Below are positions 1 through 57,620 of a DNA stretch of 57,620 nucleotides, one piece after another (positions within the stretch are counted from its first letter, which is position 1; every line of letters begins with the position of its first letter). Position numbers and translations under genes: made by a program. The notes under the pieces were generated by a model, which saw nothing but the letters and a program-made list of their open reading frames with translations, was not told the DNA's origin and searched no databases. The DNA comes from Bacillus sp. ISL-41. Its GTDB lineage: Bacteria; Bacillota; Bacilli; Bacillales; Cytobacillaceae. The stretch spans positions 1-57,620 of the forward strand of contig NZ_JAGGQP010000036.1 in assembly GCF_018613235.1 (NCBI RefSeq). The letters are read 5' to 3'.

Positions 1-22
1 TTAGTTTTCAAAGAACAATTTG
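1..22 (-). promoter_or_regulatory. rRNA operon leader (5' flank of a 16S gene lying outside the window)
   Basis: Read on the minus strand this edge ends in TTGTTCTTTGAAAACTAA, the conserved motif that precedes 16S rRNA in Bacillaceae rRNA operons. Two tandem promoters lie just upstream. The 16S gene itself would start beyond position 1, so only the leader is seen. In B. subtilis an rRNA operon also lies close downstream of lysS. Confidence 0.75.
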
Positions 23-55
23 TTTTGCTGCTGCTCCGTTAGAAGCAACTCTTAT

Positions 56-84
56 ATATTATCAGGTTCAAAACCCGATGTCAA
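56..84 (-). promoter_or_regulatory. rRNA operon promoter P2 (sigma-A)
   Basis: Minus strand: TTGACA at 84-79, a 17-bp spacer and TAATAT at 61-56. It is the promoter nearer the rRNA leader of a tandem pair about 83 bp apart, the usual arrangement for Bacillus rRNA operons. Confidence 0.75.
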
Positions 85-138
85 TAAGTTTTTTTACTTT
101 CTTTGCTGCTAACTAAGTAGCTCGTAGCAACAGATATA

Positions 139-167
139 AATATAGCACCTTTATTCTACAATAGCAA
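139..167 (-). promoter_or_regulatory. rRNA operon promoter P1 (sigma-A)
   Basis: Minus strand: TTGCTA at 167-162, a 17-bp spacer and TATATT at 144-139. It lies 83 bp upstream of P2 and points to the same rRNA leader. Confidence 0.65.
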
Positions 168-285
168 TATCTTTTTGCTATTTTTATTCATCTAATTAAA
201 AGAAAGACAATTCATATTTCTGTGGTCAAATCTTTCTCTGAAAGTCTACTTGTTTTAGCTGACCGCAAACCAAATATAGCTTGAT

Positions 286-324
286 AAAAGAAAAAGGCAA
301 ATCAGCCTGCGCCGTTTGCCTTTT
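286..324 (-). terminator. Rho-independent terminator of lysS
   Basis: Arms AAAAGGCAAA (292-301) and TTTGCCTTTT (315-324) form a 10-bp stem just after the lysS stop. On the minus strand it runs into a T-rich tract. It separates lysS from the rRNA promoters. Confidence 0.85.
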
Positions 325-334
325 CTTCTATCTA

Positions 335-1849
<1,515 letters not shown>

Positions 1850-1950
1850 TTATTATGTAATCCTGATTATGTTTGGTGGATACTTTTATTATTTTACACA
1901 AACAAACGTATTCAGACATTAAAAATCTCTTTTTTCATGCCTAAATAGAA

Positions 1951-1980
1951 TAAAAACTGCCAGTTTGACCACTGGCAGTT
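1951..1980 (-). terminator. Terminator after dusB
   Basis: Perfect 9-bp stem, AACTGCCAG (1955-1963) with CTGGCAGTT (1972-1980), followed on the minus strand by TTTTATTC. It closes the folate-yazB-dusB unit ahead of lysS. Confidence 0.8.
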
Positions 1981-2030
1981 ACTTTTAAGGATAAAGGTAT
2001 TATAGGAAAAGTGACGATTAATGTCAATTT

Positions 2031-3032
2031 TTATCCAACCTGGTGTGCTATTTGCTCTTTTGCTTCCGCTTCATCCGCAAAGTTTTTCAGCAAGCTGACA
2101 AGCTCATCTCTTGTTGAGCATTCATTGATACCGTTTCGGACAGTTGCGTTCCCGCGGATTCCCTTAAGGTACCACGCTGCATGCTTGCGCATTTCACGGA
2201 CGGCAATATGTTCGTTCTTCAAAGCAATCAGGCGGTCAAGGTGCAGGATGCTGACGTCAATTTTTTCTCGCGCACTTGGTTCACCCATCAGTTCGCCTGT
2301 TTCGAGGTATTTTACCGTACGGTAGATCATCCATGGATTTCCGAGAGCAGCGCGTCCGATCATGACTCCATCTGCACCTGTCTCATCAAGCATTCTTCTG
2401 GCATCCTGAGGAGTCTGGACATCCCCGTTTCCGATTACCGGAATATTTACAGCCTGCTTCACGTCACGGATGATATCCCAGTTCGCTGTTCCCTCATACA
2501 TCTGTATACGTGTACGGCCGTGAAGGGCTACGGCCTTTCCGCCTGCACGTTCTACAGCTCGGGCATTCTCGATGGCGAATATATGTTCGTCATCCCAGCC
2601 CATGCGCATTTTTACTGTTACTGGCTTCTCAACTGCATCTACCACAGCTGATACCATTTCATAAATCTTGTTTGGGTCAAGCAGCCATTTCGCACCTGCA
2701 TCACATTTCGTAATCTTCGGTACCGGACAGCCCATGTTGATATCAATGATATCTGCATTCGTATTTTTGTCCACGTATTGCGCAGCCTGGACAAGCATTT
2801 CCTTTTCCCCGCCAAAAATCTGAAGACTGAGCGGCTTTTCCCGTTCATCTATATATAACATGTCGAGTGTTCTATTGTTTTGAGAAACAATCCCTTTGTC
2901 GCTGACCATTTCGGCACAGACTAGCCCCGCGCCGAATTCTTTTACAGTCAAACGGAACGCTGAGTTGCAGATGCCAGCCATTGGCGCAAGGACAACCTGG
3001 TTTTTCATTTCGATATCGCCAATCTTAAGCAT
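2031..3032 (-). CDS. dusB: tRNA-dihydrouridine synthase (DusB family)
   Basis: FMN enzyme that reduces uridine to dihydrouridine in the D-loop of tRNA. The 333-residue TIM barrel opens with VLAPMAGICNSAFR (FMN/phosphate region) and carries MGCPVPKI near residue 100, with the catalytic cysteine. HGRTR and GNGDV lie at the usual places further on. The start ATG follows AAGGAGG. It sits after yazB and is probably the last gene of the folate operon (yacF in B. subtilis). Confidence 0.95.
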   Translation of the reverse strand: MLKIGDIEMKNQVVLAPMAGICNSAFRLTVKEFGAGLVCAEMVSDKGIVSQNNRTLDMLYIDEREKPLSLQIFGGEKEMLVQAAQYVDKNTNADIIDINMGCPVPKITKCDAGAKWLLDPNKIYEMVSAVVDAVEKPVTVKMRMGWDDEHIFAIENARAVERAGGKAVALHGRTRIQMYEGTANWDIIRDVKQAVNIPVIGNGDVQTPQDARRMLDETGADGVMIGRAALGNPWMIYRTVKYLETGELMGEPSAREKIDVSILHLDRLIALKNEHIAVREMRKHAAWYLKGIRGNATVRNGINECSTRDELVSLLKNFADEAEAKEQIAHQVG

Positions 3033-3067
3033 GCTCTGCCTCCTTTTAATTTATCAATATATCAAAC

Positions 3068-3271
3068 CTATTGCGGTGTTAATTCATCTATTTCGACACC
3101 CAGGAATTCGGCTATTTTGACAATCAGCCTTTCATCAGGCATCCTGTTGCCGCGTTCAATCTCTCCAAGGATGGAAACCGATACACCCAGCTCTTTAGCG
3201 AAGCTTTCCTGTGTAAAACCCTTCAGCTTTCGATAAGCGCGAATACGTCTTCCCCATTTTTCTGCTTCCAT
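3068..3271 (-). CDS. yazB: Small Xre-type helix-turn-helix protein (YazB-like)
   Basis: A 67-residue protein made almost entirely of one Cro/C1-type helix-turn-helix. The core GFTQESFAKELGVSVSILG covers helices 2 and 3, and ERGNRMPDERL follows as in the Xre family. Its ATG lies inside the 3' end of folK in another frame, after AAGGAG, so the two are translationally linked. This is the position of yazB in B. subtilis. Its target is unknown; a role in the folate operon is only suggested by location. Confidence 0.85.
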   Translation of the reverse strand: MEAEKWGRRIRAYRKLKGFTQESFAKELGVSVSILGEIERGNRMPDERLIVKIAEFLGVEIDELTPQ

Positions 3272-3750
3272 ATCCGTACTCCTTCTCTATCCGGTATACT
3301 TAGTAGACAGTTTTTCAGCGGCTCCTTCATGGTCGGGAGCGTGAGATTTGGGTCCATATCAAGCAATGGAAGGATTACAAATGCGCGTTCGCTCATCCGA
3401 GGGTGCGGTATTGTAAGCTTCTCTGTTTCAATATTTTCGTGATTGAACAGCAAAATGTCAAGGTCCAAAGTTCTCGGTCCCCATTTTACTTCCCTTTTTC
3501 TCCCAAGTTTCAATTCGATCTCAAGGCATGTATCGAGAAGTTCGACAGGTGAAAGACTTGTCTCTACTTGGATTGCCATGTTTAAAAATTGGTCCTGGTC
3601 CGTGTAGCCTACCGGGTCTGTTTCATAGACAGAAGAAGTATTTACCACCGAGATCTTCTCATGGCTTTCCAGGAGGATGATGGCCTGTGTCAAATATCCG
3701 AACCGATCCCCCATATTGGAGCCTAGGGCAATATATGCTTTGTTCTCCAT
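3223..3750 (-). CDS. folK: 2-amino-4-hydroxy-6-hydroxymethyldihydropteridine pyrophosphokinase
   Basis: Transfers pyrophosphate from ATP to 6-hydroxymethyl-7,8-dihydropterin in folate synthesis. YIALGSNMGDR at the N-terminus and GPRTLDLDIL near residue 90 are the HPPK signatures (substrate loop and metal-binding aspartates). Start: ATG at 3750 (MENKAYIALG) sits 9 nt after AAGGAG; an ATG at 3756 forms an ATGA overlap with the folB stop but is only 3 nt from the same ribosome site. Product is 175 residues, a normal size. It follows folB and overlaps yazB. Confidence 0.95.
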   Translation of the reverse strand: MENKAYIALGSNMGDRFGYLTQAIILLESHEKISVVNTSSVYETDPVGYTDQDQFLNMAIQVETSLSPVELLDTCLEIELKLGRKREVKWGPRTLDLDILLFNHENIETEKLTIPHPRMSERAFVILPLLDMDPNLTLPTMKEPLKNCLLSIPDREGVRIWKQKNGEDVFALIES

Positions 3751-3752
3751 TG

Positions 3753-4112
3753 TCATCGACTCCTTGTGATTTCGACTGCGACGGATTTATAGTGTCCCGG
3801 GATCGGCGGGTCCGGCTTGATGACCTTTACATGGCATGCCTCGACAAGTGAAAAGCGCTGCAGAATGGTGCCGGCGATTTTCTCAGCAATGGCTTCTACT
3901 AGCTTGAAGGGTTTGCCTTCCACTATTTCCTTGCAAGCCTGGTACAACTCTGCGTAATTGATGGAATGCTCAAGCTCATCGCTTTTTCCCGCTTTCGAAA
4001 GATCCAGCTCCACCGTCAGGTCTACTGCAAAACGCTGGCCCAGCCTTGTTTCTTCAGGAAAAACGCCGTGGTAGCCGTAAAACTCCATTTGATTGACATA
4101 TATTTTATCCAC
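3753..4112 (-). CDS. folB: Dihydroneopterin aldolase
   Basis: Splits 7,8-dihydroneopterin to 6-hydroxymethyl-dihydropterin and glycolaldehyde. The motif MEFYGYHGVFPEE near the N-terminus holds the conserved Tyr and Glu, and KPDPPIPGHYKSVAVEI is the typical C-terminal strand. I choose the GTG at 4112 (MDKIYVNQ), which aligns with the B. subtilis start and has GGAAGGGTG about 6 nt upstream. A GTG at 4121 is in frame but almost touches that site. The start overlaps the end of folP (stop at 4105), indicating coupled translation. Confidence 0.93.
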   Translation of the reverse strand: MDKIYVNQMEFYGYHGVFPEETRLGQRFAVDLTVELDLSKAGKSDELEHSINYAELYQACKEIVEGKPFKLVEAIAEKIAGTILQRFSLVEACHVKVIKPDPPIPGHYKSVAVEITRSR

Positions 4113-4938
4113 GATATTCACCCTTCCCCATCATCGCGTCCATCATTTTGGCCATTCGCGACATTTCTTTCACATCATGAATCCTGACGATTTGGCAGCC
4201 CTTCTGGATTCCATAACAAACGGTCGCTCCCGTGCCCTCTGTCCGTTCCGACACCGGAAGATCGAGCACGCCTCCGATCATCGACTTTTTCGATGTGCCA
4301 AGCAGCACAGGATATCCCAAAGACACAAGGGTATCAAGGTGACGCATCATCTCAAGGTTTTCCCTGAGATCTTTCGCAAAGCCGATGCCCGGGTCCAGGA
4401 TGATTTGGTCATCGTTGACGCCTGCTTTTTTCGCGATCGTGATGCTTTCATACAAGTCATTCAACACGTCACGGATGAAGTTCGAGTAATTGCGGTCATT
4501 TCGATTGTGCATCAGGATGATCGGAACTCCGGTTTCTGCCGCGACATCGGCAATTTCCGGGTCTTCCTTCGCTCCCCAGATATCGTTGATGATGGCCGCA
4601 CCAGCCTCAACGGCACTTTTCGCAACCTTTGATTTATAGGTATCTATGGAGATTGGAACCTGGACTTCCTTCGAAATAGCTTCAATCGCAGGCACTACCC
4701 TGCTGATCTCTTCCTCATCGGAAATCCGCTCATGCCCCGGCCTGGTCGATTCGCCACCGATATCAAGAATGTCCGCTCCATCAGCGATCATTTGCCTGGC
4801 ATGTGCGACAGCATGATCTAGGTGATTGTATTTTCCGCCGTCCGAAAAAGAATCCGGAGTGACATTCAATATTCCCATGATCAATGTTTTATGTGTAAAG
4901 TCCAGTGTATATGGACCGGCTTTTATCACGCTATTCAT
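4105..4938 (-). CDS. folP: Dihydropteroate synthase
   Basis: Joins p-aminobenzoate to hydroxymethyl-dihydropterin pyrophosphate; the sulfonamide target. Signatures in order: MGILNVTPDSFSDGG (pterin and phosphate binding), ILDIGGESTRPG, DPGIGFAK, and LLGTSKKSMIG (sulfonamide and substrate loop), ending with VRIHDV. Start: the ATG at 4938 has GGAGG nine bases upstream and forms an ATGA overlap with the pabC stop; an upstream in-frame ATG at 4989 lies inside pabC and has no ribosome site. Product is 277 residues. Known as sul in B. subtilis. Confidence 0.96.
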   Translation of the reverse strand: MNSVIKAGPYTLDFTHKTLIMGILNVTPDSFSDGGKYNHLDHAVAHARQMIADGADILDIGGESTRPGHERISDEEEISRVVPAIEAISKEVQVPISIDTYKSKVAKSAVEAGAAIINDIWGAKEDPEIADVAAETGVPIILMHNRNDRNYSNFIRDVLNDLYESITIAKKAGVNDDQIILDPGIGFAKDLRENLEMMRHLDTLVSLGYPVLLGTSKKSMIGGVLDLPVSERTEGTGATVCYGIQKGCQIVRIHDVKEMSRMAKMMDAMMGKGEYRG

Positions 4939-5810
4939 GTTGAAGTTCCTCCATCCAATTGTGTTCTGCTCCATAACTTTTCCCGGCAAGCTGAGTATTC
5001 GGCAAATAGAAGATTCGCCAGCTCCCCTGATTTCCCAGGAAAGCTTTTACCTGAAAAATCTGTGACCGGAACGATTTCCTGGATCGAGTTAGTCAGGAAT
5101 ATCTCATCAGCTTCTTCCGCTTCTTCCTTTTTGTAAAAGCCTTCACGAACCTCGATGCCTGCGTTGCGGGCAAGCGCAATGACAAACCTGCGGGTGATGC
5201 CATTTAAAATCCCGGTCTCAACTGCAGGTGTGAAAAGAATGCCATCCCTGTACCAGAAAATATTGGAGACAATTCCTTCGGCTAAAAAGCCTTCACTTGT
5301 CAGGAAAATCCCTTCTGTACCCATGTCAGGACCTGCCTCACGCTTGGCCAGTACATTGTTAAGATAATGGTGTGACTTCAGCCGCTCTGTTCCCTCGGGT
5401 GTGTTGCGCCTCAAATCCAGCAGCATAGCTTTTTTCTCACTCATACTTCCCGCTTGCGGCAGCGGCTTCGCAAAGACAATCACGTTCGGCTCCAGGTAGC
5501 TTTCTGTCTGCAAACCTATTTCGCCATTACCAGCTGAAACATTGAAGCGGATATAGGCATTTCGGAAGTTGTTTTTTTCTAATAAGCCTTCGAGAATCTT
5601 AACAATCTCCACCCGGGTAAATTCTGCATCAATAGCCAAAACACGAAGACTGGCATTCAGCCGCTCCAGATGGTCATCAAGCAAAAAGGGGTGGCCATTG
5701 TAGATCCTGAACGTTTCAAAGACACCTAACCCATATAAGAACCCATGGTCAAAAGGAGAAATGACGGCCTCATCCTTTTTAACGAAACTGCCATTCATGT
5801 ATACGAACAT
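4935..5810 (-). CDS. pabC: Aminodeoxychorismate lyase
   Basis: PLP fold-type IV enzyme that eliminates pyruvate from 4-amino-4-deoxychorismate to give p-aminobenzoate. SPFDHGFLYGLGVFETFR near residue 18 is the family signature, and the lysine in LKSHHYLNN (about residue 143) is the likely PLP-binding lysine. The C-terminal EIFLTNSIQEIVPV matches the family. 291 residues, normal length. Its start overlaps the pabA stop by one base and its stop overlaps the folP start, so pabA-pabC-folP are coupled. Confidence 0.94.
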   Translation of the reverse strand: MFVYMNGSFVKKDEAVISPFDHGFLYGLGVFETFRIYNGHPFLLDDHLERLNASLRVLAIDAEFTRVEIVKILEGLLEKNNFRNAYIRFNVSAGNGEIGLQTESYLEPNVIVFAKPLPQAGSMSEKKAMLLDLRRNTPEGTERLKSHHYLNNVLAKREAGPDMGTEGIFLTSEGFLAEGIVSNIFWYRDGILFTPAVETGILNGITRRFVIALARNAGIEVREGFYKKEEAEEADEIFLTNSIQEIVPVTDFSGKSFPGKSGELANLLFAEYSACREKLWSRTQLDGGTST

Positions 5811-6400
5811 TATAAACTTACTTCCCTGGCAGTCCTGTAATGAGCAATGAAATTGCGCAGCAGCTGCTTACCTGGTGTGGTTAAAATGGATTCCGGATGG
5901 AATTGGACACCTTCGACAGGCAGCGTTTTGTGGCGGATTGCCATGATCTCGCCTTCTTCCGTCCAGGCCGAGACCTCGAGACAATCGGGAAGTGTTTCTT
6001 TTTTTACGATGAGTGAATGGTAGCGTGCCGCAGGAAATGGATTCTCAAGTCCTTCAAAAATGGTCTTGCCGTCATGATAGACCATTGAGGTTTTTCCATG
6101 CATGAGCCGCTCCGCACGGACCACATCACCGCCGAATACCTGAGCAATGGACTGATGGCCCAGGCAGACACCAAAGATTGGCGTTTTACCGGAAAAATTC
6201 TTGATTGCCTCCAGGCTGATGCCCGCTTCATTCGGGCTGCATGGCCCCGGTGAGATCATCAAGAACTGTGGGTCGAGCTCAGCAATGCCCCTGATGGACG
6301 TCTGGTCGTTGCGGATGACCTTAAGCTCTTCGCCCATTTCACCCAAATACTGAACGAGATTATATGTGAATGAATCATAATTATCAATCATCAAAATCAT
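5810..6400 (-). CDS. pabA: Aminodeoxychorismate/anthranilate synthase, glutamine amidotransferase subunit
   Basis: Releases ammonia from glutamine for PabB; in B. subtilis the same subunit also serves anthranilate synthase (TrpE). The class I amidotransferase triad is visible: nucleophile Cys in [15 protein letters not shown] and His-Glu in [11 protein letters not shown]. The N-terminal [18 protein letters not shown] is typical. 196 residues. The ATG overlaps the pabB stop as ATGA and follows GGAGGG. Confidence 0.96.
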
Positions 6401-7794
6401 GCTTTACCCTCCGCAAGCTCTTTCGCCTTCCATAGAGCAATTGCTTTCTTTAAGGATTCTTTGTATTCATTGGCAGGGATGGAGTCGATGACAACACCTG
6501 CTCCTGCCTGGACATGAGCCATCCCATCCTTGACCAGCATTGTCCGGATGATGATGTTCAGCTCCATATTGCCGTTAAACCCGAACCAGCCAAGCGATCC
6601 AGTATAAGGTCCGCGTCTCACCGGCTCGAGCTCTTCAATGATTTCCATTGTCCTTACCTTCGGGGCACCTGTAATCGTCCCCCCAGGGAAAGTCGCATTA
6701 ACGACATCAAACCATGTTTCACCTTCTGCCAGCTCTCCCCTGACATTGGAGACAATATGCATAACATGCGAGTATTTTTCAATGACCATGAACTCATTGA
6801 CCTCGACCGTGCCGTACTTGCAGACCCTGCCAAGATCATTCCTTTCCAGGTCGACAAGCATGACGTGTTCAGCACGCTCTTTTTCATTGTTGATCAGCTC
6901 ATTCGCTAGCTGTAAATCCTCTTCGTCTGTCGTGCCCCTCGATCTTGTGCCGGCAATCGGCCTAGTACTGACCTCCGACCCTTTTACTTTTGCTAAAAGT
7001 TCGGGCGAACCGCTGACGAGCTGGAAATCTTCCGTATGCAGATAACCCATATAAGGAGATGGGTTCAGCCTGCGCAGCTGCCTGTAAACTTCCAGCGCTT
7101 CCGTTTCGATTGGCTTCGACTGCCTTACGGATAGATTCACCTGGAAGACGTCTCCCTGGGCAATATATTGCTGCACCTTTTCTACCGCCTCGATAAATTC
7201 AGCTTCGTCCATCGAGACTTGCAACTCATCTGTTCCAGGCTTATGTTCAGCTTTAACTGCTGGTACATCAGCTTCCCACAGCGTTAACCACCCTGAAAGC
7301 TTGTCCTCTGCCAGCTTTTCCTGGCCTTTTTCCGTCAATGCCATCAGCCAAAGCATTTCTGTCTGATGGTCAAAAACAAACCACTCCTTGAATAGCTGGA
7401 AGTAAACCTCCGGGATTCCGGAATCATCATCGGCAAATGCGGGAAGCTTTTCGATATAGCGCGCATAATCATAACTCAGATAGCCAATCGCACCACCCTG
7501 GAAATCTGGCAAGCCTTCTTCTTCAGGCACATGATATATTTCCATTTGATTTTTCATTAGCTCAAGAGGATTTCCCTCAAAAATAGTTGATGAACCATCC
7601 TGGGTAATCTTCAGTTGATTATTTTTACCCGAAAAAACAATCCAGGGATTGAACGCTGCGACACTGTAACGCCCGCCCCTTCCGCTTTCGAGGATAACAT
7701 GCTCTTTATATTCTTGTGCAATATGGTCGTATTGATGAAAAAAACGTGAAGCTGTATAAGGTATCATCTTTGATTGAATGCTATAGTTCGGCAA
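6397..7794 (-). CDS. pabB: Aminodeoxychorismate synthase component I
   Basis: Converts chorismate and ammonia to 4-amino-4-deoxychorismate, the first committed step to p-aminobenzoate. The chorismate-binding core is complete: [53 protein letters not shown] and the glycine-rich AGAGVV. Start: I prefer the TTG at 7794, which has AGAGGTG 6 nt upstream; in-frame ATGs upstream (7854, 7830, 7827) have no ribosome site. That gives 465 residues, close to the B. subtilis protein. It heads the folate operon pabB-pabA-pabC-folP-folB-folK-yazB-dusB. Confidence 0.94.
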
Positions 7795-7907
7795 GTTTTT
7801 CACCTCTATTTTTTTCTCTTTATCCATCATACATGATGAAGGGCGCGCTTTCATTTTTAAAATGATGGTTTTTTAGATAAATTGTCGTTTTTATTTTTTC
7901 CCAGCAT

Positions 7908-7941
7908 ATAAAAAAGAGCCAAGCTATTTCAGCCTGCCTCT
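7908..7941 (-). terminator. Terminator of cysK
   Basis: An 11-bp stem with one mismatch (7915-7925 with 7931-7941), then T6 on the minus strand. It separates cysK from the folate operon. Confidence 0.8.
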
Positions 7942-7949
7942 TCATCTAA

Positions 7950-8876
7950 CTATTCTTCAAATTGGTAAAGCGGGGTGCTCAGGTAGCGTTCTCCGTTACT
8001 TGGGATGACTGCCAATACCTTTTTGCCTTTGCCTAGCTTTTTCGCTGTCTCAAGTGCTGCATAGATGGCTGCACCTGATGAGATTCCGCCGAGGATTCCG
8101 GCTTCTTTTGCGGCACGGCGTGCATAGTCAAATGCCTGCTCATTTTCAACCTTGATGATTTCATCATACACGTCTGTATCAAGTACGCCCGGGACAAAGC
8201 CTGCTCCGATTCCCTGGATCTTGTGTGGTCCTGGTTTTCCGCCGGATAATACCGGGGAATCCGTTGGCTCAACTGCAATAATCTTGATATTCTCGTATTT
8301 TTCACGAAGGACTTTTCCTGCTCCTGAGATCGTTCCGCCTGTGCCGATACCAGAGATGAAGGCATCCAGCTGGTCACCCATCTGCTCGACAATTTCCGGT
8401 CCGGTTGTTCTTTCATGGATCGATGGGTTTGCTTCATTCTCGAACTGTTGCGGCATGAAGTATTCATTTTCCTTTGCCAGTTCCTCCGCTTTGCGGATGG
8501 CACCGCCCATACCTTCTGGTCCAGGAGTCAACACAAGTTCCGCTCCATAGGCACGCAGAAGATTCCTGCGCTCCATGCTCATCGTTTCTGGCATGACAAG
8601 GATTGCTTTGTAACCTTTGGCTGCAGCCACCATAGCAAGCCCGATGCCTGTATTGCCGCTCGTTGGCTCGATGATTGTATCCCCTTGCTTCAGGGCTCCC
8701 TTTTCCTCAGCATCCTCAATCATCGCCAATGCGATACGATCCTTGACACTGCTTCCCGGATTCATGTATTCAAGCTTTAAATATACATCCGCACTTTGGT
8801 CATCACCAAGTCCGTTCAGCTTGACAATTGGTGTCTGGCCGATCAACTCTGTAATTGAATTTGCAATACGTACCAA
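7950..8876 (-). CDS. cysK: Cysteine synthase A (O-acetylserine sulfhydrylase)
   Basis: PLP fold-type II enzyme making cysteine from O-acetylserine and sulfide. [10 protein letters not shown] near residue 40 carries the PLP lysine, [12 protein letters not shown] the substrate loop and [10 protein letters not shown] the phosphate loop; SNGERYLST is near the C-terminus. Start: TTG at 8876 ([13 protein letters not shown]) aligns with B. subtilis and has AAGGGG 8 nt upstream; a GTG at 8885 is too close to that site. In B. subtilis CysK also binds the repressor CymR; whether that holds here cannot be seen. A clear sigma-A promoter lies upstream. Confidence 0.96.
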
Positions 8877-8919
8877 ATTACCCACCCCTTAATCCGACTA
8901 TTTTAATTGGTTTTATTAA

Positions 8920-8948
8920 AATTTACCAGTACTTTAAGTCTATGTCAA
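8920..8948 (-). promoter_or_regulatory. cysK promoter (sigma-A)
   Basis: TTGACA at 8948-8943, a 17-bp spacer and TAAATT at 8925-8920, about 44 bp before the start codon. The AT-rich run between promoter and start could hold a CymR operator, but I cannot assign one with confidence. Confidence 0.75.
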
Positions 8949-9100
8949 TCAGTATGCTTCGACAAAAACCGAAATCCGCCTTTCGCCTAGGCTTTTTCCG
9001 GACACTTTGTTGCTGCCACAATCAGCCTGCCCGATTTAACTGCATCATCGAAAAAAGCCCTATCCTTTTTAAACTAACCTTTTTTGAATATCCCTAAACA

Positions 9101-9132
9101 AGAAAAGCACCGGTGACTTAAACCCAGTGCTT
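9101..9132 (-). terminator. Terminator of the PrsA-like gene
   Basis: Stem AAGCACCGG (9105-9113) with CC-AGTGCTT (9124-9132), one mismatch, followed by TTTTCTTG on the minus strand. Confidence 0.75.
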
Positions 9133-9138
9133 CCTTCC

Positions 9139-10023
9139 TTATTTCTTCTCGCTGTTGCCATAAAACCAGCTGACTTCTGCATCATTCCAGAAAGCCCGGG
9201 CAGAAACAGGGATATCCATTTGTTCAAGGGCTATTTGCCTGCGAATCTGGTTTTCAACTTCGTTGTAGGCATATTTCTTTCCTTCAAGTTTTTCATGAAG
9301 ATAAACAATGACAAAGCCATTATCCACTTTTACAGGTCCTGTCCACTCTCCGGATTTCAGCATTTTTGCTGCTTCAATTATCTCCGGGGAAACAAGCTCA
9401 TCTTCTGCAGTAACAAAGCCGATATCACCACCTGCATTAGCCGAAAACTCATCGATCGACCGCTCCATCGCGAGTGCAGTGAAGCTGGAGCCATTCTTCA
9501 GCTCCTTCACCGCTGAATCAGCCTCTTCTTTTGTTTCAACAACTATTTGTGACAAATGGTAGGATGCAGGGATATCAAACAGACTATTATTCTGTTCATA
9601 AAAGGACTTCATATCCTCTTCCGATACTTTAACATCCCTTGTTAAAATTTCTTCGAGCAGCAGACTGTATTTAATCTGCTGTTTCCATTTCTCTTCTGTT
9701 TTCGGTTCGTTACCTGTGGTGGAATACAGTGCCTTATAAATAGTCAATTCGCGTTCGACAGCCTCATCAGACAACTTGACATCATACTTCTCAGCCATTT
9801 GTTTGACTACTTCCTGGTCGATCATGTCCCTCAACGTATCTTGGCCGTATCGTTCTTCAAGCTCAGTGAGCCATTCCTGGCGGGAAATCGACTCATTGCC
9901 AATTTCCGCAACGGATTCTTTGTTCCCTTCAAGGATTGCAGGCTTGGCTAGCAGCATCACAAGAGTTATTGCGTTCAAAATGGCTAACCCGGCAATAATG
10001 TACCAAAGCTGCTTCTTTTCCAC
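9139..10023 (-). CDS. yacD: Membrane-anchored PrsA-like peptidyl-prolyl isomerase (YacD family)
   Basis: Predicted extracytoplasmic foldase. Residues about 6-27 (LWYIIAGLAILNAITLVMLL) form an N-terminal membrane anchor. A SurA-type N-terminal helical region follows, then a parvulin rotamase domain about 135-265 (YHLSQIVVETKEEADSAV, GDIGFV, VDNGFVIVYL). Unlike PrsA it has no lipobox cysteine, so it should be tethered by the transmembrane helix. GTG start, 7 nt after GGGGG. It lies between hslO and cysK, as yacD does in B. subtilis. Its clients are unknown. Confidence 0.88.
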   Translation of the reverse strand: MEKKQLWYIIAGLAILNAITLVMLLAKPAILEGNKESVAEIGNESISRQEWLTELEERYGQDTLRDMIDQEVVKQMAEKYDVKLSDEAVERELTIYKALYSTTGNEPKTEEKWKQQIKYSLLLEEILTRDVKVSEEDMKSFYEQNNSLFDIPASYHLSQIVVETKEEADSAVKELKNGSSFTALAMERSIDEFSANAGGDIGFVTAEDELVSPEIIEAAKMLKSGEWTGPVKVDNGFVIVYLHEKLEGKKYAYNEVENQIRRQIALEQMDIPVSARAFWNDAEVSWFYGNSEKK

Positions 10024-10044
10024 TTCTTTTCCCCCAGATATCGC

Positions 10045-10923
10045 TTATTTTGCTTCTTTCTCTATCTCTTCCAGTTCTTCCTTTGTAAACATGTATTTCT
10101 CGTTGCAGAAATGGCAGTGTGCTTCCGCCTGCCCCTCTTTCTCGATCATATCACGGATTTCATCTGAACCAAGACTGATCAAGGCATTGCTGAATCGGTC
10201 CTTGGAGCAATTGCATTCGAAACTCACCGGCATTGTATCAAGGACTTTTACATTCTCTTTTCCAAGTAATTCTTCCAGCAACTCTTCAGGAGATAATCCT
10301 TTTTCAATCAGTTTTGAAACTGGCGGAATAGACTGCAAACGTTGTTCAATCGCTGTGATCGTTTCTTCTGTTGTCCCAGGCATCAACTGGATGATGAATC
10401 CACCCGCTGCTTTAATCGAGTTATCAGGATTAACCAGTACCCCGACACCAACTGAAGAATTGACCTGTTCTGAAGTTGCGAAGTAATAAGTGAAGTCCTC
10501 TCCTAGCTCACCAGAGACAATCGGCACCTGTCCTGTAAAATAGTCGCGCAAACCTAAATCCTTTACGATCGTAAGCGTTCCATCTGTACCGACACCTTGC
10601 CTTACATCAAGCTTGCCGTGCTCATTCAAATCGAAGTGGACATGAGGGTTTGATACATAGCCTCTTACCTGCCCTTTGGCATTGCTGTCCACAAGAATGA
10701 GTCCAAGCGGACCTCCGCCTTCAATTTTAATTGTCATTTTATCATCGCCCTTGAGCATCGCACCCATCATGACCCCGGCTGTCATTGTCCGGCCAAGTGC
10801 GGCAGAGGCTACCGGCCATGTATAATGGCGGCGCTGTGCCTCCCCAACTGTTTCCGTCGTTTTTGCTGCATATGCTCTAACCTGCCCGTCAAAAGCAAGC
10901 GCTCTTACTAAATAATCGCTCAT
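10045..10923 (-). CDS. hslO: Redox-regulated chaperone Hsp33
   Basis: Holdase activated by oxidation and unfolding, protecting cytosolic proteins. The C-terminal redox switch is intact: CNC near residue 237 and CHFC near residue 270, the CXC and CXXC pairs that bind zinc when reduced. The N-terminal substrate-binding domain starts [18 protein letters not shown]. 292 residues, normal. ATG after AAGGGAG. Same place between coaX and yacD as in B. subtilis. Confidence 0.96.
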
Positions 10924-10976
10924 TTTTTTACTCCCTTCGTGCTGTAAAGTTGTATGCGTCCTCTTTGTAAGGAAGC

Positions 10977-11753
10977 TTAATTGTTTTTTTCGATATTACG
11001 CTTATAGATAAGCTGAAGTCCCTTTAACGTTAAAAACGGATCGACAGCATCGATCATATTCGATTCCTGGGCGATCAGGTTTGCCAGGCCGCCTGTCGCG
11101 ATGACTTTTGGAGGGACTTTACTCTTATCTTTCATCCGTTTAACTATTCCCTCTACTTGTCCAACATATCCATATAGAATGCCAGCTTGCATGGCCGAAA
11201 CGGTGTTCTTCCCAACCACGTCGTCAGGTCTGCTGATCTCAATTCGCGGGAGCTTAGCTGCCCTTGAATAGAGGGCCTCAGTGGAGATGCCTATCCCCGG
11301 CGCAATCGCTCCGCCCATATATTGATTATGCTCATTGATGTAGCAGTAGGTTGTAGCAGTGCCAAAGTCGACAATGACCAGCGGGCTTCCATATTCATGG
11401 ATGGCTGCGACCGCATTGACAATCCGGTCCGCCCCGACTTCCCTCGGATTTTCATATTTAATGTCCAGCCCTGTCTTAATGCCAGGACCGACGACCAATG
11501 GCTTGAGGTGGAAGTATTTCTGGCACATCCGCTCAAGCGAGAACATGATCGGCGGCACGACGGACGATATAATGATTCCATCTATATCTGAAAAAGAAAG
11601 GTCGACATGGTCAAACAGATTTTTAACGATCATGCCAAATTCATCTTCCGTTCTATGACGGTTCGTCTCTATTCTCCAATGGTGCTTCAACTCTTCTTTA
11701 TCATATACACCTAACACGATATTTGTATTCCCGACGTCAAAAACAAAAATCAA
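10977..11753 (-). CDS. coaX: Type III pantothenate kinase
   Basis: First step of coenzyme A synthesis: phosphorylates pantothenate, independent of CoA feedback. Acetate/sugar-kinase-fold motifs are clear: [11 protein letters not shown] at the start, [33 protein letters not shown] and ATGGLANL. Start: a TTG at 11753 ([11 protein letters not shown]) gives the normal family N-terminus and 258 residues; an in-frame ATG 51 bp upstream would add 17 residues that the family lacks. The ribosome site before the TTG is weak (GGTGA). Confidence 0.93.
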
Positions 11754-11856
11754 GCTATTCACCAACTTATTAATAGTTTTCTGGATCAATACTGAAAATA
11801 TCATATCATAATCGCTGGGAATTCACTAAAAAAAGTAAACCTCCTTTTAAAACAAA

Positions 11857-12117
11857 GGCTGTTGATTTCCGTTCCAGGCGCTTCGCTTTCCGCGGGGAAG
11901 AATTATGAAAAAGCCCTACTGCCGGCTTTTTCAAAGATCAAATTCTTCCTTGCAGTCGGGGGGCCTCCTCGGCGCTTTAAGCGCCTGCGGGGTCTCCCCA
12001 TGACTTTCTCATCCCGCAGGACATTGAATAGCTTCCTTGAACCTGCCCACGCACGATGAAAATGCGTTAGCATTTTCGGAGGATTCCTCGCGCCTTCCAC
12101 TACAATCAACAGGGATT
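11857..12117. repeat. Palindromic intergenic repeat element with CTGTTGATT ends
   Basis: About 260 bp, bounded by inverted ends CTGTTGATT (left) and AATCAACAG (right), with further matching blocks inside (GGCGCTTCGC and GCGCGCC ends). Two extra hairpins sit inside it: AAAAAGCC/GGCTTTTT near 11915-11935 and GAAAATGC/GCATTTTC near 12059-12080. I recognise the GTTGATT-TCCGTTCCAGGCGC type as a dispersed repeat common in Bacillaceae intergenic DNA. Open frames across it are not credible genes. It fills most of the 445-bp gap between ftsH and coaX. A fragment of the same family lies at 33904-33940. Confidence 0.75.
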
Positions 12118-12160
12118 AAAAACACCAATAGGCTTTAATTTATTACAACAAAAAACAAAA

Positions 12161-12190
12161 AAGCAGATGCTCCGTTAAGAACACCTGCTT
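12161..12190 (-). terminator. Terminator of ftsH
   Basis: AAGCAG (with one internal mismatch extending the stem) pairs with CTGCTT around a 12-nt loop, followed by TTTTTTG on the minus strand, directly after the ftsH stop. Confidence 0.8.
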
Positions 12191-12198
12191 CCCGAATT

Positions 12199-14175
12199 CT
12201 ATTCTTTAGGATTTTGATTTTCATCGATGGCCTTTGGATCTTCGATGACTGAGTCAACTTTCTTATCAGTCTCTTCGATTGCAGGCATCTCATCTTTTTT
12301 CTTATTGATCGTTACTTTCATGTCGTCATTATCGACACTGACTTTGCGGTCAGGAAGACGGCCATGGTCGATCAAACTCTTGATTTGTTCTGCATCAAGA
12401 GTTTCAACCTCTAATAAAGTGTTCGCAATTATATCCAGCTTATCACGATGCTCTGTCAGAAGGTTTTTCGCTCTTGCATAGCAATCCTTGATAATCGTCT
12501 GAATTTCAAGGTCGATTTCATATGCGATCTTGTCAGAGTAGTTCTGCTCATTGTTCAAGTCACGGCCCAAGAATACTTGACCCTGTGCCTGGCCGAACTG
12601 TAACGGACCGAGCTTATCACTCATACCGAATTCTGTAACCATTCTCCTCGCAATGCCAGTTGCACGCTGGAAGTCATTGTGTGCACCTGTACTTACTTCA
12701 CCAAAGACGACTTCTTCGGCAACACGGCCGCCAAGGAGGCCAGTGATTTTATCAAGAAGTTCCGGTTTGGTCATGAAGTAACGGTCTTCCTTAGGAAGCA
12801 TGACAGCATAGCCGCCGGCCTGTCCGCGAGGGACAATCGTTACCTTGTGTACCATTTCCGCTTCATCAAGGACAACCCCGATGACGGTATGGCCAGCTTC
12901 ATGGAACGCAACAATATTTCTTTCTTTCTTGGAAATGACACGGGTCTTTTTGGCAGGACCGGCGATGACGCGGTCTGTTGCTTCATCCAGATCTTCCATG
13001 TCTATTTTCTTCTTATCTCTCCTTGCTGCGACAAGCGCAGCTTCGTTCAATAAGTTTTCTAGATCCGCTCCAGAGAAACCTGGAGTACGGGCAGCAATAC
13101 TTTTTAAGTTAACGGACTCATCCAACGGCTTATTTCTAGCATGTACCTTCAATACAGCTTCACGGCCTGTTACATCAGGACGGTCAACTGTGATCTGGCG
13201 GTCGAAACGTCCAGGACGCAGCAATGCCGGGTCAAGGATATCAGGTCGGTTCGTCGCGGCAACGATGATGATTCCCTCGTTGGCACCGAAACCATCCATT
13301 TCAACTAGCAATTGGTTAAGCGTCTGTTCACGCTCATCATGCCCTCCGCCGAGACCAGCGCCACGCTGGCGGCCGACTGCATCAATTTCATCTATGAATA
13401 TGATACATGGAGCATTCTTTTTGGCTGTTTCGAATAAATCACGTACACGTGATGCACCGACACCAACAAACATTTCTACGAAGTCGGAACCACTGATTGA
13501 GAAAAATGGCACTCCAGCTTCCCCTGCAACAGCACGGGCAAGCAAAGTTTTACCAGTACCCGGAGGTCCTACCAAAAGGATACCTTTTGGAATACGCGCC
13601 CCAAGATCAGCAAATTTGCGAGGGTCCTTCAAGAATTCAACAACCTCGACAAGCTCTTGCTTTTCTTCGTCTGCGCCCGCGACATCCTTGAAGCGGACTT
13701 TCTTCTTTTCTTCGTTATAAAGCTTCGCTTTGCTCTTGCCGAAGTTCATGACACGGCTTCCGCCGCCCTGAGCCTGGTTCAGCAAGAAGAAGAATAGAAT
13801 GAAAATGATGATAAATGGAATGATCGACGTAAAGAAGGTCACCCATCCGCTTGTTTCTTTAGCAGGCAGGATTTCGACATCTGCGTCGGCTGCCGCCTGT
13901 TCGATTCTGTTAAGAGTTTCTGGATTGTTCCAGACATAGGTGATAAAGCCTTTGCCTTCCTCCTGGCCTTTCATCTGGCCTCTTACCTCATACACACCAC
14001 GTTCAGGCTGAAGCGTCAGTTCACCGTCAACATTGCCTGCCTCTAGTTCCTGCATGAATTTATCGTAAGAGATTGGTTCAGTTGGCTGGTTATTGCCGTT
14101 AAAGAAACTCACAACTCCGATAATGACTAAAAATATCAATAAATAAAAGATGGTATTACGGAAGATCCGATTCAT
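12199..14175 (-). CDS. ftsH: ATP-dependent membrane zinc protease FtsH
   Basis: Hexameric AAA+ protease for quality control of membrane and regulatory proteins; in Bacillus needed for normal sporulation and stress survival. Two membrane helices (about 6-24 and 108-128) flank an extracytoplasmic loop. Then come Walker A GPPGTGKT (about 204-211), Walker B IIFIDEID, the second region of homology ([19 protein letters not shown]) and the zinc site HEAGH (about 424). The C-terminal tail is acidic and variable. 658 residues. ATG after GGGAGGAGG. It follows hprT. Confidence 0.98.
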
Positions 14176-14211
14176 CCCTTACCTCCTCCCACGGTAGACA
14201 AACTATACTAA

Positions 14212-14241
14212 ATAGTATCATAGCAAATTATGCTAATACAA
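14212..14241 (-). promoter_or_regulatory. Candidate ftsH promoter
   Basis: TTGTAT at 14241-14236, an 18-bp spacer and TACTAT at 14217-14212, about 37 bp before the ftsH start codon. Confidence 0.4.
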
Positions 14242-14311
14242 GAAATTAACATTCAGAATATTTGCTTCTTAATCAAAATGTTGAATTTCATTCACTAAAT
14301 CGCAACCGTTT

Positions 14312-14854
14312 TTATTTTGAATAAACTTCTGGCTTCAGGACGCCGATATACGGCAGATTGCGATATTTTTCCGCGTAATCGAGACCATATCCGACAACAA
14401 ACTCATCTGGAACGATGAACCCAACGTAGTCAGCAGTTATATCAGCCTTTCTTCCTGTTGGTTTATCAAGCAGAGTGACGATTTTAATTGATTTTGCCTT
14501 GCGGTATCTGAATAGCTCAACCAGATAGCTGAGGGTCAAACCGCTGTCGATGATGTCCTCGATAATCAGGATATCCCTTCCTTCTACGGAAGTATCGAGG
14601 TCCTTTAGGATTTTTACCTCTCCGGAAGATACCATGGCATTTCCATAGCTGGAAACATCCATGAAATCCATCTCAAGATACACATCCATACGCTTTAGCA
14701 GGTCTCCCATGAATGGCATGGCACCTTTTAAAACACCAATTGCCAATGGAAAGCGGTCCTTGTACTCATCTGTTAATTGAGCCGCCAGCTGCCTTGTCTT
14801 TTCCTGGATTTCCTCTTCTGTAAATAATACCTTTTCAATATCATTTTTCATCAT
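14312..14854 (-). CDS. hprT: Hypoxanthine-guanine phosphoribosyltransferase
   Basis: Purine salvage: joins hypoxanthine or guanine to PRPP. The PRPP loop [15 protein letters not shown] (about 97-111) is typical, with GVLKGAMPF as the pyrophosphate loop and [20 protein letters not shown] near the C-terminus. 180 residues. Two ATGs in tandem (14854, 14851) follow AAGGA; the second has the better spacing. It follows tilS and precedes ftsH, a pairing conserved across Bacilli; in B. subtilis HprT and TilS together help activate ftsH. Confidence 0.96.
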
Positions 14855-14878
14855 GATCCTTGTGCCCCCTGGAAGATA

Positions 14879-16261
14879 TCAATACTTTATATAAGTTAAT
14901 AGTAATAACCTGTTTCCTTCTGTTGCTTCACTGTTCGATTTTTTCAGCCCTGGAAGCCAAAGGATCCTGCCTTCACTGTCTGTCACAATCGGCCACTCAT
15001 CTCTTTGGGCTAATGGGATTTTCATATCGATGAAAATATCCTTTACCTTCCTTGATCCCTTCATGCCCTTCAATGACATCCTGTCTCCATTTTGCCTCTT
15101 CCGGATAATCAGCGGAATCCCTGCCTGCTCCAGGTCAACGATAAAGCGCTCATTGGAAAATTCTCTGCCATGAGCACCATTGAGCAATTGAGCATCAATG
15201 ACATCACCATTCGGCAAAATCAGCTGATCGGGACCTGATAATTCGAAACGATAGCTTTGCCTTTCTGGCGGATTCAATTCAAAGTGGCAATTTCCATACG
15301 ATCGTATAATTCTTAAACCGCCGGGGAAATCAAGATTACCAGATGGATGGGGATTGCGAATTATTGAAAAAATCTTTTCAATATGTATAGCGGAAAGAGA
15401 AGCAGGTCGATCATTGTAAAGATAATTTAATATTAGTTTAATCCCTCTTCTTTGTAAAGGCATTGGCATTTCCTGAAAAGAACGGATACTAATACTTATC
15501 TTTTTGTCCTCTTTCATCATTACTTTATTCAATTCTTCGCTTGTTAATTCAATAAGATACTCTTCATCCAACTGAAGTTCCTCGGCGAAACGCTGGAAGT
15601 GCTCATGGACCGCCGGATTCTCTTCTTTTAAAAAAGGGAGAACCGTTTTCCTGAATCGGTTCCTGCTATAGTATGCCTTTTCATTGCTGGGATCGATTCT
15701 TGGCTCCAACAAATTCACAGAGCAATATTCTTCCAATTCTTCCTTTGCCAGGCATAAAAATGGCCTGAAAACGGTGAAAGGACCGAATTCCCGTGTAAAA
15801 GGCATTCCTGCCCTGGCTTTCCCGGAACTTCCCCTGGTCAGCCTCATCAGAACCGTTTCTACCTGGTCATCGCCATGATGGCCCAATGCAAGATACTGAA
15901 GATGATGCTTTTCCATTACTTGTTCAAAAAAGCCGTATCGGCATGCACGGGCAGCCTGCTGGGAGCTTAGCCCTGTCTCACGCATATAGGAAGGCACATC
16001 GATTCTTTTCATCTCGAAGGGTATACCCCGTTTTTCACAAAAATCTTTAACAAACAAGGCATCCTGATAAGACTCTTCGCCTCGGAACATATGGTCCACA
16101 TGGACAGCTACGATCTTCAGGGAATTACTCTCCCGCTGCCCGGATAAAAAGTGGAGCAGCGCGAGCGAGTCCGGACCTCCAGAAACACCAACTGCAATTG
16201 ACTTGTTATTCAGCTGAAAACCATGCTTTTCAAGAAAGGCATTTACCTTTGTATCAATCAT
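14879..16261 (-). CDS. tilS: tRNA(Ile)-lysidine synthetase
   Basis: Modifies C34 of tRNA-Ile(CAU) to lysidine so it reads AUA and is charged by IleRS; essential. The N-type ATP pyrophosphatase P-loop SGGPDSLALL is near residue 25, and VHVDHMFRGEES and LALGHHGDDQVETVLMRL are conserved active-site segments. The C-terminal domains bind tRNA. Start: ATG at 16261 with AAGGAAG six bases upstream gives 460 residues; an upstream frame to 16318 lacks a ribosome site. Confidence 0.95.
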   Translation of the reverse strand: MIDTKVNAFLEKHGFQLNNKSIAVGVSGGPDSLALLHFLSGQRESNSLKIVAVHVDHMFRGEESYQDALFVKDFCEKRGIPFEMKRIDVPSYMRETGLSSQQAARACRYGFFEQVMEKHHLQYLALGHHGDDQVETVLMRLTRGSSGKARAGMPFTREFGPFTVFRPFLCLAKEELEEYCSVNLLEPRIDPSNEKAYYSRNRFRKTVLPFLKEENPAVHEHFQRFAEELQLDEEYLIELTSEELNKVMMKEDKKISISIRSFQEMPMPLQRRGIKLILNYLYNDRPASLSAIHIEKIFSIIRNPHPSGNLDFPGGLRIIRSYGNCHFELNPPERQSYRFELSGPDQLILPNGDVIDAQLLNGAHGREFSNERFIVDLEQAGIPLIIRKRQNGDRMSLKGMKGSRKVKDIFIDMKIPLAQRDEWPIVTDSEGRILWLPGLKKSNSEATEGNRLLLLTYIKY

Positions 16262-16437
16262 CTTGTTCTTCCTTACTAGTATTGCCGGTTTAAGACTATA
16301 CCCATGCCGGCAAACCATTAATCTTCTAATAACACAGGTTTATTATTTTTCAGCTTAACACTTTCAGCCATCTTTTTTCAAAAAACATAGCTTAATCCCT
16401 TATGTACGGACGAGACGCGCAAAGGTTTCAAAAAATC

Positions 16438-17469
16438 TCAGGTAATTTGGCTATAAATATAGAAAAAATATAACAAAGAGATCACCAAAATGATGGTGAC
16501 TGTTTCAAGCGCTGAGGATTGTTTCTTTTTCTTGCTGTATCCCATTCGTGTTTGCCGTCTAGCTGGGTTTGAATTCGGCCTCGATGGATTTGCCTTTATA
16601 TGCGGTTGTGCTTTTGGTTTCGGCGGCGCCTTATGCTGCCGGGTACTTTTTTTCGGTTCCGAAACAGGCTGATGGACCTGCAGCAACTCTGTCCTCATCT
16701 CCCTGGCAGAATGATAGTTGCCTGCAAGGGCGTTATAGATTACCTTTTCATAGATTTTTAGTTCCCGGCTTTGTTTTACTTTATCCATAATTTCGTTTAT
16801 TCCGCCAGACTTCTTCGTAAATCTTTTCGGATAGGCCGTGTTCACCATGATCATCCCGACGGCGAATAAATCATAACCTGGGTCTGCCTTTCTGCTGCCA
16901 AGACCCCAATAGCCCCGATCATAGAATTCTGTGAACTCTTTTATAGCCCGTCCTTTCATTGTTGTACCGCCGACATCTATGCAGCGAATCCTTGCCGGGG
17001 GGCCAGTCACAATCAAATTTTCTGGCTTCAGATCGCCAAATACCCAGCCGTTTTCATGGAGCAGCTGCAAATCAGCAAGCAGCTGAAGGATCATCACACC
17101 GGTCCAATCCGGCCCTTTTTGCTGCAGGAAAGCCAGGAAATCAGGTCCCTTAATGAATTCCATCGCATAAAAGCTCACTCTTTTTCCCGGACGTTCCCAA
17201 TCATCCACATCCAGCAAAGAAGGTCCGAGGGCAGATCCCTGGACCTTGGCAAAAGATTTCAACACATTGACCTCAGAAGTAATCGACATTCCATTGTCAC
17301 TCATTTTCAATGCGACTTGTCTGTTATTGTACCTTGCCAGATAGACAATCCCATTCGCTCCAAAACCAAGCTCTTTTATGATTGTATATCGGTTGTGATG
17401 CCATTTCCCTTCGATGATCGTACCAGGAATGACTTTACACAGATTCTTCAAAGAAGGATTCATCATCAC
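16438..17469 (-). CDS. yabT: Membrane-anchored Ser/Thr protein kinase YabT
   Basis: Hanks-type kinase of the forespore; B. subtilis YabT phosphorylates RecA and affects spore development. Visible motifs: glycine loop GFGANGIVYLA (about 35-45), VALK lysine, and a catalytic loop FGDLKPEN in place of HRD. The Mg loop reads DVG instead of DFG; both changes also occur in B. subtilis YabT, so they are family traits. A basic Pro/Lys-rich linker (about 270-315) fits DNA binding, and one C-terminal helix (about 322-342) anchors it. The start (GTG-ATG-ATG) lies inside the yabS 3' end, so the genes are coupled; the exact start codon is uncertain. Confidence 0.93.
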   Translation of the reverse strand: MMMNPSLKNLCKVIPGTIIEGKWHHNRYTIIKELGFGANGIVYLARYNNRQVALKMSDNGMSITSEVNVLKSFAKVQGSALGPSLLDVDDWERPGKRVSFYAMEFIKGPDFLAFLQQKGPDWTGVMILQLLADLQLLHENGWVFGDLKPENLIVTGPPARIRCIDVGGTTMKGRAIKEFTEFYDRGYWGLGSRKADPGYDLFAVGMIMVNTAYPKRFTKKSGGINEIMDKVKQSRELKIYEKVIYNALAGNYHSAREMRTELLQVHQPVSEPKKSTRQHKAPPKPKAQPHIKANPSRPNSNPARRQTRMGYSKKKKQSSALETVTIILVISLLYFFYIYSQIT

Positions 17470-18172
17470 CGGACAATAGGCTCCTTAAAGATCGTTTTTT
17501 ATTAAAATGAGAAAGTGCCTCGCGAATGGCAGGACCTGTTGGCGTAATTCCTCCCGTTGTCAGCTTGGCGAAAATGCTCGTGAGTGACTCAAGCTTCGGA
17601 GTCCAATCCAGCAACTTTTCGACATCTTTTCGTTTCCCGGGAAATACAAACACCGAAAAGCGGTTATCCCCTGACCTGGCATTCAGGCTTAAACTTAAGT
17701 CCAGCAAGGCTTCTTTTACTGTGGGCAGCTTGTGCTTCATGCTTGCACTTGTATCGACAAGAATCAACACATCGAGCTCCACCGTCTCCCCGAGCTCATC
17801 CACAACCTCCATAACCTCTCCGCGCTGCTCCGGCGGCAGGTCTTCCACTGTCCGGCCGCCACCAAGGATTTGCTGAAGTTCCTTGTTCACTACCCCCTGA
17901 AGTGTCTGGGTCATCGCTTTCCTTGTCACCATCTGGACGGTTTGCGATAATTGCTGCGCGTACACAATCTGGCTGACACCGCCGCCGGACAAAGCAATTC
18001 CCTCGATTTCTGTCATGCCCTGTTCATCTATAACATCCTGTTCCATCACACCAATGACATTGACCGTAATCCCCTGCTCCTTGGCCAGCGCAGCCATTGC
18101 AATCGGATCCTCACCCTGGTTCGAGCAGCCATCCGTAATGAGCAATATTTGCCTGATTGTACCTGTTTTCAT
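17435..18172 (-). CDS. yabS: von Willebrand factor A domain protein YabS
   Basis: A 245-residue cytoplasmic protein with a vWA fold. The MIDAS metal motif DTSAS is near residue 140 and TGGITPTG near 210 supplies the conserved Thr. The N-terminal part (ILLITDGCSNQGEDP) resembles a second, partial vWA repeat. Role unknown; it partners yabT in an overlapping pair after spoIIE, as in B. subtilis. ATG after GAGGGG. Confidence 0.9.
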   Translation of the reverse strand: MKTGTIRQILLITDGCSNQGEDPIAMAALAKEQGITVNVIGVMEQDVIDEQGMTEIEGIALSGGGVSQIVYAQQLSQTVQMVTRKAMTQTLQGVVNKELQQILGGGRTVEDLPPEQRGEVMEVVDELGETVELDVLILVDTSASMKHKLPTVKEALLDLSLSLNARSGDNRFSVFVFPGKRKDVEKLLDWTPKLESLTSIFAKLTTGGITPTGPAIREALSHFNKKRSLRSLLSGDDESFFEESV

Positions 18173-18244
18173 GCAATCCCCTCACTTCCAGGCTCTATTT
18201 TTTACAATCTAGTAAAAGAAAGAAGCCTATAATAAATTTGTTAC

Positions 18245-18274
18245 CATTTTCGACGAAGTGGAGGGGTTTTATAC
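18245..18274 (-). promoter_or_regulatory. Candidate sigma-F-type promoter of yabS-yabT
   Basis: Minus strand: GTATA at 18274-18270, a 15-bp spacer and GTCGAAAATG at 18254-18245. Against GYWTA-N15-GGNRANANTW the -35 is perfect and the -10 has mismatches at positions 2 and 10. Forespore expression is known for B. subtilis yabT. Confidence 0.5.
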
Positions 18275-18307
18275 ATAAAGTGCGAGCAGTTGCAGCAAAA
18301 TAAACTG

Positions 18308-20782
18308 TTAAGCTCTCTTTTGATAATTCGTCACTGGGATTGATGCCCATTTTGGGATATTGTGATCAATCTTTGCGACTACTACTGTCATATCATCTTC
18401 AATCGAGCCATCGCGAGAACGGATGACTTCCTCCATGATCAAGTCGGCGATCGCCTGCGGATCTTCTGTCTGGAGCTCGTTGATTTTCCGTTTCATCCAC
18501 AAATCATAATTCTCGACATGCTTTGGCCCTTCGAATACACCATCGCTCATCATGACCAGCAGGTCGCCCGCCTTAAGCTGTTCACTAACTACATCCACCT
18601 CAAATTCCTGCAATATCCCCATCGGCAAATTGCTCGCCTGGATTTTCATTACCTTTCCCCCGCGTTTGATAAAGCTCGGCGTCGAACCGATTTTCAAGAA
18701 TCGGGCAGATGCGTTTTGCAGATCGACCATGACCAAATCCAGGGTCGAGAACATTTCATCAGTTGTTCTTAATGATAAAATCGAGTTTACGGACTTAATC
18801 GCTACTTTTTCCTCAATTCCAGATTGCAGAATTTGCTGCAGCAATAATAAAGTGTCACGGCTTTCGGAATGAGCCCTTTCCCCATTGCCCATTCCATCAC
18901 TGATGGCGATTGCATACTTCCCGCCGCTCAGCTCAATAGTGGAATAACTGTCTCCTGATATAAGGTCTCCATCCTTGGCCGCATGCGCCACCCCTGTTGA
19001 TACAGCATAGGCCTTTGCAGATCGGAATGTCACATGGCAATAACCATTCGGGAATGTCGAGCATTCTTCTGAATTGACCACGATATTTTCTTTCAGGATA
19101 TCCGAAAGCATCGGTGCGATTAACTTTTCGCATTCGCCATGCCCCTGGCAATATGGAATCGTCATGTCAATATCCACATTCCCTTGTTCCAGACTGTAGA
19201 TTTCCACATGCTCAATATGGATGCCGAAGTCCTGGAGGGCCTCCAGAATTTGTTCTTCCTGCTTGGAGTGGTTTTCTCGCTCACGCTGGATTTCCTTGGC
19301 GAAATCCCCCATGACTTCCGAAACACCAAGCAGTTGGTCTGCCACAAGGCGCCTGCTTTCCTGTACCTGTTTCTTGAGTTTTTTGTTCGCTTGATAATAG
19401 GTTAGCTGCTGCTGCATAATTTCCATGACCTTTTTCGACCTGGTGCAATGTTTGTCCCATTCGCGCGAAAGTTTTTGCGGTACGGCACCAGAATTTTGGT
19501 CCATCTCCTGCATAATCTCGCTCATATAGTCATAGGTTGTATTAAAGTTCCTTGTCCAGCAATGGTCTTTCTTGAAGCATGTCTGGCATGTCTTCTCTGT
19601 GACATTGCTCAAGAAATAATCCATATCGCGGTCCGTTTCCAGTGTTTCATCCTGAACCTGCAGGGTAGTAAAGCTTTTCGACAGGGCTTCAAATACATTT
19701 GAGAACTGGACGACACGCTGCGCAGTCACATCTCTCATTTTTCTCATATATTGCTGCTGTTCGGCTGAATACTCCGCTGTTCCCGGAATATGTTTGGCGA
19801 TTTTTGACGTAAGCGATTGCGGTGTCAGGAAAAATAGCAGGACTGCTGCTGCTGATTCAGTCAGCGTCTGGCTAAGCGCACCTCCGCCTTCACCATACAT
19901 TCCGATCAACAGGGTGGCGATGAATAGACCAAGTGCAACCCCTGGCTTCTTTCCTTCTTTTAGCAAGCCGCCAAGCAATCCTGAGAAAGCGAGAAGGCTC
20001 ATATGATAAAAACTAGACACATTTGCAAGACTGAAGATCAGACCAGTAACGACCCCGACTGTAGAACCTACTGTGGCTCCAGCGACAAATGAAAAAATGA
20101 GGACTAAATAACGGGACATTATGTGTTCTACCGATAAATCATAGATTGTCCATCCAATGGTTCCTGTCATGACTGAAGCAAGCATGATGATCAAACAGAC
20201 AATTTCCTCGGTTTTCAATGACTGCTTACGCTTGCTGGCTGTCATCAATGGAATGCTTTGCATGAAGATGAATGTCAACACAAGACCTAAACCGGCTTCG
20301 ACTCCAGTCATCATCCCCTCATACATAGTGATATTTCCTGACAAAATAAGAGCTTTTAACATTTTGGCTATTAAAATAGTGAAAAATATATAAAGCGGAA
20401 GGACTTTCATAGAATTCTTGACCCATTTTTCCGTCAGCTTATATAGCAATAAAAATAAAAATACAGGCGCGAAGGTGAAGACGGCGTCAGTAAATGACAA
20501 GGTTGCAGCCCCGGCAACCAAACCAAACAGCGCAATAGGCGCACGGTCTTTCCGGATCAGATACACAGCCGCAAAAAATGGAAGGCTAAAAGGGGTTAAC
20601 TTTGCCAGTATCAAGGCACGGCCAAGCAAAAATCCAATGATCAAGAAAATATAGCCTTTTTTCAGGAAAAGGTTTTCAATTTTGGATTGCAGCTTCGACA
20701 TGCCTTTTGCAAACCTGAATCGTGATTCCTCAAGATGAACTTCACCGATCGGTTCCATCATGTTCCTTTCTACCTTTTGCAT
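18308..20782 (-). CDS. spoIIE: Stage II sporulation protein E (PP2C phosphatase)
   Basis: Dephosphorylates SpoIIAA and thereby releases sigma-F in the forespore; also binds FtsZ at the asymmetric septum. The N-terminal third is a run of about ten hydrophobic helices (about 45-325), then a central regulatory region with a Cys-rich stretch (CQTCFKKDHCW), and a C-terminal PP2C domain with AISDGMGNGERA, MMSDGVFEGP and EDDMTVVVAK carrying the metal aspartates. Start: ATG at 20782, 8 nt after GGGGAG; the in-frame GTG at 20791 lies inside that site. 824 residues. Confidence 0.97.
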   Translation of the reverse strand: MQKVERNMMEPIGEVHLEESRFRFAKGMSKLQSKIENLFLKKGYIFLIIGFLLGRALILAKLTPFSLPFFAAVYLIRKDRAPIALFGLVAGAATLSFTDAVFTFAPVFLFLLLYKLTEKWVKNSMKVLPLYIFFTILIAKMLKALILSGNITMYEGMMTGVEAGLGLVLTFIFMQSIPLMTASKRKQSLKTEEIVCLIIMLASVMTGTIGWTIYDLSVEHIMSRYLVLIFSFVAGATVGSTVGVVTGLIFSLANVSSFYHMSLLAFSGLLGGLLKEGKKPGVALGLFIATLLIGMYGEGGGALSQTLTESAAAVLLFFLTPQSLTSKIAKHIPGTAEYSAEQQQYMRKMRDVTAQRVVQFSNVFEALSKSFTTLQVQDETLETDRDMDYFLSNVTEKTCQTCFKKDHCWTRNFNTTYDYMSEIMQEMDQNSGAVPQKLSREWDKHCTRSKKVMEIMQQQLTYYQANKKLKKQVQESRRLVADQLLGVSEVMGDFAKEIQRERENHSKQEEQILEALQDFGIHIEHVEIYSLEQGNVDIDMTIPYCQGHGECEKLIAPMLSDILKENIVVNSEECSTFPNGYCHVTFRSAKAYAVSTGVAHAAKDGDLISGDSYSTIELSGGKYAIAISDGMGNGERAHSESRDTLLLLQQILQSGIEEKVAIKSVNSILSLRTTDEMFSTLDLVMVDLQNASARFLKIGSTPSFIKRGGKVMKIQASNLPMGILQEFEVDVVSEQLKAGDLLVMMSDGVFEGPKHVENYDLWMKRKINELQTEDPQAIADLIMEEVIRSRDGSIEDDMTVVVAKIDHNIPKWASIPVTNYQKRA

Positions 20783-20817
20783 TGAATACACTCCCCGTTT
20801 TTTTATCGTTGCTGATT

Positions 20818-20850
20818 ATTATAAAAGGGAGTCATCCAGAAGTTTGTCAA
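20818..20850 (-). promoter_or_regulatory. spoIIE promoter with 21-bp spacer
   Basis: Perfect TTGACA at 20850-20845 and perfect TATAAT at 20823-20818, separated by 21 bp rather than 17. The B. subtilis spoIIE promoter has the same unusual spacing and needs phosphorylated Spo0A. The promoter ends 35 bp before the start codon. Confidence 0.9.
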
Positions 20851-20876
20851 AAATAAGGACAAGCATGAAAATTTTG

Positions 20877-20883
20877 TTCGACG
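20877..20883 (-). promoter_or_regulatory. Candidate Spo0A box upstream of spoIIE
   Basis: CGTCGAA on the minus strand, one mismatch from TGTCGAA, 27 bp upstream of the -35. This position suits activation of a long-spacer promoter by Spo0A. Confidence 0.5.
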
Positions 20884-20996
20884 CATTTCCCCGAAAATAA
20901 TGCAATTCCTCGAAATACCACGGATTATTTTAACTTCCATGCCAAACACCGTTAAAATTTACCTTTCAATAATTTTTCTTTTCTTTTAAAAATCCA

Positions 20997-21025
20997 TTGA
21001 CACTATTTTAATATCTATGTATTAT
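20997..21025 (+). promoter_or_regulatory. tRNA operon promoter (sigma-A)
   Basis: TTGACA at 20997-21002, a 17-bp spacer and TATTAT at 21020-21025, 33 bp before the tRNA-Met gene. Confidence 0.85.
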
Positions 21026-21057
21026 ATTTCTTGTGCCTCAAAACACATTAACAATAT

Positions 21058-21131
21058 GGCGGTGTAGCTCAGCTGGCTAGAGCGTACGGTTCATACCCGT
21101 AAGGTCGGGGGTTCGATCCCCTCCGCCGCTA
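21058..21131 (+). tRNA. tRNA-Met (CAT, elongator type)
   Basis: Cloverleaf with anticodon CAT in the loop GGTTCATACC. D-arm AGCTCAGCTGGCTAGAGC and T-loop TTCGATC are standard. The acceptor begins GGCGGTG, the elongator tRNA-Met form, not the CGCGGGG initiator. The gene ends at the discriminator A; the next bases are CTA, so CCA is not encoded. Confidence 0.95.
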
Positions 21132-21136
21132 CTAAC

Positions 21137-21199
21137 GAAAAGCGTAGGCGCCTGATTAAGCCCCGAACTGTTTCGCGGGCTAGGCGCTGAAGCTAGACA
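21137..21199 (+). repeat. Copy of the GAAAAGCG...GCGCCT repeat inside the tRNA operon
   Basis: Begins GAAAAGCGTAGGCGCCTG, continues AGCCCCGA and ends near GAAGCTAGAC. The same blocks recur at 27468 and 40226. It forms a GC-rich hairpin (GCCCCGAAC-GTTTCGCGGGC region) and occupies most of the spacer between the two tRNA genes. Confidence 0.65.
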
Positions 21200-21213
21200 A
21201 ATATTACTATAAT

Positions 21214-21285
21214 GGCCCCTTGGTCAAGCGGTTAAGACACCGCCCTTTCACGGCGGTAACACGGGTTCGAATCCCGTAGGGGTCA
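21214..21285 (+). tRNA. tRNA-Glu (TTC)
   Basis: Anticodon TTC in CCCTTTCACGG; acceptor GGCCCCT pairs with AGGGGTC; T-loop TTCGAAT. The gene ends at the discriminator A followed by TCA, so CCA is not encoded. Met-Glu is also the pair between spoIIE and yabR in B. subtilis. Confidence 0.95.
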
Positions 21286-21295
21286 TCATTATGCG

Positions 21296-21325
21296 AAAAC
21301 CTCGTTCCTTTGGGAGCGAGGTTTT
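21296..21325 (+). terminator. Terminator of the tRNA operon
   Basis: AAAACCTCG (21296-21304) pairs with CGAGGTTTT (21317-21325), then TT. It lies 10 bp after tRNA-Glu. Confidence 0.9.
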
Positions 21326-21327
21326 TT

Positions 21328-21680
21328 GTTTATATTCGGGTTGTGGGAATGCAGTGCTCTTGCTTTTACTTTTGTTTACTCCTGCACTGTTTTTCGGGCA
21401 ATGCAGCGGCTCTCCTTTCTCTTCAAGATCAGCTTATTTTCCCTGAATTTGGATGACGGCACGATTATTGCGTATGTTTGGGCAATTCCGGGCACTTTTC
21501 GGGAGATTATCCCGCTTGATTAAGAGATTACAGAGGATGACTAGGCAATTATCGGTGTCCATTAAGAGAATAATTTTTCCAGTTACCTTTTTTCGTTAAA
21601 ATCGGTCCATAAAAAGAGCCAACTTGCGAATTCAACCCTATTCTGTAGTCAATAGCAACAAATTTTGAGAAAAGAACAAA
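21328..21680. other. Intergenic region with no recognisable gene
   Basis: About 350 bp between the tRNA terminator and the yabR terminator. Short open frames have no ribosome site or known motif. One imperfect inverted repeat, CAGTGC (21352-21357) and GCACTG (21384-21389), encloses a pyrimidine-rich 26-nt centre. Nothing else stands out. Confidence 0.5.
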
Positions 21681-21713
21681 ACAAAAAGACAAGCCCTGTA
21701 AAAGACTTGTCTT
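21681..21713 (-). terminator. Terminator of yabR
   Basis: AAGACAAG (21686-21693) and CTTGTCTT (21706-21713) form an 8-bp stem followed by TTTTGTTTTG on the minus strand. Confidence 0.75.
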
Positions 21714-21759
21714 GGTATAGCATGATTCCTGCTATTATATATATTCACTTAGCAGCAAG

Positions 21760-22215
21760 TTACCCTCTTCTAGCTCCTCTTCCTCCGCGCTTGGATTCAG
21801 TAGCACGCTTTAGAGTAGACAGGCGGTCTTCACTGTCCTTCAAGAATTTCGCCATTTTTGATTCGAAATTTTCAGGACGGGCATTGCGGTTGTCGTTTCC
21901 TCTGCCGCCCCCGCCGCCGCGTGGACGCTGCGAGTAAGGTCTTGATTCAGATCTTTCTGGTCTTGCAGGTCGTTCAGGTCTATCAACAGCCTTCTTGATA
22001 GATAAACCGATTTTACCGTCTTTCTCAACATTGATAACCTTTACTTCAACCTGGTCGCCAACTTTCAGGTGGTCATTGATATCCTTGACATAGTTGTCTG
22101 CAACCTCACTGATGTGAACAAGTCCTGTTGAGCCACCCGGCAGCTCGACGAACGCCCCGAAATTTGTAATACCTGTTACCTTTCCCTGTAACTTGCTGCC
22201 TACTTCGATTGACAT
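21760..22215 (-). CDS. yabR: S1 domain RNA-binding protein YabR
   Basis: Residues about 5-75 form one S1 domain (GSKLQGKVTGITNFGAFVEL, GLVHISEVADNYVKDINDHL, KVGDQVEVKVINVEKDGKIGLSIK). The rest is a low-complexity Arg/Gly/Pro/Glu tail ending RGGRGARRG, typical of this small S1 family. Probably binds RNA or ribosomes; precise role unknown. 151 residues, ATG after AAGGAGG. It follows divIC, as in B. subtilis. Confidence 0.92.
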   Translation of the reverse strand: MSIEVGSKLQGKVTGITNFGAFVELPGGSTGLVHISEVADNYVKDINDHLKVGDQVEVKVINVEKDGKIGLSIKKAVDRPERPARPERSESRPYSQRPRGGGGGRGNDNRNARPENFESKMAKFLKDSEDRLSTLKRATESKRGGRGARRG

Positions 22216-22289
22216 AAAAAAGTTTTGCCTCCTTAAAGATATAAAAAATCAAACTTACATTATATTATACAGAATATGAAAAAAGAGTG

Positions 22290-22688
22290 TCAATAAGGCG
22301 AATCTTGGGAGTCCTTTTTCTCTTTAGGAAGGTTGAAGATGATTTCGTTCTTTTCAGACAGGAAATATTCCTTGCGGGCAAGCTTTGCTATGTATTCGTC
22401 ATCGTTCAATTTGACGATTTCCTCATCCAAGATTTCCTGCTGCTTTTGAAGGCTTGCTAATTTTTGTTCTAGCTGTTCCTTTTCCGACTGCTTCTTTTCG
22501 AGGGCAGCAGACTGGGAAATGTAGGTTGAGATCATCAAATAAGAAATGACCGATGCGAATAGGGCAAAGACTGCGAGGCGCCTGAAAAGCAGTTTTCGCT
22601 TCCTGCTTTCTGCAATCCCGGCTTTTTCACGCTGTTGTACATATTGATTTTCAATCTTGGCTATGCTTTTTTTCCTGATGGCACTCAT
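22290..22688 (-). CDS. divIC: Cell division protein DivIC (FtsB-like)
   Basis: Bitopic protein of the division septum; forms a complex with FtsL and DivIB. A basic cytoplasmic N-terminus is followed by one membrane helix (about 34-55, FALFASVISYLMISTYI) and a coiled coil (about 60-95, KKQSEKEQLEQKLASLQKQQ), then ARKEYFLSEKNEIIFNL. 132 residues. ATG after AAGGAGG. It sits between yabQ and yabR. Confidence 0.94.
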   Translation of the reverse strand: MSAIRKKSIAKIENQYVQQREKAGIAESRKRKLLFRRLAVFALFASVISYLMISTYISQSAALEKKQSEKEQLEQKLASLQKQQEILDEEIVKLNDDEYIAKLARKEYFLSEKNEIIFNLPKEKKDSQDSPY

Positions 22689-22768
22689 TCCCCGCAGTCC
22701 TCCTTATATATATTTTTGCTGTTGATTCCGTTCAACAAGACATTGACTAACAATTGCTTTCATCACGC

Positions 22769-23404
22769 CTACTTTTTTAACTTCTTTATCCATTTTATCG
22801 GCTTAGTAAAATAATTCTTTACTATAATTAGAAATCCTGCCAATTTATTATATAATTTCTCGACGCTTTTTTTAACTGTTTTCGGCAAAAGTTTCCAAAA
22901 AAGCAGGAAAATCATCTTAATTGGTTTCCAAATTAAGTGATTGAGCAGCCACAGCAAAACGGCAAGAAGCCATTTTAAAAGAGAATAAAGGCCTCTTCCC
23001 GTCAAAAGCAATAGTGACAGTGCGGTGGCGGCCAAGAACTGGAGAGGTCTGACCACAAGTATCCTGAAAGCCTTCACCATGAATACATATACATTGATCG
23101 TATAGGTGATAGCCCGTTCCAGCATCTTCAGATAGAGTTTCTTGAATAGGCTCTGATAGGCCGCAAAACCGCATAATAACGCGAGGAAGATATAAAAACG
23201 CAATTCTCCCATATTCACTGAAAATAATACATAGAAAATCGACAAACCCTGGAATACCCAGAACAGGATGTCGTTGATGAAGACAATCCAGGATTTTCGT
23301 TTAGATCTTTTCAGAAACCGATTATGCGTATCAAGTGAAGCTCCGAATAGGCTGCCCATCCAAATCATGGCGAGCATGGTCAAAAATTGGGTCGAAAGCG
23401 TCAT
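22769..23404 (-). CDS. yabQ: Spore cortex biosynthesis protein YabQ
   Basis: Mother-cell membrane protein needed for cortex formation in B. subtilis. Hydrophobic segments lie at about 5-22, 38-58, 68-84 and 115-160; the C-terminal tail is strongly basic (KSVEKLYNKL, KPIKWIKKLKK). 211 residues. The ATG overlaps the yabP stop as ATGA with no strong ribosome site, so translation is probably coupled to yabP. Confidence 0.92.
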   Translation of the reverse strand: MTLSTQFLTMLAMIWMGSLFGASLDTHNRFLKRSKRKSWIVFINDILFWVFQGLSIFYVLFSVNMGELRFYIFLALLCGFAAYQSLFKKLYLKMLERAITYTINVYVFMVKAFRILVVRPLQFLAATALSLLLLTGRGLYSLLKWLLAVLLWLLNHLIWKPIKMIFLLFWKLLPKTVKKSVEKLYNKLAGFLIIVKNYFTKPIKWIKKLKK

Positions 23405-23703
23405 CGGAATAACTTGCTAAAGAAGCCTTTAGCCTTCTCCCCATTCTGGTCATCAAGATAGACCAGGTCAAAGATTTTTCCTTTGATCGACACAATCCCT
23501 TTGTCGACGTCCAGATTCTTCATTTGGAGATTTTGGCCCTTGATCGCAAGGAATCCCATGACAGTCTCTAATAAAAACTCTTCATTATCAAAGCTTTCAA
23601 CCTGCTTTACTCCGGTGATATCCAGTGTCCGTCTGCCTCTCATCACTAAATCGTGGTCTGGCACATTGCTTTTTGTCTGATTTGTTTCGTAATATTGGCT
23701 CAT
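23401..23703 (-). CDS. yabP: Spore cortex protein YabP
   Basis: A 100-residue YabP/YqfC-family protein needed, with YabQ, for spore cortex assembly. Typical segments: LVMRGRRTLDITGVKQVESFD, FLLETVMGFLAIKGQNL and the middle KGIVSIKGKI. ATG after GTGAGG. A sigma-E-like promoter lies just upstream, separate from the rqcP unit. Confidence 0.93.
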   Translation of the reverse strand: MSQYYETNQTKSNVPDHDLVMRGRRTLDITGVKQVESFDNEEFLLETVMGFLAIKGQNLQMKNLDVDKGIVSIKGKIFDLVYLDDQNGEKAKGFFSKLFR

Positions 23704-23717
23704 TAATATCCCTCACA

Positions 23718-23747
23718 ATCATAATGCACTTTTGTACATGTTTATGA
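23718..23747 (-). promoter_or_regulatory. Candidate sigma-E promoter of yabP-yabQ
   Basis: TCATAAA at 23747-23741, a 14-bp spacer and CATTATGAT at 23726-23718. Spacing equals that of known sigma-E promoters such as spoIID; the -35 core is good and the -10 is partial. Confidence 0.5.
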
Positions 23748-23790
23748 TTGAATAAGAGAGAATAGAACAAGCCTTCACACGAAGCTCTTC

Positions 23791-24063
23791 TTACTCTTCA
23801 TCGTCCCCTGGAATACGTTCTTCCCCAAGAAGGGTATACATTCCGGCAGCTTCATCTTTACGGGATGTTTCCTGTATTCGCTCGATTCTTGCAGAGACGA
23901 CTTTTTGCCCAAAGCGTATCGCCAGTTCATCACCCGCTTTTACATTCGTACTCGCTTTCGCCGGCATTCCGTTGACGGAAATTCGCCCTTGATCGGATAC
24001 TTCCTTTGCCAATGTTCTTCTTTTGATTAATCTTGATACTTTTAAAAATTTATCCAGCCTCAT
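23791..24063 (-). CDS. rqcP: Ribosome quality-control S4-domain protein RqcP (YabO)
   Basis: Works with RqcH on stalled 50S subunits to add C-terminal alanine tails. The 90-residue protein opens with an S4 domain (MRLDKFLKVSRLIKRRTLAK, RISVNGMPAKASTNVKAGD) and has a short acidic tail. The family is related to Hsp15. ATG after AAAGGGG. It lies between yabN and yabP, as in B. subtilis. Confidence 0.94.
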   Translation of the reverse strand: MRLDKFLKVSRLIKRRTLAKEVSDQGRISVNGMPAKASTNVKAGDELAIRFGQKVVSARIERIQETSRKDEAAGMYTLLGEERIPGDDEE

Positions 24064-24262
24064 CGTATTTAAACCCCTTTTTCATTATTGGTTTGTTTTA
24101 CCTGCGCGCTTTTCGTAAACTTTTTGCTTCCAAACCCATCTGGATTTTTACGTTATGCTTCCATATTCATTTCGGCAGCATCTTCGAAAAAAGCCCAAAA
24201 CTCTAAAATGCGAATAACTGTATGTGTTCGAAAAGCAGCAATCAATGCGAAACAGCCTTTAC

Positions 24263-25726
24263 CTATAAACCGTGTGTCTTAGCATCCTCCCAAAAGGCAT
24301 CCAACTCATCCAGAGTGTAGTCGTCAACACTTCCCCCATTCTCTGCTGCTTTTTGTTCGATATAGGCAAAGCGGCGCATGAACTTCCTGTTGGTCTTGTT
24401 CAGTGCCATTTCCGGATTGATATCGTAATGCCTTGCGAAATTGACAAGCGCAAACAAAAGATCTCCGTACTCCAGCTCGATATCTTCCTGAATGCCTTTT
24501 TCGGTGATTTCTACAGAAAGCTCATCAATTTCTTCCTTTACCTTGTCAAGGATTGGCGCTGCCGTCTTCCAGTCAAACCCTACTTTAGCAGCTTCCTTTT
24601 GCAGCTCATATGCCTTTAGCAGATTCGGAAGTCCTTTTCCGGCTCCCTCCAGCATAGACTTCGCTGCACCGCCTTTTTCCTGCTCCTTGATTTCCTGCCA
24701 GTTCCGAAGTACATCTTCTTCATTTTCAGCCTTGATGTCGCCGAACACATGGGGATGCCTGCGGACCATTTTTGATGATATCCCTTCGATTACATCATCG
24801 ATGGTAAAGTAGCCCTCATCCTCACCGATCTGGGCATGGAGCATGACTTGAAGCAGCACATCGCCCAGTTCTTCAATCATATGATCGATATCATCATGAT
24901 CGATTGCCTCCAGCAATTCATATGACTCTTCGATTAAATATTTCTTAAGTGACTGGTGGGTCTGCTTCTTATCCCAAGGACAACCATTCGGACCGCGCAG
25001 TTCTGATATAATTCCACGCAGCTTCAGAAAATCCTTGTATAAAATTTGTTCATCTTCAACAGGAGGTACATAAACCGAAGTTAAATTGCTTAACTCCATC
25101 TCCCTGTCCAATTCGTATAATGGCAACTTTTTAATGACCTCATCGCTGCTTCCTGCTGCTGTTACAATGAATACCTCGTAATCATCAGGCAATTTTTCCA
25201 TGAGTGTCAGCTTGACGTCGGAGGCAACGAAGGCGTCATACACCTGCCCGATGATTGTGTGGCTCTTCAGCAGCATATCTTCCTTTGACAATGCTGTGCC
25301 ATCAAGCAGCTGGAAACCTTCGATCGGATCAATCGCCAGGGACTGGAACATGGCATCCAGGAAACTCTGGCCGCCGCCAATTTCAATTTCCGTATCCCGC
25401 TTTGGTCCTCGTTCGAGCAAGAGCTGCACTGTCCGCTCCGCAATCAAGGGATGTCCAGGAACAGCATAGGTTACAGGAGCCATGGCACTTTCAGCCAGCA
25501 AAAACTCTGTGATTTCCTCATAAACATCCTCAAACTGGTCATGCTTCTCATAAATTCCATCGAACGATTGAAACTGCACCCCTTCCTTCTCTAGCTCCGC
25601 AACGACCGGATGTTCTTTTGTCCGCAAAAACAGGTTTTTCTCATGCTTCAATTTTTTATATACACCAAGCGGCAGCTGGTCGAGGTCGCCAGCTCCCAGT
25701 CCGATGATCAAAATCTTGTTTGCCAT
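24263..25726 (-). CDS. yabN: Tetrapyrrole methylase-MazG fusion protein YabN
   Basis: Two-domain protein. Residues about 1-220 are a SAM-dependent tetrapyrrole-methylase fold (ILIIGLGAGDLDQLPLG, VTYAVPGHPLIAERT). Residues about 230-487 carry two MazG nucleotide-pyrophosphohydrolase modules (LRGPNGCPWDKKQTHQSLKK with EESYELLEAI and EELGDVL; then FDWKTAAPILDKVKEEIDEL). Likely hydrolyses non-canonical NTPs; the methylase substrate is unknown. ATG at 25726 with AAGGAGG upstream gives 487 residues, the family length. An ATG at 25747 lacks a ribosome site. Confidence 0.92.
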   Translation of the reverse strand: MANKILIIGLGAGDLDQLPLGVYKKLKHEKNLFLRTKEHPVVAELEKEGVQFQSFDGIYEKHDQFEDVYEEITEFLLAESAMAPVTYAVPGHPLIAERTVQLLLERGPKRDTEIEIGGGQSFLDAMFQSLAIDPIEGFQLLDGTALSKEDMLLKSHTIIGQVYDAFVASDVKLTLMEKLPDDYEVFIVTAAGSSDEVIKKLPLYELDREMELSNLTSVYVPPVEDEQILYKDFLKLRGIISELRGPNGCPWDKKQTHQSLKKYLIEESYELLEAIDHDDIDHMIEELGDVLLQVMLHAQIGEDEGYFTIDDVIEGISSKMVRRHPHVFGDIKAENEEDVLRNWQEIKEQEKGGAAKSMLEGAGKGLPNLLKAYELQKEAAKVGFDWKTAAPILDKVKEEIDELSVEITEKGIQEDIELEYGDLLFALVNFARHYDINPEMALNKTNRKFMRRFAYIEQKAAENGGSVDDYTLDELDAFWEDAKTHGL

Positions 25727-25756
25727 TTCCCTTTTTTCCTCCTTCATGTAAATGCC

Positions 25757-27361
25757 TTATTTAAACAACAACTGGACCATCCTGCTGCCGAATGGCAAAG
25801 TCACTAATTCATCTTCAGTCAAAGCCTTCGTTTTGATTAATATGAAAAAATAAACAAGTGCTCCGATAACTATTGAGCTTAACGCCTGGAATACAGCTCC
25901 GAGCCTGTCGGGTTCAATATAGTCATAACCGAAATCCGTTATATATAGAAATAATCGTAAAACAATAGCCATCACCGCCGAGGAAAACAGAATTTTTCCA
26001 ATGAATACAAGTGATAGGACAGGTTGGCCGAGTTCATGTCTCAGCTTAAAAATTAGGATGAACATGACTGCCAGCATCGCCGCCAATGTGGCATAAGCTG
26101 CCCCCATTGTCCCAATATCCGGAATCAGTATCAGGTTCAATATGTATTTCAAGCCAAATCCGGCAAGTATGACTGCAGCCGGAAAAATAGACTTATCAAG
26201 ACCCTGCAAAATGCTCATAATCGTCAGGATGACCGAACCAAATAAGATCATCAAGCTGAGCACTCCAAGCACATTGGATCCATCAGCATTCTCAAACAGC
26301 ATGATATTAGCTGGGACGATGATGCTATATAAACCAACCGCAGCAGCAGCGCCAAAAATCAGGCTTGTCTGAAGGGCGAGCCTCACTTTGGGCAGGATTC
26401 TCTCGCGGCGATTACTTGATTTGTCGCCTGAAATTGCCGGTACCAGGCTTAATGACATCGAAGTGGCGACAACTGTCCCAAGCTGGATCAGTGGCTGCCC
26501 TCTGTCAAAAATGCCTTTTGCCGACTTCGCTTCCTCCGCTGTCAGTCCCAATGCCAGCAATGAAGAATACATATTCAAGGAATCCGCCAGCTGCAGCAAT
26601 ATTAACAGCATGCCACTGATACTGATCGCAAATCCCTGAATGATCAGCGCTTTTACGACCCAGGCTGCGTCCTTGAATAAATCCTTGAGCTGAAAATAGG
26701 TGAAGGGATTAGCTCCTCCATTTTTCAGATAAAAAAATCCGAGTATCAAAACGGAGATAATCCCGCCTGTTATCGATCCGAAAACAGCTCCGGCACCAGT
26801 GACATAAAGAGAGAAACCCTGCTGCACAAGCACCGCTGACAAGATAAGAATGGTCGCGACCCGGATGAACTGTTCTGAAACCTGAGAAATCGCTGTCGGC
26901 ACCATATTACCCTTTCCCTGGAAATATCCCCTGAACACTGAGGTGAACGGGAAGATCAGGAATGGCACGGATACAACCTTAAATAAGGGTTTCAGTTCTG
27001 GATCACCGATTTTATCGGCAATCCATCCAGCACCAATATAGAAAAAGGAAAAAAGGAACAACCCAACGATACCGAGAAACACAAGAGAAATAGCCAATAG
27101 ACGATCAGCCCTGCCGCTATTCCCGGCAGCCTGCTGCTCCGTATAAAGCTTTGAAATGACAACCGGAAATCCATATGTAGATAAAACCATGACAATGCCA
27201 AAAAAGGGATATACCTGCTGATAAATATAAAAACCAATGTCCCCGACGATATTTTGAAAAGGGACACGGTAAACGGCGCTTAAAATTTTCGTAACCAGGG
27301 CAGCCAGAGTAAGGATCATAGCCCCCCTCATCAATTCCTTTGAATCTGCAACGGGCTTCAT
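25757..27361 (-). CDS. yabM: Polysaccharide/lipid flippase of the MOP superfamily (YabM, SpoVB/MurJ-like)
   Basis: Integral membrane protein, 534 residues, with about 14 hydrophobic helices. The N-terminus LMRGAMILTLAALVTKILSA and the segment PVVISKLYTEQQAAGN are typical of the SpoVB/YtgP/MurJ-like oligosaccharide flippases. Probably moves an undecaprenyl-linked sugar. Substrate unknown; it is a paralogue-type of SpoVB and Amj/MurJ candidates elsewhere. ATG after AAGGAG. Found between spoVT and yabN. Confidence 0.88.
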   Translation of the reverse strand: MKPVADSKELMRGAMILTLAALVTKILSAVYRVPFQNIVGDIGFYIYQQVYPFFGIVMVLSTYGFPVVISKLYTEQQAAGNSGRADRLLAISLVFLGIVGLFLFSFFYIGAGWIADKIGDPELKPLFKVVSVPFLIFPFTSVFRGYFQGKGNMVPTAISQVSEQFIRVATILILSAVLVQQGFSLYVTGAGAVFGSITGGIISVLILGFFYLKNGGANPFTYFQLKDLFKDAAWVVKALIIQGFAISISGMLLILLQLADSLNMYSSLLALGLTAEEAKSAKGIFDRGQPLIQLGTVVATSMSLSLVPAISGDKSSNRRERILPKVRLALQTSLIFGAAAAVGLYSIIVPANIMLFENADGSNVLGVLSLMILFGSVILTIMSILQGLDKSIFPAAVILAGFGLKYILNLILIPDIGTMGAAYATLAAMLAVMFILIFKLRHELGQPVLSLVFIGKILFSSAVMAIVLRLFLYITDFGYDYIEPDRLGAVFQALSSIVIGALVYFFILIKTKALTEDELVTLPFGSRMVQLLFK

Positions 27362-27467
27362 CGCCCATCTCCTTCCAATTTCAGTTTCAAACGTATTATA
27401 TCACAAGGGAAAAAGCATCGGCCGTAAGCAAAACAGACAATATTAATTTGTTAGACAGCTGTAATAT

Positions 27468-27513
27468 AGAAAAGCGCAAGCGCCTTGATCAGCCCCGACA
27501 AGCGGAGTTGGAC
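27468..27513. repeat. Short copy of the AGAAAAGCGCAAGCGCC repeat
   Basis: AGAAAAGCGCAAGCGCC, then AGCCCCGACAAGCG and a GGAGTTGGAC end. A compact version of the element at 40226-40346. It lies between the spoVT terminator and yabM. Confidence 0.7.
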
Positions 27514-27550
27514 ACCTAATTTGTGCAACAAACTTATATCTCCAAATACG

Positions 27551-27579
27551 AAAAGAGGCAGCCTCGTCAGCTGCCCTTT
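27551..27579 (-). terminator. Terminator of spoVT
   Basis: GGCAGC (27557-27562) pairs with GCTGCC (27570-27575), with flanking AAAAGA/TTT, then TCTTTTCG on the minus strand. Confidence 0.75.
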
Positions 27580-27604
27580 CGGTAAAATTATAAATCGTTG
27601 GTGA

Positions 27605-28141
27605 TTATTGCTCCATCTGTCTTGCCAGGAAGCCTGCAGCTGTTTCTACAGCTTTTTGTTCCACGTCACCCAATGATCCTTCTTTAGAGAAGATAATTAC
27701 TGCCCCGATTGGGTCTCCGTTGGCAATGATTGGCCCAATTGTATAAGAAGAAACAGGCTCTTCATTCCCCTCAACAAGCGAAATGCTAGTCTGCTGGTTC
27801 ACAAGGGATGATGTACGATCCTCCATCGTCTTTTCAACAAGTTCACTGATGTTTTTATTCAAGTAGTCCTTCTTGGAACCTCCTGCCAATGCGATATAAG
27901 TATCTCTATCGCAAATCAATACCGGGTTGCCTAAGCTATCATAGAGTGCTTCTGCATATTCCTTCGCAAAATCACTCAGCTCACTGATTGGTGAATACTT
28001 CTTTAAAATGACTTCACCATCACGGTCCACAAAGATTTCAAGTGGATCCCCTTCACGAATACGAAGTGTTCTTCTGATTTCTTTTGGAATTACGACACGA
28101 CCTAAATCATCGATTCGACGAACAATACCAGTTGCTTTCAT
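27605..28141 (-). CDS. spoVT: Stage V sporulation transcription factor SpoVT
   Basis: Tetrameric regulator of sigma-G genes in the forespore. An AbrB-like swapped-hairpin DNA-binding domain (MKATGIVRRIDDLGRVVIPK to about residue 50) precedes a GAF domain (about 55-178). Start: ATG at 28141 gives the family's 178 residues and has GTGAGG nine bases upstream; the frame extends 21 bp further without support. AbrB in this window shares the same N-terminal fold. Confidence 0.96.
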   Translation of the reverse strand: MKATGIVRRIDDLGRVVIPKEIRRTLRIREGDPLEIFVDRDGEVILKKYSPISELSDFAKEYAEALYDSLGNPVLICDRDTYIALAGGSKKDYLNKNISELVEKTMEDRTSSLVNQQTSISLVEGNEEPVSSYTIGPIIANGDPIGAVIIFSKEGSLGDVEQKAVETAAGFLARQMEQ

Positions 28142-28475
28142 CCAACGTTGCCTCACTTTCATCTGATGATTATTTTTTTAGATAAGGTTGTTTTGCGATA
28201 ATTGCTGCTATTCGTTTAAAACCAATTCAGTTTACGAAAACAGCATCAGTAATAATAATGCCTTTATTAATCAACCTTACCAAGATTTGAACTTAGTATC
28301 TTTCATATGGAAAGTTCTATACACTTCTCATTATTATTTTCTTTGAAGTGATAAAGGTGCCAAAAACGGATAAACCTTCCAGTTAATTTTTGCGTACACA
28401 CAGAAATTACCCTTGTCTATCTTTTTTGAAACACCTTATCCTTTTACATTTAGATTACAAAATATTTCCATACGG
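28142..28475. other. Intergenic region between mfd and spoVT
   Basis: 334 bp. I see a possible spoVT promoter (listed separately) and no gene. I could not find a convincing hairpin terminator for mfd. Confidence 0.5.
28294..28322 (-). promoter_or_regulatory. Candidate sigma-G promoter of spoVT
   Basis: GTATA at 28322-28318 (fits GHATR), a 17-bp spacer and GATACTA at 28300-28294 (6 of 7 to CATNHTA). It would give a leader of about 145 nt. SpoVT is sigma-G-dependent in B. subtilis. Confidence 0.4.
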
Positions 28476-31400
28476 TTACGATACTGTATTTTCCTGTTCT
28501 TTTTGGGAGTCATGAAGTCCCTTAATCATCTCGAAAGTAATTTCGAACCAACGGTCATTTTTCATTCCTCTCGTGTGCACGACCATTTTCAGCTTATTGC
28601 CTTCCATACCGAGACCCACCGCATTCCTGTACTGGCTGCTAAGCTTGAATACCTTTTGTCCGTCAATCCTGCTGCTTCCATCCTCTGTTAAAAGAATCGT
28701 CACATCCTGCTTAGCCATCTTAATGGACTCCACACCTGCGGTAATGGCATAAACCTTTAATTCTGCCACTTTAAATAACGTTTCTACTTCTTCTGGATAA
28801 TCCCCAAATCGATCAATGATCTCTTCTTTTAATTCCTCAATATCCTTCAATGACTCAATACCGCGGAAGCGCTTATACATCTCGATTTTCTGGTGTCCAT
28901 CAGAAATATAGCTATCAGGTATATAGGCATCGAGCTCAAGATCGATTTCAATCGTTGGCTTGCGGACTTGGTCTTTTTCCGGCTTTCGCTCTTCAATCGC
29001 TTCCTTCAGCATCTGGGAATACAGATCGAAACCGACCGAATCAATAAACCCATGCTGCTGGGCGCCTAACAGGTTGCCGGCACCACGGATTGATAAGTCG
29101 CGCATCGCAATCTTGAAACCAGAGCCCAGCTCCGTAAACTCCTTGATTGCCTGGAGACGCTTTTCAGCCACCTCGGTGAGGACCTTGTCTTTTCGGTAGG
29201 TAAAGTAAGCATAGGCAACCCTGTTGGAGCGCCCTACCCTTCCTCTAAGCTGGTACAGCTGGGAAAGGCCCATTTTATCCGCATCATACACAATCAGTGT
29301 ATTAACGTTCGGAATATCTACACCAGTCTCAATGATGGTGGTGCTGACAAGGACATCATATTCTCCTTCAAGGAAGCCAAGCATGACGGATTCCAGTTCA
29401 TTTTCGGTCATACGGCCATGGGCAAAGGTAACACGGGCATCCGGCACAAGCATGGAAATTTCCTCTGCCTTCCGCTCGATATCTTCCACACGGTTATAAA
29501 GAAAATAGACTTGTCCGTCCCTGGCTAGCTCGCGTTCGATCGCCTCGCGGACAAGTCCCCCGTTATATTCCATGACATATGTCTGGACAGGGAAGCGGTT
29601 CTCAGGCGGTGTCTCGATGACCGATAAATCTCTGACACCGAGCATGGACATATGCAGCGTCCTTGGAATCGGTGTCGCTGTCAAAGTCAGGACATCCACA
29701 TTTGTTTTTAGTTTCTTGATCTTCTCCTTATGCGTAACCCCAAAACGCTGCTCTTCATCTATGATCAGCAGGCCCAGGTCCCTGTAGGTGATTTCTTTGG
29801 ATAAAAGCCTGTGGGTTCCTACGACAATATCCACACTTCCTGCTTTAAGACCCTTGATCGTCTCGGTTTGCTGCTTGCGGGTACGGAATCTGCTCAGCAA
29901 TCCGATGTTGATCGGGAAATCCTGAAATCTTTCCCTGAGTGTCTCATAATGCTGCTGCGCAAGGATTGTTGTTGGCACAAGGAAGGCTACCTGTTTACCA
30001 TCGGCAATCGCCTTGAAGGCAGCCCTGATTGCCACCTCGGTTTTACCATAGCCGACATCTCCGCACAGCAGACGGTCCATTGGGCGTTCACGTTCCATAT
30101 CAAGCTTGATTTCATGGATGGAACGTACCTGGTCTTCCGTTTCCTGATAAGGGAATGAAGATTCAAAGTCGCGCTGCATCTCGCCATCAGGGGAGAAAGC
30201 ATGCCCGACGCTGGCCTCACGCTCTGCGTAAAGCTTGATCAAATCATCCGCAATATCCTGGACAGAGGACTGAACCTTGCTCTTGACCCGTTTCCAGTCG
30301 CTTCCGCCTAGCTTATAGACCTTAGGTTCTTTTCCTTCTGAGCCAACGTACTTTTGGACAAGGTCAATCTGCTCAACCGGGACGTAAAGCTTATCAGTTC
30401 CCTGATAGCGGATATGGAGATAATCTTTATGGATACCATTGATTACGAGCGTTTCAATGCCCAGGTATTTACCGATACCATGGTTTACGTGAACAACATA
30501 ATCGCCGATCTTAAGTTCCGAATAGCTCTTGATCCGCTCTGCATTCGACAGCTTTTGTCTTCTGGCAGGCTTCTTTGTTTTTTTATTGAAAAGTTCCTCT
30601 TCTGTAATTACCGCGATTTTTTGGATGGGGAATTCAAAGCCGGTGTTCAGGCTGCCCTGGATGATCTGGACTTTTCCTGGAAGCAGTTCTTGCTTGCTGC
30701 CCATTTTTACCGCATCGATTTCATAGTCTTCCAGAACCCGTTCGAGTTTTTTGACTCTTTCGGCATCCGGCCCCAGGAAAATAACTGCATAGTTTCCTTT
30801 CCGCCAGCGATCTACTTCACCTTTCAGCACATGCATCTGCCCGTGAAAATTCTGCATCTGCTTACAGGATATATTGATGATGTTTTGCGGACTTGTGTTT
30901 GGTACATGCCTTAAAAATAATGATAAATACACAATCGGCTTTCCAGCTTTACTCATCAAGTCAGGAAGCTGGTGTGAAATTTTCAGGTCATGGGTGATCT
31001 GGCCTTCACCCAGGAGGCTCGTATACCATTCCGCTTCTTCCTTGCCAAGGGACTCATTCATTTCCTGTACCCTGCTTATTTCATCAATGAACAGGAAGCC
31101 CTTTGACGGCAAGTAATCTATTAAACTTTGAGGCTTTTCATAAGCTATGGATAAGTACTTGAATAATTGATCAGGTATTTGCCCATTGCGGAGCTGCTCC
31201 AATTCATAGCCAATATTTTGCGCCATCAAAGTCTTTGCTTTATCATCCTTCAGCTTCTTTAAACTGCTTGATAGCCCGTCTTCCAATTCTGTAATCAAAC
31301 GGTCCAGCTGTTCACTCTCAATCGGATTTTCTGTGGCCGGCCCGATGGCTACTGTTTTCATTTTTTCCTTCGAACGCTGGTCCTCAAGCGAGAATGTCCT

Positions 31401-32012
31401 GATTGAATCAACCTCTGCATCAAAAAGCTCAATCCGGATCGGATCTGCGGATGTCAGCGGGTAAATATCAATAATTCCGCCGCGGACGCTGAATTCACCG
31501 GGAGCCGCGACCATTCCGGCCCTGACATATCCCATGCTGACAAACCGGTTGAGAACCGAGTCGAGATCGATTTCTTCGCCAAGCTTGAATGTCAGTTGGA
31601 ATTTTGCCCACAGATCCTTTGGCGGAAGCAGCTTCCTCAAGCCAGCCATTGGGACAATCACAATACCCGTATTCTTTTTGCTCCAATGGTTCAGAGCTTC
31701 TATTCTCTGTGCCTTCAGCTCTGGACTTGAAATACTTATTTCTGCGGCAATCAATTCATTTGCCGGGTAAAGATAGACATCATTTTCCCCTATTAAATTC
31801 GCAAGATCATCATATAGTTTTTGCGCTTGCAATAAATTATGTGTCACGATCAGGACGGGGCGCTTCGTCTGCTCGTAGATCGCGGCCAAAAAGACCGTCC
31901 TTGCCGAACCAGACAGGCCTGCGACGAGCTGTTCCCTGAGCCCCTCATCCATTCCGGAAATAACAGATTGGACATCATCCTGATGACTAAATAGAGCTTT
32001 CAGCCCCTGCAT
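28476..32012 (-). CDS. mfd: Transcription-repair coupling factor Mfd
   Basis: Removes RNA polymerase stalled at DNA damage and recruits UvrA. The 1178-residue protein has an N-terminal UvrB-like module, an RNA-polymerase-interaction domain (about 495-560, KIGDYVVHVNHGIGKYLGIE) and a RecG-like translocase with Walker A GDVGYGKTEVA (about 648), DEEQ box IIDEEQRFG and motif VI QLRGRVGRS. The C-terminal D7 domain follows. Full length. ATG after AGAGGGAG. It follows fin and pth. Confidence 0.98.
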   Translation of the reverse strand: MQGLKALFSHQDDVQSVISGMDEGLREQLVAGLSGSARTVFLAAIYEQTKRPVLIVTHNLLQAQKLYDDLANLIGENDVYLYPANELIAAEISISSPELKAQRIEALNHWSKKNTGIVIVPMAGLRKLLPPKDLWAKFQLTFKLGEEIDLDSVLNRFVSMGYVRAGMVAAPGEFSVRGGIIDIYPLTSADPIRIELFDAEVDSIRTFSLEDQRSKEKMKTVAIGPATENPIESEQLDRLITELEDGLSSSLKKLKDDKAKTLMAQNIGYELEQLRNGQIPDQLFKYLSIAYEKPQSLIDYLPSKGFLFIDEISRVQEMNESLGKEEAEWYTSLLGEGQITHDLKISHQLPDLMSKAGKPIVYLSLFLRHVPNTSPQNIINISCKQMQNFHGQMHVLKGEVDRWRKGNYAVIFLGPDAERVKKLERVLEDYEIDAVKMGSKQELLPGKVQIIQGSLNTGFEFPIQKIAVITEEELFNKKTKKPARRQKLSNAERIKSYSELKIGDYVVHVNHGIGKYLGIETLVINGIHKDYLHIRYQGTDKLYVPVEQIDLVQKYVGSEGKEPKVYKLGGSDWKRVKSKVQSSVQDIADDLIKLYAEREASVGHAFSPDGEMQRDFESSFPYQETEDQVRSIHEIKLDMERERPMDRLLCGDVGYGKTEVAIRAAFKAIADGKQVAFLVPTTILAQQHYETLRERFQDFPINIGLLSRFRTRKQQTETIKGLKAGSVDIVVGTHRLLSKEITYRDLGLLIIDEEQRFGVTHKEKIKKLKTNVDVLTLTATPIPRTLHMSMLGVRDLSVIETPPENRFPVQTYVMEYNGGLVREAIERELARDGQVYFLYNRVEDIERKAEEISMLVPDARVTFAHGRMTENELESVMLGFLEGEYDVLVSTTIIETGVDIPNVNTLIVYDADKMGLSQLYQLRGRVGRSNRVAYAYFTYRKDKVLTEVAEKRLQAIKEFTELGSGFKIAMRDLSIRGAGNLLGAQQHGFIDSVGFDLYSQMLKEAIEERKPEKDQVRKPTIEIDLELDAYIPDSYISDGHQKIEMYKRFRGIESLKDIEELKEEIIDRFGDYPEEVETLFKVAELKVYAITAGVESIKMAKQDVTILLTEDGSSRIDGQKVFKLSSQYRNAVGLGMEGNKLKMVVHTRGMKNDRWFEITFEMIKGLHDSQKEQENTVS

Positions 32013-32113
32013 CCAAACCTCTCCCTCTCTATAAAAAATGCTAATCTTTCCTTTTTAAATAAACGGCCAATATACAAACAGAAAAACGCTTTGGATGTGG
32101 AATCCAAAGCTTT

Positions 32114-32344
32114 TCAGTGAATCAGGTAGTCATGCTGGTGGAAGTCCGGGTTGCGTTCCAGGGCTTCCTGACAGTCTTCACAGATCGATTTTATATGGAT
32201 GTCACCGTTCCCTGCGTAAGATACCATCTCCTGGCGCTCTTCCTCGGTCAGCTTATGCAGCCCTAAACTTTCACTGTGGACAGACAATCTGTCCAATGAG
32301 CCGATATTCGTGCCGCAATGACGGCATTGATAATGTATAGCCAT
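32114..32344 (-). CDS. fin: Anti-sigma-F factor Fin (YabK)
   Basis: Binds the RNA polymerase beta' clamp and sigma-F to help the switch from sigma-F to sigma-G in the forespore. Zinc motifs CRHC near residue 7 and CEDC near residue 58 are intact. Start: ATG at 32344, 7 nt after GGGAGG, gives 76 residues, the B. subtilis length; the upstream TTG lies within the ribosome site. It lies between pth and mfd. Confidence 0.95.
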   Translation of the reverse strand: MAIHYQCRHCGTNIGSLDRLSVHSESLGLHKLTEEERQEMVSYAGNGDIHIKSICEDCQEALERNPDFHQHDYLIH

Positions 32345-32373
32345 GCCCGTCCCTCCCAATTTAAGTCATTATT

Positions 32374-32403
32374 CATTATTGACCCTTTGGCAGGAACTTA
32401 TGC
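32374..32403 (-). promoter_or_regulatory. Candidate sigma-F/G promoter of fin
   Basis: GCATA at 32403-32399, a 15-bp spacer and GTCAATAATG at 32383-32374. The -35 fits GYWTA; the -10 has two mismatches to GGNRANANTW. Forespore expression is known for fin in B. subtilis. Confidence 0.45.
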
Positions 32404-32490
32404 ACTTAGCCTATTGTATGATTCTTTTTTTACATTATAATACTTGATCAAAAGATTGGCATGTTTAGTTCGCCATTTTATCTGAATCCA

Positions 32491-33051
32491 CTATTGATTA
32501 AATGTATTCATAACTTCTAAGAATGGTTTTTTGATCCATTCTTCACAAGCATCGGCTGACTTCATGACAGCCTCGGCCATCTGTTCGCTTTCTTCGGCAG
32601 TAAAACGGCCAAGCACCCAATCGGTGATCGCCATTCCATTTGTCGGGCGGCTGATACCTACCCTTACTCTCTTAAATTCCTGTGTCCCAGTATGGGCAAT
32701 CGTCGACTTAATCCCATTATGACCGCCTGCGCTGCCTTTTTGGCGTAATCTGATTCTTCCAGTCGGCATATCGAGATCATCATAGATCACGACCAGATCT
32801 TCCAGGTCGATATCATAAAAATCCATTACGGCCCTGATTGATTCACCAGAAAGGTTCATATAAGTTAAAGGCTTAAGCAAGATAACTTTTTCGCCGCCAA
32901 CGAATCCCTTTCCATATAAACCTTTATGCTTTGCCTGATCCAATGGGATATTCCACCGTTTAGATAACTCATCTATGACTTCAAAGCCGATATTGTGCCT
33001 TGTTTTATCGTATTGCCTCCCTGGATTCCCAAGTCCAACAAATAACTTCAC
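32491..33051 (-). CDS. pth: Peptidyl-tRNA hydrolase
   Basis: Recycles tRNA from peptidyl-tRNA released by stalled ribosomes (spoVC in B. subtilis). Signatures: [20 protein letters not shown] with the catalytic His, [12 protein letters not shown], and [13 protein letters not shown]. Start: GTG at 33051, 8 nt after AGGGG, gives 186 residues; an in-frame GTG at 33060 overlaps that site. It follows ctc. Confidence 0.96.
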
Positions 33052-33135
33052 TTTCCACACCCCTAACCAAACGCATATCTTATTCTTTCAGGGAAACCAG
33101 AAAGAATCTTTATTTCTACTGTACATGAAAACCGC

Positions 33136-33165
33136 AAAAGACGTAACCCTTTTCAGGCTACGTCT
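33136..33165 (-). terminator. Weak terminator of ctc
   Basis: AGACGTA-CC (33139-33149) pairs with GG-TACGTCT (33156-33165) with one mismatch, followed by TTTTGC on the minus strand. The T tract is short, so read-through into pth is likely. Confidence 0.6.
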
Positions 33166-33174
33166 GATGATGCT

Positions 33175-33807
33175 TTATTCTTCGCTCGCTTTTGTTTCTC
33201 TTCCTTCTTCATTTTCAGGCTCTCCTGGTTCTTGTTCTTCGCCGGAGTTGATTTCTTCTTCCACTTTAGGAGGAAGGATTGAGACGACTACCGTATTTTC
33301 GTCATCATTAATTTCATAATTTCCTGTTTTGATATCAGCAAGTGTCAAGTTTTCATTAACTTGCAGGTTTGTGATATCCACATCAATGGTCTCAGGGATA
33401 TTGCCTGGAGTCGCTGTGATGTTCACTTCATGGATCGGCTGCTGAAGGACGCCGCCATCCTTGACACCTGCAGCATCTCCAACGAGATTAACCCTTACGC
33501 TTGCATGTACCTTGGAGCTTTTATCAACCACAAGGAAATCAGCATGAAGAATTTCATTCTTGATATGGTCTTCCTGGTAATCCGTCAGCATGACACTATG
33601 CTGGCTGCCCCCTACATCAAGTGAAATGACACCATTTCGGCCATTTTCACGGATGGTCTTCACAAACTCGATGCTGTCCACATAAATGGACTTGCTATCT
33701 GTAGTCCTTCCATAGACCACTGCCGGAATATTGCCCTCCTGGCGTAACTTCCTCAGGCTAGAACGTTGAGTACCTGTTCGCTCATTTGCTTTCAATGTTG
33801 CACTCAT
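33175..33807 (-). CDS. ctc: Ribosomal protein bL25, Ctc/TL5 form
   Basis: Binds 5S rRNA in the 50S subunit; a general-stress protein in B. subtilis. The N-terminal L25 domain (about 1-90: SSLRKLRQEGNIPAVVYGR) is followed by a TL5-type beta domain (about 95-185) and an acidic Glu/Pro-rich tail (about 186-210). 210 residues. ATG after GGAAGGGG. It has a sigma-B-like promoter and lies between prs and pth. Confidence 0.96.
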   Translation of the reverse strand: MSATLKANERTGTQRSSLRKLRQEGNIPAVVYGRTTDSKSIYVDSIEFVKTIRENGRNGVISLDVGGSQHSVMLTDYQEDHIKNEILHADFLVVDKSSKVHASVRVNLVGDAAGVKDGGVLQQPIHEVNITATPGNIPETIDVDITNLQVNENLTLADIKTGNYEINDDENTVVVSILPPKVEEEINSGEEQEPGEPENEEGRETKASEE

Positions 33808-33852
33808 GGTTTTGTCCCCTTCCTATTTCGTAAGTTCTTGTCTATATAAAAA

Positions 33853-33878
33853 ATGCCCCAAAACAGGAAGGTCTAAAC
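33853..33878 (-). promoter_or_regulatory. Candidate sigma-B promoter of ctc
   Basis: GTTTAG at 33878-33873, a 14-bp spacer and GGGCAT at 33858-33853. This is close to the classic B. subtilis ctc promoter (GTTTAA-N14-GGGTAT) with one change in each hexamer. Confidence 0.7.
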
Positions 33879-33902
33879 GTTTTACTTTTTGAGCCTTTTA
33901 AC

Positions 33903-33940
33903 ACGGCTGTTGATTTTCGTTCCAGGTGCTTCGCTTTTCC
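33903..33940. repeat. Fragment of the CTGTTGATT intergenic repeat
   Basis: GGCTGTTGATTTTCGTTCC followed by AGGTGCTTCGCTTTTC matches the left end of the element at 11857-12117. It breaks off 20 bp before the 52-bp array begins. Confidence 0.65.
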
Positions 33941-33961
33941 TCAGGAATTTGCTACGGGTTC

Positions 33962-34511
33962 TTGACAGCTTGGGTCTCTTCTCTTCAAAAGCTGTCTCAA
34001 TAATGAGCTTTTTTTGACAACTTTGGACCTGTTTCCTCCAAACCTGTCACAATTACGAGCTTTTCTTGACAGCTTTGGCCCTGTTTCCTTGAAACCTGTC
34101 ACAATTACGGGCTTTTCTTGACAGCTTTGGCCCTCTTTCCTCCAAACCTGTCACAATTACGAGCTTTTCTTGACAGCTTTGGCCCTCTTTCCTCCAAACC
34201 TGTCACAATTACGAGCTTTTCTTGACAGCTTTGTACCTGCTTCCTCAAAAGCTGTCACAATTACGAGCTTTTCTTGACAACTTTGACCCTGCTTCCTCCA
34301 AACCTGTCACAATTACGAGCTTTTTTTGACAGCTTTGTACCTGCTTCCTTGAAACCTGTCACAATAACCAGTTTTTCTTGACAACTTTGACCCTGCTTCC
34401 TCAAAAGCTGTCACAATAACGAGCTTTTCTTGACAACTTTCCGACCTCTTTCCTCCAAACCTGTCACAATAACGAGCTTTTCTTGACAGCTTTGTACCTG
34501 CTTTCTCAAAA
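33962..34511. repeat. 52-bp tandem array 1 (ten units and a partial)
   Basis: TTGACA starts recur at 33962, 34014, 34066, 34118, 34170, 34222, 34274, 34326, 34378, 34430 and 34483: an exact 52-bp period except one 53-bp step. Each unit has a left arm GACAGCTTT or GACAACTTT, a pyrimidine-rich centre and a right arm AAACCTGTC or AAAGCTGTC (33 bp in all), then a 19-bp linker ending CTTTTCTT. Units 4 and 5 are identical; others differ at a few sites. The whole unit is conserved, so it is not a CRISPR array. A 91-codon open frame across its end is an artefact, since 52 is not a multiple of three. It lies between prs and the ctc promoter. Confidence 0.95.
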
Positions 34512-34564
34512 GCAGGATGTGCAAGCGCCTCGTTCTCATCTACTAACATAAAACAAAGAAAAAC

Positions 34565-34592
34565 AAGAGTAGGCTTGCCAGTTGGCAAGCCT
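34565..34592 (-). terminator. Terminator of prs
   Basis: Perfect 9-bp stem AGGCTTGCC (34571-34579) with GGCAAGCCT (34584-34592); downstream on the minus strand is TACTCTTGTTTTTC. Confidence 0.75.
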
Positions 34593-34609
34593 GTTATTTC
34601 ATTTAAAAA

Positions 34610-35566
34610 TTAATCAAAAAGTGTGCTGACAGATTGCTCTTCGTGGACGCGGATAATTGCTTCCCCGATTAATGGCGCAACTGACAGCTGGTGGATTTTT
34701 TCAACGCGCTTTTCTTCAGCAAGCGCGATTGAATTTGTCACAACCAGTTCTTTAATCTTGGAGTTTTCAATACGCTCAATCGCAGGTCCTGACAAGACAG
34801 GGTGTGTACAGCAAGCGTAAACTTCGAGTGCACCATTTTCAACCAAAGCATTGGCAGCCAATGTAATCGTTCCTGCAGTATCAATAATATCGTCAATCAA
34901 AATGGCAACCTTGCCTTCAATATTACCAACGATGTTCATGACTTCAGCCACATTTGGCTTCGGACGGCGCTTATCGATGATCGCAATCGGTGCTTTCAAT
35001 CTTTCAGCCATCTTTCTTGCACGTGTAACTCCGCCATGGTCTGGAGATACGATGACAACGTCACCGTTCAGTTCTTTGCTCTTGAAGTGGTCAGCAAGAA
35101 TCGGCACACCCATCAAGTGATCGATTGGAATATCAAAGAAACCCTGAATTTGCGGAGCGTGAAGATCAAGCGTGATTACGCGAGTAGCGCCAGCAGTCTC
35201 GAGCAGGTTCGCCACAAGCTTAGCCGTGATTGGCTCACGCGCGCGTGCTTTACGATCCTGCCTTGCATAACCGTAATAAGGCATAACAATATTGATTGTT
35301 TTTGCTGATGCACGCTTCAATGCATCAATCATGATCAGCAATTCCATGATGTTCTCATTTACCGGAGAGCTAGTTGACTGGATGACATAAACATCGCAGC
35401 CACGAATGCTTTCTTCAATGTTGATCTGGATTTCTCCGTCGCTGAACTGGGATACAGAGCATTTCCCTAGCTCTACCCCGATTACCTTCGCAATTTCCTG
35501 GGCAAGTTCAACATTTGAGTTCAGTGAAAAAACCTTCAAATTTGGGTCAAGATACTGGTTTGACAT
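34610..35566 (-). CDS. prs: Ribose-phosphate pyrophosphokinase
   Basis: Makes PRPP from ribose 5-phosphate and ATP for nucleotide, His and Trp synthesis. Visible: [16 protein letters not shown], the ATP loop [43 protein letters not shown] and the PRPP loop [13 protein letters not shown]. 318 residues. ATG after TTGGAGG. Follows glmU by 19 bp, so the two form an operon. Confidence 0.98.
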
Positions 35567-35584
35567 TATGGACCTCCAAGACTC

Positions 35585-36973
<1,389 letters not shown>

Positions 36974-36993
36974 TTACCTTTTTATCCATTACG

Positions 36994-37022
36994 AATATAT
37001 CTTAAATAGCCAGCCATTTCAA
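36994..37022 (-). promoter_or_regulatory. glmU-prs promoter (sigma-A)
   Basis: TTGAAA at 37022-37017, a 17-bp spacer and TATATT at 36999-36994, 35 bp before the glmU start. Confidence 0.7.
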
Positions 37023-37135
37023 GAATAGAAGAACAAGTACAATTATTTGTCAGTTTAGGGGGGAGAGTATTTTTCAAAATAAATGGAGAAATTTTCATAA
37101 AAACAGGTTTAGCCAGCGGACAAACTGGGGAAATA

Positions 37136-37166
37136 AAAAAGAGCCTAACTTATGCAGCAGGCTCTT
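37136..37166 (-). terminator. Terminator of spoVG
   Basis: AAGAGCCT (37139-37146) pairs with AGGCTCTT (37159-37166), then T6 on the minus strand. Confidence 0.85.
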
Positions 37167-37187
37167 GATGTTATGCACTTATATATT

Positions 37188-37478
37188 CTAGGAAGCTCCA
37201 GCTTCTTCGAATTCAACTTCTAATTCACCTAAACGGTGGTACTCTGCCAGTACAGCATCCTGGATCTTTCCGCGTGTACCCGAATTGATCGGATGTGCGA
37301 TATCACGGAACTCGCCATCAGGAGTGCGCTTACTAGGCATTGCAACAAATAGGCCGTTGTTTCCATCAATCACCCTGATATCATGTACAACAAACTCGTT
37401 GTCAAGCGTGATGGAAGCGATCGCTCTCATCCGTCCATCTGTATTAACGCGGCGTAATCTTACGTCAGTTACTTCCAT
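37188..37478 (-). CDS. spoVG: RNA-binding regulator SpoVG
   Basis: Small nucleic-acid-binding protein acting on septation, sporulation and other processes. The signature [20 protein letters not shown] and [19 protein letters not shown] are near-invariant in the family. Start: ATG at 37478 gives 96 residues and follows AAGGTGG; an in-frame start at 37490 is inside the ribosome site. It has a sigma-H promoter, as in B. subtilis. Confidence 0.97.
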
Positions 37479-37521
37479 TCTGTTCACCACCTTTACAAAT
37501 AGATAAAATTCTAGTTAAATA

Positions 37522-37548
37522 ATTCCACGTCGAAATCAAATCTCCTTC
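37522..37548 (-). promoter_or_regulatory. spoVG sigma-H promoter
   Basis: AGGA core at 37546-37543 and GTGGAAT at 37528-37522, with 14 bp between, the same spacing as in B. subtilis spoVG. Upstream is an AT-rich block (37550-37580), the kind of site bound by AbrB in B. subtilis. Confidence 0.75.
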
Positions 37549-37831
37549 TTTTACAAGAAAATTTTTTTGAAAAAATAGGGCAAAATTGTGAACTTTTTCA
37601 TGGAGAAAGCCTTTGCAAGCCAATTTACCTTTGTAAAATAGGCTTTTTTGGCTATTGACGATGCGGAAAAATCTTATAAGATTCTTCTAGATTTTGATCC
37701 CTGTTCATATATTTTTATCCGGAAAAAGTTTTGTATTGTAAGTGTTATAAGAGCAAAAATTGATAGATGCAATTTGGAACCCGGTTTGTATGTAGTCCAT
37801 AAGTGCAGTTACTAAATATAAGGGTACCTAT

Positions 37832-37935
37832 AACGGGAGTATTGTGCCCGTTAAACTGGTTTTTCTCTTTTCACGGGCACATGTTGACCCTTCTTGTGAC
37901 CGTTAAACTGGTTTTTCTCTTTTCACGGGCACAAG
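37832..37935. repeat. 52-bp tandem array 3 (two units and a half-unit, different sequence)
   Basis: CCGTTAAACTGG starts at 37848 and again at 37900, a 52-bp period. Each unit has arms GTGCCCGT/ACGGGCAC (37844-37851 with 37873-37880; GTGACCGT 37896-37903 with 37925-37932) around a 21-nt pyrimidine-rich centre. The linkers form a second inverted repeat (CACAAG/CTTGTG). A leading half-arm AACGGG is at 37832. The sequence differs from arrays 1 and 2 but unit length and design agree. It lies between the ridA terminator and the spoVG promoter. Confidence 0.85.
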
Positions 37936-37995
37936 TTGCCACTTCTTGTGATTGTATTCGGTCCCCTCCAGATGTTTATCTCCACTCTTTCAACA

Positions 37996-38025
37996 ATAAA
38001 AAAAACGCCCGTTATTTAACGAGCG
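37996..38025 (-). terminator. Terminator of ridA
   Basis: CGCCCGTT (38006-38013) pairs with AACGAGCG (38018-38025) with one G-U pair, and a run of eight T follows on the minus strand. The stem includes the ridA stop codon. Confidence 0.85.
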
Positions 38026-38386
38026 CTACTACTTCGATTTCCACCAGGGCATCCTTTGGCAGTCTTGCCACTTCTACTGTTGAGCGTGCTGGCTTATGTG
38101 TACTGAAATACTCCCCATACACTTCATTCAATTGAGCGAATTCATCCATATTTTTGATGAAGACAGTTGCTTTTACGACTGTTTCAAGTGAAGCACCTGC
38201 AGCCTCAAGAACAGCTTTCAGGTTTTTGAATACCTGATGCGTCTGGGCCTGGATATCTCCCTCCACCATTACACCCTCTGGAGTCAGAGGAATCTGGCCA
38301 GAGCTGTAGAAAAGATTGTTCACAACCACACCTTGCGAATATGGACCAATTGCGGCAGGCGCATTTGAAGTCTGTACAATATTCAT
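38012..38386 (-). CDS. ridA: Reactive intermediate deaminase RidA (YabJ)
   Basis: Trimeric enzyme of the YjgF/YER057c family that hydrolyses 2-aminoacrylate-type imines. Typical segments: [28 protein letters not shown], and the arginine in [21 protein letters not shown]. Start: ATG at 38386 after GGGGTGA gives 124 residues; the longer frame to 38449 runs into purR and is unsupported. Lies directly after purR, as yabJ does in B. subtilis. Confidence 0.96.
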
Positions 38387-38417
38387 ATTGTCACCCCATC
38401 TATTTTTATATGAACAA

Positions 38418-39242
38418 TTATTCTCTGCGAGCGAAGTAATTTCCTTCACTCACGGTAATTTTACGTTCTTTTACTTCTACATCTGAAAGACGTACGAGTG
38501 AGAGATACTCATCGACAAGTCTTTCTTCGATATTCTCCGATTCAACCAGTACAGCTATTCCCGCTAACTCCGCATTGAACTCTTCAAGCAAGTTGATCAT
38601 GCCATTAACGGTGCCGCCTGCTTTCATGAAGTCATCGACAATTAGAACCTTCGAACCCTCTGCAAGGCTGCGCTTTGATAGCACCATCGTCTGGATCCTT
38701 TTTGAAGAACCCGAAACATAGTTGATGCTTACCGTCGACCCTTCCGTCACTTTGCTATCCCTTCTGACAATCACGACTGGAACATTCAAGTGGCTTGCGA
38801 CTGCGTAAGCGATCGGAATCCCCTTTGTCGCCACAGTCATGACAACTTCAATATCCTTATCAGCAAAAGCAGAAGCGAGCAGCCTTCCGACTTCCTGCAC
38901 AATAGCTGGATTTCCCAGAATATCATTCATGTAGAGATAACCGCCTGGCAGCAATCGATCAGGACTTGCCATTACGTTACACAGTTCATCGATTACCTTT
39001 CGGGCTTTTTCCTCACTGACATGGACATGGAACTTGACTCCGCCGGCAGCGCCTGGCACAGTCTGAAGGACACCGATTCCCCGCTGTTCAAATGTTTCTT
39101 TGATGATTCCGAGATCTTCACTGATCGAGGACTTTGCTGAACCATACTTTTCGGCAAAATAGGTTAACGGTACCAATTGGCGCGGATGTTCCAGTAAATA
39201 AGTCGTCATATCGATCAAACGCTCGCTGCGTCTAAATTTCAT
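38418..39242 (-). CDS. purR: Purine operon repressor PurR
   Basis: Represses purine genes; PRPP relieves repression. An N-terminal winged helix (about 1-74, [20 protein letters not shown]) precedes a type I phosphoribosyltransferase fold with PRPP loop [17 protein letters not shown] (about 202-218). 274 residues. ATG after GGAGG. Two PurBox-like operators and a promoter lie directly upstream, so self-repression is likely. Confidence 0.97.
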
Positions 39243-39255
39243 TCAAGAACCTCCA

Positions 39256-39299
39256 AAATCCGAATATTTAAGGTTAATATACCACCATTATACGGATTT
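39256..39299 (-). promoter_or_regulatory. Pair of PurBox-like operators upstream of purR
   Basis: AAATCCGAATATT at 39256-39268 (plus strand, 12 of 13 to AWWWCCGAACWWT) and AAATCCGTATAAT on the minus strand at 39299-39287 (11 of 13). They face each other across 18 bp and overlap the promoter, matching the known paired layout of PurR sites. Confidence 0.6.
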
Positions 39300-39305
39300 A
39301 ATCAA
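39276..39305 (-). promoter_or_regulatory. purR promoter (sigma-A)
   Basis: TTGATT at 39305-39300 (inside the last codons of ispE), an 18-bp spacer and TATATT at 39281-39276. Confidence 0.65.
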
Positions 39306-40167
39306 GGGTATGGCGCTCTCCTAACATTCTCACTGCAAATACCTGGTCACAAAACCCTCGCAGACCGTTATAAATTCGATGCATTCGCGAATCATGTGCT
39401 ACGAGGCTGAATACCGTCGGACCGCTTCCGCTCATCAAGACAGCATCAGCACCGAATCGCTTCATTTGATCCTTGATTTGTGCTACCTCGGGATATAGCG
39501 AAAGAGTCACATCTTCCAAAACATTTCCGACACTATTGCAGACTCCATGGAAATCTCCATTTTCAATAGCGGAGATCATTTGCTTTGTAGGCGGATGCTG
39601 AATCTTTTCTACATTAAGGCGGCGATACACCTCCGCAGTCGATACACCGATAAACGGTTTCGCCAATACAACCCAGCACGTCGGCGGCGCCGGCAATTCC
39701 TCGATTATTTCCCCTCTGCCTGTCGCCAGCGCTGTTCCTCCGTACACACAGAAAGAAACATCTGAGCCAATTTCCGCACCCAGCACTGCCAGCTCGTCCA
39801 ATGATAGACCAAGCTTCCATAGCTTATTCAATCCTCTTAATGTCGCCGCTGCGTCACTGCTGCCGCCAGCAAGCCCTGCTGCCACAGGGATAGTCTTCTC
39901 AATGCCAATAAGGACACCTTGCTTCACCTGGAACCTCTCCTTCAAAAGGTGAGCTGCCTGGTAAGCAAGATTCCTTTGGTCATCTGGAACAAACCGATTA
40001 TGGGAATGGATCACGATCCTGTCTTCTTCTAGTAAACTAAGTTCGATGCGATCAGCCAAATCAATCGTGGTCATCACCATTTCCACCTCATGGTAACCAT
40101 CCGGACGTTTATGCAAAACATCCAGCGACAAATTGATTTTTGCCGGCGCCTTCACTAATACCTTCAC
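39298..40167 (-). CDS. ispE: 4-diphosphocytidyl-2-C-methyl-D-erythritol kinase
   Basis: ATP-dependent kinase of the MEP isoprenoid pathway, GHMP family. [12 protein letters not shown] at the N-terminus, the glycine-rich ATP loop [19 protein letters not shown] (near 100) and MSGSGPTVF near 250 are all present. Start: GTG at 40167 ([12 protein letters not shown]) with AGGTGG 5 nt upstream gives 289 residues; GTG at 40176 overlaps that site. Neighbours sspF and purR as in B. subtilis. Confidence 0.96.
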
Positions 40168-40225
40168 TACTTCCACCTACTTTAAACGAATTCCACATTT
40201 TGTCCTATTTTACCACAAAAAGAAA

Positions 40226-40346
40226 AGAAAAGCGCAAGCGCCTTGGTCAGCCCCGACTAGCGCTGCCCGCCTAAAGCGCCACGTCCTGTGGCTGGCGGGT
40301 CTAGCACATCGTATGCCACGGAGGGCCGACCAGTGGAGCTGGACAA
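40226..40346. repeat. Full-length copy of the GAAAAGCGCAAGCGCC repeat
   Basis: About 120 bp: GAAAAGCGCAAGCGCCTTGG, AGCCCCGACTAGCGCTGCCC, a central stem GCCCGCC/GGCGGGT, and the end GTGGAGCTGGAC. Shorter or diverged copies lie at 21137-21199 and 27468-27513. It fills the space between sspF's terminator and ispE. Confidence 0.75.
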
Positions 40347-40504
40347 TTGTCTAATCTAAAACAATACTCTCTGAGTAAAATAAGTAAGACTCCCCTGTAA
40401 GAAACATTCCTTTATTTTATCATTTGCATTATGGCGAATACAGTAAATTCACAAAGAATTAGAATTGCAGTAGGATACATGGAAGCTGTACACCTTTTTA
40501 TCCA

Positions 40505-40532
40505 TAAAAAAAGCCGGAGCATAAGCCCCGGC
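40505..40532 (-). terminator. Terminator downstream of sspF
   Basis: GCCGGAGC (40513-40520) pairs with GCCCCGGC (40525-40532), with one mismatch, and T8 follows on the minus strand. It lies 76 bp after the sspF stop. Confidence 0.8.
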
Positions 40533-40607
40533 GCCGCGATGGATCTGAATTTTATTGGCAACTGTGAAAACAGCTGTGTGGCAGTTTCTAAAGAATATTC
40601 ATCTGGG

Positions 40608-40787
40608 TCAGCGGTTTTGGTTCGCAAGCTGCTGTTCGGCCAGCTCAATTGCTCGCTTTACCATGTTACCTGCATCCTTGGCCTTTATGCCGCCCCATCC
40701 TTCATTCTGGACGACATCATAGAAGCCAAGTTCTTTCGCAAGCTCTTCCTTCAACCTTTCAGACATAATCCCTCTTCTTCTGCCCAT
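40608..40787 (-). CDS. sspF: Small acid-soluble spore protein, alpha/beta type (SspF)
   Basis: Coats and protects spore DNA in the core. The signature [20 protein letters not shown] is diagnostic for alpha/beta SASPs; the N-terminus [20 protein letters not shown] is that of SspF. Start: ATG at 40787 after AAAGGAG gives 59 residues. A sigma-G-like promoter lies upstream. It lies between veg and ispE. Confidence 0.96.
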
Positions 40788-40820
40788 TACTACCATCTCC
40801 TTTCACCACCGCGGTTACCT

Positions 40821-40850
40821 TAGTATTTTTAAAAGAAGAAGTTTTCATGT
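40821..40850 (-). promoter_or_regulatory. Candidate sigma-G promoter of sspF
   Basis: ACATG at 40850-40846, an 18-bp spacer and AATACTA at 40827-40821. Each element differs from GHATR/CATNHTA only at its first base. Confidence 0.6.
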
Positions 40851-40941
40851 GCGCCTTATTTATCCTTCCGATAGCAAAATTGGACAAAATAAAAAGCAGC
40901 TAACCCGAAAGTTGACTGCCTGTACTGCATTGAGCCAAAAA

Positions 40942-41205
40942 TCAGCTCAAAGCTATTGATCCTGTTGTATCTTCAAAGAAGGTAATTTCCACTGTTTCAG
41001 TTAAAACATCTGCGTAGCTGTACGAAACACGTTCAAAAGCATTTTCATCCTGGTCAAGCTCAATGACGAAAACAGAAGGATAAGTTTCCGCTAACACGCC
41101 AGAACGTTCAATCGTCTTTCTCCGTCCTCCGTTGGCCTTTAGCATGAGTCTTTTTCCTAAGTTTGAATCAAGCGCTTTTTTGATATCCGATAATGTTTTT
41201 GGCAT
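40942..41205 (-). CDS. veg: Veg protein
   Basis: Small, highly expressed protein of the Veg family; in B. subtilis it stimulates biofilm genes. The whole protein ([46 protein letters not shown]) matches the family and shows a beta-barrel-like pattern. Start: ATG at 41205 with AGGTGG upstream gives 87 residues. Upstream extension to 41244 passes through the promoter and is not real. Confidence 0.96.
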
Positions 41206-41226
41206 TCGGTCCACCTCACTGTGTAA

Positions 41227-41255
41227 AGTATAACACGCTGACACTATTTAGTCAA
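41227..41255 (-). promoter_or_regulatory. veg promoter, proximal
   Basis: TTGACT at 41255-41250, a 17-bp spacer and TATACT at 41232-41227. Transcription would begin near 41220, leaving only about 15 nt before the ATG. Confidence 0.75.
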
Positions 41256-41267
41256 ACAAAAACATAA

Positions 41268-41297
41268 ATTATAACAGTACTTAAATTTAAAAGTCAA
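41268..41297 (-). promoter_or_regulatory. veg promoter, distal
   Basis: TTGACT at 41297-41292, an 18-bp spacer and a perfect TATAAT at 41273-41268, 41 bp upstream of the proximal promoter. Confidence 0.7.
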
Positions 41298-41377
41298 TAT
41301 ATTTCGGACTTCTTTTTCTTCTAAATTTCAACAATTTTAGCGTAGCCTTTAATGCGATAAAATATGTACAAAATAAT

Positions 41378-41412
41378 AAAAAACGCCGGACCGTATTTTA
41401 TTCAGTCCGACG
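41378..41412 (-). terminator. Terminator of yabG
   Basis: CGCCGGAC (41384-41391) and GTCCGACG (41405-41412) pair with one G-U, followed by T6. The yabG stop codon lies in the loop. Confidence 0.8.
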
Positions 41413-42283
41413 AATTTTTATTATATGGCATTCCTGTCCTTAATACTCCCTTTGTTTCGATGCCGCCAAGTCCCTTATCGCCAGTTAATGTATTGCGAAG
41501 GACATCCCACACATTAATGCGCTCCATGAACGGTGTAAAGCTGATCTTAGCGACGATATAGACCGGATCAAGCGCATGGATATTAACTCTTGAAGGGGAA
41601 CTGGCAAAATTGGCACCAGCGTGGATCAATGACTCAAAATGTGACTGGCAAGCGCCAGCGAAAATGACAAGCTGGTCCAAATGGGGGATTTTCTTTCTTG
41701 CCTCTCTCACTGTCTGGACAAAATGCTTGGAGTGGCGATAAGCATTGATATCATCCATAGTCCCTTTAGACTTTGAATAGGCATCATGCCCGGTGATGAC
41801 CAAAATATCAGGCCGATAATAATCAATCAGCATTCCGACTTTGTCCGGCATTTCTTTTTCATTGCAATGGAATCCATACACCGGGACTCCGACTTTCTCA
41901 TAAAGGGTCAGGCACTTTTTTAAATAATTCGGATCTCCATCAATATGGAGCACCTTCCCAGGCATCTGAAAGTAGTTATATGACTTGCTGTAGCCCTCAG
42001 TGGTCTCATACTCCTGCTTTTGCTGTAATAGATCCACATCCTGCCTGAATAGCTTATATGACTGTTCTTCAAGTGACCGGAATTCCTTTGTCAGCCTCAT
42101 GCGCATACTCGGATCGATTTTAATTAGATCTTCATAGGGCGCATCCGCAATCAACCGGAAATCCTCACCATATAATATCGCGATTTTTTTGCCATGTTTC
42201 TCTCTGATATCGATAACCCGGAACATAATATCGCATTGATGCGAAACCCTGCCGACGATATCCATGAGGTTAATATTCATCAT
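41402..42283 (-). CDS. yabG: Sporulation-specific protease YabG
   Basis: Mother-cell cysteine-type protease that trims coat and other spore proteins and aids cross-linking. The whole frame matches the YabG family: DIVGRVSHQCDIMFRVIDI (N-terminal beta domain) and VLHIDGDPNYLKKC, VITGHDAYSKSKG, and VIFAGACQSHFESLIHAGANFASSP, which holds the conserved His and Cys. Start: ATG at 42283 after GGAGTGAGG gives 293 residues. A full sigma-K consensus promoter is upstream. Confidence 0.95.
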   Translation of the reverse strand: MMNINLMDIVGRVSHQCDIMFRVIDIREKHGKKIAILYGEDFRLIADAPYEDLIKIDPSMRMRLTKEFRSLEEQSYKLFRQDVDLLQQKQEYETTEGYSKSYNYFQMPGKVLHIDGDPNYLKKCLTLYEKVGVPVYGFHCNEKEMPDKVGMLIDYYRPDILVITGHDAYSKSKGTMDDINAYRHSKHFVQTVREARKKIPHLDQLVIFAGACQSHFESLIHAGANFASSPSRVNIHALDPVYIVAKISFTPFMERINVWDVLRNTLTGDKGLGGIETKGVLRTGMPYNKNSSD

Positions 42284-42333
42284 CCTCACTCCAATTGCCC
42301 CGCACACAGGCTGCGCTAAGTGGTATTCTTACA

Positions 42334-42362
42334 TAAAATATGCAAATACCCATAGACATGTG
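42334..42362 (-). promoter_or_regulatory. yabG sigma-K promoter
   Basis: CACA at 42362-42359, a 16-bp spacer and CATATTTTA at 42342-42334. This fits MACM-N16-CATANNNTA at every fixed position, in line with late mother-cell expression of yabG. Confidence 0.8.
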
Positions 42363-42478
42363 CTTTCTGAATGGAGTGGTTAGGGCTGGATTTCGGACAC
42401 TATGATATAAACCATTACAAAAAGAAAAAAGTCCGAACATCTCGGACTTTAGGGACAGCTGTGAGAGCATTGCTTATT

Positions 42479-43910
<1,432 letters not shown>

Positions 43911-44090
43911 GATTCCTCCGTACTCGAACTCATTCATCTTCAAATGGATAAGATTTCTCTTAGAAATTAAAAAGAAATAAATTTTCTTTGAAATAAATGA
44001 AACATTTTTGAAATATAATCGTCTATATAGGTGTAAAGTTTTTAAGCGATTACGCTTTTCTTATTATACCTTAAACGTAAAATGAAAAAA

Positions 44091-44119
44091 CAAAAATGCA
44101 GAGGAAGATTCCCCTGCAT
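44091..44119 (-). terminator. Terminator of yabE
   Basis: ATGCAG (44096-44101) pairs with CTGCAT (44114-44119), with an inner GGAA/TTCC extension, then TTTTTG on the minus strand. Confidence 0.75.
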
Positions 44120-44126
44120 CCATAAA

Positions 44127-45323
44127 TTAATTCAGGATTTTGATTTTGACGGTTTTACGGCCCCAACGGTATGCATCTGCTTTTGATGCGAAAAAGACAT
44201 CGATCTTATTGCCTTTGATGGCTGATCCTTTATCGGCAGCTATTGCATAGCCATAGCCTTCCACATAAACTTTGGTACCTAAAGGAATAACTCTTGGATC
44301 TACTGCAATGACCTTGATGTTAGGGTTGGCCCGCAAATTGATTCCAGTAGCCGTGTAACCGGAGCAGCCGTTACAGTTAGCGGTGTACGCTGTAGAAGTA
44401 ACGTAAAACTCCTTACCTGCCGGTTCACTTGAGCCACGGGAAACTTGAGCTACGATGACCTTCGTTCCCATTGCCACGACTTTATCCTGTTTCTCTTTCA
44501 GTTTCTTTTCACTGACCAGTTTTCTTGAAACTTCCTTGCCATTTTCAAGGATGACTTCATATTCCTTGGAAAGCAAGCCTTCCTGGCCTTCTGTTACGAC
44601 TTTCTGTTTCCCTTTTTCCAGTTTGCTGTCATTTTTCGTAACGACTGCATAGCTAATTGGTTCTTCCACTACATCGGTGACTTTTTCAACTCGAATAACA
44701 TTAATCACGGCATCTTTTGTGACGTTCTGCTTTAACGCAGGCTCAACACGGTCCATTTCGTTCAGTGTGATTCCTTGCTGTGATAAAAAGTCAGCGACCG
44801 TAGTCGAAGTCGACCATACATCTTGTTCTTTTCCGCCAACTACAAGCTTAAGCGGGAAAGCTCTTTGAATGGCAATCTTCAAATCTTGCTTTAACTTAGC
44901 GTCTGGGTTTAGGTTTAACTTGTCGTGTTCATTTAAAACGATATTCTGTTCTTTCAGGAAGTCCTCTACCGTATCGGCTGCTGTCCAATACGTTTTCTTT
45001 TCCTGATCTTGTATTAGCTCTACCTGTTTTGCCGGCTTCCACACAATCGAGAGGTTGTTCTTCACCTCTGTGTTTGCCGCCAGTGATAAATAATCCTCTG
45101 AGCGTAGTGAGATTTTGAGATCATTAAATAGATCTTGGATAGTATTTGCATGTGTTTTAATGACTCTTTCTTCGCCATCCAGCGTCAATGCAACTGTCTT
45201 TTTGGTCCCTTCATACATGAAGAACCCAAGAGCAGCAGCAAAAACTAGGAAACTAGCAGAAAAAATCACCAGTTTCTTTTTACTCAAAGTCTTGGAAAAC
45301 AGGTTTTTCATACTATTAATCAC
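44127..45323 (-). CDS. yabE: Secreted cell-wall protein YabE (DUF348, G5 and 3D domains)
   Basis: Putative autolysin/resuscitation factor related to the Sps stationary-phase survival proteins. A membrane or signal segment (about 19-36, LVIFSASFLVFAAALGFFMY) precedes three DUF348 repeats (about 40-210), a G5 domain (about 215-290) and a C-terminal 3D domain (AYTANCNGCSGYTATG, AVDPRVIPLGTKVYV, AADKGSAIKGNKIDVFF) with the three conserved aspartates. 398 residues. The start GTG at 45323 is about 10 nt after GAGGAGG. In B. subtilis this gene is also under antisense control from ECF-sigma promoters. Confidence 0.93.
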   Translation of the reverse strand: MINSMKNLFSKTLSKKKLVIFSASFLVFAAALGFFMYEGTKKTVALTLDGEERVIKTHANTIQDLFNDLKISLRSEDYLSLAANTEVKNNLSIVWKPAKQVELIQDQEKKTYWTAADTVEDFLKEQNIVLNEHDKLNLNPDAKLKQDLKIAIQRAFPLKLVVGGKEQDVWSTSTTVADFLSQQGITLNEMDRVEPALKQNVTKDAVINVIRVEKVTDVVEEPISYAVVTKNDSKLEKGKQKVVTEGQEGLLSKEYEVILENGKEVSRKLVSEKKLKEKQDKVVAMGTKVIVAQVSRGSSEPAGKEFYVTSTAYTANCNGCSGYTATGINLRANPNIKVIAVDPRVIPLGTKVYVEGYGYAIAADKGSAIKGNKIDVFFASKADAYRWGRKTVKIKILN

Positions 45324-45352
45324 GATGAAAAACGCCTCCTCTTCTCGGAGTG

Positions 45353-45382
45353 ATTATAAAGATATTGTTGCCGACTTGTCAA
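45353..45382 (-). promoter_or_regulatory. yabE promoter (sigma-A)
   Basis: Perfect TTGACA at 45382-45377, an 18-bp spacer and perfect TATAAT at 45358-45353, about 30 bp before the start codon. Confidence 0.8.
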
Positions 45383-45550
45383 CCCAGACACCCTTGCCCC
45401 AAACGTAGTCCCTATTATGCAAGATGCTCCATAAAAAGAAAAGCAAGAGTTATCGACACGGTTATCCTATGTCGCCAGTGAGACATGTAGAACTTTTTAG
45501 AAACAGAAAAAGTTTGGACAACCTTATTGAAAAATCGACAACATTCCTTA

Positions 45551-46318
45551 TCACTTTATGCCGAATAATTTTTTTGCATTTTTGGCTGTTTCGCCTGCAA
45601 CTTCCTCGAGTGTTAACCCTTTCAGTTCTGCAATTTGTTCGGCCACCAATTTTACATACGCTGGTTCATTTCTTTTTCCGCGATATGGATGCGGCGTCAG
45701 GTAAGGGCAATCTGTTTCAACCAACAGTCGATCCATTGGAATCGATTCTGCCACTTCCTTTGGTTTCTTCGCGTTTTTGAACGTAACCGGTCCGCCAAGC
45801 GAAATATAGAAGTTCATATCGATACATTCCAGCGCGGTTTCCACACTGCCGCTATAGCAATGCATGATTCCGCCTACTTCCCCGGCGTTCTCTTCCTTTA
45901 AAATTTCAACTATGTCTGCTGTTGCATCACGATTATGTATGATAATAGGAAGATTCACTTCTTTTGCCAGCCTGATTTGTTTTCGGAAGACCTCTTTCTG
46001 GATGTCCTTAGGTGACTTGTCCCAGTAATAATCAAGGCCCATTTCCCCGAGTGCGACTACTTTCGGATGGCTGGACAGTTCTTTCAGCCAGTCCAGATGC
46101 TCCTGTGTCATATCAATCGCATCGACTGGATGCCACCCTACACTTGCATAGATAAAATCATAGCCTTCAGCCAGTTCTATCGCTTTCTTGATCGTCGCCT
46201 CATCGAACCCGACAACAACCATGTTCGTGACACCCTCAGCAAGCGCCCGGTCAATAACCTCCTGGAGATCATCATTGAATTGTTCTGCATTTAAGTGTAC
46301 ATGTGTATCAAAAAGCAT
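45551..46318 (-). CDS. tatD: TatD-family metal-dependent deoxyribonuclease
   Basis: TIM-barrel metal hydrolase of the TatD family (yabD in B. subtilis), with DNase or D-aminoacyl-tRNA deacylase activity reported in the family. Metal ligands: FDTHVHLN (HxH), GEMGLDYYW (Glu), IHNRDA (His), HCYSGS (His) and ETDCPYLTP (Asp). Start: ATG at 46318 after AAAGGAG gives 255 residues. It follows metS, as usual. Confidence 0.95.
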   Translation of the reverse strand: MLFDTHVHLNAEQFNDDLQEVIDRALAEGVTNMVVVGFDEATIKKAIELAEGYDFIYASVGWHPVDAIDMTQEHLDWLKELSSHPKVVALGEMGLDYYWDKSPKDIQKEVFRKQIRLAKEVNLPIIIHNRDATADIVEILKEENAGEVGGIMHCYSGSVETALECIDMNFYISLGGPVTFKNAKKPKEVAESIPMDRLLVETDCPYLTPHPYRGKRNEPAYVKLVAEQIAELKGLTLEEVAGETAKNAKKLFGIK

Positions 46319-46475
46319 GTTAAAACTCCTTTGCAGCATTACTCTGCAGTTTCATTCTAGTGATTCCTGACATTCAGCAGAATAGGATCACTGTGATGTT
46401 CTTATTATTGTGAAGTTGTGTCGATATCATAACTTTTTTTCAATGTCCAGGTCAAATTTTTGAATTCGGTTTCAT

Positions 46476-46496
46476 AAAAACCCGACAGGTGTCGGG
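46476..46496 (-). terminator. Second terminator between metS and tatD
   Basis: CCCGAC (46481-46486) pairs with GTCGGG (46491-46496) across 4 nt, followed by TTTTTATG on the minus strand. Confidence 0.75.
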
Positions 46497-46563
46497 AATG
46501 CTTGCTAACTGTCTCTCTTCCCTATCATAAATCACTCTTCTAAAAAAATTGCCTTTTTAACAC

Positions 46564-46602
46564 AAAAAACCTGAAAATGTTACACATGAAACATTTCCAG
46601 GT
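46564..46602 (-). terminator. Terminator of metS
   Basis: ACCTGAAAATGTT (46569-46581) pairs with AACATTTCCAGGT (46590-46602) with one mismatch, then T6. It lies just after the metS stop. Confidence 0.9.
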
Positions 46603-46612
46603 CTAAAAGATT

Positions 46613-48583
<1,971 letters not shown>

Positions 48584-48614
48584 CTAAAACTGCTAGTTCA
48601 TTCTAATAGTAGTT

Positions 48615-48623
48615 ATTATAACA
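48615..48623 (-). promoter_or_regulatory. Extended -10 promoter of metS
   Basis: TGTTATAAT on the minus strand is a perfect extended -10; the -35 region 17 bp upstream is poor. It would give a leader of about 40 nt. Confidence 0.5.
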
Positions 48624-48727
48624 GCTAATGCCCCTGGATTCATAACACTTTAATGTAAAACAAAAGAGCGTTATCCATGGTTTCGACATTCGCTTTTTAA
48701 TCAATCAGGAAAAAGAGGGTTTCTTTT

Positions 48728-48741
48728 AAAAAAATTGTCCA
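48728..48741 (-). terminator. Weak hairpin upstream of metS
   Basis: TGTCC and GGACA (5-bp stem, loop of 5) sit directly before a run of seven T on the minus strand. Short for a terminator. Confidence 0.35.
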
Positions 48742-48810
48742 CTACGGACATTCTCCCTATAAAGTTTACGTATTTTGTCAGTGAGATTCATTGTGGACGC
48801 GTCGTTATCA

Positions 48811-48846
48811 AAAAAGCTCCGCCTTTATTTATTGGGCAGGAGCATA
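48811..48846 (-). terminator. Orphan terminator between abrB and metS
   Basis: On the minus strand GCTCC-GCC pairs with GGC-GGAGC (one bulged base) and is followed by TTTTTTGA. No gene lies upstream on that strand for more than 700 bp, as abrB points the other way. Confidence 0.65.
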
Positions 48847-48955
48847 AAAGCCGATTTATAAAGTGAAAGTTTGATATTCTGCATAATAAAATCATAACCA
48901 AATCCACAAATAGAATATACCTGTTAATAAAATAATGTACATTCCATTAAGAGTT

Positions 48956-49004
48956 TGTCGAAATTGTGACATTTTGTCGAATGAGATTGTAGAATTTTGT
49001 CGAA
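48956..49004 (+). promoter_or_regulatory. Three perfect Spo0A boxes upstream of abrB
   Basis: TGTCGAA at 48956-48962, 48975-48981 and 48998-49004, all on the plus strand, spaced 19 and 23 bp. They lie about 165-215 bp upstream of the abrB promoter. Confidence 0.65.
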
Positions 49005-49167
49005 TTATGCGTTGAATACTATTACCCCAATAATATTTTTCCATTATCCTCATTTCGAGATAACTGCACCATTCCTTATTCCTTCTTGCATTTCTCGTCC
49101 ATAACCCTTGATATGAAAAGGTTTTCGCATTGTGTTAAAATTTGCTAATACAAGAAAAATAAAATAA

Positions 49168-49196
49168 TTGACGGTTATTGGAATCCTTGGTATTAT
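49168..49196 (+). promoter_or_regulatory. abrB promoter (sigma-A)
   Basis: TTGACG at 49168-49173, a 17-bp spacer and TATTAT at 49191-49196, about 70 bp before the abrB start. Confidence 0.8.
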
Positions 49197-49215
49197 AAAA
49201 CCAATAAGAGAAAAA

Positions 49216-49232
49216 TGTCGAAAAATGACGAA
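49216..49232 (+). promoter_or_regulatory. Spo0A operator of abrB
   Basis: TGTCGAA (49216-49222) and TGACGAA (49226-49232), 10 bp apart, so on one face of the helix. They lie just after the transcription start, the place where Spo0A represses abrB in B. subtilis. Confidence 0.85.
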
Positions 49233-49266
49233 CTTAATAGATGGGGAAATGAGAGGAGATTAAAAA

Positions 49267-49554
49267 ATGAAATCTACTGGTATTGTTCGTAAAGTTGATG
49301 AGCTTGGCCGTGTGGTAATTCCAATCGAACTTAGAAGGACTCTTGGCATCGCAGAAAAGGATGCTTTGGAAATTTATGTTGATGATGACCGCATCATCCT
49401 TAAGAAGTACAAGCCTAACATGACTTGCCATATCACTGGTGAAGTTTCTGATAACAATATCACATTGGCAGGCGGCAAGCTTATCCTTAGCCGTGAAGGT
49501 GCTGAACAGCTTCTACAAGAAATCCAGGGAAGCTTCGAACCTGTAAAAGCTTAA
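49267..49554 (+). CDS. abrB: Transition-state regulator AbrB
   Basis: Tetrameric DNA-binding repressor of stationary-phase genes. The N-terminal swapped-hairpin domain (MKSTGIVRKVDELGRVVIPI to about residue 50) is typical; the C-terminal part with CHITGEVSDNNITLAGGK drives tetramer assembly and has the conserved Cys. 95 residues. ATG after GAGGAG. It is the only plus-strand protein gene in the window. It could repress spoVG through its AT-rich upstream block. Confidence 0.97.
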   Translation: MKSTGIVRKVDELGRVVIPIELRRTLGIAEKDALEIYVDDDRIILKKYKPNMTCHITGEVSDNNITLAGGKLILSREGAEQLLQEIQGSFEPVKA

Positions 49555-49565
49555 TTCTAATACTC

Positions 49566-49594
49566 AAGGCCGTGGACAATCCACGGCCTTTTTT
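49566..49594 (+). terminator. Terminator of abrB
   Basis: Perfect 10-bp stem AAGGCCGTGG (49566-49575) with CCACGGCCTT (49581-49590), then TTTT. Confidence 0.95.
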
Positions 49595-49611
49595 ATATGT
49601 CAGTTTCCGCA

Positions 49612-50493
49612 CTATTCTTTAATATGATACGCCTGGTAAACCTCTCTCTTTTGCATGCCCCTATCTTTCGCTGCTTGTTTGATTGCATCCTTAGAGTTCA
49701 TTTGTTCTTTGGATATATAATGTTCAACATGTTCTTCAATGCTTAATCTTTCCCACCATTGGTTTTCTGCTTCGGAAATTGAATCAGGAGAGGCCCCTTC
49801 GATGATCAATACAAATTCGCCGCGGACTTCTTCTTCCTCTGCCCATGCCAATGCTTCAGCAACCGTTCCCCTTATGAACTCCTCATATTTCTTCGTCAGT
49901 TCACGACAAAGGACCATTTTTCGATCGCCAAGTCCCTCAAGCATCAGCGACAGCGTTTCCTTCAAACGATGGGGGGATTCATAGAGAACGATGGTTGCCG
50001 TCTGTTTTGCCAGCAGCTCAAGTTCCTTTTTCTTATCCTTTTTGCTCCTTTGGAGAAACCCGTAATAGTAGAACGGCTGAGGAATAATGCCAGAGGCAAT
50101 CAAAGCTGTCAAAGCCGCGTTCGCACCTGGAAGCGGTACGACAGTCAGTCCCTCGGCGATTGCCTCGGCCACCAGCTCCGTGCCTGGATCGGAAATGGTT
50201 GGCATTCCCGCATCACTGACAAGTGCGACTTTTGCTCCCTCTTTGATCCGTTCAATCAATTTAAATCCGCTGCTTTCCTTATTATGTTCATGATAGCTGG
50301 TAACGGGCGTTTCAATCTCAAAATAATTACATAGCTTTTTCGTATTCCTCGTATCCTCCGCCGCAATCCAATCGGCTTCCTTCATGATTCTAATCGCCCT
50401 GAATGTCATGTCCTCAAGGTTCCCGATAGGAGTCGGCACGAGGTAAAGAATCCCTTTTTCGTGCTCCCGTTCAAAGCTTTTCTGCTGTTGCAT
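49612..50493 (-). CDS. rsmI: 16S rRNA 2'-O-ribose C1402 methyltransferase
   Basis: Methylates C1402 in the decoding centre. Tetrapyrrole-methylase fold: YLVPTPIGNLEDMTFRAI, DAGMPTISDPGTELV, LPGANAALTALIASG and VLYESPHRLKETL. Start: ATG at 50493 after GGGTGA gives 293 residues. It follows trmN6 directly; yazA is missing between them. Confidence 0.95.
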   Translation of the reverse strand: MQQQKSFEREHEKGILYLVPTPIGNLEDMTFRAIRIMKEADWIAAEDTRNTKKLCNYFEIETPVTSYHEHNKESSGFKLIERIKEGAKVALVSDAGMPTISDPGTELVAEAIAEGLTVVPLPGANAALTALIASGIIPQPFYYYGFLQRSKKDKKKELELLAKQTATIVLYESPHRLKETLSLMLEGLGDRKMVLCRELTKKYEEFIRGTVAEALAWAEEEEVRGEFVLIIEGASPDSISEAENQWWERLSIEEHVEHYISKEQMNSKDAIKQAAKDRGMQKREVYQAYHIKE

Positions 50494-50516
50494 GTAAATC
50501 ACCCGTTTCTGTTTGC

Positions 50517-51260
50517 TTATTTACTTCCATATAACATTTCTTTGATCACTGGGGTATACTCATTATTTTCATCATAGACCGTCAAAGGCTCAAGAATTTT
50601 AAGCTCAGGACTTCCATCCTTGATTGCCTCTACCAAAAGAGTATTTGCTTCCTTCCCGGCCTTAGGATAAACAAACTGGATCCGCTTAGGCTCGAGCCGG
50701 TATTTCCTCATGATTTCGATGATATCGATCAATCTGCCTGGACGGTGGACAAAGGCAACCTTGCCGCCCTGCTTCACAAGCTGGCTTGATGATTTAATCG
50801 CATCCTCAAGTGTGCAAAGGATCTCATGACGCGCAATCGCAAGGTGTTCATTCATATTTATTTCTTCCTTTGAAGGTGTAAGGAAATAAGGAGGATTGCA
50901 TGTTACGACATCATACTTCTCATAGCCGAGCTCTTTAGGCGCATCCTTGAGATCACCATGGATCATATGTAACCGATTGTCTAGATTATTATATTCAATA
51001 CTGCGGACTGCCATATCGTACAAGCGCTCCTGGATCTCTACCCCGGTGATTGTCCCCTTCGTCCTTGCGCTTAAAAACAATGGAATTACCCCGTTGCCGC
51101 TGCACAGGTCGACAATCTTACCTTTTTGGATTGGCACCCAGACAAACCTTGCAAGCAATACAGCGTCCAGTGAAAAGGAAAATACATTCGGGCTCTGGAT
51201 AATCCTTAAATCCTCTGCCAGCAAATAATCCAATCGTTCATCTTCTCGTAAATTAACCAT
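50517..51260 (-). CDS. trmN6: tRNA1(Val) (adenine-N6)-methyltransferase-like protein (TrmN6, YabB)
   Basis: SAM-dependent methyltransferase. [15 protein letters not shown] (about 48) is the SAM motif and VVTCNPPYF (about 122) the NPPY catalytic motif of N6-adenine enzymes. Start: ATG at 51260 ([20 protein letters not shown]) aligns with YabB and has GGAGG upstream, giving 247 residues. The in-frame stretch to 51365 spans the yabA terminator. Exact substrate is inferred from the family. Confidence 0.93.
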
Positions 51261-51334
51261 TATAGATACTTCCTCCATACGCATATGTTCCATCGCCCTG
51301 GTCGTGATGACCATTTGGCGTTTAACATTATAAA

Positions 51335-51360
51335 AATAGCCTTCCCAATTAAGGAAGGCT
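51335..51360 (-). terminator. Terminator of yabA
   Basis: AGCCTTCC and GGGAAGGCT form a perfect stem around TTAATT, then ATTTTTATA on the minus strand, directly after the yabA stop. Confidence 0.75.
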
Positions 51361-51365
51361 GCCAA

Positions 51366-51737
51366 TTATTTTTTATTAAGAAAGGATAGGCAGAATAAGC
51401 AATCCTCTTTGCGGGGGCTTCCGAAATGCAGGTTGCAGATATGGAAGCCTTCCTGATAAAGGCGGGCAAGGTTGTCGTAGCCTTCACCGATGTCGACCAC
51501 ATTTTTATCACCCTGTGCCTGATTGCTGTTTCCCTTACCGCTCTTCTTAATGGTTGGATCTTTTTTACCAATGGTTTGATCCAGACGGCGTCTTATATGC
51601 TCATTTTCCAGCTTTAATGCATTGTTCTCTTCCAGAACCTCTGCCAAATGCTGTTTTAACTCACCAAGCTGACGGTATAAATCACCAATCTGCGATTCCA
51701 TATTACTTACTGAGTCAAAGATATCTTTTTTATCCAC
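51366..51737 (-). CDS. yabA: Replication initiation control protein YabA
   Basis: Negative regulator of initiation that binds DnaA and the beta clamp DnaN. The N-terminal half is a coiled coil ([37 protein letters not shown]); the C-terminus holds a zinc site ([16 protein letters not shown]). Start: GTG at 51737 with AGGTGG 5 nt upstream gives 123 residues; the frame continues upstream inside ricT without support. Fits a cluster with holB. Confidence 0.95.
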
Positions 51738-51750
51738 CTGTTCCACCTCA

Positions 51751-52581
51751 TTAATCTGTGGATGATTGCAACGATACAGCTCCTGCTTCCTGTATTTCCT
51801 CAAGTGTATATTCCAGCACGCGTTCCTGGCCTGGTATATCAACTTTCATGACTCGTTCCAGGATGTTCAACCCGACAACCTTTCCTGTACCATCAGGTGT
51901 AACAATCGTTTCACCCAGGTCAGGCAGCTGCTCTTTCGCTGTTTCATATTCATCGTTCTCATATTTCAAACAGCACATGAGCCTGCCGCAAAGGCCGGAA
52001 ATCTTTGTTGGGTTAAGCGAGAGGTTTTGATCCTTGGCCATCTTGATTGAAACTGGATCAAAGTCCCCGAGGAACGTGGAGCAGCAAAGCATTCTGCCGC
52101 ATGGTCCTATCCCGCCAAGCATTTTCGCTTCATCTCTTACGCCAATCTGGCGCAGTTCAATCCTTGTCCGGAAAATCGAAGCCAAGTCCTTGACCAGCTC
52201 CCGGAAATCGACCCGGCCGTCAGCCGTGAAGTAGAAAATGACTTTATTGCGGTCAAATGTATATTCAACATCAACCAGTTTCATATCCAGCTGATGCTCA
52301 CTCACTTTTTCACTGCAAACATCGTACGCTTCCTTTGCAGCTGTTTTGTTCTCCTCGACAATAAGGCGATCCTTCTGATCTGCAATTCTGACTACCTTTT
52401 TCAGAGGCAGGACTACATCCTTTTCGCCGACCTGTTTACGGGGAGTTACTACTCTTCCGTACTCAACACCCCTTACAGTTTCGACAATGACGAATTCGTC
52501 CTTTTGAATTGAGAGATCGCCGGGATCAAAATAATAAATCTTTCCCGCTTTCTTGAAGCGGACACCTACTACATCATACAA
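51751..52581 (-). CDS. ricT: RNase Y specificity factor RicT (YaaT)
   Basis: PSP1-domain subunit of the RicA-RicF-RicT complex, which steers RNase Y cleavage and affects competence, biofilm and sporulation. N-terminal [18 protein letters not shown]; the Cys-rich region [12 protein letters not shown] (near 163) and [17 protein letters not shown] (near 195) supplies iron-sulfur ligands. 276 residues. TTG start after GGAGGG; its start overlaps the holB stop by 8 bp. Confidence 0.95.
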
Positions 52582-53581
52582 GTGTAGATCCCTCCTGCAA
52601 TTTTAACACCAGCTCTTCCATGAGCAGCTGGGGATTCATATTGGCATGCAGCTTCCTCTTCGCCTCCAGAATGGCTGCCATTTGTTCGGTAAGACGCCGT
52701 CCGGATGTCTGTAATGCAAATTGTTCTAAACGTGAGCTTTCGTTTAGATATACAACCTGGTCTTTCTTGCCAAGCTGAATGTATAGTAAATCCTTAAAAA
52801 TAAGAAGTAATAAATCCAAACCACGATCGATTTGCTCTTTCTCTTTGAAGTGCATAAACCAGTTCTCTTGAAGCGCGACCATAGCTTCAAGGGAATTCTT
52901 TTTCAGCACTTCATATAATTTTAACACTATTTTTTGTGCTTGTGCAAACCAATCATCATGACTTATCTCTAAAGCTTCTTCCAAATTATTGGTTAGCTGT
53001 GCCAACAGGGGTGCCATTTGCGGTTGTATCCCATTGGCAATCAGTTGTTCCGCCATATTTTTAGGAGATAACGGCGTAAAATTGATCAGCTGGCATCTCG
53101 ATAAAATCGTCGGCAGCATTTGCTGGGCCTGCTCGGTGATCAACACGGCAACAGTTCCCGCATGCGGTTCCTCAAGGAATTTCAGCAGACTGTTTGCCGC
53201 ATTTGTCGTCATCCGATCAGCATGGACAATCGTGTATAGCTTATTCTTTGACTCTACGCCGGTTTTCGAAAACTCTTCCTGCAGCTGCTGGATTTGCCCT
53301 TTCTTTATCGACAGGCCATCGGGCTCGACAAGATGGATATCCGGATGGTTGCCATGGTTGATCCTTTTGCAGTTCAAGCAGCTTTCACAAGGTTTATAGC
53401 CCTCAACAGGCGCCTGGCAATTGATGCTCTTAGCAAGAAGAATACTAATCTCCTTTTTGCCAGTGCCCCTCATTCCTTCAAATAAATACGCATGGGCGAT
53501 TCGATTTTTCAGGATGCTGTTTTTAATCATCTTCAAAACATTCGGCTGGAGTCTCTCCAGCTCGTCCCACGTCTTTGCCAA
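52574..53581 (-). CDS. holB: DNA polymerase III delta' subunit
   Basis: Clamp-loader subunit. AAA+ domain with YLFEGMRGTGKKEIS (P-loop region), a zinc module CQAPVEGYKPCESCLNC (near 50), and the SRC segment LSRCQLINF. Start: TTG at 53581 (MAKTWDELERL) aligns with B. subtilis and follows AAGTGAG; a GTG at 53590 touches that site. About 335 residues. Between yaaR and ricT as expected. Confidence 0.94.
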   Translation of the reverse strand: MAKTWDELERLQPNVLKMIKNSILKNRIAHAYLFEGMRGTGKKEISILLAKSINCQAPVEGYKPCESCLNCKRINHGNHPDIHLVEPDGLSIKKGQIQQLQEEFSKTGVESKNKLYTIVHADRMTTNAANSLLKFLEEPHAGTVAVLITEQAQQMLPTILSRCQLINFTPLSPKNMAEQLIANGIQPQMAPLLAQLTNNLEEALEISHDDWFAQAQKIVLKLYEVLKKNSLEAMVALQENWFMHFKEKEQIDRGLDLLLLIFKDLLYIQLGKKDQVVYLNESSRLEQFALQTSGRRLTEQMAAILEAKRKLHANMNPQLLMEELVLKLQEGSTLV

Positions 53582-53594
53582 TGCGATCACTCAC

Positions 53595-54035
53595 TTACGT
53601 ATATAAATTGATCAACAGACCTTTGATTTCCCCTACTTTGCCCAGGATATCAATCTGTTCATCTTTATTATCCATCAACTCTTCTGTCAGCTGTACGAGC
53701 TTTTCATCAATAGTCTCTACAAGCTTCAATGACCTGCCTTCGCCATATTGATTCCAGCTATGCGAGTGCTTTAGCTCCATTCCAAAGCTGACCGCTTCTT
53801 TTACGAATTGCTTTACCAGTGTCTTGAATTTGGCAAGGTCCTTGAACGTCCTTGACCGCGCAAGCCTTTCACCGGCAGACTCGACTTCCTTCATTAATTG
53901 CTGCATCTGTCCGAGCTGCAATTTATGTTCTTGTTTCTCTACTAATTCATTGAACCTGATTCCGCCTCCAGGCTGTTGTTTTTGATCCTGTCGGACTTTA
54001 TCTATGTTAAGGCGCATATCCTGATTAATCTTCAT
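53595..54035 (-). CDS. yaaR: DUF327 protein YaaR
   Basis: Uncharacterised 146-residue helical protein of the YaaR family. Mostly charged helices (FNELVEKQEHKLQLGQMQQL, FKDLAKFKTLVKQFVKEAV); no membrane segment. ATG after GGAGG. Conserved place between darA and holB; no function is known and I do not infer one. Confidence 0.9.
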   Translation of the reverse strand: MKINQDMRLNIDKVRQDQKQQPGGGIRFNELVEKQEHKLQLGQMQQLMKEVESAGERLARSRTFKDLAKFKTLVKQFVKEAVSFGMELKHSHSWNQYGEGRSLKLVETIDEKLVQLTEELMDNKDEQIDILGKVGEIKGLLINLYT

Positions 54036-54063
54036 CTCTTGCTAAACCTCCGGGTATTTCCCG

Positions 54064-54393
<330 letters not shown>

Positions 54394-54587
54394 TCATTAT
54401 CCCCCTAGACTTTTTTATAGACTTGCTCCACACAGTGCAAGCTGAACGAAAAGGTTTCACTCCGTAACTTTTGTATTATCATTATAACAGGATTCATGTG
54501 ACAAGACATGATTTAAACGTAAAATTCCATTGGCTTCCAGTTGATATACACATATTCGCTAAAATAACTCTTTATTCGCCAATCCAA

Positions 54588-54621
54588 ATAAAAACAAGCC
54601 TGAGGTTGATCAAGGCTTGTT
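54588..54621 (-). terminator. Terminator of tmk
   Basis: AACAAGCCT (54593-54601) pairs with AGGCTTGTT (54613-54621), then TTTATT on the minus strand. The stem includes the last tmk codons. Confidence 0.85.
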
Positions 54622-55260
54622 TGGGAAAAACCTATTTATAAGCGTTTTAATTTCAGCTTCTGCTTGTCCGTAGACTGTATCGAGTTCCTTAGAAGCATCC
54701 ACTTTAACGATTCGTTCTGGGAATCTCTCAGCCAGGATCAAATAGCCTTCCCTCACCTTTTGGTGGAAGTCGAGCTTTTCCAGGTCCAGTCGATTGACTT
54801 CACGGCCTTTGTTTTTATTGATCCTTTCCAAGCCGATCTCCGGTGCGACATCAAAGTATAAAGTCATCGCCGGCATCATGTTTTCAATCGCGAATTCGTT
54901 GATTGAGTAAACTTCATCAATACCTAAACCACGAGCATGTCCCTGGTAGGCAAGAGAACTATCAACAAAACGATCACATAAGACGATTTTTCCTTCTTCG
55001 AGAGCAGGCTTCACCTTCTCTGCAAGATGCTGTCTTCTCGCCGCAGCATATAGAAGTGCTTCTGTCCGCGGGTCCATAGCAGTATTTTCCGGATCCAGGA
55101 TAACTTCCCTGATTTGTTCAGCAATCTCGATGCCTCCAGGCTCACGAGTAGCCACCATGGCGTATCCTTCTTTTTCAAGATTTTGAGCAAGCATTTGAAG
55201 GATTGTCGTCTTTCCAGAACCATCCGGACCTTCAATCGTAATAAATATTCCTTTTGCCAA
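54610..55260 (-). CDS. tmk: Thymidylate kinase
   Basis: Phosphorylates dTMP to dTDP. P-loop [14 protein letters not shown] near residue 10, the DR motif in [13 protein letters not shown] and the LID region [10 protein letters not shown] are present. Start: TTG at 55260 ([11 protein letters not shown]), 7 nt after GGGGGC, gives 216 residues. It starts 2 bp after the yaaO stop, so the two are co-transcribed. Confidence 0.96.
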
Positions 55261-55262
55261 TT

Positions 55263-56684
55263 TTAAAGCCCCCAACTCTTAAACACTTTTATTTTACCAG
55301 CATGCAAATAATCTCCGCCCTGGATTTTTGCTTGTTTTGCTTTTAAGAAAAGGATTGTTTCAATATCATTTTCCGTCACAACTTCACCAGGAAGACAAAG
55401 TGGTATTCCCGGCGGATAAGGAATGATTTGTTCCGCACACACCCTGCCTGCGGAATCCTGCAACAGGACATATTCTGTCTGCTGATTCTCCATCTCTTTA
55501 TAACTGACTTCCAAAGTTGAAATCCTTTTTTGAATGACCTTGGACTCAGGTTTATTTTTCTCATTCGGCATGGTGCTTACTGCCTCAGCAATCTTTTCAG
55601 CAGCTTCCAGCATGCGATGCTCCATGCCATGCTTCAGCAATGGAAGAACGAGCAGCACATTATAAGGATCAGCCAATTCCGTAAAGATCCCTTTTGATTC
55701 AAGCCTGGATTGCAGCTCGAAGCCAGACGAGGATTGAATGGTTAGCTTTAATGGATCATCCCCAGGCAAAACCCGAATGGAATCCAATTTCTCTAGGTTT
55801 TCTTTAAATTCCTGCAGTTCTGATTTCAAATACGACAAGTCTTCTTGTTCATAAGTACCCAGATAGCTCCGTGCCAAATCCAGCGATGCCATCAGCGGAT
55901 AGGAAGGGCTGCTAGACTGGAGGGCCTGTAAATAGAACTTTAGCTTGTTGAGTGATACCAGGTTCGACTGATAATGCAGAAAGGCTCCCATTGTCATCGC
56001 CGGCAATGTCTTATGAGCCGACTGTACGACAATATCTGCCCCATGTTCAACAGCAGACCCAGGAAAATCATCCCCCGCGATAAAATGTACTCCATGAGCC
56101 TCATCCACCAATACAGGAATGCTGTCCTCATGAGCCAGGTCTATAATGCTCTTGAGATCATAAGTCAGTCCGTAATAATTGGGATAGGTTAAAATAAGTG
56201 CTTTTACATCCGGATACTGGCTAATGGCTGATTTAACCCCATCAATACTTAACCCGGCAGCCACTCTGTATTCTTCGTTGTATTCCGGGCTTATGAATAC
56301 CGGTTTTGCCTTTGCGAGTCTTATAGCGTTCATGATGGATTTATGGGAATTACGTTGGACCAGCACCACATCATCTTCATTGATTGCCGCCATGATCATC
56401 GCAAGATTCCCGACAGTTGATCCATTTATTAAAAAAAAGCTTTTATCAGTACTATATAAATCGCTAAGTAATTCCTCAGCTTCAAAAATAACTCCCTCGG
56501 GCGAATGAAGGTCATCCAATCCTGTTATTTCAGTTGCATCCATTTTCAAAATTTGCTGGAAGAAGGGTTGTCCCTCTTCGGGAAAAAAAGCCCCATTTTT
56601 GTGCCCCGGTACATGGAACGACAGAGGGCTTCCGTTTGAATGCTTAACCAATTGAGAGTACAAGGGTGTTTTGGATTGATCCAT
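55263..56684 (-). CDS. yaaO: Orn/Lys/Arg decarboxylase family protein YaaO
   Basis: PLP fold-type I enzyme of the basic amino-acid decarboxylase group. [10 protein letters not shown] near the N-terminus, DEAHGVH (about 194-200) and the PLP lysine in [12 protein letters not shown] (about 225) are standard. The C-terminal domain has [16 protein letters not shown]. 473 residues from the ATG at 56684, after AGGTGAG. The substrate is not known for YaaO. Upstream of tmk as in B. subtilis. Confidence 0.92.
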
Positions 56685-56739
56685 AATCTCACCTATATCT
56701 ATAAATTCACACCTATCTATTCTAACACTGTTTTTCAGC

Positions 56740-56769
56740 AAAAAAAATAAAAGCTCGAAATGAGCTTTT
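56740..56769 (-). terminator. Terminator of csfB
   Basis: AAAAGCTC (56749-56756) pairs with GAGCTTTT (56762-56769) around a 5-nt loop, then TTATTTTTTTTG on the minus strand. Confidence 0.85.
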
Positions 56770-56971
56770 AACTGTAAATGCCAGGCTTTGTTACCTTCCT
56801 TAGCTTTTCTACATAATATTTATATTTAGGATCACTCGTATCTGTCTTGATCATGATGCTCTCACACTCTGTGCATATAAAAGAAGTATACAGGTGTATG
56901 CCAGCACTTTTCGTCTGTTCGCAAATCACACACGTTTCCCCGATTTGATTCTTAGCTAAAAGCGAACCCAA
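56768..56971 (-). CDS. csfB: Anti-sigma-G factor Gin (CsfB)
   Basis: Forespore inhibitor that holds sigma-G inactive until engulfment ends. Zinc motifs CVIC and CTEC (about 14-36) and the conserved GIHLYTSFIC and TSDPKYKYYV are clear. Start: TTG at 56971, 6 nt after GGAGGTGG, gives 67 residues. An ATG at 57010 lies between the -35 and -10 of its promoter and cannot be the start. Expression from a perfect sigma-F promoter fits the family. Confidence 0.96.
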   Translation of the reverse strand: MGSLLAKNQIGETCVICEQTKSAGIHLYTSFICTECESIMIKTDTSDPKYKYYVEKLRKVTKPGIYS

Positions 56972-56992
56972 AATTCTCCACCTCCGTACACC

Positions 56993-57022
56993 TATTGTTG
57001 CCAGGAGCATTTTTTTGTATAC
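56993..57022 (-). promoter_or_regulatory. csfB sigma-F promoter
   Basis: GTATA at 57022-57018, a 15-bp spacer and GGCAACAATA at 57002-56993. It fits GYWTA-N15-GGNRANANTW at every defined position. Confidence 0.85.
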
Positions 57023-57246
57023 AATTTTCCGAATAATATTTTAGGAAGTTTAGTTGTTTTATATTTTATGATTTACATTCGGTTTCCTTGTATGTCTTAT
57101 AACAATTTAGGTTGGTTTATTATTTTGCAGAGGAGTAAACATTGATTTTTAAGCTTACTGAATAGTAATGCTGAAGGATTATAGAGCTTGTTAGGGAAAG
57201 ATTTTTACTTTTTCTGCGTGCATGGCAGGTTGCTGCTCCTGGTTCG
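57023..57246. other. Intergenic region upstream of csfB
   Basis: About 220 AT-rich bases between the csfB promoter and tandem array 2. No open frame, hairpin or promoter stands out. Confidence 0.5.
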
Positions 57247-57545
57247 GACAGCTTTTGGGGCTTTTCCTTTAAACCTGTCTTAAGTTGCCTCTTCTTCTGA
57301 CAGCTTTTTGTGCTTTTCCTTCAAACCTGTCTGGAGTTGGCTAATCTTCTGACAGCTTTTCCTGCTTTTCCCTCAAACTTGTCTTAAGTTACCTTATCTT
57401 TTGTCAGCTTTTCCTGCTTTTCCTACAAACCTGTCTGAAATTGCCTCTTCTTTTGACAGCTTTTCACACTTTTCCTTTAAACATGTCTGAAGTTGGCTCA
57501 TATTATGACAGCTTTTCCCGTTATTTCTTCAGATCTGTTTAAAAT
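57247..57545. repeat. 52-bp tandem array 2 (six units)
   Basis: GACAGCTTTT starts at 57247, 57299, 57351, 57403 (as GTCAGC), 57455 and 57507: exactly 52 bp each time. Arms GACAGCTTT and AAACCTGTC span 33 bp as in array 1; the 19-bp linkers differ from array 1 (TTAAGTTGCCTCTTCTTCT type). The last unit is the most diverged. It runs to within 75 bp of the right edge of the window. Confidence 0.95.
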
Positions 57546-57620
57546 CAATCGATATAAGCATTTGCTGCGCTTTATCCGGCATCTTTCTTAAATCAACACA
57601 CAAAAAAAGAACAGCCATTA
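57546..57620. other. Right-edge sequence
   Basis: No gene seen. The last 20 bases contain an A7 run that could be the T tract of a minus-strand terminator whose stem continues outside the window. Confidence 0.3.

What the first reader, a model, noticed from the sequence alone, without database searches (positions are those of the whole stretch)
33962..34511. Array 1: ten and a half tandem 52-bp units, each an inverted repeat, between prs and ctc
TTGACA anchors recur at exact 52-bp steps (one 53-bp step). Each unit pairs a GACAGCTTT-type arm with an AAACCTGTC-type arm over 33 bp, then a well-conserved 19-bp linker. Two adjacent units are identical, so expansion or gene conversion is recent. 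Arms do not co-vary cleanly (some units have one mismatch, one pairs perfectly), which points to function or spread at DNA level more than a conserved RNA fold. I know of no named element with this design; it may be undescribed.
Basis: seen in the sequence. Interest (0 to 1): 0.85.

Follow-up and report, generated by a model that had tools for sequence, protein, structure and literature searches.

The report
Replication-oriented 52-bp hairpin repeat arrays
Between two genes of a soil bacterium sits a run of near-identical 52-letter DNA hairpins, one of dozens in that genome; such repeats are already catalogued but unexplained, and in this genus nearly all that were checked point the same way as DNA copying, a clue that they work or grow at the copying machinery.

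Summary
The array is real: 10.6 copies, period 52, window 33959-34511, between prs and ctc of a Mesobacillus genome. It is not undescribed. It belongs to the published '52-nt tandem repeats' of Bacillus (Subirana & Messeguer), a catalogue that names B. selenatarsenatis, boroniphilus and subterraneus. Their function is unknown.

New here: (1) Each unit is a hairpin with two conserved internal mismatches. A second family in the same genomes has unrelated arms but the same plan. 17 of 26 published consensus units also hold an imperfect inverted repeat. (2) Orientation follows replication: 40 of 40 arrays located in one complete relative, 104 of 107 in five, and 26 of 26 places of the second family. 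This holds even where both neighbouring genes point the other way. (3) In the main family the better-folding strand is the lagging-strand template.

Against generality: coagulans-type arrays are not strictly polar (25 of 39), nor are alkalitelluris-type ones. No enzyme was found; Y1/RAYT transposases neither track nor flank the arrays.

Best reading: a DNA-level hairpin satellite formed or maintained on the fork's lagging strand (0.42). Main rival: a helically phased protein-binding array (0.33).

The parts
33959..34511 (-). the 52-bp array of the finding (family 1); replication and gene direction is the minus strand, where units read TTGTGACAGGTTT...AAAGCTGTCAAGAAAAGC
   Evidence: direction by comparison with G005
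37842..37951 (-). 52-bp array of family 2 (arms TGTGCCCGTGAAA / TTTAACGGTCACA), 2.1 copies, between spoVG-like and ridA-like ORFs
   Evidence: same family in relatives
57243..57518 (-). second family-1 array, 5.3 copies, linker type 2 (CTTCAGACAG...CTGTCAGAAG)
34571..34592 (-). terminator-like hairpin after prs
   Evidence: consensus scan; 3 such sites found in the 1-kb region against 1.3 in shuffles, so weak by itself
33852..33879 (-). stretch resembling a sigma-B promoter of ctc (by eye; sigma-B consensus recalled)
   Evidence: similar stretch in the relatives' spacers
34610..35566 (-). prs, upstream neighbour
   Evidence: matched by tblastn in relatives
33175..33807 (-). ctc (general stress protein / ribosomal protein bL25 family; name recalled), downstream neighbour

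Best explanation
A DNA-level hairpin satellite. Each 52-bp unit is one imperfect hairpin (arms of about 13-14 nt with two conserved internal mismatches, 15-nt loop) plus a spacer; an array is a run of such hairpins at a fixed intergenic address. Shown: in Mesobacillus the arrays are oriented with replication and independently of the strand of neighbouring genes, and in the main family the strand predicted to fold better is the one that serves as lagging-strand template. Inferred: the hairpin acts in single-stranded form on that template while the fork passes, and there promotes gain and loss of whole units, by slippage or by an unidentified structure-recognising enzyme whose reach sets the 52-bp step. 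Insertion or growth tied to that strand gives the polarity, as for IS200/IS605 elements. No RNA is needed.
For: Polarity: 40 of 40 located arrays in G005, 104 of 107 in five single-contig genomes, 26 of 26 places of a family with unrelated arms. Independent of genes: five G005 arrays with head-on ORFs of at least 150 aa on both sides still follow replication; for three of them both neighbours have Pfam matches. Terminus placed by GC skew and a dif-like site. Hairpin plan conserved between families; 17 of 26 published consensuses hold an inverted repeat. In family 1 the replication-direction strand folds better as DNA in 68 of 70 array consensuses. IS200-size Y1 transposase copies in G005 and G007 show the same polarity, 9 of 9, as described for lagging-strand transposition (PMC5371812, passages). 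Array ends tend to fall at hairpin edges.
Against: Coagulans-type arrays agree with replication in only 25 of 39 and alkalitelluris-type arrays lie on both strands in both halves, so polarity is not a property of the whole class. No enzyme found. Solo units are nearly absent (4 of 510), unlike dispersed mobile hairpins. Single-strand folding of a family-2 unit is weak and does not favour the replication-direction strand (-5.2 against -5.6 kcal/mol, z -1.0). The 68 of 70 follows mainly from G.G costing less than C.C, and the strand was set by linker content, known to be the replication direction only for G005. The model does not by itself explain why the period is 52. Three arrays are reversed or mixed.
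Confidence: 0.42

Rival explanations
1. A double-stranded protein-binding array. A dimeric factor binds the invariant arms; a 52-bp step is about five helical turns (10.4 bp per turn, recalled), so all sites face one way and the factor can polymerise, for example in nucleoid or chromosome organisation. Polarity is selected because the complex meets forks or translocases.
For: Arms are invariant while loops vary between arrays. The step is rigid: 263 of 282 steps under 120 bp in G000 and 447 of 463 under 80 bp in G005 are 52. Arrays persist: 18 of 40 G005 arrays have an array between matching flanks in G000. Solo units are rare. Subirana & Messeguer propose a nucleoid role (PMC8161180).
Against: Published families of unrelated sequence share the 52-nt length, which needs many different binders with one geometry. 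No candidate protein. Polarity is not seen in the coagulans-type and alkalitelluris-type genomes. Reversed arrays of 10 or more units exist.
Confidence: 0.33
2. A structured or small RNA, or a transcription-termination or mRNA-stability element, made from the array.
For: RNA-seq reads over 52-nt repeats of B. coagulans are reported (PMC8625621, passages). In G005 three arrays start about 100 bp after the 5S gene of rRNA operons.
Against: Orientation ignores the strand of flanking genes. In the window the array lies between a terminator-like site and the ctc promoter-like stretch. No Rfam family reaches its threshold there.
Confidence: 0.08
3. A passenger of a larger mobile or mosaic intergenic repeat that inserts with replication polarity; the tandem units are only its expandable interior.
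For: In an alkalitelluris-type genome 18 of 20 fetched arrays sit between common left-flank modules (by eye).
Against: In G005 no array flanks resemble each other except three rRNA-operon tails. Arrays of the alkalitelluris type are not strictly polar.
Confidence: 0.1

Closest known systems
52-nt tandem repeats of Bacillus and other Firmicutes (Subirana & Messeguer; PMC8161180 main text read; their J Bacteriol 2020 paper not held, unread)
   Same: Period 52, constant length with variable sequence, several families per genome, non-coding, partial conservation between strains; the catalogue names relatives of this organism and notes short signals and their reverse in one repeat.
   Different: The hairpin plan with conserved mismatches, the shared plan of two unrelated families and the replichore polarity are not in the text read.
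IS200/IS605 single-strand insertion sequences
   Same: Orientation follows replication direction; hairpins on the lagging-strand template (PMC5371812 and PMC6006769, passages).
   Different: No transposase or element ends in the array; tandem array at old sites; Y1_Tnp absent from array-rich G016 and G020.
REP / BIME / REPIN with RAYT
   Same: Intergenic imperfect hairpins in many copies.
   Different: Strict tandem 52-bp period, almost no solo copies, RAYT-size genes not flanked by units (0 of 12 loci).
CRISPR array
   Same: Palindromic part at regular steps.
   Different: Loop and linker are repeated within an array, not unique spacers; cas genes were not searched for.

Membership tests
52-nt tandem repeats of Bacillus | Four or more tandem repeats, at least 60% of them of one length, 51-53 nt | tested here: met
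   10.6 copies, nine of ten steps 52
52-nt tandem repeats of Bacillus | Several families of the same length and different sequence in one genome, with shared short signals | tested here: met
   Two arm families in the window and in relatives; shared arms in arrays of G000 and G005
[quoted passage not shown]
   Array between prs and ctc; one 91-aa ORF overlaps it (34313-34588) and looks spurious; its translation was not searched
REP/RAYT | Cognate Y1 transposase present where repeats are | tested here: not met
   Y1_Tnp in 18 of 21 genomes, but none in array-rich G016 and G020, and present in array-free G012
REP/RAYT | RAYT gene flanked by the repeats | tested here: not met
   0 of 12 loci have a unit with 4 or fewer mismatches; three of these loci are from array-poor or array-free genomes
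IS200/IS605-type single-strand transposition | Orientation with replication | tested here: met
   9 of 9 IS200-size copies as yardstick
IS200/IS605-type single-strand transposition | Movement of a defined element with ends | not testable with these tools
   No common flanks in G005; no empty/filled pair examined beyond prs-ctc
CRISPR | Unique spacers between repeats | tested here: not met
   Loops and linkers recur in each array
Rfam RNA families | Match to a curated family at its threshold | tested here: not met
   Window: only two tRNAs at gathering score; seven sub-threshold matches around the array, lowest E 0.18
MITE / known transposon end | Terminal repeats, target duplication, dispersed copies with common ends | tested here: inconclusive
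   None seen in G005 flanks; common flanking modules in G495; target duplications not examined

The most novel reading that the evidence does not exclude
An unknown bacterial machinery recognises imperfect hairpins by shape on the lagging-strand template and copies them in fixed 52-nt steps: a length-ruled, structure-directed amplifier. It would explain why 52-nt repeats of unrelated sequence recur across Bacillales, and why in Mesobacillus they record the direction of replication.
Probability: 0.25. Interest if true: 0.88.

Novelty: new variant of a known kind. Interest (0 to 1): 0.62.

Why it matters
In the published survey, repeats of 51-53 nt are the largest class of Bacillus tandem repeats (1886 of 4029, PMC8161180), and their function and origin are unknown. 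Replichore polarity that ignores the strand of neighbouring genes, in two families with unrelated arms but one hairpin plan, moves the question from 'RNA or nucleoid?' to a specific strand at the replication fork. It gives simple tests: orientation swap, replichore swap, hairpin bait. If the polarity is functional, it is a new kind of oriented chromosome signal. If it reflects growth, it is a bacterial satellite whose expansion is tied to the lagging strand.

Tried and rejected
RNA family: no Rfam match at threshold. RAYT/REP: rejected by co-occurrence and by flanks. Literature: searches missed the class; one search found it. Listings of searches (titles and abstract starts seen) show no report of replication polarity of these repeats; the J Bacteriol 2020 paper is not held, so it may contain something, and supplements were not read.

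Generality of polarity: tested in a coagulans-type genome (G402, origin placed by GC skew only) and rejected there as a strict rule: 25 of 39 agree, one further array ambiguous. In an alkalitelluris-type genome (G495) both strands occur in both halves. Against the local GC skew of the 20 fetched loci, 11 agree, 6 disagree and 3 are near zero; its origin was not located.

Completeness: the genome searches scored only 40 first-look candidates per genome (57 in G000, 48 in G005, 55 in G003, 48 in G007, 49 in G009, 57 in G011), and the list was cut, so array counts are of located arrays, not of all arrays.

Polarity calls: array L119 has C.C mismatches in the right arm of G005 and was called forward by its linker; by mismatch alone the score would be 39 of 40. 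One search set strand by linker base content and mis-called L105 and L119, which I flipped by hand. L201 (G007) and L204 (G003) stand as reversed; L202 is mixed.

Wobble pairs as a test of strand: inconclusive, since the positions that vary disagree. Within family 1 the arms are too invariant for covariation; only position -3 (C-G against A.A) clearly exceeds shuffles. Rows dropped: L119 (39 of 40 arrays used); 6 of 76 arrays with fewer than three standard units. Corrected notebook figures: 'at least 22' shared arrays counted single-flank matches (both flanks: 18 of 40, one of them with a 122-bp left match at a contig end); 27 family-2 places are 26 after joining two pieces 1.6 kb apart; '25 of 38' in G402 is 25 of 39; '263 of 283' steps is 263 of 282.

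Full report
OBSERVATION. The array is present as described: 33959-34511, period 52, 10.6 copies, nine of ten steps 52 bp and one 53 bp, two identical neighbours. It lies between prs and ctc, after a terminator-like hairpin that follows prs and before the ctc promoter-like stretch. Two more 52-bp arrays lie in the window, at 37842-37951 with different arms and at 57243-57518.

ORGANISM AND SPREAD. The closest Ctc relatives are Bacillus sp. ISL-37 (97%) and Mesobacillus selenatarsenatis (96%). Searching the window's genome with the array gives 53 matches, 40 of 57 candidates scored, several at contig ends. A one-unit pattern is found in 19 of 21 genomes of the genus, up to 412 times, with the reversed control at 0 or 1 except 37 in G004. 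A stricter pattern is found in 16 of 193 genomes of the family, in 1 of 25 genera; it does not cover the second linker type. At prs-ctc, six of ten named relatives have 2 to 14 units and four have no array.

THE CLASS IS KNOWN. Subirana & Messeguer (PMC8161180, main text) describe 52-nt tandem repeats in about 30% of the Bacillus species studied: constant length, variable sequence, unknown function, possible nucleoid or small-RNA roles. Table 1 lists B. selenatarsenatis and notes sharing with B. boroniphilus and B. subterraneus. They note that signals and their reverse often occur in one repeat.

ANATOMY. Of 336 units in the fetched loci of the window's genome 306 have the same 35-nt core, and 263 of 282 steps under 120 bp are 52 bp. 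In the G005 pieces 447 of 463 steps under 80 bp are 52. Read in the replication direction the unit is a hairpin: outer pairs, a mismatch (G.A or A.A), GACAG/CTGTC, a G.G mismatch (638 of 797 units), TTT/AAA, a 15-nt loop. The second linker type moves the outer mismatch by one position and adds a C-G pair. Family 2 has unrelated arms on the same plan: TGTG, mismatch, CCGT, G.G, then A/T pairs. Of 26 published consensuses, 17 hold an imperfect inverted repeat that at most 2 of 200 base shuffles equal; nine do not, and some of the 26 are near copies of each other. Array ends in G005 cluster at hairpin edges (29 of 39 starts, 26 of 39 ends; Rayleigh p about 8e-7 and 3e-4). The end-finding favours conserved arms, so this is suggestive only.

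POLARITY. In G005 (one contig) 40 arrays were located, with 40 of 48 candidates scored: 25 up to 2.27 Mb read one way and 15 from 2.75 Mb the other (L119 by its linker). GC skew changes sign between the samples at 2.35-2.37 and 2.40-2.42 Mb, and a dif-like site (26 of 28 to the recalled B. subtilis site) is at 2.403 Mb. Arrays listed in the other single-contig genomes: G009 11 of 11, G011 13 of 13, G007 25 of 27, G003 15 of 16. There the origin is inferred from the prs array and the terminus from proportion, with skew samples only in G007 and G003. Total 104 of 107. L201 and L204 are reversed, L202 mixed. Family 2: 26 of 26 matched places. The arrays are partly shared by descent: 18 of 40 G005 arrays have both flanks at one G000 array locus, 18 of 18 with the same orientation to their flanks. 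Independent events are therefore fewer than the counts.

NOT TRANSCRIPTION. Of 37 G005 arrays with an ORF of at least 150 aa on both sides, five have head-on ORFs on both sides and still follow replication. For three of them both neighbours have Pfam matches: GNAT and glutamyl/glutaminyl-tRNA synthetase; Cys/Met PLP enzyme and thermolysin; 60KD_IMP and DsbD. In the last case a shorter ORF lies nearer on one side.

YARDSTICK. IS200-size Y1 transposase copies in G005 and G007 are oriented with replication in 9 of 9, as described for single-strand transposition on the lagging-strand template (PMC5371812, passages). As DNA, the linker-defined forward strand of family-1 array consensuses, which is the replication direction in G005, folds better in 68 of 70, by 2.85 kcal/mol on average, mainly because G.G costs less than C.C. 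A family-2 unit folds weakly and shows no such preference.

AGAINST A SIMPLE STORY. In a coagulans-type genome array strand agrees with replication in 25 of 39. In an alkalitelluris-type genome arrays lie on both strands in both halves, and 18 of 20 fetched arrays share a left-flank module, that is, they sit in a larger dispersed repeat (by eye). In G005 no flanks are alike except three rRNA-operon tails. Y1_Tnp does not track arrays, and RAYT-size genes have no units nearby (0 of 12). Solo units are 4 of 510.

JUDGEMENT. Shown: a known repeat class; a hairpin plan shared by two unrelated families; near-perfect replichore polarity among the located Mesobacillus arrays, independent of genes. 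Inferred: action or growth of the hairpin on the lagging-strand template. Open: what sets 52 bp. The strongest rival, a duplex-binding array with helical phasing, explains 52 and the invariant arms well, but not the unrelated sequences elsewhere.

Noticed in passing
L095, L096, L098 (G005 at about 16, 38 and 107 kb): Three arrays start about 100 bp after the 5S gene of an rRNA operon; L099 has one after an rRNA operon and tRNA cluster.
   Followed up: partly
L214-L233 (G495): 52-bp arrays sit inside a larger dispersed mosaic repeat whose left module and a recurring CAGGGTAGAC motif are shared between loci.
   Followed up: partly
G004: 37 matches to the reversed control pattern, where other genomes have 0 or 1: possibly another repeat family with mirrored arms.
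   Followed up: no
own genome contig ends, e.g. G000 C6, C49, C50, C52, C55: Several contigs end inside arrays, so unit numbers there are minima and the arrays break the draft assembly.
   Followed up: no
L040 (JAGGQZ010000032.1): Record titled Chryseobacterium sp. ISL-80 carries a Mesobacillus-like prs-ctc region with arrays; the label looks wrong.
   Followed up: no
L117:6727-6811 (-): Group II intron match (RF00029) about 2 kb from an array in G005.
   Followed up: no
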